From: Planctomycetota bacterium
GTDB taxonomy: Bacteria > Planctomycetota > Brocadiia > Brocadiales > Bathyanammoxibiaceae
Reading direction: 5' to 3'
Length of the DNA stretch: 50,416 nt
Assembly (NCBI GenBank): GCA_023261505.1
Contig: JAHFOV010000008.1
Location: 1-50,416 of the forward strand
The translations under genes were made by a program, and so were the position numbers. Shown here piece by piece: positions 1-50,416 of the stretch. Numbering within the stretch: position 1 is the first letter of the stretch; the number at the start of each line of letters is the position of its first letter. The notes below the pieces were generated by a model. That model saw only the letters and a program-made list of their open reading frames with translations. It was not told the origin of the DNA and did not search any database.

Positions 1-51
1 CTCAGCAAGCAGGAGCTGCAAGACTTGGTGGAATTTATGAAGGCCCTCTAA
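1..51 (+). CDS. C-terminal end of a dihaem cytochrome-c-peroxidase-like protein, probable hydrazine synthase gamma subunit (partial)
   Basis: The window opens inside a gene; the last 16 codons read LSKQELQDLVEFMKAL and then TAA. This ending (acidic helix, D-L-V-x-F-x-K/R-A-L) is typical of dihaem cytochrome c peroxidase/MauG-like proteins. In anammox bacteria the gamma subunit of hydrazine synthase belongs to that family and its gene lies next to the alpha-subunit gene, which is what follows here. The identification as gamma subunit is inferred from this position and the short tail; no haem motif is inside the window. Confidence 0.55.
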   Translation, partial: LSKQELQDLVEFMKAL

Positions 52-60
52 AAGAAAATC

Positions 61-91
61 AAGGAGAGGGGTAAAAATCACCCCTCTCCTT
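61..91 (+). terminator. Strong hairpin between the CCP-like gene and hzsA
   Basis: A perfect 12-bp stem (AAGGAGAGGGGT paired with ACCCCTCTCCTT, 7-nt loop) begins 9 nt after the upstream stop codon. No T-run follows, so it may act as an mRNA 3'-end stabiliser or processing site that adjusts subunit ratios rather than as a full terminator. No convincing sigma-70 promoter is visible between it and hzsA. Confidence 0.5.
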
Positions 92-192
92 GTCATAAGA
101 ATCGAGGAGAGTTCTAAAGGGAAGCTGCAACGCTAAGTCCACCTTGGTGGATAAAGTGTTAGGTTGCAACTGAAAGGAGGAGCAAGCTAGCA

Positions 193-2646
193 ATGAAGCA
201 CAAGTTATTTAGATTAGCCATAGCCACTTTTTTTGCAGTAGGGCTAGTGGCGCTCATAGTCCCGGGCCAGGTCTGGGCTGATAACGTGATGGTTGGAGGC
301 CCTAAGCCTGGAAAAGCCCTGTGGACGGATTATTGGGGAACCTCTAGGGAAATACAGGGTAACGTAACGCAGATTATCTTTACTCAGTCACCCAAGACAG
401 CTACGGGCGATCCCTACCACAAGTATCCCAACTATATCCCTGAAGGAAGCCGTATAGCATGTTTGGATATCAATGCTAAGCAGGTAAAGGTGCTTACAGA
501 AGGTTTTTCTACAGCCTTTGATCCCTGCATTTATTGGGAGCCAAATAAACTTGTCTTCGCAGGGATAAAGAAGGGTTCTACTGGTGGGCCGCAGATATGG
601 GAGATGGGTATTGATGGTAGCAACCCACGTCAGCTTAGCGATCTGCCTGGTAACTGTCGTGGCCCCGTCTATTACGCTGCCGGTTCAATAGTGCCGGGAG
701 AAGGTAACATAGTATGGCGTGATAGATATTTCGAAGGTGACTGGAAGATACGAGGCAAGGTAGAGAAGGCAGGTTTAGTCATATTTGCCTATTCCCCCGC
801 AGGAGCGATGGATGAGTACCATAATAACTTCAGCTATCAGCTGTGGAGGATAGACCCGCAAGGTGGAAAGGTGATTGAAAGAATCACCGGTGCAAAGCTG
901 AGCGGCATCGACATGCCTGCCTTGAATTCTGTTGCAGACCAACTTACCTACAATATCAGTTCTGATTTTGACCCTTGGCTCACCAGGGATGGCAGGGTTG
1001 GCTATTCCAGTACTCAGGCTAACGGTCCCAGGAGGGAAGGAAAGGGCAGTGTAGCCCTATTTACCAACTACTGGGATGGTCAGTATAACCAGCCCTTCTA
1101 CGGAAACTGCGAAGGGGAAGGCGAGGCAAGTCATGCCAGGGTTCAGGCAAAGGAACACCCAGACAATATGGTCATTTTTGTTGAGGCGCCCTACCAGAAC
1201 TACGGAATTGGCCAGCTAGCAGCAGTAAGATACACTGCGCCTTTCCAGGAAAACTACTGTCAGATCACTAGTGGTAGCGGCTGGTACAGGAGTCCTTACT
1301 GCTTACCAGACGGAAGGATAGCAGTATCCTATGCCGAAAGGGGAGACTTTGGGCTATATTGGTTTGATTGTAAGAAGGGTGCCGCAGGCGAGCTCATCTA
1401 CGATGACCCCAACTGGAACGATCATCAGCCCACACCAGTGTATCCAAGGTACAGGACTCGCTGGAAAAACACCTTCAACGCTGGTAAGAACTTTGGCGTA
1501 ACAGTGGTGACCTATCAGCCCTTTGACCAGGTGAAGGTAGAAGGGTATCCTTCTTCATGGGGTACATGGTGCTGCTTTGATACCACCTACACTCCACCCA
1601 AGGGTTCTACTACCATCGGTGGCATAGAGGTAGGTCCATATCCCTGGCAGTTAGGGAAAGCCTTAAAGAAAGGGGATATAAAGGCCGTAAGGATTATAGA
1701 GGGTCTCAGATGTAACGAGCCAGATCCAAAGAGATTTGTTGTTGGCGCTGGTAGGCATCTGTTGGGCGGTGTCCGTTCTTCCAGCAACTCTGGAACCATG
1801 TTCCAGCAGAGGAGGATTATTGGCTACCAGTATGTAGAGGATGATGGCTCTATAGTTACTTCCAACCCCTCTGATGTATCCTGGTATCTACAGACTCTCG
1901 ATGACAGGGGTATGGCAGTTTGCACCCAGCTTACCTGGGAATGGCAGAGGCCCTATGGTGGTGTAATATGTGGTGGTTGTCACGACGGTTCCTACAGAGG
2001 TAGGGCATGGAAGAATACACATTTCAAGGCCCTGTATAATTGGTGGTATGATGACAGGAGCCACTACGATTCTCCATTCCCCTTTGCCTTCTTAAAGCTG
2101 GACAGGGACGGCAAATATGCAGGGGTAAGACATGGTGAGGATGTGGTGGTACCTGCCGACGTGTACTATGGTGGGCCATCCGGTACTACCTCACAGCCAG
2201 TAGAAGCCCTGACGGCTGACAAGAGGAGGACGGTTGACTTTAGGCGTGATATTCAGTCCATCATAGATTCTAAGTGTGCCGGTTGCCATAACGGCAGCAT
2301 ACCACTTAACCTGAGTGGTGGTTCCAAGCCTGTCGAAGTGGACGGCATTGCCGCCTTCAGCCAGGCTTACAATGGTTTGCTGTCACCGGAGGTTGGGAAA
2401 GACCCAATTCTGGGTGGAAAGTATGTTAACCCATCCAGCGCCAGGAACAGTCTACTTATTTGGAGGCTATATGAAGAGCCGTTAAGCGATTTTGGTCCTG
2501 GACATGGCGTCTTCGCCGCCGAAGGAAGGGTTCTCCATAATAAGTTCCTTACCAACGATGAAAGGTATCTCTTAGTGGAGTGGGTAGATCTTGGATGCCA
2601 GTGGGATAATATCCCAGGGCCTGACTTCTATCCTGGAGTCAGATAA
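193..2646 (+). CDS. hzsA: Hydrazine synthase alpha subunit (HzsA)
   Basis: Hydrazine synthase condenses nitric oxide and ammonium to hydrazine in the anammoxosome; the alpha subunit carries the proposed active-site haem. The 817-residue product has a signal peptide (residues 1-29, ending VWA), a TolB-like beta-propeller region, and two c-haem sites: C593-G-G-C-H597 and C695-A-G-C-H699. Tyr601 lies four residues after His597. In the known HzsA structure a tyrosine at this spacing ligates the first haem while the CxxCH histidine helps bind zinc. Cys306 is a candidate for the distant zinc-ligating cysteine. Two stretches that I recall as conserved in HzsA are present: YFEGDW at 179-184 and SHYDSPF at 623-629. 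Length matches the family (about 810). The ribosome site AAAGGAGG is at 173-180. The CCP-like gene end upstream and the HAO-like gene downstream support the call. I am confident of the family; the residue roles come from recalled structural literature. Confidence 0.93.
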   Translation: MKHKLFRLAIATFFAVGLVALIVPGQVWADNVMVGGPKPGKALWTDYWGTSREIQGNVTQIIFTQSPKTATGDPYHKYPNYIPEGSRIACLDINAKQVKVLTEGFSTAFDPCIYWEPNKLVFAGIKKGSTGGPQIWEMGIDGSNPRQLSDLPGNCRGPVYYAAGSIVPGEGNIVWRDRYFEGDWKIRGKVEKAGLVIFAYSPAGAMDEYHNNFSYQLWRIDPQGGKVIERITGAKLSGIDMPALNSVADQLTYNISSDFDPWLTRDGRVGYSSTQANGPRREGKGSVALFTNYWDGQYNQPFYGNCEGEGEASHARVQAKEHPDNMVIFVEAPYQNYGIGQLAAVRYTAPFQENYCQITSGSGWYRSPYCLPDGRIAVSYAERGDFGLYWFDCKKGAAGELIYDDPNWNDHQPTPVYPRYRTRWKNTFNAGKNFGVTVVTYQPFDQVKVEGYPSSWGTWCCFDTTYTPPKGSTTIGGIEVGPYPWQLGKALKKGDIKAVRIIEGLRCNEPDPKRFVVGAGRHLLGGVRSSSNSGTMFQQRRIIGYQYVEDDGSIVTSNPSDVSWYLQTLDDRGMAVCTQLTWEWQRPYGGVICGGCHDGSYRGRAWKNTHFKALYNWWYDDRSHYDSPFPFAFLKLDRDGKYAGVRHGEDVVVPADVYYGGPSGTTSQPVEALTADKRRTVDFRRDIQSIIDSKCAGCHNGSIPLNLSGGSKPVEVDGIAAFSQAYNGLLSPEVGKDPILGGKYVNPSSARNSLLIWRLYEEPLSDFGPGHGVFAAEGRVLHNKFLTNDERYLLVEWVDLGCQWDNIPGPDFYPGVR

Positions 2647-2670
2647 TAAGAGTGTTGTTGTAAGTGGTTA

Positions 2671-2712
2671 AAAAAGGCTGGCTGGGTTTGTAAGACCAGC
2701 CAGCCTTTTTGT
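2671..2712 (+). terminator. Rho-independent terminator after hzsA
   Basis: A 15-bp perfect stem (AAAAAGGCTGGCTGG with CCAGCCAGCCTTTTT, 10-nt loop) ends in a run of five T. It lies 24 nt after the hzsA stop, so hzsA and the HAO-like gene are probably separate transcripts. Confidence 0.85.
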
Positions 2713-2738
2713 TTAGAGTGAAGTTCAACAAAATAATC

Positions 2739-2766
2739 TTGACAGTACTTATATTGTTGGTATAAT
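2739..2766 (+). promoter_or_regulatory. Sigma-70-type promoter of the octahaem gene
   Basis: TTGACA (2739-2744) and TATAAT (2761-2766) are both perfect consensus with a 16-bp spacer. The transcript would have a leader of about 150 nt before the ATG at 2921; I see no ORF in the leader. A promoter this strong fits a gene whose product is needed in large amounts. Confidence 0.75.
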
Positions 2767-2920
2767 TTTTTTCTCGTTTTAGTGGGAAAGACAGCTTGCA
2801 GAAACTAGGATAATCAGAAAGGGGGAAGATACGATTAACAATTCAAAAAAAGAAATATTGGTAACAGAATTTGGTCTTTGTCTTGAGGGTGAACTAACTT
2901 AGAAAGGAGAAGAAGGCTGC

Positions 2921-4594
2921 ATGAACAGGTTTAAGGGTTCATTAGTTATTGTTCTGCTGGCCATGGCAGGGTTCTTTCTGCTAGAAAGCCATGCTGTCTT
3001 TGCAGACCCTGATCCTGCGACTTTCCAAGAAGTAGCCTCCCAGGTATTTGGTCAGGGTGTAGGAAAGTGTGATACGGGAGACCTTTACATCTTTGGACTT
3101 ACCTCTAATTTCGTCCCCCCGGAGTATGTAGACGGTAGGGGGCCCTATAAATCGTTCTTTAAATTTCTACCTGTGGTAAGGTGGTACGACCCCGAGAACT
3201 ATTTTGTGAACAAAAATAGTGTGGAAGGGGTTTACAAGGGTGAAGAGTGCGTGCTGTGCCATTCTGTCCAGACTCCTACCATAGTGAAGGACTGGAAGGC
3301 TAGCGGCCATGGCAATCCTAGGCCAACTGAGGAGGTAGCCAAGCAGTACTATCTAGGAGACCATAATGCCATTGCTCAGAAAACGGCGGAAGTCGAGAAG
3401 CGTATCGGCCAGGAGATAACTGTAGTAACATGCGATAAGTGTCATGGTAACGATCATCAGAAGCTTCGGATGCCTACCTGGCAGGTTTGCCAATCCTGTC
3501 ATCCTGAGCAAACAACAGGACACAGGAGTGGTGGGTTAGGTTCTCACACCCATGCCTTCACTGTAAACGTGCTAGAGTTTTCATGGCACGTAGGTAAGCC
3601 TCCAGAAGAAGTGAATGGATGCCAGCAGTGCCATGCAATTGTAGAGAACCGTTGCGATGGCTGTCATACCAGGCACAAATTTAATACAGCAGAGTCCAGG
3701 AAGGGTGCTGCTTGCAGGTACTGTCACCTTGGTGTGGACCATAGAGAATGGGAGATGTACAACAGCTCTATGCATGGTATCCTCAACGAAGAGGAAGCCT
3801 CTATCCAAGACTGGACCAAGCCTGTGAAGAAGGGTAATCATAGGGTACCAGCCTGTGCCTATTGCCACATGCAGGATGGAGACCATAACGTGCAGAGATT
3901 CGGTACCCAGTATAGCGACATGGGCATGTTCGAGATGGACCGTGGTGCCCCCAAACATGCCGCAAAGAGGGAAGCATGGATAAAGAAGTGTATGGATTGC
4001 CACTCCCCCAACTTTGCTAAAGACCAGCTACGGGCTATGGACTATGGCGTAAGGCTGAGCTTTACCAAGTGGCGTGAGGCAGCGAACATCATTGTCGGCT
4101 GTTACCTGGAGGGGATATGCGATCCAATGCCCACTGACCTTGCTCCAGATTGGTACGGGCATTATACATTTAGCTTACTGCCCACTGGTGACCCAAGGTT
4201 CTACAACGTCTCCGAAATAGAGAGGTTAGGTTTGGAGTTCATCTGCTACCAGACCGCTCAGGTGTATAAGGCCCTTGCCCATATGGCCATTTATAATGCT
4301 ACTTATGGTACAGGCGGTGCCTTTGAGCAGGACAGAATGCTGGTACAGATAAAGGCTGAAGCTAGCCGTTTGAAGAGGTTCAAAGCCATTGAACAGAAGA
4401 TCGGAATTGATTACAAGCCACCGGAATTCTGGAAACATGGCGAATATACTGACCTCCTTATCGGCTGGAAGCGAAAAGAAGGGGACGTGGATCTAGCTTG
4501 GTTCAAGAGGACCGATATACCTCACAGGCATAACGCCGATTCTGGTCTAGAGGCTCACATCCCTGAAGTGCATGGTAGCGAAACGCATAAGTAA
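2921..4594 (+). CDS. Octahaem hydroxylamine-oxidoreductase-like protein (HAO family)
   Basis: This is a 557-residue exported multihaem cytochrome: signal peptide 1-28 (ending VFA), then eight CxxCH motifs starting at C110, C171, C190, C234, C245, C265, C312 and C357. The number, the order and the closely spaced fourth and fifth sites are those of the HAO family. Anammox bacteria have about ten such paralogues, covering hydrazine dehydrogenase, hydroxylamine oxidation to NO and suspected nitrite reduction. Members that oxidise carry a tyrosine after the eighth haem that crosslinks to the catalytic haem; Tyr458 and Tyr462 (MAIYNATYGTGG) lie in the right region, but I cannot tell whether either is the crosslinking residue. 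There is no C-terminal membrane anchor. It has its own promoter and RBS (AAAGGAGA, 2903-2910) and directly follows hzsA. Which reaction it catalyses is open. Confidence 0.88.
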   Translation: MNRFKGSLVIVLLAMAGFFLLESHAVFADPDPATFQEVASQVFGQGVGKCDTGDLYIFGLTSNFVPPEYVDGRGPYKSFFKFLPVVRWYDPENYFVNKNSVEGVYKGEECVLCHSVQTPTIVKDWKASGHGNPRPTEEVAKQYYLGDHNAIAQKTAEVEKRIGQEITVVTCDKCHGNDHQKLRMPTWQVCQSCHPEQTTGHRSGGLGSHTHAFTVNVLEFSWHVGKPPEEVNGCQQCHAIVENRCDGCHTRHKFNTAESRKGAACRYCHLGVDHREWEMYNSSMHGILNEEEASIQDWTKPVKKGNHRVPACAYCHMQDGDHNVQRFGTQYSDMGMFEMDRGAPKHAAKREAWIKKCMDCHSPNFAKDQLRAMDYGVRLSFTKWREAANIIVGCYLEGICDPMPTDLAPDWYGHYTFSLLPTGDPRFYNVSEIERLGLEFICYQTAQVYKALAHMAIYNATYGTGGAFEQDRMLVQIKAEASRLKRFKAIEQKIGIDYKPPEFWKHGEYTDLLIGWKRKEGDVDLAWFKRTDIPHRHNADSGLEAHIPEVHGSETHK

Positions 4595-4622
4595 GTAAAA
4601 GAAGTTTCTGAAGGTTTAAACC

Positions 4623-4670
4623 AGGAGGGTAGCGCCTGCCTGAGGTGGGTTATCTGCTACCCTCCTTTGG
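4623..4670 (+). terminator. Terminator-like hairpin between the HAO-like gene and trpB
   Basis: An 11-bp stem (AGGAGGGTAGC, 4623-4633, with GCTACCCTCCT, 4656-4666) is followed by TTGG then TTTT. The loop contains CCTGCCTGAGGTGG, a motif repeated inverted near 49522. It is most simply the terminator of the HAO-like gene; there is no Trp-rich leader peptide to support trp attenuation. Confidence 0.6.
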
Positions 4671-4693
4671 TTTTAAACATTGAAGGAGGAACA

Positions 4694-5914
4694 ATGAAGA
4701 TTACTACTAAGCCATCGGTAAAGGCGATATTACCCGATGAACGGGGACGCTTTGGCAAATTTGGTGGAAGGTACGTCCCTGAAACCCTTATGCCTGCCCT
4801 GGACCAGTTAGAACAGGAATATCTGAAGGCTAAAAATGATAAGAGTTTTCAAGAAGAACTTAATTATTATCTTAAAGAGTACGTTGGTAGACCTTCACCC
4901 TTGTATCTTGCCGAGAGACTGACTCGGGAGCTGGGAGGGGCTAAAATATACCTTAAGAGAGAAGATTTAAATCATACCGGTGCGCACAAGATAAATAATA
5001 CCATAGGACAGATATTATTAGCCAGGCGCATGGGTAAGAAGAGGATTATTGCGGAGACTGGGGCCGGGCAACATGGCGTGGCTACTGCCACGGCAGCCGC
5101 CATGTTTGGACTTCAGTGCGAGGTTTATATGGGCGAGGAGGACATGCACAGGCAGTCTCTAAATGTCTTCCGAATGAAACTCCTTGGTACTAAAGTTATA
5201 CCAGTAAAGACTGGTTCTCGCACTCTGAAGGATGCTACCAATGAGGCCCTGAGAGATTGGATGGCTTCGGTCAAATATACTCATTACATTCTGGGCTCTG
5301 TGGTAGGACCACATCCCTATCCTATGATGGTCAGGGATTTTCAGTGTGTTATTGGCAGGGAGGCCAAAGAGCAGATACTGGAAAAAGAAGGCAGGCTTCC
5401 TGATTATCTTCTTGCCTGTGTAGGCGGGGGAAGTAACTCTATTGGTTTATTTCACCCATTTTTGGATGATACAGAAGTTAAGCTGATCGGCGTCGAGGCT
5501 GGGGGAGTAGGTATAGGAGTCGGGGAGCATGCCGCAACCCTTTCTTATGGCAAGGTAGGTATCCTTCACGGAAGCCTTAGCTACGTACTCCAGGATGAGG
5601 ACGGTCAGACCTTGCCCGTGCACTCTATGTCTGCTGGTCTTGATTACCCTGGCGTTGGCCCTGAGCACAGCTACCTAAAGGAGACGGGAAGGGCTCAATA
5701 TGTTTCTGCTACAGACCAGGAGGCCCTTGAGGCCTTCCAGAGGTGTGCTCGTTCTGAGGGTATCATTCCAGCCCTCGAGGCAGCCCATGCCCTCTATTAT
5801 GCCATGAAATTCGCTCCTACCCTGAGTAAGGATACCCTTATGGTGATCTGCCTCTCCGGAACAGGGGATAAGGATGCCTTCCAGGTGGCGGACAAGTTAG
5901 GTGTGAAGATATGA
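4694..5914 (+). CDS. trpB: Tryptophan synthase beta chain
   Basis: TrpB condenses indole with L-serine to tryptophan using pyridoxal phosphate, in complex with TrpA. The 406-residue product shows the N-terminal [14 protein letters not shown] signature, the PLP-lysine stretch GAHKINN (Lys near residue 88), the catalytic ETGAGQHG loop and the phosphate-binding GGGSNS motif. The start at 4694 is chosen over an in-frame GTG at 4667 because AAGGAGGA sits directly before it. The family length is about 400. trpA follows after a 110-nt gap; no other trp gene is in the window. Confidence 0.97.
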
Positions 5915-6024
5915 GTATGTCCGCCTTGGGTGGATATGCCTAAGGTTCGCCAGAGGCGAATCTGTTCGCCACACAGATTGGCGAATCCGCCGATTATTTT
6001 GGAGGACCTAAGGCATGACATAAG
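5915..6024 (+). other. trpB-trpA gap with REP-like inverted repeats and a three-codon mini-ORF
   Basis: The gap holds a short hairpin (TTCGCC-AGA-GGCGAA, near 5948-5962) followed by a second TTCGCC...GGCGAA pair (near 5965-5990), and a GTCCGCCTTGGGTGGATA motif related to one at 137-152. GGAGG at 6001-6005 is well placed for ATG-ACA-TAA (6015-6023), whose stop lies one base before the trpA ATG. Translation might reach trpA by re-initiation, but the mini-ORF could be chance. Confidence 0.4.
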
Positions 6025-6834
6025 ATGAATAGGATTGACCAGAAGTTCCAGGAGCTAAGGCGTAGAAGAGAACCTGCCTTTATCCCCTTCATAACTGCTG
6101 GAGACCCGGATTTAGAGACCACAAGGGGCCTTATCCTTGAACTTGAGAGGTGCGGGGCAGATATTATAGAGCTGGGCATTCCCTTCTCAGACCCTATTGC
6201 TGACGGACCCGTTATCCAATCCTCCTATTACAGAGCCCTCTCTAGGGGTCTAAGGGTCTCTCAGGTATTCGAATGTGTTAAAGGTTTAAGAAGGGAGACT
6301 GAGATTCCTATTGTGGCAATGGTCTCCTACAGCCTTGTCTTTAAGGGAACACCTGAGAATTTTATCGCTAGGGCGCAGGAGGCCGGGTTTGATGGCGCTA
6401 CCATTCCGGACCTTCCCATAGAGGAGAGCGAGGTGGTGCTAAGGTCAGCCACAGAGAAGGATTTCAGGATAGTCTGCTTTGTTGCCCCTACCACCACGCC
6501 TGAAAGGATGTCCAGGATAGTTCAGTGTACACAGGGGTTTCTTTACTATATCTCAGTAGTGGGTATAACGGGAGTAAGAGATGCCCTTCCTCCAGACATG
6601 AGAGAGAACATCCAGATGTTAAAGGGTATGACCGATAAGCCAATTGCCCTGGGCTTCGGGGTCTCTACCCCTGAGCAGGCCAGAGCTGTAGGGCAAGTGG
6701 CAGATGGCGTCATCGTAGGAAGTGCCATTATTAGAGAGTTGGAAAAGCACATGGATAAACCAGTTGCTGAGAGAATAAGGGTCGTAGGGAAGTTTGCTTC
6801 TAAACTAGTGGCAGGGGCTAAAGGAAGGTTGTAA
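6025..6834 (+). CDS. trpA: Tryptophan synthase alpha chain
   Basis: TrpA cleaves indole-3-glycerol phosphate to indole, which is channelled to TrpB. The 269-residue TIM-barrel protein carries IPFITAGDPD, the catalytic-glutamate segment IIELGIPFSDPIADGPVIQ (Glu near 50, Asp near 61) and the phosphate-binding GFGVSTPEQA and GVIVGSAI loops. Length is normal. The nearest GGAGG is 19 bases upstream, farther than usual, because a mini-ORF lies between. Confidence 0.96.
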   Translation: MNRIDQKFQELRRRREPAFIPFITAGDPDLETTRGLILELERCGADIIELGIPFSDPIADGPVIQSSYYRALSRGLRVSQVFECVKGLRRETEIPIVAMVSYSLVFKGTPENFIARAQEAGFDGATIPDLPIEESEVVLRSATEKDFRIVCFVAPTTTPERMSRIVQCTQGFLYYISVVGITGVRDALPPDMRENIQMLKGMTDKPIALGFGVSTPEQARAVGQVADGVIVGSAIIRELEKHMDKPVAERIRVVGKFASKLVAGAKGRL

Positions 6835-7021
6835 GGCCAATTTTTGTAGCTTGCTCCTCATTCCATAGGTCTACCGGATCACACATCTAGAGAATCCAGG
6901 GATTCATAAAATGCTAAATGCTAACCAATAAGGCCTGACAAGTATCCTATTGTGTCTTTGCCTGTTTTTACGTTTTTTTGGATATAGAGGCGGTGACAGA
7001 GTTCAAGGGGACGTTTTTGAC

Positions 7022-8218
7022 ATGCTAGAAAATGCCGTAGAGATAACCCCAGGGGTATACTGGGTAGGGGCTATAGATAAGGAGAGGACTATCTTTGATA
7101 GTTTTATGAGCCTCCCTTATGGTACCACTTACAATGCCTATCTCATTCAGGGAAAAGAAAAGGTGGCGCTGGTGGATACAGTTCACCCTGAGTTTACCCA
7201 TATCCTTTTGAAAAAAATTTCAGAGGTGGTGAATCCTGAGAGTTTGGATTTTGTGATAATGAACCACGCCGAGCCCGACCATGCTGGCTCGCTATCAGCA
7301 ATTTTATCCGTAGCTAAGAAGGCTAAGCTCATAGCTACTAAAAAGGGGCTTGGCATGGCAAAGGTTTTTTACGATATCCTAGAGGAAAAGGGCGAGGCCG
7401 TGACTGATGGTAATACACTTGCGCTTGAGGGCAAAACCCTCAAGTTTATAGATGCCCCCTGGTTACACTGGCCTGAGACCATGCTTACCTATTGTGTGGA
7501 GAATAAAGCTTTGTTCAGTTGCGACTTTTTTGGTGCTCACGTGGCACCAGAAAGTCTCTATGAGGAAGAGGTAGGAGACATCGTTCTGGCCGAAGCCAAG
7601 AGGTATTATGCCGAGATAATGATGATTTTCTTAAATCCGGTGAGGAAGGCGCTGGGTAAGCTGGAGGGATTAGATATAAAATTAGTAGCCCCTAGCCACG
7701 GGCCGGTATGGCGTAAGCCCGATAGAATTCTTAATGCTTACAAAGGATGGGCTATTGGACCGTTGAGACCCAAGGTGGTAATAATCTATGTTTCTATGTA
7801 CGGTAGTACCGCCGAATTGGAAAAGTCTATAGTAGAGGCGATAAGGGCGGAGGACGTGGAAGCAGTGGCCTACAACATGCTTAATGCCGATGTATCCCAC
7901 GTAGTGCAGGAACTGGTGGATTCCAGTGCCATAGTCTTTGGCTCCCCATCTTTTTATGGGGGAGTACATCCCAGGCTAGCTTCTTCGGTTGAGCTAATAA
8001 GGACAATAAAGCCCAGGGGGAAATTGGTGGCCGTCTTTGGTTCTTATGGTTGGGGCGGGGGTGCAGCCAAAGAGATTAAGGCAAGACTCCAACCCGCTGG
8101 TTTTGAAGTAATAGACCCTCTAGAGATACAGGGCCCGCCAAGAATGGAAAGCTTACAAAAGGCAAGCTCCTTTGGCAAGACCATTGCAAAAAGGGTCAAG
8201 GAATCTCTGTCCGCCTAA
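7022..8218 (+). CDS. A-type flavoprotein / flavodiiron protein
   Basis: Flavodiiron proteins reduce O2 to water or NO to N2O using a non-haem diiron site and FMN. The 398-residue product has the N-terminal metallo-beta-lactamase-like domain with iron ligands H82-x-E84-x-D86-H87 (NHAEPDH), a further His in WLHWPETM, Asp in SCDFFGAH and His in PSHGPVW, then a flavodoxin domain starting near residue 255 (VIIYVSMYGSTAE). There is no rubredoxin fusion. The ATG at 7022 is preferred because alignment to the family begins there; an in-frame upstream extension would add 24 unrelated residues. In an anammox cell, oxygen scavenging and NO handling are both plausible. Confidence 0.92.
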   Translation: MLENAVEITPGVYWVGAIDKERTIFDSFMSLPYGTTYNAYLIQGKEKVALVDTVHPEFTHILLKKISEVVNPESLDFVIMNHAEPDHAGSLSAILSVAKKAKLIATKKGLGMAKVFYDILEEKGEAVTDGNTLALEGKTLKFIDAPWLHWPETMLTYCVENKALFSCDFFGAHVAPESLYEEEVGDIVLAEAKRYYAEIMMIFLNPVRKALGKLEGLDIKLVAPSHGPVWRKPDRILNAYKGWAIGPLRPKVVIIYVSMYGSTAELEKSIVEAIRAEDVEAVAYNMLNADVSHVVQELVDSSAIVFGSPSFYGGVHPRLASSVELIRTIKPRGKLVAVFGSYGWGGGAAKEIKARLQPAGFEVIDPLEIQGPPRMESLQKASSFGKTIAKRVKESLSA

Positions 8219-8224
8219 AGCGAA

Positions 8225-8401
8225 TTAGACCTCACGTACCTCTGCCACATCCTTTTCTACCAGGTTAAACTCTGAAAAGCAAAGAGGGCACATAAGGGCA
8301 GTAACCCTTTTGCCACAAAGGGCGCAACCGTGAGTTTTTTCCTCAGGAATTTCCTCTATCTCTAACTCTTCGAGGCAAACAGAGCATTTAACGGTAGTCA
8401 T
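8225..8401 (-). CDS. Small zinc-ribbon-like protein, 58 residues
   Basis: This short minus-strand gene has three CxxC pairs: CSVC (6-9), CALC (26-29) and CPLC (37-40), followed by an acidic tail ending EVREV. The spacing suggests a zinc ribbon or related metal-binding knuckle. A strong ribosome site (AAAGGAGA) precedes the ATG, and a good promoter lies at 8424-8452, so it is probably a single-gene transcript convergent with the flavodiiron gene. I do not recognise the family and assign no function. Confidence 0.72.
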   Translation of the reverse strand: MTTVKCSVCLEELEIEEIPEEKTHGCALCGKRVTALMCPLCFSEFNLVEKDVAEVREV

Positions 8402-8423
8402 TTTTATCTCCTTTCTATTCTTT

Positions 8424-8452
8424 AATATACGATGCCATGCCTATGGCGTCAA
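8424..8452 (-). promoter_or_regulatory. Promoter of the small zinc-ribbon gene
   Basis: Read on the minus strand: TTGACG (8452-8447), 17-bp spacer, TATATT (8429-8424). Transcription would start about 15 nt before the ATG at 8401, just leaving room for the ribosome site. Confidence 0.6.
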
Positions 8453-8698
8453 AATCAGAAATGGCGTTCCTTTTTATCCGGTGGAGCTCGTAGGAGGAGG
8501 CTATTCATCTGTCAGCGCTTTTGTGGTATAGACATTTTATTCGCTCGGGGACAATTTATGGTGCTTTTTAACGGAATAATAAAAATGATGACGGAGTCAT
8601 TTTTGAAGATCAAAAACCACCCTTGAATTTTAGGCACAAGAGATTTATCCTAATTGAGAGCCGCCTAAGTCGGGACTTAATAGTTGACGTGCCGCAAG
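8453..8698. other. Intergenic stretch without a supported gene
   Basis: A 64-codon plus-strand ORF (8432-8626) is present, but it has no ribosome site, an unnatural composition, and overlaps the promoter of the neighbouring minus-strand gene. I see no structured RNA or promoter for the DUF72 gene here. Confidence 0.5.
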
Positions 8699-9415
8699 AT
8701 GGAAAAGGGTATAAAGGTAGGTTGCTGTGGGTTTCCTGTGTCCAGGACGAAGTACTACCAAACCTTCCCCGTGGTAGAACTCCAGCAGACCTTTTATCAA
8801 CTTCCCATGCTCAAGACTGCCGAAAGATGGAGACAGGAGTCACCAGAGAGGTTTGAGTTTACCATGAAAGTCTCTCAGCTTATCACTCATGAAACTACTA
8901 GCCCCACATATAGGCGCTACAAAATTCCAATTCCCGAAGAAAAGAAAAAGAACTACGGCTCATTTAAACCCACTGCGGAGGTACTGGAGGCGTGGGAAAA
9001 GACGAAGGAGGTAGCACAAGCCTTGGAGGCGCGAGTGCTTGTTTTCCAATGTCCCCCCAGCTTTGCTCCTACCGCTGAAAATAAAGAAAACTTTAGACAG
9101 TTTTTCTCTTGTATAGAGAGGGAAAATTTTCTGATAGTTTGGGAGCCCAGGGGGGATTGGAACCCTGCGGAAATAAAAGAACTTTGCATGAAGCTCAATC
9201 TTGTACATGGAGTAGACCCTTTTAAGAATGGACCTCTTTATGGAAAAGCGAGATACTTCCGGCTACATGGCAAGACCAGCTATAGCTACTGCTTCACCAA
9301 AGAGGATTTACATTGGCTCAAAAAAAAGTGGGCAATGGGAACTGTTTACTGTATGTTTAATAATGTTGCTATGCTTGAAGACTCTCAGAGGTTTATGGCC
9401 CTTTTGAAAGATTAA
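8699..9415 (+). CDS. DUF72 (YecE-like) family protein
   Basis: The 238-residue product has the DUF72 TIM-barrel pattern: an N-terminal KVGCCGFPVSRTKYYQTFPVVELQQTFYQ segment (typical GxxGWxY...FxxVEinsTFY), a FTMKVSQLITHE strand (FxFxxKxxrxiTH), a VFQCPPSF strand (vlfQlPPsF), the VWEPRG strand and YFRLHG near residue 185. Function is unknown across the family. The ATG at 8699 is used; a TTG 15 bases upstream is possible, and neither has a clear ribosome site. The next gene starts 5 nt after the stop, so the two are likely co-transcribed. Confidence 0.88.
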   Translation: MEKGIKVGCCGFPVSRTKYYQTFPVVELQQTFYQLPMLKTAERWRQESPERFEFTMKVSQLITHETTSPTYRRYKIPIPEEKKKNYGSFKPTAEVLEAWEKTKEVAQALEARVLVFQCPPSFAPTAENKENFRQFFSCIERENFLIVWEPRGDWNPAEIKELCMKLNLVHGVDPFKNGPLYGKARYFRLHGKTSYSYCFTKEDLHWLKKKWAMGTVYCMFNNVAMLEDSQRFMALLKD

Positions 9416-9419
9416 TTCT

Positions 9420-10400
9420 ATGGCCGACATTCAGGTCTCACCTGGCTGGAAGGAGCTGGCTGATAGCATAAATAAGCAAAAAGGCGTAGTGGTAATCCTT
9501 GGGGCGCCAGATACAGGGAAGACCACTCTGGCCTTTTGTCTAGCCAGGGAACTTCAACTGAGAGGCTGCAAAGTTGCAATGATTTATGCTGACGTGGGGC
9601 AGTGTGCTTTTGGCCCTCCAGCCACATTGGGCCTATCCGTCCTAGGCAAACTAGAGACTGTTCCTACCATGCGCCATGATAGCCCAGGTCCAGTATTCCT
9701 TGAAGAAATAAAAATCCATTCTATGTACTTTGTTGGCTGCACTTCCCCTATGGGGCACCTTCTTCAGACTACCGTGGGGCTGAAAAAGCTGGTGGAGACG
9801 GCAGAGGGAGAAGGTGCAGAGATTGTGGTAATAGACACGTCAGGCTTCGTAGAGGGAGGGGCCGCCTGGGAATTAAAATTTCAGAAGATTGAACTTGTAA
9901 ACGCCAGACATATAGTTGCACTACAAAGGAGACAGGAGTTAGAGGTCATACTGAGTGTACACGAGCACAGGACATGCCGGACCGTTCATCGTCTAAAGAT
10001 ATATGAGGCTATCAAACTAAAGTCCTACGAACAACGTAGAGCTTACCGTCGACAAAAATTCTTGGAATACTTTCAGAATGCGACTCTTAAGAACCTCCCG
10101 CTGAAAGAAGTTAGATTAATCAATCCCGTAAATATCCTTCCAATAGAGGGATACATCAACCTGTATAAAAGACTCCTTGTAGGACTAAATGACGATGAAA
10201 ACTTTACACTCGGGCTGGGCATTATTGAAGATACTGGGCCAAAAGAGTTGCGTCTGCTGACTCCGGTAGAGGCCCTTCAAAAGGTAAAAATCGTTAGATT
10301 TGGTGCGATAAGATTGGACGAAAACTGGTACGACAGCCGTGTTAAGCTTCCCAGTATACATCTGCTTAAGTTACCACCGATAACATTGAGAAAGACATGA
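9420..10400 (+). CDS. Clp1/Grc3-type P-loop protein (putative polynucleotide 5'-kinase family)
   Basis: The 326-residue product starts with a Walker A motif, GAPDTGKTT at 28-36, followed by the family signature IYADVGQCAFGPPATLGL, in which Asp-x-Gly-Gln is the conserved kinase-lineage motif, and later IVVIDTSGFV. This matches the Clp1/Grc3/Nol9 clan of RNA 5'-hydroxyl kinases (COG1341-type). Bacterial members are uncharacterised as far as I know and could phosphorylate RNA ends or bind GTP. The C-terminal 150 residues match nothing I recognise. Its stop overlaps the next ATG (ATGA), coupling it to the radical SAM remnant. Confidence 0.8.
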   Translation: MADIQVSPGWKELADSINKQKGVVVILGAPDTGKTTLAFCLARELQLRGCKVAMIYADVGQCAFGPPATLGLSVLGKLETVPTMRHDSPGPVFLEEIKIHSMYFVGCTSPMGHLLQTTVGLKKLVETAEGEGAEIVVIDTSGFVEGGAAWELKFQKIELVNARHIVALQRRQELEVILSVHEHRTCRTVHRLKIYEAIKLKSYEQRRAYRRQKFLEYFQNATLKNLPLKEVRLINPVNILPIEGYINLYKRLLVGLNDDENFTLGLGIIEDTGPKELRLLTPVEALQKVKIVRFGAIRLDENWYDSRVKLPSIHLLKLPPITLRKT

Positions 10401-10728
10401 AGTGCTATTGCTGTGGGGAAGAGACCCTAGCCTCTAAAGCTATCGATTGTTGTACAGATTGTGTACGGGATAGATTTGAGGTATGGCTGAGATTGAAGGC
10501 GGTGCACAAAGAAAGCAGGAGGCGTTTTGGACTCAGATTGCCCGCTTCATTGCCTCCGTGAACCCAGATATCCATTACTCTCTATTGGCCTTTTATCCCC
10601 ACTTTTATATGGGAGACCTTCCCAGTACCTCCAGGTCCCATGCATTTAGCTGCAAGGAGGCGGCTGAAAGAGGGGGATTAAATTCAATCCGCCTGGGCAA
10701 CGTGCATTTATTGGGCCGAGACTATTAA
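10397..10728 (+). pseudogene. Radical SAM gene remnant (PflA-like/COG1313-type) lacking its central core
   Basis: Frame 1 from the ATG at 10397 reads MKCYCCGEETLASKAIDCC and continues to SRRRFGL, the zinc-knuckle N-terminus seen in stand-alone activase-like radical SAM proteins. A second frame (about 10535-10728) reads QIARFIASVNPDIHYSLLAF and on to RIGNVHLLG-like LGNVHLLGRDY, the C-terminus of the same family. The middle part with CxxxCxxC and the TIM barrel (roughly 230-250 residues) is absent, and the two pieces are in different frames. This is best explained by an internal out-of-frame deletion. Frame 1 stops at a TGA just after the junction. It cannot encode a working enzyme. Confidence 0.75.
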
Positions 10729-10756
10729 AATTCTAGAGCCATTTGATCTGTTAATC

Positions 10757-10850
10757 GGGATTGCTTTGCTCTGCTCGCAATGGCATAAAAGAGGCTCGAA
10801 ATAAAGGTCAATCGGTCATTGCGAGGGGCGTAGCCCCGAAGTAATCTCGT
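10757..10850. repeat. Dispersed palindromic repeat (GCGAAGCAATCTC-type)
   Basis: Two arms are inverted copies: 10757-10782 (GGGATTGC...CTCGCAATG) and 10817-10848 (CATTGCGAG...GTAATCTC). The right arm has its own small hairpin, GGGGC-GTA-GCCCC. This resembles the widespread 'CATTGCGAGCGAAGCGAAGCAATCTC' intergenic repeats. Related copies are at 25504-25534 and 50012-50046. It lies directly downstream of the degraded radical SAM gene. Confidence 0.7.
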
Positions 10851-10920
10851 CTTTTTATTAGCCAGCGATACCGTCGCTTGATTCCATAAAAAGGCAGTTT
10901 TTTGGAGCTCTTGACTCATT

Positions 10921-11445
10921 ATGAAGAAAAATCTCTTGATTACAGGTAAGCCAGGCGTAGGGAAAACCACTCTGGCCTTGAAGGTAGTGGAGGCCGCAGG
11001 GCTTAAGCCAAAGGGTTTTTATACAGAGGAAATAAGAGTGGGTAGGGATAGAAAGGGCTTTAAAATAAAGACCTTTGGGCGGAGGGAAGGTGTACTTGCC
11101 CATGTAGAGTACAAAGGCAAGCCCAGGGTGGGGAAATATGGGGTAGATGTGGGGTCCTTTGAGTCCGTTGCCCTTCCTGAAGTAGAGGCCGCATTGCAAG
11201 ACAGTCAGATTATAGTAATAGACGAGATAGGTAAGATGGAACTCTTTTCCCAGAAGTTTAGGGAATTGGTAATCAATGCGTTGGATAGCCCTTATCCACT
11301 TCTTGGGGTTATCAAGGACTATGGGGATGGGTTTATTCAAAAAATAAAGGCCAGGCAGGACGTCTGGCTCTTTACTGTCACTATGGAAAATAGAAGTTCC
11401 CTTCTTCAAGAAATTCTTAATGCCCTTAAAGATATAATGGGCTAA
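10921..11445 (+). CDS. THEP1-type nucleoside-triphosphatase
   Basis: The 174-residue product has Walker A GKPGVGKTTL (9-18), the KGFYTEEIR segment characteristic of the THEP1/DUF265 family, and Walker B IIVIDEIGKMELFS. Members hydrolyse NTPs and dNTPs slowly in vitro; their cellular job is not settled (RNA 5'-kinase and nucleotide housekeeping have been suggested). Length is typical. It follows the radical SAM remnant after the palindromic repeat and precedes the broken DUF488 gene. Confidence 0.9.
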   Translation: MKKNLLITGKPGVGKTTLALKVVEAAGLKPKGFYTEEIRVGRDRKGFKIKTFGRREGVLAHVEYKGKPRVGKYGVDVGSFESVALPEVEAALQDSQIIVIDEIGKMELFSQKFRELVINALDSPYPLLGVIKDYGDGFIQKIKARQDVWLFTVTMENRSSLLQEILNALKDIMG

Positions 11446-11446
11446 G

Positions 11447-11881
11447 GTGAGCGGCTCACCGAAGAAAATCTATTCAACAGGGACAAGCACTCGCACGGAG
11501 GCAGAATTTCTTGATATCCTGAAGGCCTACCGTATTAAGACCGTGGTGGATGTAAGGCGATTTCCTACGAGTAAGTTTGAGCATTTCAGGCGCTAAAACC
11601 TGGAAGTATTTCTTAAACAAGAAGGAATAAATTATGTTTATCTTGGAAAGGAGCTTGGAGGTTATAGAAAAGGGGGTTACGAGGCCTATCTCCTCACTGA
11701 GGAGTTTGCAGAGGGGCTAAAGACGTTGGAGGGGATTGGGCTGCAAGGGCCCACGGTATTTGTTTGCGCCGAGAGGCTTCCCTTGCGATGCCACAGGCGG
11801 CTCATTGGAAATGCACTGAAGGGGAAAGGGTGGGAGGTGGTTCATATTATTGAAGTGAATAGGGTATGGCAGCCAAAGTAG
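11447..11881 (+). pseudogene. DUF488 family gene interrupted by an in-frame TAA
   Basis: From GTG at 11447 the frame reads KIYSTGTSTRTEAEFLDIL, then VVDVRRFPTSKFEHFRR, meets TAA at 11594-11596, and continues without another stop through NLEVFLKQEGINYVYLGKEL, VFVCAERLPLRCHRRLIG and VWQPK to TAG. The pieces are the standard DUF488 motifs (TxGxS, DVRxFP, YxHLGxELGG, C-E-CHR) in one frame. A single-base change (for example GAA, CAA or TAC to TAA) would explain the stop. A recent null allele, readthrough or a sequencing error are all possible; the otherwise clean frame means decay, if real, is young. Confidence 0.8.
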
Positions 11882-11882
11882 C

Positions 11883-11900
11883 CGCAGGCTTTAGCCTGCG
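11883..11900. terminator. Bidirectional hairpin between convergent genes
   Basis: CGCAGGC-TTTA-GCCTGCG forms a perfect 7-bp stem right after the DUF488 stop and before the convergent minus-strand operon end. The flank TTAATTAAAATTA is A/T rich on both sides. It could serve either strand. Confidence 0.45.
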
Positions 11901-11964
11901 CTTAATTAAAATTACATATATTTGTGAGTTATTGAAACGATCTGGGTATGTCAACCGCAGTAGT

Positions 11965-12747
11965 TCAATTACTTCTCATTTTCAAGAGCCTGGCTGTGGG
12001 TAGCTGACATTTGAAACCTATTGCTTCTACTAAACGTTCAGCCAGCACTCCGGCCAGTTTATCTAACTCCTCTTTGAGGAGCTTGGCATTTTCGTCTGAA
12101 TATTTTTCGTAATCAAAACCAAAAGTTCTTGTCTGCTGTGACAAGGTTTGTACCATCATTGTCTGCCATAACAGAGTACCATCCCTCACCCTTCTCATCG
12201 AGGCTTTTACTTTTAGTACGGCGTAAGGCTTAGAAAAAACCCCAGGGTCTTTCATTCCGTAGGAAAGGACAAAGAGTTCTATGACCGTATCAGCCCCGAG
12301 ATGTTTGCCTAATTGCTCGTAATCCTCAGGGGCTTTTTGCTCCGAACCCTGAAGCTTGTGGGCGACCTTGCAGGCTTCTACCTCCTCAGGGGAGATAACG
12401 GAAAATGAAGCCGAGCGCTGCAGTTTTCTGTAAAGGTATTCTCTGATGACATGGCCGATGTGCATATCAAAGGTAAGGCTGTTGAAGAGGCGGCTATCGG
12501 TTTTCCTTGCGTCTATATATGACATAGCGGAAAAAAGTTGTGGTATCAGTGCAGGTGACAAAAAGAATAAAGGAATATGTTGATCCCCAGCTACGTTCAT
12601 AAAGAGGTCAGGTCTATCATTGGGGCACAGGATTGCTACCTTTTTTATGTTTTTAAGTTCATTCTTTTGAAAAGGTATTTCCACAACCTGTTCTTTTGCA
12701 CACCCCAGGTAAAAAAAAGCTATAAGTAAGAGAAATCTTTTCTTCAT
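11965..12747 (-). CDS. Uncharacterised lipoprotein, last gene of the MoxR/VWA operon
   Basis: The 260-residue product has a lipoprotein signal with lipobox LGC (Cys16), so it should be anchored to a membrane on the outer side of the inner membrane. The body has strand-rich segments (VAILCPNDRP, DTVIELFVLSYG, AVLKVKASMRRVRDGTLLWQ) resembling the DUF799/GNA1162 or CsgG-like lipoprotein fold, in which an 'a-x-d-G-x-l-L-W' strand is common; this resemblance is weak. Its ATG overlaps the stop of the preceding PDZ gene by 4 nt, so it is translationally coupled to it. Confidence 0.72.
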   Translation of the reverse strand: MKKRFLLLIAFFYLGCAKEQVVEIPFQKNELKNIKKVAILCPNDRPDLFMNVAGDQHIPLFFLSPALIPQLFSAMSYIDARKTDSRLFNSLTFDMHIGHVIREYLYRKLQRSASFSVISPEEVEACKVAHKLQGSEQKAPEDYEQLGKHLGADTVIELFVLSYGMKDPGVFSKPYAVLKVKASMRRVRDGTLLWQTMMVQTLSQQTRTFGFDYEKYSDENAKLLKEELDKLAGVLAERLVEAIGFKCQLPTARLLKMRSN

Positions 12748-13574
12748 GGGGAGGATTTACTGGGGGGTAACTGGGTGGATATTTTTTCTGCTGAACCTGC
12801 AGAAGCTTCTTGTTTTTCAGGTGGTAAAAGGCTTGCTAATTCCTTTTCCACATTCTGAAGGCGGGCTAGGATTTGCTCCAGTTCCTTATCACTCACACGT
12901 TTTTTGCTGCATTTTTCATACAGGTTTGCGGCCTTGCCATAATTTTCCACTGCTAAAGGGGTCCTACCATTTTCAAGGCACAGCTTTGCCGTGTTCATAT
13001 ACGTGTCAGCTATCAGGAGTGCCACTTCTACTGAAATGGGATTGTAGTGCAGGGCATAAAATAAGTATCTTACTGCCTCATCGTATCTGGCTATCTTGGC
13101 CTCTAGTGGTCCACCTTGTTTGTTTTCTTCTAGCTTTGTCTTGCCCTTCTCCACATAATACTGAAAAAGAGATACTCCTCCTATTATTTCTCCTCGCTCA
13201 GGGGGAAGAGGGACTTTCTCCTTCCATTCTTTAAAAACATTGTCACTGTAGTTAGTCAATAGTACGTTCTCTAATTTGCTCTTTCTTATAACCAGAAGGT
13301 TGGACTCTATGTTTTTATCTTTCATGGCCTTAGACATATTAGCAAACTCTTCCAGGGTCTTCACCTTTTGTCCATCTACCTCCATGATTAGGTCCCCAAC
13401 CCTTAACCCCGCTCTTTCCCCAGGGCATCCAGGATGGACTTCTACCACCTTAACTCCCTGTTCCCCCTGAGCCACTATCAGTCCAGAAAAAATGCTAAAG
13501 GCAAAGACATTTGTGCTTCTCGAGACAAACAATAGCCATAAAAATCCAATTAAAAGCAGTCTCCGGCTATACAA
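12744..13574 (-). CDS. PDZ-domain protein with TPR-like C-terminus
   Basis: This 276-residue exported protein has a signal peptide or anchor (1-25, ending VFA), then a PDZ domain at about 30-100 (VKVVEVHPGCPGERAGLRVGDLIMEVDGQKV). A helical region at about 150-250 with TPR-like character follows (AVRYLFYALHYNPISVEVALLIADTY, LAVENYGKAANLYEKC), and a Pro/Ser-rich tail. No protease domain is present, so it is likely an adaptor in the periplasm/paryphoplasm. It overlaps the stop of the VWA gene upstream by 8 nt and the next start downstream by 4 nt, placing it firmly in the operon. Confidence 0.8.
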   Translation of the reverse strand: MYSRRLLLIGFLWLLFVSRSTNVFAFSIFSGLIVAQGEQGVKVVEVHPGCPGERAGLRVGDLIMEVDGQKVKTLEEFANMSKAMKDKNIESNLLVIRKSKLENVLLTNYSDNVFKEWKEKVPLPPERGEIIGGVSLFQYYVEKGKTKLEENKQGGPLEAKIARYDEAVRYLFYALHYNPISVEVALLIADTYMNTAKLCLENGRTPLAVENYGKAANLYEKCSKKRVSDKELEQILARLQNVEKELASLLPPEKQEASAGSAEKISTQLPPSKSSP

Positions 13575-16164
13575 TTCCTATCCTCCTTATGGCTATATCT
13601 ATAAGAAAGAGGCCCATTGCAAGGGGTATAAGGAACTTTGATAGGTCTTCTCTCTTTTCTATCTCTCCGGTTCCTTGTCTTAAGTCTTCCGGCCCTGGAT
13701 TGAGTTTGCCATGAGTAAGTTTAGTAACAGTTTCGAGCAATTCTCTGTTATTTCCTTGGGATAGACTCTCAACAGGAAGTGGGCGTGCCTGCGGCGGTAG
13801 TAATAGTCCTTTTGTTGCATGATCCACTAGCTTGTCTCCTTTGAAGGTAGAGATGTCCACTGTATAAGAACCCGGCGGGTAGCCCTCCAGGTTAGCAATA
13901 AATCTCCTAGGCGCTACCTGCCTCAGGTTAACTTCGTGAGCCTCAAGGCCAGGGGAGAGAAGGCGTAATTGGAGGCGATCAAATTCGTTTGAGGCGACCT
14001 CGGCACCGGCTTCTATCATCAAATAAGGTTTCCCTTCGCTTTCCTCTATCTCCAGTGCGTATTCTCCTCTTGGTATATCTCTCATGGCCCAGTGTATAGT
14101 CTGGGACCAAAATTTATTATACATATTCCAGTTTATCCATTGACTGGACCAGCGGGCCTCGGCATCAGAGGTATAAACTACTGCCTTGCCCAAGCCGTAT
14201 CTCCAGTTTGCCAGTACAGGGTCTTCCACGCCTCTAATATCAGCCACAAGGGACACCTCAGCAGTGGGTTTAGGGATCGTAAGAGAATAGCCCTTCAAGG
14301 GTGGTATCTGTTCCTGGGATATACTTTTCAGTATCTCACTGTTGGGGTCGAGCCTGGGGATAAATTGCTCCTCATGGAAGTCTGCCTTTGTAAGGACCTT
14401 TGCGGTATCAGTGATTATTAATTTAGGTAGTTCCTTGTAGTTATCCAAGGTGTAAAATTCTCCTCTTGTTCGTCTGGCAATGTCTTTTAAGAGTCTGGTA
14501 TTAACTAACCAACCCCCTATGGCTATAGTGGAGACAGAGATACTTGCCTGTTTAAACATTTCCATAAGGCTCTCATAGCTATAATAAACTGAACGGGTAT
14601 TTCCATCTGAAAGAAGAACGACATGACTAACCTGCGCACCTGATTCAAGGAGCTTTTTGTAAGCCTCCTTCATGGCGGGGAAAATGTCCGTTCCTCCTCC
14701 TGCGTTAAGTCGTGTGAGTTTACTTACAATGGAGGAGCGTAAATCCTTAACTGGCAGTAGTTCTACTATATCATAAGGTATCACATCAAAGGCAATAACT
14801 CCCATCAAATCTTCCGACTTTAACTGCATCATCAACTCAATAGCGGCCTTCTTAGTGGCAAAAAGCTTTGTCCCTGACATACTTCCCGATTTATCTATAA
14901 GGAGGATGATAGCTACCCTCTTTGGTTTTTCTTCCCAAAAGGTGCTTCCTGCTGTTACCTTAACAGGGAGTATTTCTTCTACAACAGTATCGGCATAACC
15001 CCCCTGGGCAAGGCTGAGCTCCCCTCCCAGCATGACAAAACCCCCACCAAAATCTGCAACGTAAGTCTTCAGGAATTCCATCTGCTCTTGACTAAGGGCA
15101 GTAGCGGGCACGTTTGAAAATATAATGCACTCATAACCCAGGAGTTCCTGCAGGGTACGGGGCATATCCTCCGCATTTCTTATTTCTACCTCTACATCCT
15201 TTCCCTCAAGGGCGGTCACCAGGAAAGGCTTTCTGTTAAGATATGGATTGGACTGGACGTAAAGGATGCGTGGCTTGCCTCTGACATTGACAAAGGCCTC
15301 CTGAAGATTATTTTCAGGGTTAGTGTCAGATTCTGCTTCCAGAACCGCCCTAAACTGCAAAAACCCTCTTTTTGGGTTGTCGTAGGACAGGTCAAAGGTA
15401 TTAAGGCCAGGAGAAAAGTTTGTCTCCCACTCTTTGATGAGTTTATCACCCTCATAAAGTTTAAGTGTTCCCTTGCTTGGGGCAACCCCTTTGTTCTCAA
15501 CGGTGCTCCTTGCCCCGAAGGCCTCTCCCTGGGCAACTTCTTTTGGTACCATAAGGTTTTTTATGTAGACTTCTTTAACTTCAGGAGGCGGAGGTAGTTC
15601 CATGGCATACACTTCTATACCCTGTTTCTCAAGGATTTTGGCGGCCTGGAGGCCACTACCCATGTTCTCATTACCATCTGTAAAGAGCAGAAGTTTCTTT
15701 TTACTGTCTTTAGGGAAGATATTCATGCAACTCAGGAGTCCACTGGCGATATTTGTGCGTGAAGTATCTACCTCCCAATGCATATTCTCGGGTTTAAGCC
15801 TTTCCTCTACTGGGGCTATAACCTGAGCATCCTTACCAAAGACGACAAGCCCTCTCTTTACCTTTTCTCCTAGCTCCTTGTCAATCGTGGTAATAGAATT
15901 CATTACTAGGTTCTTATTTTCTGGATTTATGCTGTCTGAGACATCTACACAAAAAACTAACGAAGATTCCCCAGGGCGTTTTTCTACCCTGCTGAGCCCA
16001 GCAAGAGAAAGGATAAGCAATGCCAGTACCAACCCCCTGAAAAAATTAGAAGAAAAAATTCTCCAAAGTGGCAACCTCCCAATTGCCAGGGTTGATAACC
16101 CCCAGAATATGGGAATGATAAACAGTAGCGTCAATAAGGCTGGATGTTCAAAATTTATATCCAT
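13567..16164 (-). CDS. Large membrane protein with two VWA domains and a glutamine-amidotransferase-like domain
   Basis: The 865-residue protein begins with two membrane helices (about 10-28 and 40-58). A VWA domain follows with MIDAS motif DVSDS (near 74), then a beta-rich linker, a GATase1-like segment (about 300-400, YVQSNPYLNRKPFL to MLGGELSLAQGG), a second VWA domain with DKSGS (near 425), and a C-terminal membrane helix near 845. This is the arrangement of planctomycete BatA/BatB-related proteins that accompany MoxR and DUF58. MIDAS sites bind Mg2+ and ligand proteins. It starts 10 nt after the stop of the preceding VWA gene. Confidence 0.87.
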   Translation of the reverse strand: MDINFEHPALLTLLFIIPIFWGLSTLAIGRLPLWRIFSSNFFRGLVLALLILSLAGLSRVEKRPGESSLVFCVDVSDSINPENKNLVMNSITTIDKELGEKVKRGLVVFGKDAQVIAPVEERLKPENMHWEVDTSRTNIASGLLSCMNIFPKDSKKKLLLFTDGNENMGSGLQAAKILEKQGIEVYAMELPPPPEVKEVYIKNLMVPKEVAQGEAFGARSTVENKGVAPSKGTLKLYEGDKLIKEWETNFSPGLNTFDLSYDNPKRGFLQFRAVLEAESDTNPENNLQEAFVNVRGKPRILYVQSNPYLNRKPFLVTALEGKDVEVEIRNAEDMPRTLQELLGYECIIFSNVPATALSQEQMEFLKTYVADFGGGFVMLGGELSLAQGGYADTVVEEILPVKVTAGSTFWEEKPKRVAIILLIDKSGSMSGTKLFATKKAAIELMMQLKSEDLMGVIAFDVIPYDIVELLPVKDLRSSIVSKLTRLNAGGGTDIFPAMKEAYKKLLESGAQVSHVVLLSDGNTRSVYYSYESLMEMFKQASISVSTIAIGGWLVNTRLLKDIARRTRGEFYTLDNYKELPKLIITDTAKVLTKADFHEEQFIPRLDPNSEILKSISQEQIPPLKGYSLTIPKPTAEVSLVADIRGVEDPVLANWRYGLGKAVVYTSDAEARWSSQWINWNMYNKFWSQTIHWAMRDIPRGEYALEIEESEGKPYLMIEAGAEVASNEFDRLQLRLLSPGLEAHEVNLRQVAPRRFIANLEGYPPGSYTVDISTFKGDKLVDHATKGLLLPPQARPLPVESLSQGNNRELLETVTKLTHGKLNPGPEDLRQGTGEIEKREDLSKFLIPLAMGLFLIDIAIRRIGIV

Positions 16165-16174
16165 AATTATTGCC

Positions 16175-18049
16175 TTAAAGAGCCCTTGCCCTTACTCTTA
16201 TATTATAAAGAATCCATTCGGCCAATAACAATAAGAGAACCGGGATAAGGAGATATTTACCTAAGTCTCGCTTTTCCTTAATAGAAGAAGGGGCGATTAT
16301 TGGTTCTTCGAAGGCGATTTCTTTCTTACCGTGGGAGGAAGGCCTTATATCCGATTCTTCCCTGTCAAAAAGATTGGCTACGAAGCGCCTTTCAATCCCT
16401 GTTCCTTTTAGGGCGTACTCCCCTATATAGTTAATATCTTTTACAACCAGAGTTTCTCCGGTGGGGTTAAGCTTAATGGTCTTACCCTTTGGGTTGGTAA
16501 GAGTCAACTCCTTTGTGCCCGCTGAAATCTGGAAGGTTAAGCTCTCACCTGTTTTTACCTGTGTAGCAGAGGTGCCTTCAGGATCCAGCCACTGGAGTAT
16601 ATTGAGGAACATTATTAAAACGGGCATATCTCTGGATCTGGAGAAGCTAAATTCTGAAAGGTCGAATCCTAGAACCACAACCCTTTTACCCCCCATGGAT
16701 CCAGCTATAACCAAAGGGAAGTGCTGACCATCTGTACTAGCCGTCACTACAGGCAATAAACCCTCAATATGCTTGAAGGCTAAGGCCTTGGTTACCCATA
16801 CATCCTCCATATAGTCCAGATGCCACATTATGGGATGGGAACGCTCCCAATCAATAAATTGCGTGTCTCTGAACCAGCCTTCAACAGGAAAGAACTTATT
16901 ATCTTGAGGTGGAAATATAAAGAGAGAGTCAATATCTGGCAGGGTTTCCGGTACGTATTTGTGAAAGAGGCATATAGAAAAATTATTCAGGGGTTGCTGA
17001 CCGTAGGTCTTGGGGGATGCAAATACGAATTCTATTTCCTTGACGGCCTTGTTTAACTTGGCGAGTTCCTCCTCAAGAAGACCCCCGGGGGTCACTACCA
17101 GGGCTTTTATTGTTTTTTTGGGTTTTATCAAGGCAAAGGACTGATTGTCTAAAGTTAAGGCGTCCTCAGGGTATAATTCCACCTTCAAGAGCCCAGGTCC
17201 TGTGATGCCTTTTATACGTAAAGTGCGTTCTTCTGTAGGGTTGAGTTCCACTGTTTGTTCCATTAACGGCCTCTGCTCCAGGAAAGCCTTGAGAAGTACC
17301 GTCTTGCTATCGCTTCCCATATTTCTTACGGTTACATAGCCCTCCCTCTCGGAGTATTCTTTAAACATGTCCTGATAAACGTCAAGCCCCACGACGGCCA
17401 CATTATCGGATGCTTTTCCAACCTGAACGAATCTTACCTTGTTAGCCTGGGGCAACTTTATTTCAGGGGGTACTCTGTCAGTAAAAACATACACCTCGCC
17501 TATATTACCCCCACTCAGTAAAGAAAGTGCTAAACTGAGGCCTTCTTCCAGATTTGTGCTGGTATCTGTAACCGCTAGATTTTGTATAATACGTTTTAAC
17601 TTGCCCTTATCCCCGATTGGTTCCGAAACTATGAGCGGCGAGGACTGCATAGAGATTACCTGAGCCTTATCTGCTACACCCATTTTTTCTATAACCTTGA
17701 GGGCCTCGGCCTTTGCAAGCTCAAAACGGGTTGAGTCTTTCTCCAATGTTTGCATGCTGGCAGAGGTGTCTATGAGAAGGATTATATTTTTACCAATAAA
17801 ACTCTGTTTAGTGGATGTAATGTAGGGTCTGGTCAAAGAAAGGGTCAAAAGGATTAGGATAACAATCTGTAGAAAGAATAAGATATCCATCAGAAAAGCC
17901 TTGCTGCGTATTTTGCTTTCTTTGAGGTCTCTCCATGGGATGAAACTAGATACTGGAATAACCTTTCTCTTCCTTCGGATTAGATATATCAGCACTATCA
18001 GGGCAATGGTAGCTAGATAGGCCAGGGCCAGAATATTCAAAATACCCAT
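16175..18049 (-). CDS. BatA-type membrane protein with VWA domain
   Basis: The 624-residue protein starts with the BatA N-terminal double helix (about 4-24 and 56-78, with a basic RRKRK stretch between). A VWA domain carries the MIDAS motif DTSAS (near 93), then come beta-sandwich segments, and a C-terminal helix at about 600-618 (YLLIPVLLLLLAEWILY). It lies between DUF58 and the larger VWA protein with gaps under 12 nt. It is probably a membrane receptor for MoxR-dependent assembly or a partner of the second VWA protein. Confidence 0.87.
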   Translation of the reverse strand: MGILNILALAYLATIALIVLIYLIRRKRKVIPVSSFIPWRDLKESKIRSKAFLMDILFFLQIVILILLTLSLTRPYITSTKQSFIGKNIILLIDTSASMQTLEKDSTRFELAKAEALKVIEKMGVADKAQVISMQSSPLIVSEPIGDKGKLKRIIQNLAVTDTSTNLEEGLSLALSLLSGGNIGEVYVFTDRVPPEIKLPQANKVRFVQVGKASDNVAVVGLDVYQDMFKEYSEREGYVTVRNMGSDSKTVLLKAFLEQRPLMEQTVELNPTEERTLRIKGITGPGLLKVELYPEDALTLDNQSFALIKPKKTIKALVVTPGGLLEEELAKLNKAVKEIEFVFASPKTYGQQPLNNFSICLFHKYVPETLPDIDSLFIFPPQDNKFFPVEGWFRDTQFIDWERSHPIMWHLDYMEDVWVTKALAFKHIEGLLPVVTASTDGQHFPLVIAGSMGGKRVVVLGFDLSEFSFSRSRDMPVLIMFLNILQWLDPEGTSATQVKTGESLTFQISAGTKELTLTNPKGKTIKLNPTGETLVVKDINYIGEYALKGTGIERRFVANLFDREESDIRPSSHGKKEIAFEEPIIAPSSIKEKRDLGKYLLIPVLLLLLAEWILYNIRVRARAL

Positions 18050-18056
18050 GTGATCT

Positions 18057-18971
18057 TTACCTCACAAAGCCCAGTTTGGGTAGTTCTTTGAGTATAAGAG
18101 ACTCAAAGTCCATATCCGTCCGGGCAAGAATATAGAGGACCCTGATTGAATGGCAGTAACGTTTTAGTTCCTCATTATGGGCTTCCAGTTGTTGATAATA
18201 TTTCTTTTTCAAAGCCGCTGTCACATTAACAACCTTCCTCTCCTTGGTCTCCACATCCACGATCTCCCCACTTTTAATATCTTTAAAAGGGTCTATTTCC
18301 CTTGGGCCAAGTACTTGAACAACTTTTATGTCGTAGTTCTTGAATCTTAATATATCCAGGGTCCTCTTGTAGGAATGGGGTGGAATCATGAAGTCAGAGA
18401 TCAATACAATAGAACCCTTCCTGTCTCTGTTCTCAAAGGTGTAGCGGGAGATGAAGTTTACAAGGTCTACTTCCCCTGAAGGGTTAAGCTTCTCGACGAA
18501 GTCTCTCATGTAGAATATACCACCAGGTTTTTGGAAGAACGGGGTTTGATGGAATCCCGAGCGAATTTCTGGATGTGCGGAGGTAAGGGCTGCTACGCGC
18601 GTGCTATTCTGATTAGATAGGCCGATATAGCTTAATGCCAGGGCTATTTTCCTGGCAAAGTCAAATTTTCTGTCTCCCTCTGGAAACAGCATGGAGCGGC
18701 TTGTGTCCAGGAGAATATGAACCGAAAGTTCTATTTCCTCCTTAAAAGTTTTTACAAGTAGTCTGTCCAGTCGGCCATAGAGATTCCAATCAATGTAGCG
18801 GAAGTCGTCGCCAGGGTTATAGGCCTGATAGTCGGCAAATTCAATACTGGTACCCTTTTTATTTACGAATACATATCCCCCTTTTCTTGAAACCAGAGCA
18901 GCCTTTTTGCAAACAATGGATAGTGCCTCCAATCTGCGGAGAAAAATAGGTTTAAACAGGTCTCTGAACAT
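18057..18971 (-). CDS. DUF58 domain protein
   Basis: The 304-residue protein has the hallmark DUF58 segment FADYQAYNPGDDFRYIDWNLYGRLDRLLVKTF at about 46-77, followed by a VWA-like fold with the DTSRS variant MIDAS (near 93). It has no signal peptide or membrane helix, so it is cytoplasmic. DUF58 genes almost always follow moxR, and here the start overlaps the moxR stop by 20 nt, implying translational coupling. Confidence 0.92.
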   Translation of the reverse strand: MFRDLFKPIFLRRLEALSIVCKKAALVSRKGGYVFVNKKGTSIEFADYQAYNPGDDFRYIDWNLYGRLDRLLVKTFKEEIELSVHILLDTSRSMLFPEGDRKFDFARKIALALSYIGLSNQNSTRVAALTSAHPEIRSGFHQTPFFQKPGGIFYMRDFVEKLNPSGEVDLVNFISRYTFENRDRKGSIVLISDFMIPPHSYKRTLDILRFKNYDIKVVQVLGPREIDPFKDIKSGEIVDVETKERKVVNVTAALKKKYYQQLEAHNEELKRYCHSIRVLYILARTDMDFESLILKELPKLGFVR

Positions 18972-20031
18972 ACTCGGTCTCGGGCTTTAGTTCTTCTACA
19001 ATTTGATTTAATATCTGGCCAGGAGTTACCTTATCAGCATCAGCCTCAAAGTTTAGCATAATCCTGTGGTTCAAAGCAGGCCCCACCACCTGATTCACAT
19101 CTTCAAAGCTTACATTTATCCTTCCATCTAGCAGGGCGGCAGTTTTAGAGGCCAGTACCAGGGCCTGTCCTCCCCTAGGACTGGAACCATAGTTTATATA
19201 TTTGTTTGTGTATTCCTTAAGATGACGCCATGGATTTTCTGAGTAAACTTTGCCATCCGGTTGGGTAGCCATGATTACCTTAACTATATAGTCCTGAACT
19301 TTAGAAGAAACCAGAACCTCTCGAACTAACCTACGCATCTCTAAGACCCTTGACAGGGCCTTGTTTTCTGGAAAGACCCTTTGCACCTGATAGCTCTGTG
19401 TAGAAGTCGTCTGATTTAAAATCGTCTTTAATTCCTCATAGCTGGGATAAGGAACGTTAAGTTTAAAGAAGAACCTATCCATCTGAGCCTCTGGTAGTGG
19501 ATAAGTTCCTTCCATCTCTATAGGGTTCTGAGTGGCCATGACGAAGAAAGGCTCACTTAACACATAGGTCTTCCCAGCAACAGTAATCTGGCCCTCTCCC
19601 ATAGCCTCCAGCAGGGCCGACTGGGTCTTGGGGGTGGCGCGGTTAATCTCATCGGCTAAGATGATATTTGCAAAGATAGGGCCCTTGGAAAATCTGAACT
19701 CCTTCCCGCCGCCTTCCCTTTCCCCTACTAATTGCGTTCCAATAATATCTGCAGGCATAAGGTCCGGGGTAAACTGTATCCTTTTAAATTCAAAGCCCAG
19801 GGCCTTGCTCAAGGACTTCACCAGCAGCGTCTTACCCAGTCCAGGAAGGCCCTCTATCAATACATGCCCCCCACAGAAAAAGGCAATAAGTATATCTCTC
19901 ACGAGCTGGGTGTTACCTACGATTACACGGCTTATCTCTTCCATTATGGCGAGTAAATCCCTTCTAAAGGCCTCTACTTCATCAAACAGGACTTCTCCCT
20001 TTTCCCTCTTTTCTACTTCAGATGGATACAT
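18952..20031 (-). CDS. MoxR-family AAA+ ATPase
   Basis: The 359-residue chaperone-like ATPase has Walker A GLPGLGKTLL (about 60-69), Walker B IILADEINR and the sensor region VMATQNPIEMEGTYPLPEAQMDRF, which is diagnostic for MoxR. The lid domain follows. MoxR ATPases act with VWA partners to mature or activate protein complexes; here the partners are presumably the DUF58 and VWA proteins downstream. The stop codon of the low-complexity protein lies immediately before its ATG, with no gap. Confidence 0.94.
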   Translation of the reverse strand: MYPSEVEKREKGEVLFDEVEAFRRDLLAIMEEISRVIVGNTQLVRDILIAFFCGGHVLIEGLPGLGKTLLVKSLSKALGFEFKRIQFTPDLMPADIIGTQLVGEREGGGKEFRFSKGPIFANIILADEINRATPKTQSALLEAMGEGQITVAGKTYVLSEPFFVMATQNPIEMEGTYPLPEAQMDRFFFKLNVPYPSYEELKTILNQTTSTQSYQVQRVFPENKALSRVLEMRRLVREVLVSSKVQDYIVKVIMATQPDGKVYSENPWRHLKEYTNKYINYGSSPRGGQALVLASKTAALLDGRINVSFEDVNQVVGPALNHRIMLNFEADADKVTPGQILNQIVEELKPETEYVQRPV

Positions 20032-23000
20032 TTAGTTATTCCTCTTGTATATTTCTTTTATGATTTTTTCGTATTCCTCAGGAATATGAGCCTTTTTTAT
20101 GGCCTCTTCTGCTTCCTGCTCACTTGAAAGCCTGGCATTAGGGTCTTCCTGCACAGTAGGGCTGTGTTGCTTAAACTGTGCGGCACCTTCAATCACCTCC
20201 TGGCCTGTGGAAAGGGTCTCCCGTTTGCCCTTGGTGGTCCCCTTATCAGCTTTTAACCTTAATTCAAAACTTTTTTCTCCAGGAGGACCCAAGTCTTCCT
20301 CTTTTTCGGAAAAGAGCTTGCCTCCGGGTTCGCTTCCAGCCCCCACACCTCCAATCTCTGAACCCGTCTCAGGAGAATAGCCCTTTTCACTTCCAGTTTT
20401 CTCTCCTTCCGCAGATGTCCCTTGTTCTAGCTGTCCCGCTCCTAATTCTTCTCCTTGCGGACTTGAAGATAATCCAGCTCCTTCTTCCGTTTTTTCAACC
20501 TGTCCTTCCTGTGTTTGCCCCTGACCGAGCTGCTGTCCCTGGCCAAGCTGCTGACCCTGGCCTGGCTGCTTCCCCTCACCTTGGGAAGCCTTCTGCTCAT
20601 TTCTACTTGAAGAGGATGGGCCAGTTTGAGAGGGCGTGTTTTCATTTTGTCTAGCAGCCTTTAGTTGCTTCATGTCATAATCGATATCTTTTAAAGTCTT
20701 CTGGATGTTCTTTCGTAATTGGGCTATGTCTTTTGTACCGGTACCTGCACCTTCATCTCCTCGGGCCATTTTTTCACCTGATGTGGGTTCTTTACCCTCC
20801 TGGCCAGACATATTCCCCTGGCTCTTTTGTCCAACTTTATTGTTCTCAGTACCCTCTTCCTTACCAGGAGATTTACCTGAAGCTAATCCTTTTGTTGCAG
20901 AATCAGTGCCAGTAGATAACCCTCCTTTCTCTTCAATAGGAGCCTGGCCACTTGGAGAGGATTGTTTGCCAGTTCCCAGCTGTTTTCCTTCAGCAAGGGA
21001 TGTACTGCTGCCGGCCATTCCTTTTTCACCGGATGTTCCTCCAGAACCGCTTTCCTGTCCTGTAGATCCTTTTTGCTCACCATAACCCTTTTCAGGTACG
21101 CCCCCACCTCCGCTGGAGGCATTCGAATCGGCTCCCCTCCCTGCAGGGCTACCGGGACTTGAGGCTGCACCTTCTGCGGCTCCTTTCCCCCCTCCGCTTG
21201 CACCAGAGGTCGGAGGTGCTTCTCCTGAGGCGGATTGCTTAGAAGACCCCTGGGATTTGCCTTTTTGACCTCCGGCCTTTTCAGGACTACTGCTGGCCCC
21301 TCCCTGCTGACCAGAGGTAGACTGGCTCTGGCTTGTCTGAGCGAGTTCTCTGCCCTGTCCGCCTGAGGCGGATTGACCAGTTTCCTGTTCACCTGATTGA
21401 CTAGTTCCTTTTTCGCCTGAGGCCGACTGATCGGTTCCCTGTTCGCCTGAAGTGGACTGACCTGGTTGTTTTTGAGAAATATCTTGTTTCTGCCCCTGTC
21501 CTTTGCCACTTGCACCTTGGGCAGCAAATTTTTCTCTTTCAGATTGTTCTCCCTGGCCTTCGCCACCTTTACCAGTTCTCTCCTTTTCTGTTCCTTCGGA
21601 CTGGGCAGGTACGCCTTTTTCGCTTCCCGTACTAGCGAGTTCTTGCGCATAATTACCAAGATCTTGAGCAAGTTTCTCTTGCTGACCATAGCCTCCTTGT
21701 GCCTCCTGACTATTGCCTGCCCTTCCCGTGGATGCCCCTTTCTGAGCACCTTGCTCTTGGCCCGCCTTTGATGAACTACCAGCCTGAGAAGTACCTCCTG
21801 CACCTGACTGCCCTTCTGAGGCAGACCGTTCTTTACTACTGGCCTGTAGGCCTGAGGTGGATTCTGATGAGCCCTGACCTTCGCTCTTTGTGCCTGCCTG
21901 TCCTTCCTGGCCTCCAGCTTTTTGAGAAGACGAAGAGCCAGAAGGTCCCGTTTGCCCTTGGTCTTGTCCTTGCGAACCTCCGCCAGAAGAACCCTGTGCC
22001 ATTTGTTTCTGCTTGTTTATTTCGCCTGGGCCAGTCTTGCCGGGCTGCTGGCTACCTGCCGCTGACTGGCTTGATTTGCCGCCTTTCTGCATTCCACTTG
22101 ATTGACCTTCGTTAGTGCCTCCAGTGCCAGCCATTTGCGGAGCGGAACTGCCTCCTCCTTGTCCGGAGGGCTGCGGAGAGGAACTTGCCTGAGATGAGGC
22201 AGACCCTCCAGAGGTTGAGGCAGCACTGGAAGTAGAGCTTCCTTTCCCACCCGAAGTAGGACTGGATTGGCCACCAGTCTGCATTCCACTTGAGGAGGAC
22301 TGACCTTCATTAGTACCTCCAGCACCAGCCGTTTGCGGAGAGGGACTGCCTCCTCCTTGTCCGGAGGGCTGCGGAGAGGAACTTGCCTGAGATGAGGCAG
22401 ACCCTCCAGAGGTTGAGGCAGCACTGGAAGTAGAGCTTCCTTTTTCACCTGAAGAAGGTTGAGAAGAATCTTTCCCACTTCCAGAGGAGGATGATTTTTG
22501 CTCACTTCCGCTCTGCCCTGAGTTACTAGCATTTCCGCCATCACTTCCACTTCCTCCTTGCCCACTACCACTCATTGAGGGTGGTTGTAACATTGGAGGT
22601 TGGGGCATTGGTGGCGTGGGCGGGCGGAGCATAGGAGGCATTAGTTTGGCCAGCAGAGACTGGATGGAGTTCATTTTCTTTTCTATGTTTTTTTGAGTCT
22701 CTTCTTGTTTTTGCTGTTGCTTCCTCTCCTGTTCCTTTTCTGCCAAACGACTAAGAGGTTCAGGGGTAGATTTGTTTTCTTTTTCTTTCGCATTCTGAGG
22801 TTGTTGCTCTTTGCCGGCTTTAGGCTGATTAGCTTCTTCTTTTTTCGATTCCTCCTGTTGCTTTTCAGTTTTAGAAGCTTGTGCGTTTGAAGCGGTTTGA
22901 CCCTTTTCTTCTGCTAACTGGTCAAACCATGGAGTAGAAAATATCCATTGAGGGGGAGATTCTCTGTAGGCCAAGAAGGGGTTTTCCTGACGCAAGTTGG

Positions 23001-23484
23001 GCATTAAGAGGAGTAAGAGTGCCAGGAGTATAGCCAATGGTATCACGGCTGCCAGCGATTTTGGTACTCTACTAGGCAGTGCCTTTTGGATGTTTTTATC
23101 GTTAAGCTTATTAATGACGTCCTCTACCAGTGCGGAGGAAAATTTTGAGGGATTCGGCTCTTTTATACATTCCATTGCGGTGACGAGACGAGCTTTTAGA
23201 TTTAAACGACGGTCTATATAAGTGGTAGCTTTAGATAGGCTTATCCAACGTCTCCGTAGCTCTGCAATTGCTATACCTAGATAAGCGAAAAAGGGGATGA
23301 AAAATAGCAGATAAAGAAGATCGTAGCCTCCGACGATTTTTCTTATCAGGATTGCAGCAACAGCCAGGGAAAGACCAACGAGAAAAACATTTATTATAGT
23401 CCTGAAAAGGGCTCGGTAGTTGAAACTGCGCTGGACCTTGGCTATCCCAAGTAATAGTCTTTTATAATTATTGTTATTGGACAT
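20032..23484 (-). CDS. Giant membrane protein with about 700-residue Gln/Ser/Gly-rich low-complexity region (DUF4175-like N-terminus)
   Basis: The 1150-residue protein has three membrane helices in the first 165 residues (about 27-46, 52-70, 143-162). From about 195 to 930 it is almost pure Gly, Ser, Gln, Lys, Glu, Ala and Pro. A short helical segment, DIAQLRKNIQKTLKDIDYDM, interrupts this before further low-complexity sequence and a conserved-looking C-terminus (AIKKAHIPEEYEKIIKEIYK). The N-terminus resembles DUF4175/TIGR02302-type proteins that occur in MoxR/BatA clusters. The disordered part probably lies outside the inner membrane and could be a scaffold or condensate-forming linker. A 66-residue unit is duplicated in tandem. 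It is tightly packed in the operon (10 nt from the gene before, 0 nt to moxR), which argues that the whole ORF is real. Confidence 0.85.
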   Translation of the reverse strand: MSNNNNYKRLLLGIAKVQRSFNYRALFRTIINVFLVGLSLAVAAILIRKIVGGYDLLYLLFFIPFFAYLGIAIAELRRRWISLSKATTYIDRRLNLKARLVTAMECIKEPNPSKFSSALVEDVINKLNDKNIQKALPSRVPKSLAAVIPLAILLALLLLLMPNLRQENPFLAYRESPPQWIFSTPWFDQLAEEKGQTASNAQASKTEKQQEESKKEEANQPKAGKEQQPQNAKEKENKSTPEPLSRLAEKEQERKQQQKQEETQKNIEKKMNSIQSLLAKLMPPMLRPPTPPMPQPPMLQPPSMSGSGQGGSGSDGGNASNSGQSGSEQKSSSSGSGKDSSQPSSGEKGSSTSSAASTSGGSASSQASSSPQPSGQGGGSPSPQTAGAGGTNEGQSSSSGMQTGGQSSPTSGGKGSSTSSAASTSGGSASSQASSSPQPSGQGGGSSAPQMAGTGGTNEGQSSGMQKGGKSSQSAAGSQQPGKTGPGEINKQKQMAQGSSGGGSQGQDQGQTGPSGSSSSQKAGGQEGQAGTKSEGQGSSESTSGLQASSKERSASEGQSGAGGTSQAGSSSKAGQEQGAQKGASTGRAGNSQEAQGGYGQQEKLAQDLGNYAQELASTGSEKGVPAQSEGTEKERTGKGGEGQGEQSEREKFAAQGASGKGQGQKQDISQKQPGQSTSGEQGTDQSASGEKGTSQSGEQETGQSASGGQGRELAQTSQSQSTSGQQGGASSSPEKAGGQKGKSQGSSKQSASGEAPPTSGASGGGKGAAEGAASSPGSPAGRGADSNASSGGGGVPEKGYGEQKGSTGQESGSGGTSGEKGMAGSSTSLAEGKQLGTGKQSSPSGQAPIEEKGGLSTGTDSATKGLASGKSPGKEEGTENNKVGQKSQGNMSGQEGKEPTSGEKMARGDEGAGTGTKDIAQLRKNIQKTLKDIDYDMKQLKAARQNENTPSQTGPSSSSRNEQKASQGEGKQPGQGQQLGQGQQLGQGQTQEGQVEKTEEGAGLSSSPQGEELGAGQLEQGTSAEGEKTGSEKGYSPETGSEIGGVGAGSEPGGKLFSEKEEDLGPPGEKSFELRLKADKGTTKGKRETLSTGQEVIEGAAQFKQHSPTVQEDPNARLSSEQEAEEAIKKAHIPEEYEKIIKEIYKRNN
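22089..22458. repeat. Tandem duplication inside the low-complexity gene (period about 198 nt)
   Basis: A block at about 22151-22243 recurs without mismatch that I can see at about 22349-22441, 198 nt further on. The flanks are also alike, with a 6-nt length difference near the left edge (22089 versus 22281). In protein terms it is two copies of a roughly 66-residue unit containing SSPQPSGQGGGS and GGTNEGQSS. Near-identity at DNA level implies a recent event. Confidence 0.85.
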
Positions 23485-23493
23485 AAGGTTTAA

Positions 23494-23970
23494 TCACTCA
23501 TAATGGTCCGGAAGCCAGACCTTTTCCTCAATTTCCTCCCAATAACCAGAAGGTACTAGACGTTCTTCAAAGTGACCTTCGGTCTTTTTTCCGTCCTCCA
23601 GGCGTTCTTCCACCCAAACACGTTCACTTCTTGAGGTGTCTATCCACCTCTTTTTTTGTATGTACTCATAGTGCCCTTGTATAAAGTTTTTTTGGGGCGC
23701 AGAGGCCGTTGGGTTAACTGTTTCTAGCTTTTCTTCTAGTTCTTTTTTCTCCTTTTCGGCTTGTTTTTTATCCAGATGGTCTTGTACTAAGGTTCCACCA
23801 ATGGCGCCAAGTCCTAGACCTATGATAGCACCTAACGGTGTAGCACCCAGGGCTGCCCCAATGCCGGCTCCTGCAGCGGCACCCCCAGCCATGCCCACCG
23901 TGGTACCCTGAGTAGCCGCACAACCGGACTCCAAAAACAGGAGCGATAAGCTTAAGACCAGCAAAATCAA
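23494..23970 (-). CDS. Glycine-zipper lipoprotein, first gene of the MoxR/VWA operon
   Basis: The 158-residue protein has a lipoprotein signal with lipobox SGC (Cys17), a glycine-zipper helix pair at about 24-62 (GGAAAGAGIGAALGATPLGAIIGLGLGAIGG), a charged coiled-coil at about 65-88, and a Tyr/Trp/Glu-rich C-terminus with repeated GHYE/GYWEE/DHYE patterns. Glycine-zipper lipoproteins commonly sit in the outer membrane or peptidoglycan layer. The TTG start at 23970 is used because GAGGAGGAG lies about 10 nt before it; an upstream ATG (MKLLEEEL) belongs to another tiny frame. It is the promoter-proximal gene of the eight-gene operon. Confidence 0.82.
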   Translation of the reverse strand: MILLVLSLSLLFLESGCAATQGTTVGMAGGAAAGAGIGAALGATPLGAIIGLGLGAIGGTLVQDHLDKKQAEKEKKELEEKLETVNPTASAPQKNFIQGHYEYIQKKRWIDTSRSERVWVEERLEDGKKTEGHFEERLVPSGYWEEIEEKVWLPDHYE

Positions 23971-23999
23971 TAACTTATAACTCCTCCTCTAAAAGTTTC

Positions 24000-24029
24000 A
24001 TTGTATCACAATCTTCTTCGGAGTGTCAA
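24000..24029 (-). promoter_or_regulatory. Promoter of the eight-gene MoxR/VWA operon
   Basis: On the minus strand, TTGACA (24029-24024), 18-bp spacer and TACAAT (24005-24000) lie about 30 nt upstream of the TTG start of the first gene. No internal promoter or terminator is evident in the 12 kb downstream, where neighbouring genes overlap or are separated by at most 11 nt. Confidence 0.7.
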
Positions 24030-24333
24030 TCTTTTTATCTTCATACGCTAGTTATTACAGTTATTTATTTTATTTACGTGAATCTTCCTGTGTTAGTAGA
24101 AAGGCAGGCGGGAGGGTGCTTCTCTACGCTTCTTCCGCAACGGCTGAAGAGGGCATACAGTGCCACAGTATAGGTTGCCCGAGGGCTCTTAAACTAAGAA
24201 ACAGCACAACGGCCGATCAATTTCCAAGATAAACTTTTAGTTGATTCTGGGCCTTTAAGGCCAGGAGCAGTTAGTAAATTGACCATACTTCTAGCACCCA
24301 AACGACAATATATTGCTAAGAATGTAACATTGT
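24030..24333 (+). other. Intergenic region with a candidate structured RNA, no protein gene
   Basis: The part from about 24085 to 24290 is richer in G and C than its surroundings and contains several complementary segments: ATAC...GTAT enclosed by AAGAG...CTCTT (24142-24194), GATCAA...TTGATTC around 24216-24247, and GGCCTTTAAGGCC at 24250-24262. The central CCCGAGGGCTCTTAAACT stretch is loosely reminiscent of 6S RNA, but I could not build a full 6S fold by hand. Neither strand has an ORF with a ribosome site. Confidence 0.3.
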
Positions 24334-24362
24334 TTGACTGACGCAAAACACGGAAGTATAAT
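24334..24362 (+). promoter_or_regulatory. Promoter of the mannose-1-phosphate guanylyltransferase gene
   Basis: TTGACT (24334-24339), a 17-bp spacer and a perfect TATAAT (24357-24362) lie 27 nt before the ATG, giving a very short leader. Confidence 0.72.
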
Positions 24363-24388
24363 TTCTCAACATTTAACTGGAGAAATCC

Positions 24389-25471
24389 ATGGAAAAAAAC
24401 ATTTATGTAGTTATTATGGCAGGTGGCCATGGTACTAGATTATGGCCTTTGAGTAGGTCTTATAAACCCAAGCATTTCCTTCCCTTATTGAAAGGCAGGA
24501 CATTGCTCCAGGAGACTGTAAACCTGGTAGAAGGCTTTGTGGATAAAAAAAACCTTCTTGTCGCCACAGTGCAGGGACAACTCAAGGAAATGGAGGTTCA
24601 GCTACCCGAATTTGATCAAGAAAACTTTATTGTAGAGCCCTTTGGTAGGAGCACTGCAGCATGCATAGGGTTGGCAGCCACCTTGATTTCCAGAAAATCC
24701 CCTGAGGGTGTCATGGTAGTACTTACAGCAGATCATGTAATAAGGACAAAAAAGAAGTTCTTAACTGCTATACGCAGGGCCACTAGCATTGCAAAAAAAG
24801 AAAGACTATTACTTACCTTCGGTGTTAAGCCACGTGAGGCTAGCACTTCATACGGTTATATTGAAATAGGGCAAGCTGCTAAAGATTACGGTAGCAAGGT
24901 ATGGGAGGTAAAATCATTTAAAGAAAAGCCGAATGCAAGAAGCGCTAAGTCTTTTGCCAATTCTGGAAGATATTTTTGGAATAATGGAATAGTTGTCTGT
25001 AGGGTAGACGTCATCCTAGAGAAGCTAAAAACATTACTTCCACGTCTCTATAAGGCCTTATGTAAGGTTGGACCCTCTCTGGGGACCCCTACGGAGAATT
25101 ATGCTCTTTTAAAGGAATATAGGCTTCTGCCTGCCATATCTATAGACCACGGAGTTCTGGAAAAGACGAAAGACGTTAAGATGATAGAGGCAGACTTTGA
25201 GTGGTGGGATGTTGGAAATTGGCTGGCCCTAAAGAAACTTTATGGAACCAATTCCCAAACCAATACTATTGTAGGTACACATTGTGGATTGGATACTTCT
25301 GAGTGTATAATCTTCGGAACAAACGACCACCTTGTGGCTACTATCGGGGTTAAAAATCTGGTGATTGTAAACACGGGAGATGCTACCATCGTTTGTGAAA
25401 AATCCAGGATAGAGGATATAAAAACCCTTGTTGATGTATTAAAGAAAAAAAATTTGCATCAGTATATATAA
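24389..25471 (+). CDS. manC: Mannose-1-phosphate guanylyltransferase
   Basis: The enzyme makes GDP-mannose from mannose-1-P and GTP for polysaccharide and glycoconjugate synthesis. The 360-residue protein has the nucleotide-binding MAGGHGTRLWPLSRSYKPK (10-28), the VEPFGRSTAACIGLAA signature, the TADHVI motif, the ExPxxGYGYIE-like TSYGYIEIG segment and FxEKP (FKEKP). The C-terminal cupin-type phosphomannose isomerase domain of the long form is absent, so it is the short monofunctional type. GGAG precedes the ATG. It stands alone as a transcript, followed by a palindromic repeat. Confidence 0.92.
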   Translation: MEKNIYVVIMAGGHGTRLWPLSRSYKPKHFLPLLKGRTLLQETVNLVEGFVDKKNLLVATVQGQLKEMEVQLPEFDQENFIVEPFGRSTAACIGLAATLISRKSPEGVMVVLTADHVIRTKKKFLTAIRRATSIAKKERLLLTFGVKPREASTSYGYIEIGQAAKDYGSKVWEVKSFKEKPNARSAKSFANSGRYFWNNGIVVCRVDVILEKLKTLLPRLYKALCKVGPSLGTPTENYALLKEYRLLPAISIDHGVLEKTKDVKMIEADFEWWDVGNWLALKKLYGTNSQTNTIVGTHCGLDTSECIIFGTNDHLVATIGVKNLVIVNTGDATIVCEKSRIEDIKTLVDVLKKKNLHQYI

Positions 25472-25473
25472 GG

Positions 25474-25601
25474 AGACCTCTAAAAAGTCACTTTCATACA
25501 GTATGTCATTCTGAGCGAAGCGAAGAATCTCATGTTTTAACCGAGCTTCTTCGGCGTCTTCTGCGCCTCAGAATGACATCTGGGAGTTTTTTCAGAGGTC
25601 T
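25474..25601. repeat. Nested palindromic repeat downstream of manC
   Basis: The outer arms AGACCTCT (25474-25481) and AGAGGTCT (25594-25601) enclose inner arms TGTCATTCTGAG and CTCAGAATGACAT. The left inner arm carries CTGAGCGAAGCGAAGAATCTC, a member of the same family as the repeats at 10817 and 50012. As RNA it would form one long hairpin that could terminate either flanking convergent gene. Confidence 0.75.
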
Positions 25602-25616
25602 AATAAGGTAAATTCT

Positions 25617-25674
25617 CAGTTGCCAGTTATCAGTTCTCAGAAACTTATAACTGAAGACTATGAACTGATTACTG
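25617..25674. repeat. Degenerate CAGTTATCAGT-type inverted repeat
   Basis: The left arm (CAGTTGCCAGTTATCAGTT, from 25617) and the right arm ending GAACTGATTACTG (to 25674) are imperfect inverted copies of the common CAGTTATCAGT spacer repeat. The right arm runs into the last codons of the aminotransferase gene. Confidence 0.55.
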
Positions 25675-26787
25675 CAGCTCTGGATGCAAGTAAAAGAATT
25701 TTTTTATATTTTCTACCACATATTTTCTCTGCTCTTCGGTCATTGCTGGGTAAAGAGGTATAGCCAGGGTTTCTTTTGACGCCCTTTCAGCCTCAGGCAT
25801 CCTGGTGTCTCTGTAATTTAGGTATCCAAAACATGCTTGCCTGTGCATAGGCAAAGGGTAGTATATTGCGGTGCCAATTCCTGCCTCTGTTAGGTAACTC
25901 TTTAGGGCGTCACGTTCCTTTGTACGAATGACATAGTGAGTGTAAACGTGGTCGTTTTGTTCAGAGACATTAGGGCAAATTACCGGGGTGTCTAGTAGGT
26001 CTTGGTCATAAAGGAGAGCTATTTCCTGTCGCCTTTGCTTCCAGACGTCAAGGTGTTTTAGTTTAACAAGCAGAATAGCGGCTTGGAGGGTATCCAGCCG
26101 GCTGTTTATGCCCACTACAGTATGATAATATTTGGTTTTGCTACCATGAACCCTTAGTATCGAGACCTTCTCTGCGAGTTCCTCATTATTGGTTAGCACC
26201 ATGCCAGCATCTCCATAAGCCCCAAGATTTTTAGAAGGGTAAAAGGAAAGGATACCCAAATCCCCCATAGAGCCAGCCGCTAAACCGTTATAGGTGGCTC
26301 CGATGGCCTGGGCCGCATCTTCTATAATTGCGATATTATATTTTTTGGCAAGTTCCATGATTGTACCCATATCTGCCATCTGGCCGAATAGGTGTACTGG
26401 TATAATGGCCCTGGTTCTTGGGGTTATTTTTTCTTCTATCCTTATGTTATCTATATTGAAGGTTTTGGGGTCTATATCCACGAATACGGGGACAGCACCT
26501 AATCTTACGATAGACCCTACTGTGGCAAAAAAGGTATAGGGGGTGGTAATGACTTCGTCTCCCTGTTTAATATCTAGTGCCATCATAGAGAGTAAAAGGG
26601 CATCAGTTCCTGAGGCCACACCTATTGCCCTTTTTATCCCGCAGTAGTGAGCTATGTTGATTTCTAATTCCGCTACCTGCTTACCAAGGATAAAGTCTTG
26701 GGAGGCTAGCACTTCATTTATGGCCAGCTGTATCCCGTCTTTTATGGTAGCATACTGGGCCTGCAAATCAATGAAAGGCACTTTCAT
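25669..26787 (-). CDS. DegT/DnrJ/EryC1/StrS-family sugar aminotransferase
   Basis: The 372-residue PLP enzyme has the family's N-terminal VPFIDLQAQYA, the GVASGTDALLLSM cofactor segment, VHLFGQMADM, the EDAAQAIGA aspartate motif and the PLP lysine in SFYPSKNLGAYGD (near residue 188), with the HGS...GINSRLDTLQAA region after it. Such enzymes transaminate keto-sugar nucleotides for surface glycans; the closest subgroup by eye is the WbpE/WlbC type (3-amino sugars). No other sugar-nucleotide gene is adjacent except manC on the opposite strand. It could pair with the Gfo/Idh/MocA oxidoreductase at 44354. Confidence 0.9.
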   Translation of the reverse strand: MKVPFIDLQAQYATIKDGIQLAINEVLASQDFILGKQVAELEINIAHYCGIKRAIGVASGTDALLLSMMALDIKQGDEVITTPYTFFATVGSIVRLGAVPVFVDIDPKTFNIDNIRIEEKITPRTRAIIPVHLFGQMADMGTIMELAKKYNIAIIEDAAQAIGATYNGLAAGSMGDLGILSFYPSKNLGAYGDAGMVLTNNEELAEKVSILRVHGSKTKYYHTVVGINSRLDTLQAAILLVKLKHLDVWKQRRQEIALLYDQDLLDTPVICPNVSEQNDHVYTHYVIRTKERDALKSYLTEAGIGTAIYYPLPMHRQACFGYLNYRDTRMPEAERASKETLAIPLYPAMTEEQRKYVVENIKKFFYLHPELQ

Positions 26788-26935
26788 ATATCGTTGCCCT
26801 TTTAGGAGTGACCTTAAAGACTATAAGATGCACAAGGCAGAAGTTACCTTGTCTGTTTTCTCATTCTTTTGAAAGGGCGTGTTACAGTTAAAAAGATGCG
26901 GGATGGAACCCTTTGAACTTCCACGGAGGCAAACA

Positions 26936-28048
26936 CTATTCCATACCCTTCGGAATGGTGGCTATCTCTTCAGACCTCATTTCTTCTTCAAAAAGGTGGA
27001 GTTGTTCTACAGATGGGGCTTGAACAAGGCTGGAAAGACTGACACCAATAAGCCTGATAGCCCTATCTTTGAGCTCTACCTTTTCCCTGAGGAGCATGTC
27101 AGCATAGTGCCAAACAGCAGATAAAAGGTCCGTAGGAGTATCAATGGTTATACTGCGGGTAATAGTCCTAAAATTACTATATCTGACTTTTATGGTAATA
27201 GTTTTAGCCCTGAGGTTCATCTCTTTTAATTGTTTTACTACGTCTTCGGTAAGATCATAAAGCTGGCGTCTGATGACTCTGAGGTCCTTTATATCCCTCT
27301 CAAAGGTGCAAGAGCGTGCCACACTCTTGGGCTCCCACACCGTCACTACAGGGCTATTATCTATACCTCTGGAGAGATAGTATAGAACCCTGCCCAATTT
27401 TCCAAACCTTTCTACTAACTCTTCCTGGGGGATAGGCCATAACTGTCCAATAGTGGATATACCCATTGCATGGAGGGCCTTTTCCGTAACCTTACCTACC
27501 CCTAGAATTTCTGAGACTGGAAGGTCCTTAAGGATATTTTCTTTCTCCTCATCGGTTATTACCACGAAGCCGTCAGGTTTTTTTAATCCTGAGGCTAGTT
27601 TGGCTAAAAACTTGTTAGTAGCCACACCCACGGAGGCCGTTAGGCCTGTCTCCGCTTTTATCTTTTTCTTTACTTGTTTTCCAATCTCCACTGCTTCTGC
27701 AAAGTCCCTGGCTATATCAGTAACATCTAGAAATGCCTCGTCTACCGAGACAGGTTCTACCAGAGGTGTAAAATCTTTCAGAAGTCGCATAAGCTGGATT
27801 GAAATCTCTATATAACGTTCCATACGAACCTCCAGGAATATGCCGTGAGGACATAGCTTCCTAGCCCTGGAGATTGGCATTGCACTTTTGACCCCATATT
27901 TTCGGGCCTCATAGGATGCTGAGGATACAACCCCTCTCCCCTCGATTCCCCCACCCACAATTACTGCCTTACCTCGAACTTCTGGATTATCCAATTCCTC
28001 CACGGAGGCAAAGAAGGCGTCCATATCTACATGGATTATCTTGCGCAT
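26936..28048 (-). CDS. dinB: DNA polymerase IV (Y-family, error-prone)
   Basis: The 370-residue protein has the catalytic IHVDMDAFFASVE (4-16) and PVSVDEAFLDVT (near 100-111) carboxylates, the ATNKFLAKLASGLKKPDG segment, the helix-hairpin-helix LPVSEILGVGKVTEKALHAMGI and a little-finger domain. It performs translesion synthesis. The ATG at 28048 is preferred over an upstream in-frame start because the conserved sequence begins at residue 2; GGGGTGGGA gives a fair ribosome site. The C-terminal LHLFEEE could be a beta-clamp-binding peptide (QLxLF-like). Confidence 0.93.
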   Translation of the reverse strand: MRKIIHVDMDAFFASVEELDNPEVRGKAVIVGGGIEGRGVVSSASYEARKYGVKSAMPISRARKLCPHGIFLEVRMERYIEISIQLMRLLKDFTPLVEPVSVDEAFLDVTDIARDFAEAVEIGKQVKKKIKAETGLTASVGVATNKFLAKLASGLKKPDGFVVITDEEKENILKDLPVSEILGVGKVTEKALHAMGISTIGQLWPIPQEELVERFGKLGRVLYYLSRGIDNSPVVTVWEPKSVARSCTFERDIKDLRVIRRQLYDLTEDVVKQLKEMNLRAKTITIKVRYSNFRTITRSITIDTPTDLLSAVWHYADMLLREKVELKDRAIRLIGVSLSSLVQAPSVEQLHLFEEEMRSEEIATIPKGME

Positions 28049-28082
28049 AGTCCCACCCCTTCCTGGCAAGGGCTCAGGTATT

Positions 28083-28199
28083 TTATTCCTTTAGGCTCAT
28101 AGATTGATCACAACATGCAAGTGTACCAGCCCCGCCCTTTATAACCTGTACTTCGGCGCCACATATTTCGCAGTAATAAACCTCACCGGCTTCTGTCAT
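28083..28199 (-). CDS. Desulforedoxin-type rubredoxin-like protein, 38 residues
   Basis: The short product has the layout of desulforedoxin: YYCEICGAEV (C10-x2-C13) and, after a glycine-rich turn KGGAGTL, the adjacent-cysteine pair LACCDQSM (Cys29-Cys30). These four cysteines hold one iron in the known family. It also equals the N-terminal domain of desulfoferrodoxin, but no superoxide-reductase domain follows: TAA comes after SLKE. GGAGG sits at ideal distance before the ATG. It lies 13 nt after the rubrerythrin-like gene on the same strand, so the two are probably a redox pair. Confidence 0.82.
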   Translation of the reverse strand: MTEAGEVYYCEICGAEVQVIKGGAGTLACCDQSMSLKE

Positions 28200-28212
28200 A
28201 ATTATACCTCCA

Positions 28213-28719
28213 CTATTTAGATGTCGACTTCCTCAGCCTTGAAAGATGCTGAGCAAGGTCAGTAAGATGCCGTTTTTCCTCTTCAATCAGTGATTTAAAC
28301 ATTTTTTTGCCCTTTGTATTAGAGCAAAGCTTGGCAGCCTCTGTATAGAAAAGAATAGAGTCCTTTTCAGTCTGGATGCCTACTTTCAAGGCTTCTTCAT
28401 CGGTAAGGTTCCTCTTTGATGCCTTCTCCTTTTTGGCTGGTCTAGTGAAAACACCCGTATCTATAAGCGTTTGGATGTAACGGTTTACCATTTCATCCTC
28501 ATCACCCCATGGCTCGCCTCCCCTTTTGGGTAGTTTAGACCGCACTTCCTCAAAAAGTGCTAGGTGTTGTTTTTCTGCGGCTGCGAGGTCGTGGAACATC
28601 CTGCGGGTCTTGGGGTTTGAGGCCGTTTCTGCTGCACGGATGTAAAAATTGAAACCCTCTTTTTCAAGGCTGGTAGCAATCCTCAGCGCCTCATCGTCGT
28701 TCATAAGCTTAAGTATCAT
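28213..28719 (-). CDS. Rubrerythrin-like ferritin-superfamily diiron protein
   Basis: The 168-residue protein is predicted as a four-helix bundle with paired iron-ligand sets: E19 or E21 and E49-x-x-H52 in the first half, E118 and E148-x-x-H151 in the second. Rubrerythrins reduce hydrogen peroxide, but this one lacks the C-terminal rubredoxin domain. The separate desulforedoxin gene directly downstream may supply that electron-transfer part. The ATG at 28719 is chosen over a TTG 15 nt upstream because GGGAGAGGG is correctly spaced for it. Confidence 0.85.
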   Translation of the reverse strand: MILKLMNDDEALRIATSLEKEGFNFYIRAAETASNPKTRRMFHDLAAAEKQHLALFEEVRSKLPKRGGEPWGDEDEMVNRYIQTLIDTGVFTRPAKKEKASKRNLTDEEALKVGIQTEKDSILFYTEAAKLCSNTKGKKMFKSLIEEEKRHLTDLAQHLSRLRKSTSK

Positions 28720-28772
28720 TTTTCCCTCTCCCAACGTGCTTAAACGTGGTCAGCGTTACTATAATTCAGACT

Positions 28773-28796
28773 GTTGCGGGTCAGGAGACCCGCAAC
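28773..28796. terminator. First of twin hairpins between ribBA and the rubrerythrin-like gene
   Basis: GTTGCGGGTC-AGGA-GACCCGCAAC is a perfect 10-bp stem with a 4-nt loop. No T-run follows on the minus strand, so it may act in processing or protein binding. Confidence 0.5.
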
Positions 28797-28814
28797 TACC
28801 CTGTAGCCTGGGTA

Positions 28815-28838
28815 GCTTTGGGTCTCTTGACCCAAAGC
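28815..28838. terminator. Second of twin hairpins, just downstream of ribBA
   Basis: GCTTTGGGTC-TCTT-GACCCAAAGC is a perfect 10-bp stem with a 4-nt loop, two bases beyond the ribBA stop on the minus strand. It shares the GGGTC/GACCC core and geometry with the first hairpin. Confidence 0.55.
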
Positions 28839-28840
28839 CT

Positions 28841-30073
28841 TTAAATACCGTCTATGAGATGGCCCAACTTTTTCTTCTTAGTCTCAAGATAGCCGATATT
28901 TTCCTTTCTTGGTGTGACCGGAATTGGGACCCTTTCCACAATCTCTAGTCCATATCCCTCCAGTGCCTTAAATTTTTTGGGATTATTGGTTAGAAGTCTC
29001 ATCTTGGCTATTCCAAGGTCTTTAAGAATCTGCGCACCTACACCGTAGTCTCTCTTATCCGGCAGGAAACCAAGCCGTTCGTTGGCTTCTACCGTGTCCA
29101 GGCCTTCCCTCTCTTGTAGGGCGTAAGCGTGGAGCTTGTTCTCCAATCCTATTCCTCTACCTTCTTGCCTCATGTACAGTACCACTCCCCTGCCCTCTTT
29201 CTGAATCATCTTGAGGGCGCTATGGAGCTGCTCTCCGCAATCGCAGCGTAAAGAGCAAAAAACATCTCCTGTAAGGCATTCGTCATGCACCCTTACCAAT
29301 ACAGGTTCCTGGTGCTGAGACGTGAGGGAACCATTTGTCTCCCCAAGGTTTCCATGGCATAAGGCTATATGGAGATAATCATCTACCTGAGAACGATAAA
29401 GATGTAGCTTAAAGTTGCCATAAGCAGTTGGAAGGTTTACTGAAACTTTCTTCTCAATTAGCCGTTCTTTTTCAAGACGATATTTTACAATATCAGCGAT
29501 GGTGCATATCTTCAGGTTGTGTTTTTCGGCAAACTTTTTAAGCTCAGGCAGTTTGGCCATGGACCCATTTTCATTCATTATCTCACAAATGGCCGCCGCA
29601 GGTCTTAAACCTGCAAGTCTGGCCAGGTCCAGTGCTCCTTCAGTGTGGCCTGTCCTGACCAGCACTCCCCCGGCCCTGGCCTTCAAAGGGAAGATATGAC
29701 CTGGGCGAACCAGGTCTTCGGGTTTGGCATCTTTTTTTATGGCAGTAAGGATGGTAATAGCCCTGTCTTCTGCAGACACCCCGGTGGTTATCCCGTTCTT
29801 TGCATCTATAGATACGGTAAAGGGGGTCTCAAACTTGGCATTGTTGTTCTGAACCATAGGGTAGAGGTTAAGGGCCTCAGCAATCCCTGGGGCTACGGCC
29901 AGGCAAAGTATGCCCCTGGCCTGAGAAAGCATAAAGTTAATGGCCTGTGGTGTAACCTTTTCCGCTGCAAGGGTGAGGTCTCCCTCATTTTCCCTGCTGT
30001 CATCGTCCACCACTATGACCATCTTCCCAGCTCTTACATCTTCCAGAATTTCTGGTATACTGCTAAAGCGCAT
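28841..30073 (-). CDS. ribBA: Bifunctional 3,4-dihydroxy-2-butanone-4-phosphate synthase / GTP cyclohydrolase II
   Basis: This fused riboflavin-pathway enzyme has 410 residues. The N-terminal RibB domain (about 1-205) carries VDDDSRENEGDLTLAAE, RPGHIFPL and HTEGALDLARLAG. The C-terminal RibA domain (about 210-405) has VRVHDECLTGDVFCSLRCDCG with the zinc cysteines, LYMRQEGRGIGLENKLHAYALQ, and NNPKK. Both active sites look intact. I see no FMN riboswitch in the 100 nt upstream. It ends at a twin-hairpin region. Confidence 0.96.
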   Translation of the reverse strand: MRFSSIPEILEDVRAGKMVIVVDDDSRENEGDLTLAAEKVTPQAINFMLSQARGILCLAVAPGIAEALNLYPMVQNNNAKFETPFTVSIDAKNGITTGVSAEDRAITILTAIKKDAKPEDLVRPGHIFPLKARAGGVLVRTGHTEGALDLARLAGLRPAAAICEIMNENGSMAKLPELKKFAEKHNLKICTIADIVKYRLEKERLIEKKVSVNLPTAYGNFKLHLYRSQVDDYLHIALCHGNLGETNGSLTSQHQEPVLVRVHDECLTGDVFCSLRCDCGEQLHSALKMIQKEGRGVVLYMRQEGRGIGLENKLHAYALQEREGLDTVEANERLGFLPDKRDYGVGAQILKDLGIAKMRLLTNNPKKFKALEGYGLEIVERVPIPVTPRKENIGYLETKKKKLGHLIDGI

Positions 30074-30181
30074 CTTTATTTATTTCCTTCCAAGATAACT
30101 CGGTAGACTTCTTATCCTAGATAATAAATAAACTCTATAACCAATAAAATCGAACTTTATGGCATATTTGCAAAACACCCT

Positions 30182-30778
30182 TCAAGGTACTTCTTGGGCT
30201 CTTTGCCTCACACTCGGATTGAAGCGTTGACGCTTACTTAGAATATCAATACCAAGCCATATATAAGCTAACAGCGAAATAAGAGAAAAAAAGCCTGTAC
30301 CCCACCAAAAAAAAGTTAGCACAAAGTTAGGCATGACATTTCCTACAATAACAACGCCATACATAACCTGCTGTGCGTTGTTATTTATTCGGCCCAGCAA
30401 ACATGGCCATGGACTTGGCTGCACATTAGTTAAAAACATTGACAAAAAGCCAGTAATTATAAATAACTCTCTGCATAATATAAGACTGGCTAGCCAAAAC
30501 GGCAGATGCGGTCCAGGCCAAAAGCGAGACGATAAAATTATACAAAGGCTTATCACAACAAACTTGTCTGCAGCAGGATCAAGAAATTGGCCTAGCACTG
30601 TAACTTCATTTCTCTTCTTGGCTATGTACCCATCAATAATATCACCAATTCCAACCAAAAATAGAATGCTTGCAGCTAGATATCTACACCATTCAGCATC
30701 TACAGCCTTTAAGGTGCATAGAATGAGAAATGGAGTGAGGAGAATCCGTAACAAAGTTACTTTATTGGCTAGTGTCAT
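30182..30778 (-). CDS. pgsA: CDP-alcohol phosphatidyltransferase, probable phosphatidylglycerophosphate synthase
   Basis: The 198-residue integral membrane protein has several hydrophobic helices and the CDP-alcohol phosphotransferase signature DIIDGYIAKKRNEVTVLGQF followed by LDPAADK: DG-x2-A(K)-x8-G-x3-D-x3-D. The usual Arg after Ala is Lys here. The N-terminus NKVTLLRILLTPFLI is typical of PgsA, which joins CDP-diacylglycerol and glycerol-3-phosphate. Another CDP-alcohol transferase specificity is possible. The ATG at 30778 is preferred to a TTG four codons upstream; the ribosome site is weak. Confidence 0.85.
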   Translation of the reverse strand: MTLANKVTLLRILLTPFLILCTLKAVDAEWCRYLAASILFLVGIGDIIDGYIAKKRNEVTVLGQFLDPAADKFVVISLCIILSSRFWPGPHLPFWLASLILCRELFIITGFLSMFLTNVQPSPWPCLLGRINNNAQQVMYGVVIVGNVMPNFVLTFFWWGTGFFSLISLLAYIWLGIDILSKRQRFNPSVRQRAQEVP

Positions 30779-30832
30779 GTGAAATATCAAGAGTGCTTTA
30801 GAGCTTACGTTTAAAATATAAACTTAATCAAT

Positions 30833-30862
30833 ATTAGACATTAAAATAATACTCTCTGTCAA
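30833..30862 (-). promoter_or_regulatory. Promoter of pgsA
   Basis: On the minus strand, TTGACA (30862-30857), an 18-bp spacer and TCTAAT (30838-30833) lie about 55 nt before the ATG. Confidence 0.5.
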
Positions 30863-31225
30863 GGACGAATACCATCATGTATGAGGCGTTCTATCAAGAA
30901 TCTCTTTACGTCGGCATTGTTACATCACTTTTTCGACTTAAGCTAACGTTATTTGGTGCCAAAATGTGGTCTTAAAATATACAATTCAAACAATGGTACA
31001 AAAGAGCAAGAAAGGTTACCGCCACTAAGGCTCTAACAAAGAAGGGTCCGTGAGTACAAGCATCACGTATCGTTCCTACAAGAGGTAGGGAATCGTAATC
31101 ATAGGCGGATGAAAAATAATAAGATAGAGAAAGATAGGAGATAAATAACTCTTGGTTAAGACAAAGGTCGGTAAATGCCATCAAATGAGGCATTTGTCAA
31201 GAAATTTTAAAGCAGATTTTAACCC
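30863..31225. other. AT-rich intergenic stretch, no supported gene
   Basis: A 73-codon minus-strand ORF (30972-31193) lacks a ribosome site and recognisable motifs, so I do not call it. A short inverted repeat, AAATGCC...GGCATTT, is present near 31175-31197. The region separates the divergent pgsA and ilvD promoters. Confidence 0.5.
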
Positions 31226-31254
31226 TTGACTTGCCTTAGAAGCTGTGATACCAT
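31226..31254 (+). promoter_or_regulatory. Promoter of ilvD (and the overlapping tRNA-Gln)
   Basis: TTGACT (31226-31231), a 17-bp spacer and TACCAT (31249-31254) lie about 60 nt upstream of the GTG start. Because tRNA-Gln begins inside the ilvD end, this promoter probably also makes the tRNA. Confidence 0.55.
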
Positions 31255-31315
31255 TTTTTGTTTGAAGGTCTTATCAGATTAAACCATTGAAACTTGCAAA
31301 CTTCGGTAGGAAGAA

Positions 31316-32983
31316 GTGCGTAGTGACATCGTAAAAAAGGGGTTAGAAAGGGCTGCGGCCAGGTCGCTCCTTTATGCTACCGGTCTCGATAAGGAGGACA
31401 TGGCGAAACCGTTTATAGGGATAGCTAGTAGCTATACGGAGCTTATTCCTGGCCACGTCCATATGCGGCGGTTAGAGTCTGCAATAGAGAAGGGGATATA
31501 CGCCGCGGGTGGGATTAGCTTTCTCTTCGGTGTGCCGGGCATTTGTGATGGTATAGCTATGGGCCACCCAGGGATGCGTTATTCCCTTGCCTCCAGAGAG
31601 ATAATTGCTGATGCAATAGAATGTGTGGCCAACGCACACGCCCTGGACGGGCTTGTACTCCTTACCAACTGTGACAAGATTACCCCTGGTATGCTAATGG
31701 CCATTGCCAGGTTGGACATCCCAGGTATTGTAGTAACGGCTGGGCCTATGTTGTGTGGCCATTTTAAGGGGCGCAGGACGTCCCTGGTTGCCGATACCTT
31801 TGAGGCCGTTGGCAGGAGACGCAAGGGGGAGATTACCCAGGAGGAAATGGAGAAGCTAGAGATGGAGGCCTGTCCTGGGGCGGGTTCATGTCAGGGGCTT
31901 TATACGGCCAACACTATGGCCTGCCTTACCGAGGCAATGGGAATGTCCCTACCCGGGTGTGCTGCAAGTCTGGCTGTTTCTGCAGAGAAAGATAGGATAG
32001 CCTTTAAGAGTGGGCAGGCGGTAGTTAGATTGGTGAAGGAAGGTATTAATGCCAGGAAGATAATGACCAGGGAGGCATTTGAGAATGCAGTTATGATGGA
32101 TATGGCCTTGGGTGGTTCTACTAACACGTGCCTTCACATACCAGCTATAGCGAAAGAGGCAGGTATAGAGTTGGGTTTAGAGGTATTTGACCGTATGAGC
32201 AGGAAGATACCTCACCTGGTAAACCTGGTACCAGGGGGTGAGTATTATCTTGAAGATTTATATTATGCTGGAGGTATTCCAGCGGTAATGAAGAGACTCG
32301 AAGAGGACCTCTTTAACTGCCTGACAGTAAGCGGAAAAAGGACTAAGGATATAATAAACGAGGCAGAGATATCGGACCCTGCGGTAATAAAGACCAAGGA
32401 GGAGGTCAAAGAGGAGGGGGGAATAGCTGTACTTTACGGTAACTTAGCCCCTCACGGGGCTGTGGTAAAGCAGAGTGCGGTGGCTAGAGAAGCCCTGCAA
32501 TTCAGGGGCTCGGCCAGGGTATTTAACCATGAAGAAGAGGCCATGAAGGCCATAATGAATAAGGATATAAGGCCGGGTAGTGTAGTGGTAATACGATACG
32601 AGGGGCCTCGCGGGGGGCCTGGGATGAGGGAGATGCTTTCTCCAACTGCAGCACTGGTGGGTATGGGCCTGGATAAATCTGTGGCTTTAATTACTGATGG
32701 GCGTTTTTCTGGTGGTACTCGTGGCCCATGTGTAGGGCATATAAGCCCCGAGGCTTTGGTAGGTGGTCCTATAGCCTTGGTGGAAGAGGGGGATGAAATA
32801 GTAATAGACATCCCTGGTAGACGGATAGAGCTGAGTGTTTCTGAAAATATACTTAGGGAGCGTAAGAAAAGGTGGAAGCCCCTCAAGCCTGAAGTAAACG
32901 GGTATTTAGCAAGATATGCAAGATTAGTAGGTTCTGCCCACGAGGGAGCCGTGCTAACGGCAGATCATTACCCGGTGGTGTAA
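31316..32983 (+). CDS. ilvD: Dihydroxy-acid dehydratase
   Basis: IlvD dehydrates 2,3-dihydroxy acids to 2-keto acids in branched-chain amino acid synthesis. The 555-residue protein shows cluster cysteines in TNCDKITPG (C119) and [16 protein letters not shown] (C192), and PGHVH instead of PCN near residue 45, as in [4Fe-4S]-type rather than [2Fe-2S]-type enzymes. The C-terminal [21 protein letters not shown] motif is intact. The start is GTG with AGGAAG upstream. The reading frame runs into the following tRNA-Gln: the last codons (YPVV) and the TAA are bases of that tRNA. The enzyme would naturally end near GAVLTAD. Confidence 0.96.
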
Positions 32984-33043
32984 TTGGTAACACTAGGGAT
33001 TTTGGTTCCCTTATTGGAGGTTCGAGTCCTCCCCGGGTAGCCA
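32969..33043 (+). tRNA. trnQ: tRNA-Gln (anticodon UUG)
   Basis: A full cloverleaf can be drawn: acceptor TACCCGG/CCGGGTA, D stem GTGT/ACAC, anticodon stem AGGGA/TCCCT with loop TTTTGGT (anticodon TTG at 33002-33004), T stem GGAGG/CCTCC with TTCGAGT loop, discriminator G and an encoded CCA at 33041-33043. Its first 15 bases overlap the 3' end of ilvD, whose stop codon TAA forms part of the D loop. Confidence 0.95.
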
Positions 33044-33065
33044 CTTAATCTATAGCGGGTCGATC

Positions 33066-33323
33066 ATGATAAGATTCTGGAAAAAAATGACAATAAAGAA
33101 AAAGGTTAATAATGCCTCGCAAGCGTCAGAACTGGCAATGGGTTTTGTTAGAAAGATGGTACCCACCAGCAAGGCAAAAGAGGCACTGCTTGTTAGTGCT
33201 AAGAGGACGAATTCGCTTTGGGAAGTAAAAATTGGCGTCCTAGGAGACGAGCTACTTTTAAAAATTAACGACCAAGGAGAGATAGAAGAATATACTACGT
33301 CAAAAGGACCGTCTCCGATTTAG
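33066..33323 (+). CDS. Small uncharacterised protein, 85 residues
   Basis: The product is basic at the start, then has an alternating pattern (ASELAMGFVRKMVP, then SLWEVKIGVLGDELLLKINDQGEIEEYTT) that suggests one or two helices followed by a three-strand sheet, as in small PepSY- or GvpO-like domains. I do not recognise the family. Either ATG 33066 or ATG 33087 (preceded by GGAAAAA) could be the start. It lies between tRNA-Gln and glmU on the same strand, so it is probably co-transcribed with glmU. Confidence 0.6.
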   Translation: MIRFWKKMTIKKKVNNASQASELAMGFVRKMVPTSKAKEALLVSAKRTNSLWEVKIGVLGDELLLKINDQGEIEEYTTSKGPSPI

Positions 33324-33368
33324 CCGTCCGGCATAATGTAAGGAAAAAGCTGTGAAAGGTTTTATGAC

Positions 33369-34331
33369 GTGGAAAAACCAGGCTATGAACAAACGGCTGT
33401 AATATTAGCCGCTGGGAAGGGCACCCGTATGAATTCTCCTTACCCGAAGGTGCTCTTCAAACTGTGTGGACGTCCTCTTTTAGAATGGGTTGTAAAGGCT
33501 GTGCGCGAGGCAGGGGTGAAAAGGATAATAGTAGTGGTAGGTAGTTATAAAGAACAGGTGATAAAGACAGTGGAGAGACTCGGTGCTGAGTGGGTGGAGC
33601 AATCCCAACAACTTGGGACTGGTCATGCCTTAAAGGTCGCTAGCCCTCTGCTACACGGAAGTTATGGGGATGTATTTGTTCTCTGTGGCGATACGCCGTT
33701 GGTTAGGTCCAGAACATTAAGTATGTTATGCAAACATCATAGGGAGACTCAGGGCGATGTTACACTACTAACTACTTACCCAGAAGACCCTACTGGGTAT
33801 GGAAGAGTAATTAGAGATGGAAATGGGCGGGTAAGAAGGATAGTGGAAGAATTAGACCTCACCGAGAAGGAAAGGCAGACAAAAGAGGTAAATGCAGGTA
33901 TATATTGCTTTAAGGTTGGTTGCCTCTCAAAGGCACTGGAAGGGCTTACTCCCGAGAACAAAAAAGGGGAGTACTACTTAACTCAGGTGGTAGAACTCTT
34001 GAGCAATGGTGGTGGAAAAGTAGAGGCTATGCCTGTAAGGGATGCTAGAGAGCTTATTGGAATTAACTCTCAATACGATTTGGCCAGGCTTTCCCAAATA
34101 GCTAATGAGGCAACCCTGAAACGTCTTATGGATAATGGGGTTACTGTATTGGCTCCTGTCAACACCTTTGTAGAAGAAGGGGCTGAGATAGGAGAGGGTA
34201 CGGTTTTATATCCCTTTATCTACATCAGCAAGGGAGTTATAGTAGGCAAGGGTTGCCGAATAGGGTCCTTTGTATATCTGAAAGACGGTACCAGGCTCGG
34301 GGATGGTACCGAAATAGGTCCAGATCTCTAA
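33369..34331 (+). CDS. glmU: N-acetylglucosamine-1-phosphate uridylyltransferase, GlmU-type without full acetyltransferase domain
   Basis: The N-terminal Rossmann domain makes UDP-GlcNAc: VILAAGKGTRMNSPYPKVLFKL (12-33), QQLGTGHAL, LCGDTPLV, GYGRVIRD, VEEL and VNAGIY motifs are all present. Standard GlmU has about 455 residues, with a C-terminal left-handed helix that acetylates GlcN-1-P; here the protein is 320 residues, with only about four hexapeptide turns (VEEGAEIGEGTVLYPF to GDGTEIGPDL). The acetyltransferase active-site region is missing, so another enzyme must supply GlcNAc-1-P. GTG start. It heads the tightly packed glmU-prs-rplY-pth series. Confidence 0.9.
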   Translation: MEKPGYEQTAVILAAGKGTRMNSPYPKVLFKLCGRPLLEWVVKAVREAGVKRIIVVVGSYKEQVIKTVERLGAEWVEQSQQLGTGHALKVASPLLHGSYGDVFVLCGDTPLVRSRTLSMLCKHHRETQGDVTLLTTYPEDPTGYGRVIRDGNGRVRRIVEELDLTEKERQTKEVNAGIYCFKVGCLSKALEGLTPENKKGEYYLTQVVELLSNGGGKVEAMPVRDARELIGINSQYDLARLSQIANEATLKRLMDNGVTVLAPVNTFVEEGAEIGEGTVLYPFIYISKGVIVGKGCRIGSFVYLKDGTRLGDGTEIGPDL

Positions 34332-34351
34332 AATTTTACAGAGGGTGATTT

Positions 34352-35320
34352 ATGGATTCCAAGATGCTTATAGAAGGACTAAACAATTTAAAGGTATTTA
34401 CAGGGAATTCTAATCCTGCCCTAGCCCAGAAGATATGCGATTATTTAGACATACCGCTCGGGGATGCCTATGTCAGTCGTTTTCCAGATGGTGAGATAGA
34501 CGTAAAAGTAAACGAGGATATAAGAGGCACGGACGTCTTCCTGGTTCAATCAGTTTGCCCCCCGGTAAATGAGAACCTAATGGAGTTGTTGATAATGATT
34601 GACTGTTTGAAAAGGGCCTCTGCGGCAAGGATTACGGCAGTTATTCCTTATTATGGATATGCCAGAAAAGATAGAAAGGATGAAGGAAGGGTGCCAATCA
34701 CCGCCAAATTGGTGGCTAATCTTATTACAAAGGCGGGAGTAGATAGGGTGCTGGCCATGGATCTCCATGCCGCTCAGATCCAGGGCTTCTTTGACATCCC
34801 TGTAGATCACATTTATGCCTTCCCTGTATTATCTAATTACTACAGGGAATTAGATATCCCTGACGCTGTAGTAGTCTCCCCGGATGTGGGAGGTATAAAG
34901 ATAGCAAAGGCTTATTCTAAGAAATTGAATATAAGGATGGCCGTGGTAGATAAGAGAAGGATAGGGCCGGAGGAGACGGAGATAGGTTTTGTTATTGGAG
35001 AAGTGGAGGGGAAGAATGTAATAATGATAGATGACATAATCGCAACAGGGGGCTCCATAGTCCAGGCGGCTAGAGTGCTTAAGGATAAAGGAGCCAAGGG
35101 TATTTATGTAGGTACGACACATGCAATCCTGTGCGGTTCTGCTGCGCAAAAGCTGGCTGAAGCCCCGATAAAGGAAATAGCTGTTACAGATACCATTCCC
35201 CTAAATGATAGGGCTAAAGCCCTAGTGAAAAAAATAAAGGTATTGTCCATAGCGGGACTCCTGGGCGAGGCCATCAAGAGGATTCATACTAACCAGTCTG
35301 TCAGTGCGCTTTTCGTTTAA
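34352..35320 (+). CDS. prs: Ribose-phosphate pyrophosphokinase (PRPP synthetase)
   Basis: Prs makes PRPP from ribose-5-P and ATP for nucleotide, histidine and tryptophan synthesis. The 322-residue protein has FSG-like FTGNSNP, the RKDRKDEGRVPITAKLVANL flexible loop, DLHAAQIQGFFDIPVDH and the PRPP-binding VIMIDDIIATGGSI. Length is normal. It starts 20 nt after glmU, in the order glmU-prs-rplY-pth common in many bacteria. Confidence 0.97.
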   Translation: MDSKMLIEGLNNLKVFTGNSNPALAQKICDYLDIPLGDAYVSRFPDGEIDVKVNEDIRGTDVFLVQSVCPPVNENLMELLIMIDCLKRASAARITAVIPYYGYARKDRKDEGRVPITAKLVANLITKAGVDRVLAMDLHAAQIQGFFDIPVDHIYAFPVLSNYYRELDIPDAVVVSPDVGGIKIAKAYSKKLNIRMAVVDKRRIGPEETEIGFVIGEVEGKNVIMIDDIIATGGSIVQAARVLKDKGAKGIYVGTTHAILCGSAAQKLAEAPIKEIAVTDTIPLNDRAKALVKKIKVLSIAGLLGEAIKRIHTNQSVSALFV

Positions 35321-35332
35321 AGGGAGAGAAGG

Positions 35333-35974
35333 ATGGCAAAGAATGTTTTAGAGGCATTACCAAGAACCATTTTGGGCTCCAGGGCTTCAAGGAGGCTAAG
35401 GCGGGAGGAGAAGGTTCCTGCAGTCTTATATGGGTTGAATAGGGACAACATTCCTCTTTTTGTTGGGGAAAAAGCCCTTAAAGAAGTGCTCCGCTCAGGG
35501 TCAAAGATAATTAACCTTCATTGGGATAACCAGGAAGTGGTCTCTCTTATAAAAGATTTACAATACGATGCCATGGGTAGGGAGATACTTCATGCCGACT
35601 TTGTACGCATTGCTAGGGACAAGCTGATAGAGTTAAAAGTTCCCTTGGAGTTAAGGGGTACCCCTAAGGGTGTAGAAGAAGGTGGGGTTCTTGAACAGAC
35701 TTTAAGAGAAGTACTTGTGGAGTGTCTTCCCGCTGCCATTCCAGATAAAATATCGGTAGACGTCTCTGGATTAACTTTAGAGACCGCCCTTACCCTAAAG
35801 GATATTTCCCTACCTACAGGTGTAAAGATTGCCCATGAAAACCTTGACATAGCTGTAGCCATAGTTAGGAAGCCTGTGGAAGAGGTAGCAAAACCTGTCT
35901 CCGAAGAGGAAATAGAAAAGGAACCAGAGGTAATTACCAGGAAACCTAAGGAAGAGGAGGTAGAAGATACTTAA
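35333..35974 (+). CDS. rplY: 50S ribosomal protein L25, long (CTC/TL5) form
   Basis: L25 binds 5S rRNA. The 213-residue form has the N-terminal 5S-binding domain (RASRRLRREEKVPAVLYG, about 18-35) and the C-terminal CTC beta domain (VPLELRGTPKGVEEGGVLEQTL, about 103-124), ending in an acidic tail rich in Glu. GGGAGAGAAGG precedes the ATG. Confidence 0.95.
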   Translation: MAKNVLEALPRTILGSRASRRLRREEKVPAVLYGLNRDNIPLFVGEKALKEVLRSGSKIINLHWDNQEVVSLIKDLQYDAMGREILHADFVRIARDKLIELKVPLELRGTPKGVEEGGVLEQTLREVLVECLPAAIPDKISVDVSGLTLETALTLKDISLPTGVKIAHENLDIAVAIVRKPVEEVAKPVSEEEIEKEPEVITRKPKEEEVEDT

Positions 35975-35980
35975 GCCCTC

Positions 35981-36535
35981 ATGAAGATAGTGGTGGGCCT
36001 GGGGAACCCAGGCCCTAAGTATATTAAAACCAGACACAATGTGGGTTTTATGGTCGTGGAGAGATTGGCAGAGAAGTTAGGAATAAAAGTAGAAAGTAAG
36101 CGTTTCCATGCCCTTGCGGGAGAAGAGGTGGTAAATGGTGAAAACCTTTTACTGGTAAAACCTCTTACCTACGTAAACGAAAGCGGCCGCACGGTTAAAG
36201 AACTCCAGAAAAACTACTCTTGCCCTTTGGACTCAATAATGGTAATCTGTGACGATTTGAACCTACCTTTGGGCAAGTTGAGGATAAGGAGAAAAGGTTC
36301 CAGTGGTGGTCATAATGGGTTAGAGTCTATTATTTCTCACCTAGAAAGTGAAGACTTCCCACGCCTAAGGATAGGTATTGGTCATCCCCCTCATGGGGAG
36401 GCTAGGGAGTATGTCCTCTCTCCATTTCTAAAGGGGGAAGGAGAGGTTCTGGAGGAGGGCTTAGAAAGGGCATGCGAGGCCCTGTTGGAATGGATGCGAG
36501 AGGGAATAGAGGTTTGTATGAAGAGGTTTAATTAG
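35981..36535 (+). CDS. pth: Peptidyl-tRNA hydrolase
   Basis: Pth releases peptides from prematurely dropped peptidyl-tRNA. The 184-residue protein has VGLGNPGPKYIKTRHNVGF with the catalytic His (near 20), KPLTYVNESG, VICDDLNLPLGKLRIRRKGSSGGHNGL and the IGIGHP segment. It starts 6 nt after rplY; the ribosome site must lie in the rplY tail (GAAGAGGAGG). Confidence 0.97.
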   Translation: MKIVVGLGNPGPKYIKTRHNVGFMVVERLAEKLGIKVESKRFHALAGEEVVNGENLLLVKPLTYVNESGRTVKELQKNYSCPLDSIMVICDDLNLPLGKLRIRRKGSSGGHNGLESIISHLESEDFPRLRIGIGHPPHGEAREYVLSPFLKGEGEVLEEGLERACEALLEWMREGIEVCMKRFN

Positions 36536-36549
36536 AAGGAGTAAATAAC

Positions 36550-36891
36550 TTGAGAACCTATGAGGCGATGTTTCTCGTTGATAACACCGTGGCCACTAAT
36601 GATTGGGATGGGGCCGTAAGACACGTACAGGAAATCCTTCAAAAAGGTGGGGCCAAGGTACTAAATGTGGAGAAATGGGCAGAGAGGAAGTTAGCCTATA
36701 AGGTAGGCCCTCACAAAAGAGGTACCTACATGCTTGTATATTTTGAGGCGCCAGTGGGGTCTATCGCTACGATACGAAGGGAGTGTCAACTCTCAGAGAC
36801 TATTGTTAGGAGTCTTATACTCAAGGTGGAGAAGAAAACCGTACCGTCCGTCAAGGAACAACCCACCAGTCCTGCAACAGTAAGCACCTAA
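36550..36891 (+). CDS. rpsF: 30S ribosomal protein S6
   Basis: The 113-residue protein matches S6 (RTYEAMFLVDN, EKWAERKLAYKVGPHKRGTYMLVYFEA). S6 binds 16S rRNA together with S18, whose genes follow. The start is TTG at 36550 with AAGGAG nine bases upstream; no ATG is available at the conserved N-terminus. Confidence 0.96.
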   Translation: MRTYEAMFLVDNTVATNDWDGAVRHVQEILQKGGAKVLNVEKWAERKLAYKVGPHKRGTYMLVYFEAPVGSIATIRRECQLSETIVRSLILKVEKKTVPSVKEQPTSPATVST

Positions 36892-36925
36892 AGTCAAACA
36901 TTTGGTGTTAAAGAGTTAAACAGGT

Positions 36926-37336
36926 ATGGCAAGCCTTAACAAAGTATTCCTGATGGGTAGGCTTACTAGAGACCCTGAGCTACGGTACACCCCTCAAGGG
37001 ACAGCGGTGGTCAGCTTTAGAATGGCCATCTCAAGGAATTGGACCACTCCTACTGGAGAATCTAAGGAGGATACATGTTTTGTGGATATTAACATGTTTG
37101 GCCGTAGGGCAGAGGTTATCAGCCAATATTTCTCTAAAGGCGACCCTATTTTTATAGAAGGTAGACTTCAGTACCGCCAGTGGGAGTCCAAAGAGGGGCA
37201 GAAAATGAGCGCCCACAGGGTTATAGCCGAAAATTTTGAGTTCGTCGGTACCACAAAGAAGCGGATTCCTGAGACAGGCGTGGAACCTGCTAACCCGCAA
37301 AAACCAGATATCAACGAGGAAGAGATTCCTTTTTAA
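36926..37336 (+). CDS. ssb: Single-stranded DNA-binding protein
   Basis: The 136-residue protein has an N-terminal OB fold (NKVFLMGRLTRDPELRYTPQGTAV, FVDINMFGRRAEV, KGDPIFIEGRLQYRQWE) and the acidic C-terminal tip DINEEEIPF that recruits replication partners. It lies between rpsF and rpsR, the classical order. The last base of its TAA is the first base of an ATG (TAATG), the relic of the original rpsR start. Confidence 0.97.
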   Translation: MASLNKVFLMGRLTRDPELRYTPQGTAVVSFRMAISRNWTTPTGESKEDTCFVDINMFGRRAEVISQYFSKGDPIFIEGRLQYRQWESKEGQKMSAHRVIAENFEFVGTTKKRIPETGVEPANPQKPDINEEEIPF

Positions 37337-37357
37337 TGTACTTTTGAAAAGAAATTC

Positions 37358-37585
37358 ATGATAAAAAGAAATAACAGATATAGTAAGATATGTCGTTTCT
37401 GCAAGATGGGTGTAAAAGAAGTAGATTATAAAGACCTAACCAATATTCAAAAGCTCATAGGGTCTCGAGGAAGGCTTTTTTCCAGAAAGCGTTCAGGAAA
37501 TTGTGCCACGCATCAACGCTCTACCAAACAAGCCATAAAAAGGGCAAGGTTTATGGCCCTATTGCCCTTTACGGAACATAGATAA
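37358..37585 (+). CDS. rpsR: 30S ribosomal protein S18, copy 1
   Basis: The 75-residue S18 has CRFCKMGVKEVDYKDL with a zinc-type C-x2-C, and KRSGNCATHQRSTKQAIKRARFMALLPF. The start appears shifted: relative to copy 2 there is one additional base after the ancestral TAATG (37336-37338), which now opens only ATG-TAC-TTT-TGA. The gene uses a later ATG, giving MIKRNNRYSKIC. The ribosome site before this ATG is poor (GAAAAGAAA). Confidence 0.92.
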   Translation: MIKRNNRYSKICRFCKMGVKEVDYKDLTNIQKLIGSRGRLFSRKRSGNCATHQRSTKQAIKRARFMALLPFTEHR

Positions 37586-37603
37586 GGAGGAGATTCCTTT
37601 TTA

Positions 37604-37846
37604 ATGAACTACGAAAAGAGAACCACGCTAAAAAGGCTTACCAGATATAGTAAAAAATGTCGTTTCTGTAAGATGAGCATAAAAGAAGTGGATTATAAGG
37701 ACCTTGCTAATCTTCAAAAGCTTGCAGGTTCTCAAGGAAGGCTTTTTTCCAGAAAGCGTTCAGGAAATTGTGCCACGCATCAACGCTCAACCAAAAGGGC
37801 CTTAAAAAGGGCGAGATTTTTGGCCCTCTTACCCTTTAGCGATTAG
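37604..37846 (+). CDS. rpsR: 30S ribosomal protein S18, copy 2
   Basis: The 80-residue S18 has the same zinc-type CRFCKMSIKEVDYKDL and KRSGNCATHQRSTKRALKRARFLALLPF motifs. It keeps the original-style start (TTTTTAATGAACTAC) and has a strong AAGGAGGAG upstream, so it is probably the better translated copy. Both copies are C+ (cysteine-containing), unlike the C+/C- pairs that respond to zinc in other bacteria. Confidence 0.94.
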   Translation: MNYEKRTTLKRLTRYSKKCRFCKMSIKEVDYKDLANLQKLAGSQGRLFSRKRSGNCATHQRSTKRALKRARFLALLPFSD

Positions 37847-37859
37847 AAAGGTGCTTCCA

Positions 37860-38306
37860 ATGCAAGTCATCCTAATGAAGAACATAGATAAACTGGGCGA
37901 TATAGGGGCCATAGTAAATGTTGCTGATGGTTATGCAAGAAACTATCTCTTGCCTAGGGGGTTTGCTGCTGCGGTCACCCAGGCAAAAATTCAAGAAGCA
38001 CAGATTAGAAAGAAAAAAGAAGAAGTCGTAATGTCACAGGAGATAAAAGACTTCCAGACACTGGCCAAAGAGATTTCCGGTAAAGAATTCATCGTTAAGA
38101 TAAAAGCCACGGAGGAAGGAAAACTTTTTGGTTCTATAAGCCCAGCCGTTATAAGCCAGGAACTTTCAAAACAAGGTTATTCTGTAGAAGAATCTGCTGT
38201 GGCCCTGGAAGAAAACATAAAGGAATGTGGCACTTATACCATTAGGATCAATCTTAAACACGGTGTTACGGCCCAGATAAAACTTTCCGTTGTAAAGGAG
38301 GAGTAG
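37860..38306 (+). CDS. rplI: 50S ribosomal protein L9
   Basis: The 148-residue protein begins MQVILMKNIDKLGDIGAIVNVADGYARNYLLPRGFA, the L9 N-terminal domain, followed by the long connecting helix and the C-terminal RNA-binding domain. The ATG at 37860 is preferred over a GTG three codons upstream because GAAAGG is then properly spaced and the family begins at this Met. Confidence 0.96.
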   Translation: MQVILMKNIDKLGDIGAIVNVADGYARNYLLPRGFAAAVTQAKIQEAQIRKKKEEVVMSQEIKDFQTLAKEISGKEFIVKIKATEEGKLFGSISPAVISQELSKQGYSVEESAVALEENIKECGTYTIRINLKHGVTAQIKLSVVKEE

Positions 38307-38331
38307 TTCTTTTTAGAAAGTCACACGTATC

Positions 38332-39660
38332 ATGGCGATAGAACTAATAGAAAAATTGCCACCTCATAGTGTAGAGGCAGAGGCAAGCCTCCTCGGGGCA
38401 ATGCTGTTAGACAATGGGGTAATAGACGTTATCCTGCAGTATGTGAATAAGGACAGCTTTTACAAGACTGCCCACAGGGAACTCTTCGAAACAATAATCG
38501 AACTCCATGAGAAAGGACAGGGTGTAGACCCGTTACTCCTTAAAGAAGAGCTAAAGCGCAAGGGGACACTGGAACAAGTAGGGGAACTGGAATATCTCAT
38601 GGAGTTAGAGGAGTCCGTCCATGCGGTAGCTAATGCTGAGTACTATGCCCGCCTGGTGAGGGATATTTCAGTTAAGAGGGGTTTAATTGAGGCGGCAATA
38701 AAGATTAAAAAAGAGGCTTATAATAGCAAAGAAGATTTGGATGAAATCCTCGACAAATCCGAGAGACTCATCTTTGAACTGGCCCAGAAAAGGTTCAATA
38801 AGGAGACCTCACACATTGCTGACCTTATAAGCGAGACCTTTCATATACTGCAAAAAGGAGAGGAAGGGAAGCTTATTGGTCTCTCTACGGGCTTCAAAGA
38901 CCTCAATGACCTTACCTGCGGTCTCCAACCTTCTCAGCTAATCGTGGTGGCAGGCAGGCCCAGCATGGGTAAAACCAGTTTTGTTCTGAATATTGTAGAG
39001 CATGTGGGGGTGATGGAGAAGGTGCCTGTAGTGTTTTTCTCTCTTGAGATGTCAGCCCAGCAGCTTGTACAAAACGTGCTCTGTTCCTCGGCTAAATTGA
39101 ATGCCCATCATGTCCGTAAAAGATGCATCTCCAGAGACGAATGGACCAAGCTTACAGCAGCTGCCAGCTTCATTACAGATGCGCCTATCTTCATAGATGA
39201 CAGTCCCGGGCTCACCATTATGGAGCTAAGGGCTAAGGCCCGAAGGCTGAAGGCTCAGAAAGGGATAAAACTGGTGGCGGTCGATTATTTACAGCTCTTG
39301 GACCCCCCCAGGGCTGAGAATCGCCAGCAAGAGGTCTCCATCATCTCCAGGGGATTGAAGGCCTTGGCCAGAGAGCTGGAGGTGCCTGTTATAGCAATTT
39401 CGCAGTTGAATAGGGCTGTAGAAGCCAGGGAGGATCACAGACCCAGGATGTCCGACCTCAGGGAATCAGGTTCTATTGAACAAGATGCAGACCTGGTTCT
39501 TCTTCTTCACAGGGAGGGCATGTACGACCCGGAGAAGAACCCCAGATTAACCGAAGTGATAATAGCCAAGCAGAGAAATGGCCCTACCGATACAGTAAAG
39601 CTCACTTTCCTTACTGAATGCATGCGTTTTGAGAGTGCCACTTGTGATGAGAATTTGTGA
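38332..39660 (+). CDS. dnaB: Replicative DNA helicase
   Basis: The 442-residue protein has the DnaB N-terminal domain (PPHSVEAEASLLGAMLLDN), Walker A AGRPSMGKTSF (about 206-216), VVFFSLEMSAQQLVQ, Walker B LVAVDYLQLLDPP, and the SDLRESGSIEQDADLVLLLHRE motif. It unwinds DNA at the replication fork. It carries no intein and has normal length. It follows rplI in the order rpsF-ssb-rpsR-rplI-dnaB. Confidence 0.97.
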   Translation: MAIELIEKLPPHSVEAEASLLGAMLLDNGVIDVILQYVNKDSFYKTAHRELFETIIELHEKGQGVDPLLLKEELKRKGTLEQVGELEYLMELEESVHAVANAEYYARLVRDISVKRGLIEAAIKIKKEAYNSKEDLDEILDKSERLIFELAQKRFNKETSHIADLISETFHILQKGEEGKLIGLSTGFKDLNDLTCGLQPSQLIVVAGRPSMGKTSFVLNIVEHVGVMEKVPVVFFSLEMSAQQLVQNVLCSSAKLNAHHVRKRCISRDEWTKLTAAASFITDAPIFIDDSPGLTIMELRAKARRLKAQKGIKLVAVDYLQLLDPPRAENRQQEVSIISRGLKALARELEVPVIAISQLNRAVEAREDHRPRMSDLRESGSIEQDADLVLLLHREGMYDPEKNPRLTEVIIAKQRNGPTDTVKLTFLTECMRFESATCDENL

Positions 39661-39672
39661 AGAAGGCATGGA

Positions 39673-42036
39673 ATGGGTCACCCCAAAAGATGGCACCTTA
39701 TCCTGCTTCTTCCGCTAGCCCTTTATCTTGTTGGAGGGGAATACGTGCTTGTTCAGGCGGCAGAAAAGGCTAAAATCATAAGAACAATAGACATAAAAGG
39801 AAACAAGCGTGTGGGGACAGCTGCCATAAAAGGGGCTGTAAAACTCAAAGAGGGAGATGTTTATAATACGGAGGCCGTATCGCAGGACGTTTCTAGCATA
39901 TGGGCTATGGGCTATTTTGATAACGTAGAAGTCATCCTTGAAGATTACGAGGATGGTCTTAAATTAACCTTCTTGGTTACCGAGAGGCCCATTATAAAGG
40001 CAATTATTTTTGAAGGTAATAAGGAGTTGGGCAAGGGAAAACTGGAAGAGGCACTGGAGCTGAAAGAAGGAGATTACCTCAAATATTACCTGGTAAAACT
40101 AGGGCAGGAGAATATTAAAGAGCTTTACCTAAAGAAGGGTTTTCAGTTTGTTGATATAGACAGTGAAATAAGAAAGCTCGATGGGGAGGCAGAGGTGGTG
40201 TATAGGATAGTAGAAGGCCCTAAGGCCACCATCCAGGAGATAAAGTTTCTTGGTAACACTGCTTTCTCCTCCAGAAAACTCCGCAAGCAGATCAAGACTC
40301 GCAAGAGGCGTTTCCCGACACTGCTTTTCAAAGGTGTCTTTGATAGCGAAAAGTTTGAAGATGATAAAGAAAAACTACGCGACTTCTATGTAGATAGAGG
40401 CTGGCTGGATGTGAAGGTAGATGGAAAATTGACTTACAGCCCCGACAGGTCGGACATTTATGTAACTTTCGTCCTGGAGGAAGGGGAAAGATACTATGTT
40501 AATGAGATAACTGTGAAGGGCAACAAATTATTTACAACTCAGGAACTCCTGGAGATGATGAGGCTAAAGAAAGGCGAACCCTTTCTACCACCACGTCTAG
40601 AGCAAGATTCCAAGGAAGTCAGAACGCTGTATGGAGAGCAAGGTTTTATTAACGCTGTGGTGAGTGCGAAGCGTTCATACAATCCACTTGAAGCCACAGT
40701 AAATGTATCTTACGAGCTAACAGAAGGACAGAGGGTGTTCATTGAAGAGGTAAGGATAACAGGTAATGAGAGGACCAAGGATAATGTAATAAGGAGAGAG
40801 TTGAGTTTTTTGCCAGGGGAGAGATTTGACAGCGTAAAGATACGTGAAAGCAGCGAAAGACTGCAAGCCACAGGCTATTTTGATACACAATCCCCTGCAC
40901 CTGTAAATATTTACCCTGAATCGGGAAGTAAGCCTGATTTGTCTAACGTCGCCGTGGAGGTGAAAGAAGGACGAAGTGGACTACTGAGATTGGGCGGGGG
41001 ATTTGGTGTTAATTCTGGTCTCTTTGGAGACATCTCTTACACTGATAGAAACTTCAACATTTTTGACCCTCCTAAGAGTTTGCATGATTTCATTGCCGGT
41101 AATGCCTTCCGAGGAGCAGGACATGTATTAAACCTTAAATTCAGCCCAGGTCTACGAAGAACTGAAGCAATCCTTTCGTTAACAAATCCTTCTATCTTTG
41201 ACTCCCCGTATTCCGCGGGCGGGTCCTTTTTCTTCTTTACCAGAGGAAGAGAAGATTTTACTGAGGAACGAAAGGGCGCGCGCTTCAGCATTGGGAGAAT
41301 GATTACAAAGAATACCAATATCTCTCTTTCGCCAGGAATTGAAGACATCATTGTTAAAGATGTGGATGTTAGTGCCCCCAAGGAGATAAAAGACCTGGAG
41401 GGTAGCTTAACCAAGCTTGGTGCAGAGTTGAGAATAGCCAGAGACACCAGGGATAACCCCATGTTCCCCACGAGAGGTTCCCTTGTGGATACTTCCATAG
41501 AAGGGTCTGGCTTGGATGTTAGTATATGGAGGTTCGTGGTGTCAGGCACTAAGTTCAAGACTATCTTCGAATCCCCACGCTGGGGAAAACACGTGTTGGC
41601 TCTGAAAGGCAGCGTCGGAGTAGTAAGACCCCATTCAGGGGAAAAGGAAGTACCTATCTTTGAAAGATTCTTTGCAGGAGGCGCCGGTTCTATAAGAGGC
41701 TTTGATTTTAGGGGAGTGTCCCCGGTGGATACTGGCACTGGAGCACCTGTACAGGTCGGGGGAGAGGACATCATCCTAGCGGGAATTGAAGATGATTTCC
41801 CCATCGTCAAAAGGTTCCTCTACGGCGCATTTTTTCTGGATATAGGTAAGGCCGACAATAAGCTTGACTTTAGTAGGATGAGGGCCTCTATAGGACCAGG
41901 GGTAAGGGTTACCTTGCCCTTTTTTGGACGAATGTCTATAGGTTTAGACCTTGGTATTCCTATTATGAAAGAGCCCGAAGACCGCACCAAGTTAATAACT
42001 ATTAACATTGGTGGTCCTGGATCTGGGGCTTATTAG
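39673..42036 (+). CDS. bamA: Outer membrane protein assembly factor BamA
   Basis: The 787-residue protein has a signal peptide (about 1-29), five POTRA repeats (about 35-400, each starting with a IKGNK/FEGNK/FLGNT/VKGNK/ITGNE-type turn) and a C-terminal 16-strand barrel domain (about 430-787) with the conserved FFAGGAGSIRGFDFRG loop (about 670-685). It ends with an aromatic residue (Tyr) as outer-membrane proteins do. BamA inserts beta-barrels, so this organism has a true outer membrane. skp and lpxC follow, the classical arrangement. Confidence 0.96.
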   Translation: MGHPKRWHLILLLPLALYLVGGEYVLVQAAEKAKIIRTIDIKGNKRVGTAAIKGAVKLKEGDVYNTEAVSQDVSSIWAMGYFDNVEVILEDYEDGLKLTFLVTERPIIKAIIFEGNKELGKGKLEEALELKEGDYLKYYLVKLGQENIKELYLKKGFQFVDIDSEIRKLDGEAEVVYRIVEGPKATIQEIKFLGNTAFSSRKLRKQIKTRKRRFPTLLFKGVFDSEKFEDDKEKLRDFYVDRGWLDVKVDGKLTYSPDRSDIYVTFVLEEGERYYVNEITVKGNKLFTTQELLEMMRLKKGEPFLPPRLEQDSKEVRTLYGEQGFINAVVSAKRSYNPLEATVNVSYELTEGQRVFIEEVRITGNERTKDNVIRRELSFLPGERFDSVKIRESSERLQATGYFDTQSPAPVNIYPESGSKPDLSNVAVEVKEGRSGLLRLGGGFGVNSGLFGDISYTDRNFNIFDPPKSLHDFIAGNAFRGAGHVLNLKFSPGLRRTEAILSLTNPSIFDSPYSAGGSFFFFTRGREDFTEERKGARFSIGRMITKNTNISLSPGIEDIIVKDVDVSAPKEIKDLEGSLTKLGAELRIARDTRDNPMFPTRGSLVDTSIEGSGLDVSIWRFVVSGTKFKTIFESPRWGKHVLALKGSVGVVRPHSGEKEVPIFERFFAGGAGSIRGFDFRGVSPVDTGTGAPVQVGGEDIILAGIEDDFPIVKRFLYGAFFLDIGKADNKLDFSRMRASIGPGVRVTLPFFGRMSIGLDLGIPIMKEPEDRTKLITINIGGPGSGAY

Positions 42037-42073
42037 GGATTTAAACAAAGTAATGAAGGAAAGGAAAAGAACT

Positions 42074-42646
42074 ATGAGATTAATAAGCTTTTTTATCCCT
42101 TTTCTATTTTTAGTCGTTTCTTTGCCGGCAACCGGCCTAAGCAAAGACCTAAAAGTGGGGGTGGTGAACCTTAACAAGATTTTTGAGCAATACGATAAGA
42201 GAAAAGAGCTAGAAGAAGACTTCCGTAATATCAAATCCAAGGCAGAGGATACCCTTAAGTCCAAGCAAGAAGAGGCTGTATCCCTTAGAGACGAGATACA
42301 GCTACTGGAAGTAGGGAGTCCAGCCAGAAAGAAGAAGGAAGAGGATATGGAGAAATTACTCCTGTATCTTCAGGTAGAAGATGAGATGGCCAGAAAAAAT
42401 TTGGCCAAGTCAGAAAAGGACTTTTATGAGGAACTCTTTCAGGACATAAATGTAGTTGTGGCAGATGTGGGGAAGAAAGAAGCCTTTGACCTCATCTTGA
42501 AAAAAGAGGATGTAGATCCTAAGAGTGCTGACCTTTTGGAGCTCAGGCTTAAGATAGGTATCGGAACAGTGCTTTATTTTTCTAATGCTCTGGACATAAC
42601 TGATAAGGTAGTAGAGAGCCTCAACCGTAAGTACAAAAGAGGGTAG
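42074..42646 (+). CDS. OmpH/Skp-family periplasmic chaperone
   Basis: The 190-residue protein has a signal peptide (1-24, ending GLSK), then VGVVNLNKIFEQYDKRKELEEDFRNI, the start of the Skp fold, long charged coiled-coil helices (about 40-115), and a C-terminal strand region. It holds unfolded outer-membrane proteins for BamA. The ATG at 42074 is selected because it begins the signal peptide and has AAGGAAAAG in front; upstream in-frame starts overlap bamA. Confidence 0.9.
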   Translation: MRLISFFIPFLFLVVSLPATGLSKDLKVGVVNLNKIFEQYDKRKELEEDFRNIKSKAEDTLKSKQEEAVSLRDEIQLLEVGSPARKKKEEDMEKLLLYLQVEDEMARKNLAKSEKDFYEELFQDINVVVADVGKKEAFDLILKKEDVDPKSADLLELRLKIGIGTVLYFSNALDITDKVVESLNRKYKRG

Positions 42647-42650
42647 GCCT

Positions 42651-43544
42651 TTGTCTCAATGGCAAAGGACCATAAAGAAAGAGGTTGAGTATTACGGCCT
42701 GGGTCTCTTTAGGGGCAAGGAAGTCACTATTACACTAAAGCCCCAACCTCCTGACAGCGGAATAAGCTTCCAGAGGATAGACCTCAAAGGTTCTCAACCT
42801 ATTCCTGCCCACGTAACCTGTCTTCGGAACGATTTAAAACGCATTACCCTGGGCAGAGGAGAGGCGGAGGTGGAAGGGATAGAACACCTTATGGCTGCCG
42901 CTGCCGGGCTTGGCATAACAAACCTTTTGGTGGAGTTAACAGATAATGAAATGCCGGCAGGGGATGGAAGCTCCAAGGTCTTCGTAGAGCTACTTAAAGA
43001 AGGGGAAGTGGTAGAACAACAGGTTACTAAAAACACTTTTAGCCTTTGTGAACCCCTGGTTGTGGAAGAGGACACCGCCAGCATCATAGCCTTACCTTTT
43101 AGTGAGGGATTAGTGCTTTCCCATAGGTTGGACTTCGGCAAGTTGTCTTCCCTTCGGCAATCCTTTAGCCTTTTCATTACTGAGGAAGGTAGTTTTAAGG
43201 AGCTTTTCGCAGCCAGAACCTTTTGCCTGACCAACCAGATCGAAGAGTTCCAGAGACTCGGGCTGGGTAAAGGGGTTACTGAGGAAAACAGTTTTCTAAT
43301 AGATAAAGAGGGACTTGCAATCACTCCTATACAAAGAAAGCCGGCTGCGCTACGCTACGCTGATGAACCTGTTAGACATAAGGTATTGGACCTTCTGGGA
43401 GATCTTTACCTCACCGGAGTAGAATTAAAAGCCAAGGTCTTCGGTATCAAGTCCGGCCATTCTCTGAATGTATCCATGGCCAAGAGACTTTACGGCCTTA
43501 TGAGTCGTGAACCCTCCTTAAAGAGACAGGAGCTAAAAGTGTGA
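42651..43544 (+). CDS. lpxC: UDP-3-O-acyl-N-acetylglucosamine deacetylase
   Basis: LpxC performs the committed step of lipid A synthesis. The 297-residue zinc enzyme shows EHLMAAAAGLGI (zinc His near 83), MPAGDGSSKVFVE (catalytic Glu region), and VRHKVLDLLGDL (zinc His and Asp near 245). It is not fused to FabZ, unlike in some bacteria, and no fabZ lies between it and lpxA. TTG start at 42651. Its stop overlaps the GTG of lpxA. Confidence 0.95.
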   Translation: MSQWQRTIKKEVEYYGLGLFRGKEVTITLKPQPPDSGISFQRIDLKGSQPIPAHVTCLRNDLKRITLGRGEAEVEGIEHLMAAAAGLGITNLLVELTDNEMPAGDGSSKVFVELLKEGEVVEQQVTKNTFSLCEPLVVEEDTASIIALPFSEGLVLSHRLDFGKLSSLRQSFSLFITEEGSFKELFAARTFCLTNQIEEFQRLGLGKGVTEENSFLIDKEGLAITPIQRKPAALRYADEPVRHKVLDLLGDLYLTGVELKAKVFGIKSGHSLNVSMAKRLYGLMSREPSLKRQELKV

Positions 43545-44353
43545 AGATACATCCCACCGCACAGGTACACCCAAAAGCAGAATTGGGTAAAGAGGTAGAG
43601 ATAGGAGCAAACTCCTTTATTGATAAGAAAGTAAAAATTGGGGAAGGTACTATTGTACGAAACAATGTTACAATTATGGGTAATACTGCCCTGGGGAGAG
43701 GGAATATAATCTTCCCGGGGGCTTGTCTTGGGGCAGAACCTCAAGACCTAAAGTACCATGGAGAAGAAACTCAGCTGATTATTGGAAATCGTAACGTAGT
43801 GAGAGAATGTGTTACTATTAACAGTGGCACAGAGGTGGGCGGTGGCGTTACTCGCATAGGAGATGAAAATTTCTTCATGGCCTGCTCGCACGTGGCTCAT
43901 GATTGTATAATTGAGGATAACGTACTCCTGGCTAACGGGGTACTCCTGGGGGGGCATGTAAAAATAGAACGTAATGCCAAGCTCATGGGTTTAGTAGGGG
44001 TGCAGCCTTTTACTACAATTGGCCAGTATTCTTATGTAGGCGGGCTCACGAGGATAGTGCAAGATGTGCCCCCTTTCATGATGGTGGAAGGTAACCCAGC
44101 TAGGGTTAGGCATGTCAATGTGGTAGGCCTGGAAAGGGCGGGTTTCTCGCAGGATCGCATAGAAGCCCTTAAAGAGGCTTTTCATAGGCTCTTCCGCCCT
44201 GAGGAGCTGAAGCAGAACAAGGCCGTAGAGGAACTGGCCGAGCAAGATGGCCTAACGCCAGAGGTAAGGATACTTGTTAACTTCCTTAGAGACATCAGTA
44301 AAGGAAAATCTGGCAGATACAGGGAAATCCTAAGAAAACATGCTTTGCAATAA
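43541..44353 (+). CDS. lpxA: Acyl-ACP--UDP-N-acetylglucosamine O-acyltransferase
   Basis: LpxA acylates UDP-GlcNAc (or a 3-amino analogue) at the start of lipid A synthesis. The 270-residue left-handed beta-helix begins KIHPTAQVHPKAELGKEVEIG and has the catalytic His region MACSHVAHDC, then VGGLTRIVQDVPPFMMVEGNPARV and a C-terminal helical domain. GTG start overlapping the lpxC stop by 4 nt. Confidence 0.96.
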   Translation: MKIHPTAQVHPKAELGKEVEIGANSFIDKKVKIGEGTIVRNNVTIMGNTALGRGNIIFPGACLGAEPQDLKYHGEETQLIIGNRNVVRECVTINSGTEVGGGVTRIGDENFFMACSHVAHDCIIEDNVLLANGVLLGGHVKIERNAKLMGLVGVQPFTTIGQYSYVGGLTRIVQDVPPFMMVEGNPARVRHVNVVGLERAGFSQDRIEALKEAFHRLFRPEELKQNKAVEELAEQDGLTPEVRILVNFLRDISKGKSGRYREILRKHALQ

Positions 44354-45373
44354 ATGGAAAGTAGAAAAGTAAAGGTTGCTGTCATAGGTGTGGGACATCT
44401 GGGGAAGGAGCATGCCAGGATATATTCTCAGCTTCCCGATGTAGAACTTGTAGGGGTTGTAGATACAGACAGGGAGAGGGGGGAACAGGTTGCCCAACGG
44501 TTAAAAGTCCAATTTTTTCCTGAGGCAGAAGAAGTAGCAGATAAGGTCTCCGCAGTTAGTGTAGCAGTACCAACGAGTGCCCATTATCCTGTAGCTTCCT
44601 ACTTCCTCAAGAAGGCGATACCTGTAATGCTGGAAAAACCTGTGGGATTAAATCTGAAGGAGGCTGAAGAACTGGTAGAATTAAGTGCAAGAAATAAGGT
44701 GATTCTACAAATAGGGCATGTAGAAAGGTTTAACCCTGCCCTCCAGGCCATAGAGCGCTACCCTATGATACCTAGATTTATTGAGTGCCATCGCCTTTCT
44801 GCATTTAACTTCCGCACAAAAGACATAGGCGTGGTACTAGACCTTATGATTCACGACATTGATATAATCCTTCATCTGGCTAGGTCAGAGGTGAAGAAGG
44901 TGGAGGCTGTGGGGACCCGCATTATCTCCAATAAAGAGGATATTGCCAATGCCAGGATAATCTTTGAAAACGGTTGCGTCGCCAACCTTACTGCTAGCCG
45001 TGTATCCTTCAGACCGATGCGGAAAATCCGCATCTTCTCCGAAAACACCTATATTTCGCTGGACTATGAGAAACAAGAAGCTATAATTTACAAAAAGTCC
45101 CCTAGACTTACCCTGGAATCAATTAACCCAGAAAAATTGGGAATAAAAAGCCTTACAGACCTGAAGAGTTTTGATTTTGGGGATCTCCTGGAGATTAAAC
45201 ACATCACCATGAATAACGAGGAACCATTGAAAAAAGAGCTGGAAAGCTTTATTGAGTGTGTCAGAGAAAACAGGAGGCCAGCAGTCTCTGGAGAAGAGGG
45301 GCTGAGGGCTTTAAGGGTGGCCACGGATGTCCTTAATGACATGGAACAAAGCCTTAAGTTAATGGGTGTCTAA
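44354..45373 (+). CDS. Gfo/Idh/MocA-family oxidoreductase in the lipid A cluster
   Basis: The 339-residue NAD(P)-dependent dehydrogenase has a Rossmann start VAVIGVGHLGKEHARIYSQL (8-27), the EKPVGLN motif (about 93-99) and the GHVERFNPA and DLMIHDIDIIL segments. Its ATG follows the lpxA stop with no gap. In bacteria that make lipid A with 3-amino-GlcN, a homologue (GnnA) next to lpxA oxidises UDP-GlcNAc at C3 and a DegT-type aminotransferase (GnnB) aminates it. GnnB is not adjacent here, but a DegT enzyme is at 25669-26787. This role is only a hypothesis. Confidence 0.9.
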   Translation: MESRKVKVAVIGVGHLGKEHARIYSQLPDVELVGVVDTDRERGEQVAQRLKVQFFPEAEEVADKVSAVSVAVPTSAHYPVASYFLKKAIPVMLEKPVGLNLKEAEELVELSARNKVILQIGHVERFNPALQAIERYPMIPRFIECHRLSAFNFRTKDIGVVLDLMIHDIDIILHLARSEVKKVEAVGTRIISNKEDIANARIIFENGCVANLTASRVSFRPMRKIRIFSENTYISLDYEKQEAIIYKKSPRLTLESINPEKLGIKSLTDLKSFDFGDLLEIKHITMNNEEPLKKELESFIECVRENRRPAVSGEEGLRALRVATDVLNDMEQSLKLMGV

Positions 45374-45375
45374 AA

Positions 45376-46611
45376 ATGGAAAGCTATGATTTCTTTCATG
45401 TAGAGGCAGGAATAGAAAAGGGCAAGATTGTGGGAAGGGCAGGGGGCTGTCTTGGAGAGGTTCTTAACCCATTCGTCCAACAATTCTTTGAAAAGCTTAA
45501 CGCATTAAAGGTAATTGCGAAAGTAAATGGGGCGAATGTTTACAATATATATAATCCCCCACACCCCACCACGGCGGGCATGCGCTTCCTGACCAGAAAG
45601 GTAAAGATGATGGTCTATAAGATGGCCTTCCCTGTAACGGCCAACCTGGCCATTACCCACAAGTGCCAGTGTCAGTGCATACACTGCAGCGCTGACCCCT
45701 TTAAAGACCCCAGTCGTAAAGAACTTTCCGTGGATGAAATAAAGAAGGTGGTGGATGGCGCCCTCGATTTGGGGGCAAGCCTTGTAATTTATGTCGGTGG
45801 TGAGCCCATGCTGAGGGAAGACCTCTATGAACTTATACGCTACGTGGACAAAGATAAGGCCGTGCCAATGATATTTACCAATGGCCTCCTCCTCACCAGG
45901 GAAAATGTAAAAAGATTAAAAGAAGCTGGGTTATACTCTTTGAACATCTCCATTGACCACAGTGAGGCAGTATTGCACGACGAATTCCGCAAGGTGATAG
46001 GTTGCTATGAAAAGGCCTTTGAAGGGGCAAGACTGGCCAGAGAGGTAGGCATTCTCACCGGCATCTCTACCTATGCTACCCATGAGAATCTTAAGGAAGG
46101 CCATCTGGAGAGGTTAATCCAGATTGCAGTCAAGGAGGGATTCCACGAAGTAACTATATTTGACTGCATCCCCTCGGGTAAATATTTAAAGGACACTTCT
46201 AAGATTCTTAGTCCGCAGGAAAGGAAACAGGTAATTGCCCTTTCCAGAAAATATTATGAAAATACCCCTATAGGGGTAAATGCCATGGCCCTGATAAACT
46301 CACCCCTGGGGGTGGGCTGTTATGGTGCACATTCTCAGTTCTATATGACTGCCTATGGTGATATAAACCCATGCGATTTTAATCCAATAAACTTTGGTAA
46401 TGTAAAGGATATGCCTATCCAGGCCATATGGAAAAAGATGGTAAGTCATCCAGACTTTAACAGACGTTTCCCAAGCTGCAGGATGCAGAGCAAGGCCTAC
46501 AGAAGAAAATACATAGACCCCCTCCCCGCTAACCCAAAGCTTCCTATCCCTATAGAATCTATACCCCAAGACAACCCAGTCAATGTAGAGGAGGCCCTTT
46601 CCGTATATTGA
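45376..46611 (+). CDS. Radical SAM protein with SPASM-like C-terminus, function unknown
   Basis: The 411-residue protein has the cluster motif C97-x3-C101-x2-C104 (with an additional Cys99), VIYVGGEPMLREDL after it, a TIM-barrel core, and late cysteines in GVGCYGAH, INPCDFNPINFGN and FPSCRMQS that suggest an auxiliary Fe-S cluster. An N-terminal extension of about 85 residues precedes the core. It starts 2 nt after the oxidoreductase gene, at the end of the lpxC-lpxA group, pointing to modification of a lipid or envelope sugar. It is longer than HpnH and lacks its signature. The promoter of rpsB overlaps its stop codon. Confidence 0.87.
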   Translation: MESYDFFHVEAGIEKGKIVGRAGGCLGEVLNPFVQQFFEKLNALKVIAKVNGANVYNIYNPPHPTTAGMRFLTRKVKMMVYKMAFPVTANLAITHKCQCQCIHCSADPFKDPSRKELSVDEIKKVVDGALDLGASLVIYVGGEPMLREDLYELIRYVDKDKAVPMIFTNGLLLTRENVKRLKEAGLYSLNISIDHSEAVLHDEFRKVIGCYEKAFEGARLAREVGILTGISTYATHENLKEGHLERLIQIAVKEGFHEVTIFDCIPSGKYLKDTSKILSPQERKQVIALSRKYYENTPIGVNAMALINSPLGVGCYGAHSQFYMTAYGDINPCDFNPINFGNVKDMPIQAIWKKMVSHPDFNRRFPSCRMQSKAYRRKYIDPLPANPKLPIPIESIPQDNPVNVEEALSVY

Positions 46612-46635
46612 CATTTTTGATATTTATGCTAAATT
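46608..46635 (+). promoter_or_regulatory. Promoter of the rpsB-tsf-pyrH-frr operon
   Basis: TTGACA (46608-46613), a 16-bp spacer and TAAATT (46630-46635). The -35 box overlaps the TGA stop of the radical SAM gene. Confidence 0.65.
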
Positions 46636-46669
46636 CTCTGTTTAAGTCCTTTAACTACAGGAGGAGTAA

Positions 46670-47368
46670 GTGCCCATAGTAACATTAGAAGAACTTGTGA
46701 GAGCAGGGTTCCATTTTGGACATAGATGCAGTAGATGGAACCCAAAGATGAAACCTTATATCTTTGGTAAGCATAACCGGATTCACATAGTAAACCTGAA
46801 GGAAACTCTCAGGGGTCTCATCACAGCCTGCAAGTTTATGTCAAAGCTCTCCTCCACTGGTAAAGGAGTGCTTTATGTGGGTACTAAGTGGCAGGCAAGG
46901 GCCGCTGTGGAAAGAGAGGCACAGCGGGCGGGCATGCCCTTTGTAAACGAAAGATGGTTGGGAGGCACCTTAACTAACTTTGGCACTGTCCTAAGCAGGC
47001 TCAAACGACTCAAAGAACTAGAAAACCTACAATCTAGCGAAGAATTCAAAAATTATAGCAAAAAAATGGCCGCCGCAGTACAGCGTGAAGCGAAGAAGCT
47101 ACAGAAAAACCTCCAGGGCCTCAGAAATATGACCGAACTCCCTGGCGCGCTCATTGTAGTAGACCCCAAAAGGGAGATTACTGCCGTAAAAGAGGCTAAT
47201 AAGCTAGGTATACCCATTGTTGCCCTTACCGATACCGATTGCGACCCAGATTTGGTAGATATATGCGTGCCAGGTAATGACGATGCAATGAGAGCTATAG
47301 AAGTGTTCCTCTCCAAGCTAACAGATGCCCTCCTGGAAGGTAAAGCCTCTTTGGCCAAGGTAGCCTAG
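46670..47368 (+). CDS. rpsB: 30S ribosomal protein S2
   Basis: The 232-residue protein has LVRAGFHFGHRCSRWNPKMKPYIFG, FVNERWLGGTLTNF and LIVVDPKREITAVKEANKLGIP, all typical of S2. GTG start with a strong AGGAGGAG just upstream. It is the first gene of the conserved rpsB-tsf-pyrH-frr order. Confidence 0.97.
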   Translation: MPIVTLEELVRAGFHFGHRCSRWNPKMKPYIFGKHNRIHIVNLKETLRGLITACKFMSKLSSTGKGVLYVGTKWQARAAVEREAQRAGMPFVNERWLGGTLTNFGTVLSRLKRLKELENLQSSEEFKNYSKKMAAAVQREAKKLQKNLQGLRNMTELPGALIVVDPKREITAVKEANKLGIPIVALTDTDCDPDLVDICVPGNDDAMRAIEVFLSKLTDALLEGKASLAKVA

Positions 47369-47432
47369 GTTTTACTTTATGACCTACTTGTTTTATAAAA
47401 AAATATAAGAACTTAAGGACAGCGAGAGATAC

Positions 47433-48020
47433 ATGCCAGTAGATATCGAAGGCATAAAAACACTACGAGAAAAAACAGGTGCAAGTATCCTGGATTGTAA
47501 AAGCGCCCTGGAAAAGACCGAGGGCGATATGGAAAAGGCCGCAGAAATCCTAAGAAAGAAGGGCTTTCAGATGGCCGAGAAAAAGGCCGCCCGAACCACT
47601 AAAGAGGGCCGCATTGGTTCTTACATCCATTTTAACGGTAACGTAGGGGTACTACTGGAATTGAACTGTGAAACAGATTTTGTGGCCAGAAATCAGCTAA
47701 TAGAAGAACTGCTTAAGGATCTTTGTATGCAGGTAGCAGCTACACAGCCATTAGCAGCGAGTCGTGAAGATTTACCTCCAGAGTTGGTTGAGCAGCAGAA
47801 AGAGGCCTTTAGGAAGGCTGCCGCCGATAAGCCCCCTCATATCCAGGAGAAGATACTCCAGGGCAAACTGGAAAGCTTCTATAAAGAAAAATGCCTTCTG
47901 GAGCAACAATTTATAAAAGACGACACAAAGCTCGTAAAAGACATTGTTACTGCGTGCATTGCCAAATTAGGTGAGAATATAAGGATTAGAAGATTCGCCC
48001 GGTTCGAAGTAGGGCAGTAG
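47433..48020 (+). CDS. tsf: Elongation factor Ts, short form
   Basis: EF-Ts exchanges GDP on EF-Tu. The 195-residue protein has the UBA-like N-terminus IKTLREKTGASILDCKSALEKTEGD and ELNCETDFVARNQLIEEL, the EF-Tu contact. It has one core subdomain, like the short versions of Thermus and others, compared with about 280 residues in E. coli. The C-terminal IRIRRFARFEVGQ is intact, so the short length is not a truncation. Confidence 0.95.
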   Translation: MPVDIEGIKTLREKTGASILDCKSALEKTEGDMEKAAEILRKKGFQMAEKKAARTTKEGRIGSYIHFNGNVGVLLELNCETDFVARNQLIEELLKDLCMQVAATQPLAASREDLPPELVEQQKEAFRKAAADKPPHIQEKILQGKLESFYKEKCLLEQQFIKDDTKLVKDIVTACIAKLGENIRIRRFARFEVGQ

Positions 48021-48023
48021 AAG

Positions 48024-48776
48024 GTGGAAAAAGTGGCAGGGCCACTCCCGACGAAAAAGGGCTACAAGCGTGTAGTAGTAAAAATAAGCGGGGAGGGTTT
48101 TTCTTCAGAAAATAGAGTAATAGATAGAGACAGCGTAAAGTCCATAGCACTCGAGCTTAAGTTAGCCCATGACCAGGCGGTTGAATTGGCAGTAATGGTA
48201 GGGGGAGGGAACATCGTAAGGGGCAATGAGTTGAGCCGTTTGGGCACCAATAGGGCCCAGGCCGATTATATGGGTATGATCGCCACTGTGATAAATGCCC
48301 TAGTCCTTCAAGACGCCTTGGAGGCTCTTGGGTTAAAGGCATGTGTTCAGAGTGCAATAGAAATAGCCAATATGGTCGAACCATATAACCGCAAAAAGTG
48401 CCTGAGATATCTGGAAGAAAAAAAGATTGTACTACTGGCTGGTGGCCTAGGAAACCCTTACTTCACCACTGATACAGCGGCAGCCCTTAAGGCCATAGAA
48501 TTAGGGGCAGAAGTGCTGCTTAAGGCAACTAAAGTGGAGGGTGTGTACTCGGAAGACCCAATGGTGAACCCCAAGGCCAAGTTCTTTAGCAGACTAACCT
48601 ATTCTCAGGTGCTCAATGGTAAACTGAAGGCCATGGACAGCACTGCCATTACCCTCTGCATGGAGAACCATCTCCCTATAATAGTTTTTAATCTCAGAAA
48701 AGAAGAGAATATAAGGCGAGCGGTCCATAAAGAACCTGTAGGAACTTATATAGGGGAAGCAGAAAGTGAGTCGTGA
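48024..48776 (+). CDS. pyrH: UMP kinase
   Basis: PyrH phosphorylates UMP. The 250-residue amino-acid-kinase-fold protein has KRVVVKISGEGFSSE, VMVGGGNIVRG, LGTNRAQADYMGMIATVINAL and GLGNPYFTTDTAAALKAIELGAEVLLKATKVEGVYSEDP. GTG start, 3 nt after tsf. Its end overlaps the start of frr by 11 nt. Confidence 0.97.
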   Translation: MEKVAGPLPTKKGYKRVVVKISGEGFSSENRVIDRDSVKSIALELKLAHDQAVELAVMVGGGNIVRGNELSRLGTNRAQADYMGMIATVINALVLQDALEALGLKACVQSAIEIANMVEPYNRKKCLRYLEEKKIVLLAGGLGNPYFTTDTAAALKAIELGAEVLLKATKVEGVYSEDPMVNPKAKFFSRLTYSQVLNGKLKAMDSTAITLCMENHLPIIVFNLRKEENIRRAVHKEPVGTYIGEAESES

Positions 48777-49326
48777 GGATATAAAAAAAGAAGCTGAAAA
48801 AAAGATGGAAAAGGCCTTGGAAGTACTGCATGAAGAACTAAAAGGCATTCGCACAGGCAGAGCAAGCCCAGCTTTGGTAGAACATTTAAAAATACACTGC
48901 TATGGGACCATGACCCCACTTAAGCAGCTAGCCATCGTTACCGCCCCGGAACCTCAAACACTTAACATAAAACCTTTTGACCCCACTTTGCTTAAAGAGA
49001 TTGAGAAAGCTATCTTGCAGTCAGACCTAGGCCTAAATCCACAGAGCGATGGCAAGCTCATCCGAATTGCTATACCCCCTCTTAGTGAAGAGAGTCGCAA
49101 GAAATTGGCCCATGAAGTAAAAGAGCTAGCCGAGGAGGTCAAGGTTGCCATAAGAAATGTTCGCAGGGAGTCTAATAAACATATAGATAAGGAAGAAGAG
49201 GAAGACATCCTTACTGAGGATGATACCAAGAGGGCAAGGGACGACATCCAGAAACTCACCCGGGACTACGAAAAGAAGGTGGACCAAATCACAGACAAAA
49301 AAACACAAGAAATACTGAAACTCTAA
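48766..49326 (+). CDS. frr: Ribosome recycling factor
   Basis: The 186-residue protein has the RRF pattern: a long helix with LKGIRTGRASPALVEHLKIHCYGTMTPLKQLA, then LNIKPFD, the IRIAIPPLSEESRKKL strand and the C-terminal three-helix bundle ITDKKTQEILKL. It splits terminated ribosomes with EF-G. GTG start within the pyrH end; no ATG fits. Confidence 0.96.
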   Translation: MSREDIKKEAEKKMEKALEVLHEELKGIRTGRASPALVEHLKIHCYGTMTPLKQLAIVTAPEPQTLNIKPFDPTLLKEIEKAILQSDLGLNPQSDGKLIRIAIPPLSEESRKKLAHEVKELAEEVKVAIRNVRRESNKHIDKEEEEDILTEDDTKRARDDIQKLTRDYEKKVDQITDKKTQEILKL

Positions 49327-49612
49327 GTCTCAAAACTTCTCCTTGGCACATCCGTCTGATTTGACAGCCAGAACACTTATCTAAAACATCGATAAAATCC
49401 CCCCCTCTAATATTCCCTCGCAAAAAAACAAACGCGCTTAGGAAAACTATTTGAAAAGGTAACAGCTTTTTGAGATATTAAATGTTTGGGTCTATAGTGG
49501 ACTAGTCATGCTTTAGGCAGTCCACCTCAGGCAGGGCTTGGTCAACATTATGTTGATTATGACCAGATAGCAAAGCAAGTTTTGCTGATACAAAATAAAT
49601 ATTTATCCATCC
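49327..49612 (+). other. Intergenic region with several hairpins before cobS
   Basis: No ORF is supported. Hairpins: GTGGACT...AGTCCAC (49497-49524), TGGTCA...TATGACCA (near 49550-49566) and AGCAAA-GCAAG-TTTTGCT (near 49569-49587). A weak promoter (TTGAAA 49451, 17 bp, GATATT 49474) precedes them. A cobalamin riboswitch would be expected before a B12 gene, but I do not see its conserved box sequences. CCTGCCTGAGGTGG occurs inverted here as in the hairpin at 4635. Confidence 0.35.
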
Positions 49613-50416
49613 ATGCAAGAACTCCTCTGGGCAATAAGATTCCTGACTGTTATCCCCCTGGGTAGGGAAAAGGAACTACCACCAGAGAGGATGGGAAGGG
49701 TAATGGTCTTTTACCCGGTGGCTGGTCTTTGTATCGGACTATGCCTTATGCTTGTTTACTATCTTTTGTCTGAGGGCCTGCCCTCAGCCCTCGCCGATGC
49801 CTTGATTATCCTTTTTTACATCTTCCTTACCGGAGCCCTGCATGTAGACGGTCTGGCAGACTCTTTGGACGGACTCCTGGGGGGATGGGACAGACAGAAA
49901 AGACTGGAAATTATGAAGGACAGCCACATAGGAAGCCTTGGCGCGATAGGAATTGTTGGCGACATGGGACTACGTTTTATATTCTTACAGAACTTGCCGG
50001 CTTTTTTGCCGGACGTCGTGCTGAGCGAAGCGAAGCATATCTCGTCCTTTTTGCCAAGTGTAGCAGAAACAACTATTGACTCGTTTTTACCATCGGCGGA
50101 AATATTAAAAAAGGGGGTTGCCTTACTTATCATGCCAGTTGTGGGCAGGTGGGCACAAACCTTGGCGGCGTCAATATCTCCTTACGCCAGGGGGGTGGGG
50201 ACTGCTTCCGGATTAGTTGCCCATACTAGGCTTGAGCATTGCCTTCTGGCATCTTTTTTACCCCTGTTACTAGTGGTCACACTTTACGGAACAAGGGGCT
50301 TGATGATGTTTGCGCTGGTATGTACTGCCATTCTGCTCTTAACAGTTTATACTAGAAGTCGCATTGGAGGAGTTACCGGGGACACCCTTGGAATGACAAA
50401 CGAGGTCTCAGAGTTG
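49613..50416 (+). CDS. cobS: Adenosylcobinamide-GDP ribazoletransferase (partial, runs off the window)
   Basis: CobS joins adenosylcobinamide-GDP and alpha-ribazole late in B12 synthesis in the inner membrane. The 268 visible codons are open to the edge: AIRFLTVIPLG, FYPVAGLCIGL, the signature TGALHVDGLADSLDGLLGGWDRQKRLEIMKDSHIGSLGA (the aspartate-rich motif near 80-105) and GGVTGDTLGMTNEVSEL near the end. Between GLRFIFLQNLP and PVVGRWAQ there are about 40 residues, more than in E. coli CobS, containing a palindromic-repeat copy (50012-50046) translated as DVVLSEAKHISS. No clear ribosome site. Confidence 0.9.
   Translation, partial: MQELLWAIRFLTVIPLGREKELPPERMGRVMVFYPVAGLCIGLCLMLVYYLLSEGLPSALADALIILFYIFLTGALHVDGLADSLDGLLGGWDRQKRLEIMKDSHIGSLGAIGIVGDMGLRFIFLQNLPAFLPDVVLSEAKHISSFLPSVAETTIDSFLPSAEILKKGVALLIMPVVGRWAQTLAASISPYARGVGTASGLVAHTRLEHCLLASFLPLLLVVTLYGTRGLMMFALVCTAILLLTVYTRSRIGGVTGDTLGMTNEVSEL
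50012..50046. repeat. Palindromic-repeat copy carried in frame inside cobS
   Basis: GACGTCGTGCTGAGCGAAGCGAAGCATATCTCGTC is recognisably the same family as the intergenic copies (shared core CTGAGCGAAGCGAAG at 25511 and 50021). It is preceded by CCGGC-TTTTTT-GCCGG. The cobS frame stays open across it. Confidence 0.7.

Follow-up and report, generated by a model that had tools for sequence, protein, structure and literature searches.

A canonical hydrazine synthase gene cluster in Candidatus Bathyanammoxibiaceae, with a probable second, solitary copy of hzsC

Introduction

The enzyme that defines anammox is hydrazine synthase (HZS). Among the closest described systems is that of Kuenenia stuttgartiensis (kuste2859-2861; PDB 5c2v), in whose alpha subunit, HzsA, Cys303 is presumably a zinc ligand. 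His587 of the same subunit is also a zinc ligand and Tyr591 is the proximal ligand of haem alpha-I (PMC12607021). Extra, near-identical hzs genes are already known: K. stuttgartiensis MBR1 carries a partial hzsBC copy (PMC5854607) and Brocadiaceae carry pairs of identical hzs operons (PMC12758564). In Candidatus (Ca.) Bathyanammoxibiaceae, the HZS genes have been found to lie on different contigs (PMC12758564).

The names of the two smaller subunits need care. Older Kuenenia papers designate kuste2860 (353 aa) as hzsB and kuste2859 (386 aa) as hzsC. The closed Kuenenia genome shows the 353-residue open reading frame (ORF) to encode a diheme protein and the 387-residue ORF a propeller, so that the older names are swapped relative to NCBIfam. 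We follow NCBIfam: the propeller is beta (hzsB) and the diheme protein is gamma (hzsC).

The window analysed here is a stretch of 50,416 nucleotides (contig JAHFOV010000008.1, forward strand) from the planctomycete assembly GCA_023261505.1, referred to as G000; other genomes, contigs and loci are given G, C and L numbers. The genome very probably encodes a canonical three-gene HZS together with a second, solitary hzsC that broke the assembly, and the extra hzsC genes found across the order would be cluster remnants homogenized by gene conversion. The features on which this account is built are collected in Table 1.

Table 1. Location of the hydrazine synthase genes, their neighbours and related features
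Feature	Location	Strand	Basis or remarks
3' end of hzsC (gamma; 16 codons and stop, LSKQELQDLVEFMKAL)	window 1..51	+	gamma C-terminus match
13-bp stem-loop directly 3' of the hzsC stop	window 60..92 (stems 60-72/80-92)	+	fold
hzsA (hydrazine synthase alpha subunit, 817 aa)	window 193..2646	+	ORF, profile matches, alignment, tree
Intrinsic terminator past hzsA (15-bp stem, 10-nt loop, T-run)	window 2671..2712	+	sequence and fold
Sigma-70-type promoter match, 12/12 (TTGACA-16-TATAAT), ahead of the HOX gene	window 2739..2766	+	
Octahaem HAO-like protein of HOX (kustc1061) type, 557 aa, 8 CxxCH	window 2921..4594	+	
trpB-like	window 4667..5914	+	named from sequence, no library scan
trpA-like	window 6025..6834	+	named from sequence
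FprA/flavorubredoxin-like flavodiiron protein	window 6950..8218	+	
hzsC repeat pieces, second copy	G000:C37:18636-20023, C86:47776-47966, C10:2-958		differing signal peptide and flanks
Brocadiaceae solitary hzsC loci	L100, L101, L102, L103, L105, L109, L110, L111		kinase, sigma-54-type regulator, -24/-12 site
HSBeta396F/742R sites	L067:261-280, L067:626-645; vs L100:4710-5094		operonic and solitary diheme genes, Brocadiaceae

The alpha subunit

The initial annotation had proposed an 817-residue HzsA, and the profiles agree. The protein scores 1518.6 bits against the alpha-subunit NCBIfam equivalog NF052339 (cut-off 800) and 79.7 against PF18582 (cut-off 26.6), and the solved Kuenenia alpha subunit matches its residues 32-815 with 1221 bits. 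The haem alpha-I site consists of CGGCH at residues 593-597 (C593, C596, H597) with Tyr601, and the haem alpha-II site of CAGCH at 695-699 (C695, C698, H699). When 25 distinct HzsA sequences are aligned, all seven residues are invariant and Cys306 is kept in 24. C593, C596, H597, Y601, C695 and C306 align with Kuenenia positions 583, 586, 587, 591, 685 and 303. Cys306, both haem sites and Tyr601 thus fall where they had been predicted to, and the four-residue step from His597 to Tyr601 is indeed the spacing of the Kuenenia tyrosine-ligated haem.

The full-length alpha subunit, both haem sites, the equivalents of Tyr591, His587 and Cys303 and the beta-gamma-alpha gene order are all shared with K. 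stuttgartiensis. In contrast, the window protein is about 65% identical to the Kuenenia subunit and has a 9-residue insertion near residue 468, and the gene following hzsA in the window encodes HOX. Homology with the solved Kuenenia enzyme suggests that gamma would reduce NO to hydroxylamine, which alpha, at its Tyr601-ligated haem, would condense with ammonium to form hydrazine.

HZS-like TolB/cytochrome fusions do occur in non-anammox planctomycetes, at 25-30% identity (PMC12758564), but the chance that the window protein is one of these is negligible: it groups with anammox HzsA sequences, to which it is 57-89% identical, it exceeds the equivalog cut-off, and the gene order at the locus is beta-gamma-alpha, not alpha first. 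A search of 343 planctomycete genomes returned, outside the order, only two partial HzsA matches (32-35% over about 180 residues). Judged from its sequence, the gene is a genuine hydrazine synthase alpha gene, ordinary in kind, which adds a member to a known family.

The hzs cluster and its surroundings

A CCP-like tail upstream of hzsA had been attributed to the gamma subunit, and the first bases of the window do match the hydrazine synthase gamma C-terminus, beyond a generic CCP-like resemblance. Beta and gamma genes are both present in the genome, hzsB on C37 (666 bits; cut-off 560) and hzsC on C37 and C10 (695 bits; cut-off 625). They are separate genes; a beta-gamma fusion such as that of some Scalindua is ruled out, as hzsB has its own stop. 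The join of hzsB, hzsC and hzsA across contigs is made by a 120-base overlap, the common hzsC end and synteny in L004. Hydrazine dehydrogenase (HDH) is encoded on C112 (1206 bits; cut-off 900) and not in the hzs cluster, where it lies in L003 and L004, and the genome encodes several further HAO-like proteins.

The operon is probably hzsB-hzsC-hzsA, with the HOX gene behind it as a probably separate transcription unit, since an intrinsic terminator and a perfect promoter match lie between hzsA and the HOX gene. Both elements recur in L002 and L016, and a single transcript spanning hzsA and the HOX gene is accordingly unlikely. The HOX protein scores 832 bits to 6t5e and 826 to 4n4j, which we take to be kustc1061, vs 335 to HDH (6hif), and it stays under the HDH equivalog cut-off.

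The order hzsB-hzsC-hzsA-hox-trpB-trpA recurs in Brocadiaceae and Ca. Bathyanammoxibiaceae, and an FprA-like gene also follows trpA in L002, L003, L004 and L016. The trpB-trpA pair (window 4667-6834; L002-L019) stands behind hzs-hox in Ca. Bathyanammoxibiaceae and in one of the two Brocadiaceae hzs clusters. Elsewhere in the window, positions 20032-23484 encode a 1150-residue low-complexity protein rich in Ser, Gly and Gln, which adjoins MoxR- and VWA-type genes.

Between hzsC and hzsA, the initial annotation had noted a strong 12-bp hairpin and suggested that it may set the subunit stoichiometry. The hairpin is real and strong (-24.5 kcal/mol; z = -4.6 against 200 shuffles), with a stem of 13 rather than 12 bp. 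Strong stems of different sequence occupy the same position in L002 (z = -4.2), L016 (-2.4) and L003 (-3.2). The position is common to G005, G006 and G010 of Ca. Bathyanammoxibiaceae, and a hairpin after hzsC is present in four of the six members of this family; no stem beyond chance was found after hzsC in L004, in G007 or in most of the Brocadiaceae tested. It is not an intrinsic terminator of hzsC, because it has no T-run on the plus strand and the terminator-like match there belongs to the minus strand. The hairpin may influence how the mRNA is processed, or how stable it is, between hzsC and hzsA; a setting of subunit stoichiometry would go further than these folds show.

Affiliation of the window organism

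In the HzsA tree, the window protein groups with L002 and L016 (support 100/100), within a clade of six genomes that also contains L004 (100/100). Both L002 (NC_groundwater_1467) and L004 (RIFCSPLOWO2_12_FULL_50_35) are listed among the members of Ca. Bathyanammoxibiaceae (PMC9723696). HzsA identity is 88-89% to L002 and L016, 72-76% to other Ca. Bathyanammoxibiaceae, 62-66% to Brocadiaceae and 57-62% to the remaining anammox bacteria. On this phylogenetic evidence the organism is a member of Ca. Bathyanammoxibiaceae, a deep-branching anammox family that is already published. The earlier suggestion of a possibly divergent lineage went further than the evidence, for the family already has its name (PMC9723696). 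The window resembles L002 and L004 both in HzsA (72-89% identity) and in the neighbouring hox, trpB, trpA and FprA genes. Unlike the published members, its genome forms a separate genus (g1) in the genome set used.

A second hzsC in the window's genome

Contigs C37, where hzsC follows hzsB, and C86, where it does not, both end in the 120 bases with which C10 starts, and upstream of these bases they encode different signal peptides. C10 starts within hzsC and exits into DUF167 and YggS genes; the window exits into hzsA, and its bases 1-54 recur unchanged at G000:C10:908-961, in the collapsed hzsC repeat. Two ways into the gene and two ways out of it imply that the genome holds two hzsC copies. 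The hzsC repeat would have broken the assembly, which is why the window contig begins inside a broken hzsC; repeated hzsC would likewise explain the separate contigs reported for the HZS genes of this family (PMC12758564). The copy number is read from the assembly fork, with overlaps of 54 bases on the 3' side and 120 on the 5' side, and from relatives. As far as the assembly resolves, the mature part of the solitary gene would be the same DNA as that of the operon copy.

Could each cell have one hzsC, the fork being an artefact of a strain variant or of a foreign contig binned with this genome? G000 is a draft of 147 contigs in which no contig spans the solitary copy, and a reductase gene on C86 lacks a close relative in other Ca. 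Bathyanammoxibiaceae genomes. Nevertheless, the estimated contamination of G000 is 0.62%, and a gene flanking hzsC on C10 has a counterpart in G005, of the same family, with 79% identity. The signal peptide of the solitary copy (MSRSLVYL...) is similar to the one in G006 (MCRSLVYL...), as that of the operonic copy is to the one in G005. Moreover, a single contig of G008 holds an entire solitary copy, with the operonic start elsewhere, and this arrangement recurs in closed Brocadiaceae genomes. An artefact is therefore highly improbable, and we retain two hzsC genes in G000. The part of PMC9723696 considered here makes no mention of a second hzsC.

Solitary hzsC genes across anammox bacteria

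Besides G008, solitary hzsC entries or exits were found in G006 and G007 of Ca. Bathyanammoxibiaceae; G009 is a weaker case, as this genome seems to contain two strains, and no solitary hzsC was found in G003 or G020. In eight Brocadiaceae genomes, several of them closed, a solitary hzsC lies 3' of a histidine kinase and a sigma-54-type regulator. A sigma-54-type -24/-12 site, TGGCA[CT]-N5-TTGC, precedes the gene in 8/8; a slightly looser pattern occurs 23 times in the 747 kb of fetched loci, duplicates and those eight included. The solitary locus of Ca. Bathyanammoxibiaceae has no sigma-54 site and regulator of the Brocadiaceae type, and its neighbours differ among genera; its origin may therefore be a separate one. 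The place of the G000 solitary locus is not conserved in relatives: in G005, YggS-DUF167 is followed by an isoleucyl-tRNA-synthetase-like gene.

Other loci hold larger or broken pieces. In G035 (L112, G035:C7:83000-93000) the solitary locus is degraded, with both hzsB and hzsC broken, and some Scalindua-type genomes (G045, G059, G048) have hzsB-hzsC, separate or fused, without hzsA. The extra hzsC genes across the order appear to be left over from duplicated hzs clusters in which hzsA, and usually hzsB, has been lost. In one such Scalindua-type locus, L106 (G059:C67), a tandem pair of hzsB-like genes stands ahead of hzsC at 1543-3946, without hzsA. Interrupted hzsA/hzsC copies occur at G045:C26:46372-49839 (stops) and G028:C1:1876477-1878883 (two frames), and may be pseudogenes or sequencing errors.

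These genes have a precedent in the MBR1 copy (PMC5854607) and the Brocadiaceae operon pairs (PMC12758564), which are likewise extra and near-identical. The MBR1 copy, however, is a tandem 7-kb segment, whereas the solitary hzsC lies apart, at an older, orthologous locus that has a regulator of its own. The search covered openly licensed literature, and the solitary gene may have been described before. A hidden hzsC duplicate can explain why anammox draft genomes, including those of Bathyanammoxibiaceae, break at the hzs operon, and it matters more than the window hzsA itself.

Gene conversion between hzsC copies

The mature part of the solitary hzsC is 95.2-99.9% identical to the operonic copy of its own genome (96-99.9% at the Brocadiaceae solitary locus, 100% for the tandem Kuenenia copy) and 84-95.8% identical to any foreign copy; in every genome tested the own operon copy is the closer. 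In a maximum-likelihood tree, solitary and operonic genes pair by genome in G014, G016, G027, G033 and G059, and in G026 and G028, which are closely related, the pairing does not resolve. Constraining the eight Brocadiaceae solitary copies to one clade is rejected by the AU test (lnL difference 1107, p = 5e-117). The regulators of the solitary locus, by contrast, form a single group that tracks the species (support 80/91), with a single origin in 95% of the bootstrap trees. An old, orthologous locus with a young-looking coding sequence points to gene conversion, and recent independent duplication in each genome is ruled out for Brocadiaceae by the orthologous flanking regulators. As judged from these trees, the hzsC copies of Brocadiaceae undergo concerted evolution by gene conversion, a process for which we found no report in the openly licensed literature on hydrazine synthase. 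The differences that do exist between solitary and operonic copies are mostly synonymous (pS 0.071, pN 0.007), which indicates that the solitary gene is not decaying.

Possible roles of the solitary gene

The most likely role of the solitary hzsC, at about even odds, is to provide additional gamma subunit that is separately controlled. It is rather unlikely that the gene is a passive remnant, intact only because gene conversion overwrites it. Conversion is evident, one copy is degraded (G035) and two genomes have none (G003, G020), all of which speaks for such a remnant; yet conversion of the mature part would not keep a sigma-54-type site in diverged flanks (8/8), nor an intact and different signal peptide.

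The solitary gene also raises the question of whether gamma lives outside the HZS complex. The proposed NO-reducing haem resides in gamma (PMC12607021), and gamma alone might reduce NO to hydroxylamine, for example feeding or balancing the HOX reaction. The solitary genes are intact, are under purifying selection and have their own signal peptide, to which those of Brocadiaceae add a sigma-54-type site and regulator. Such a stand-alone enzyme is nonetheless unlikely, because the mature protein differs little from the complex subunit and would be expected to join the complex. The fuller proposal, in which a separately regulated gamma gene encodes an enzyme that forms hydroxylamine apart from HZS, its mature part held near-identical to the complex subunit by gene conversion, is distinctly doubtful. 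Supply of extra gamma subunit thus remains our preferred reading.

Consequences for PCR surveys

The widely used qPCR primers HSBeta396F/742R are named for hzsB (PMC9899793). In most Brocadiaceae tested they match the diheme gene perfectly, and the solitary copies with it. Since these "hzsB" primers amplify the diheme hzsC, solitary copies are counted too. Against the window genome there are three forward and two reverse mismatches, and in L002, L004 and L092 two to three forward mismatches; Ca. Bathyanammoxibiaceae in which the site is present, with their 2-3 forward mismatches, may therefore be under-counted by "hzsB" qPCR. Closed Brocadia-type genomes such as G014 offer three primer targets for two hzsA.
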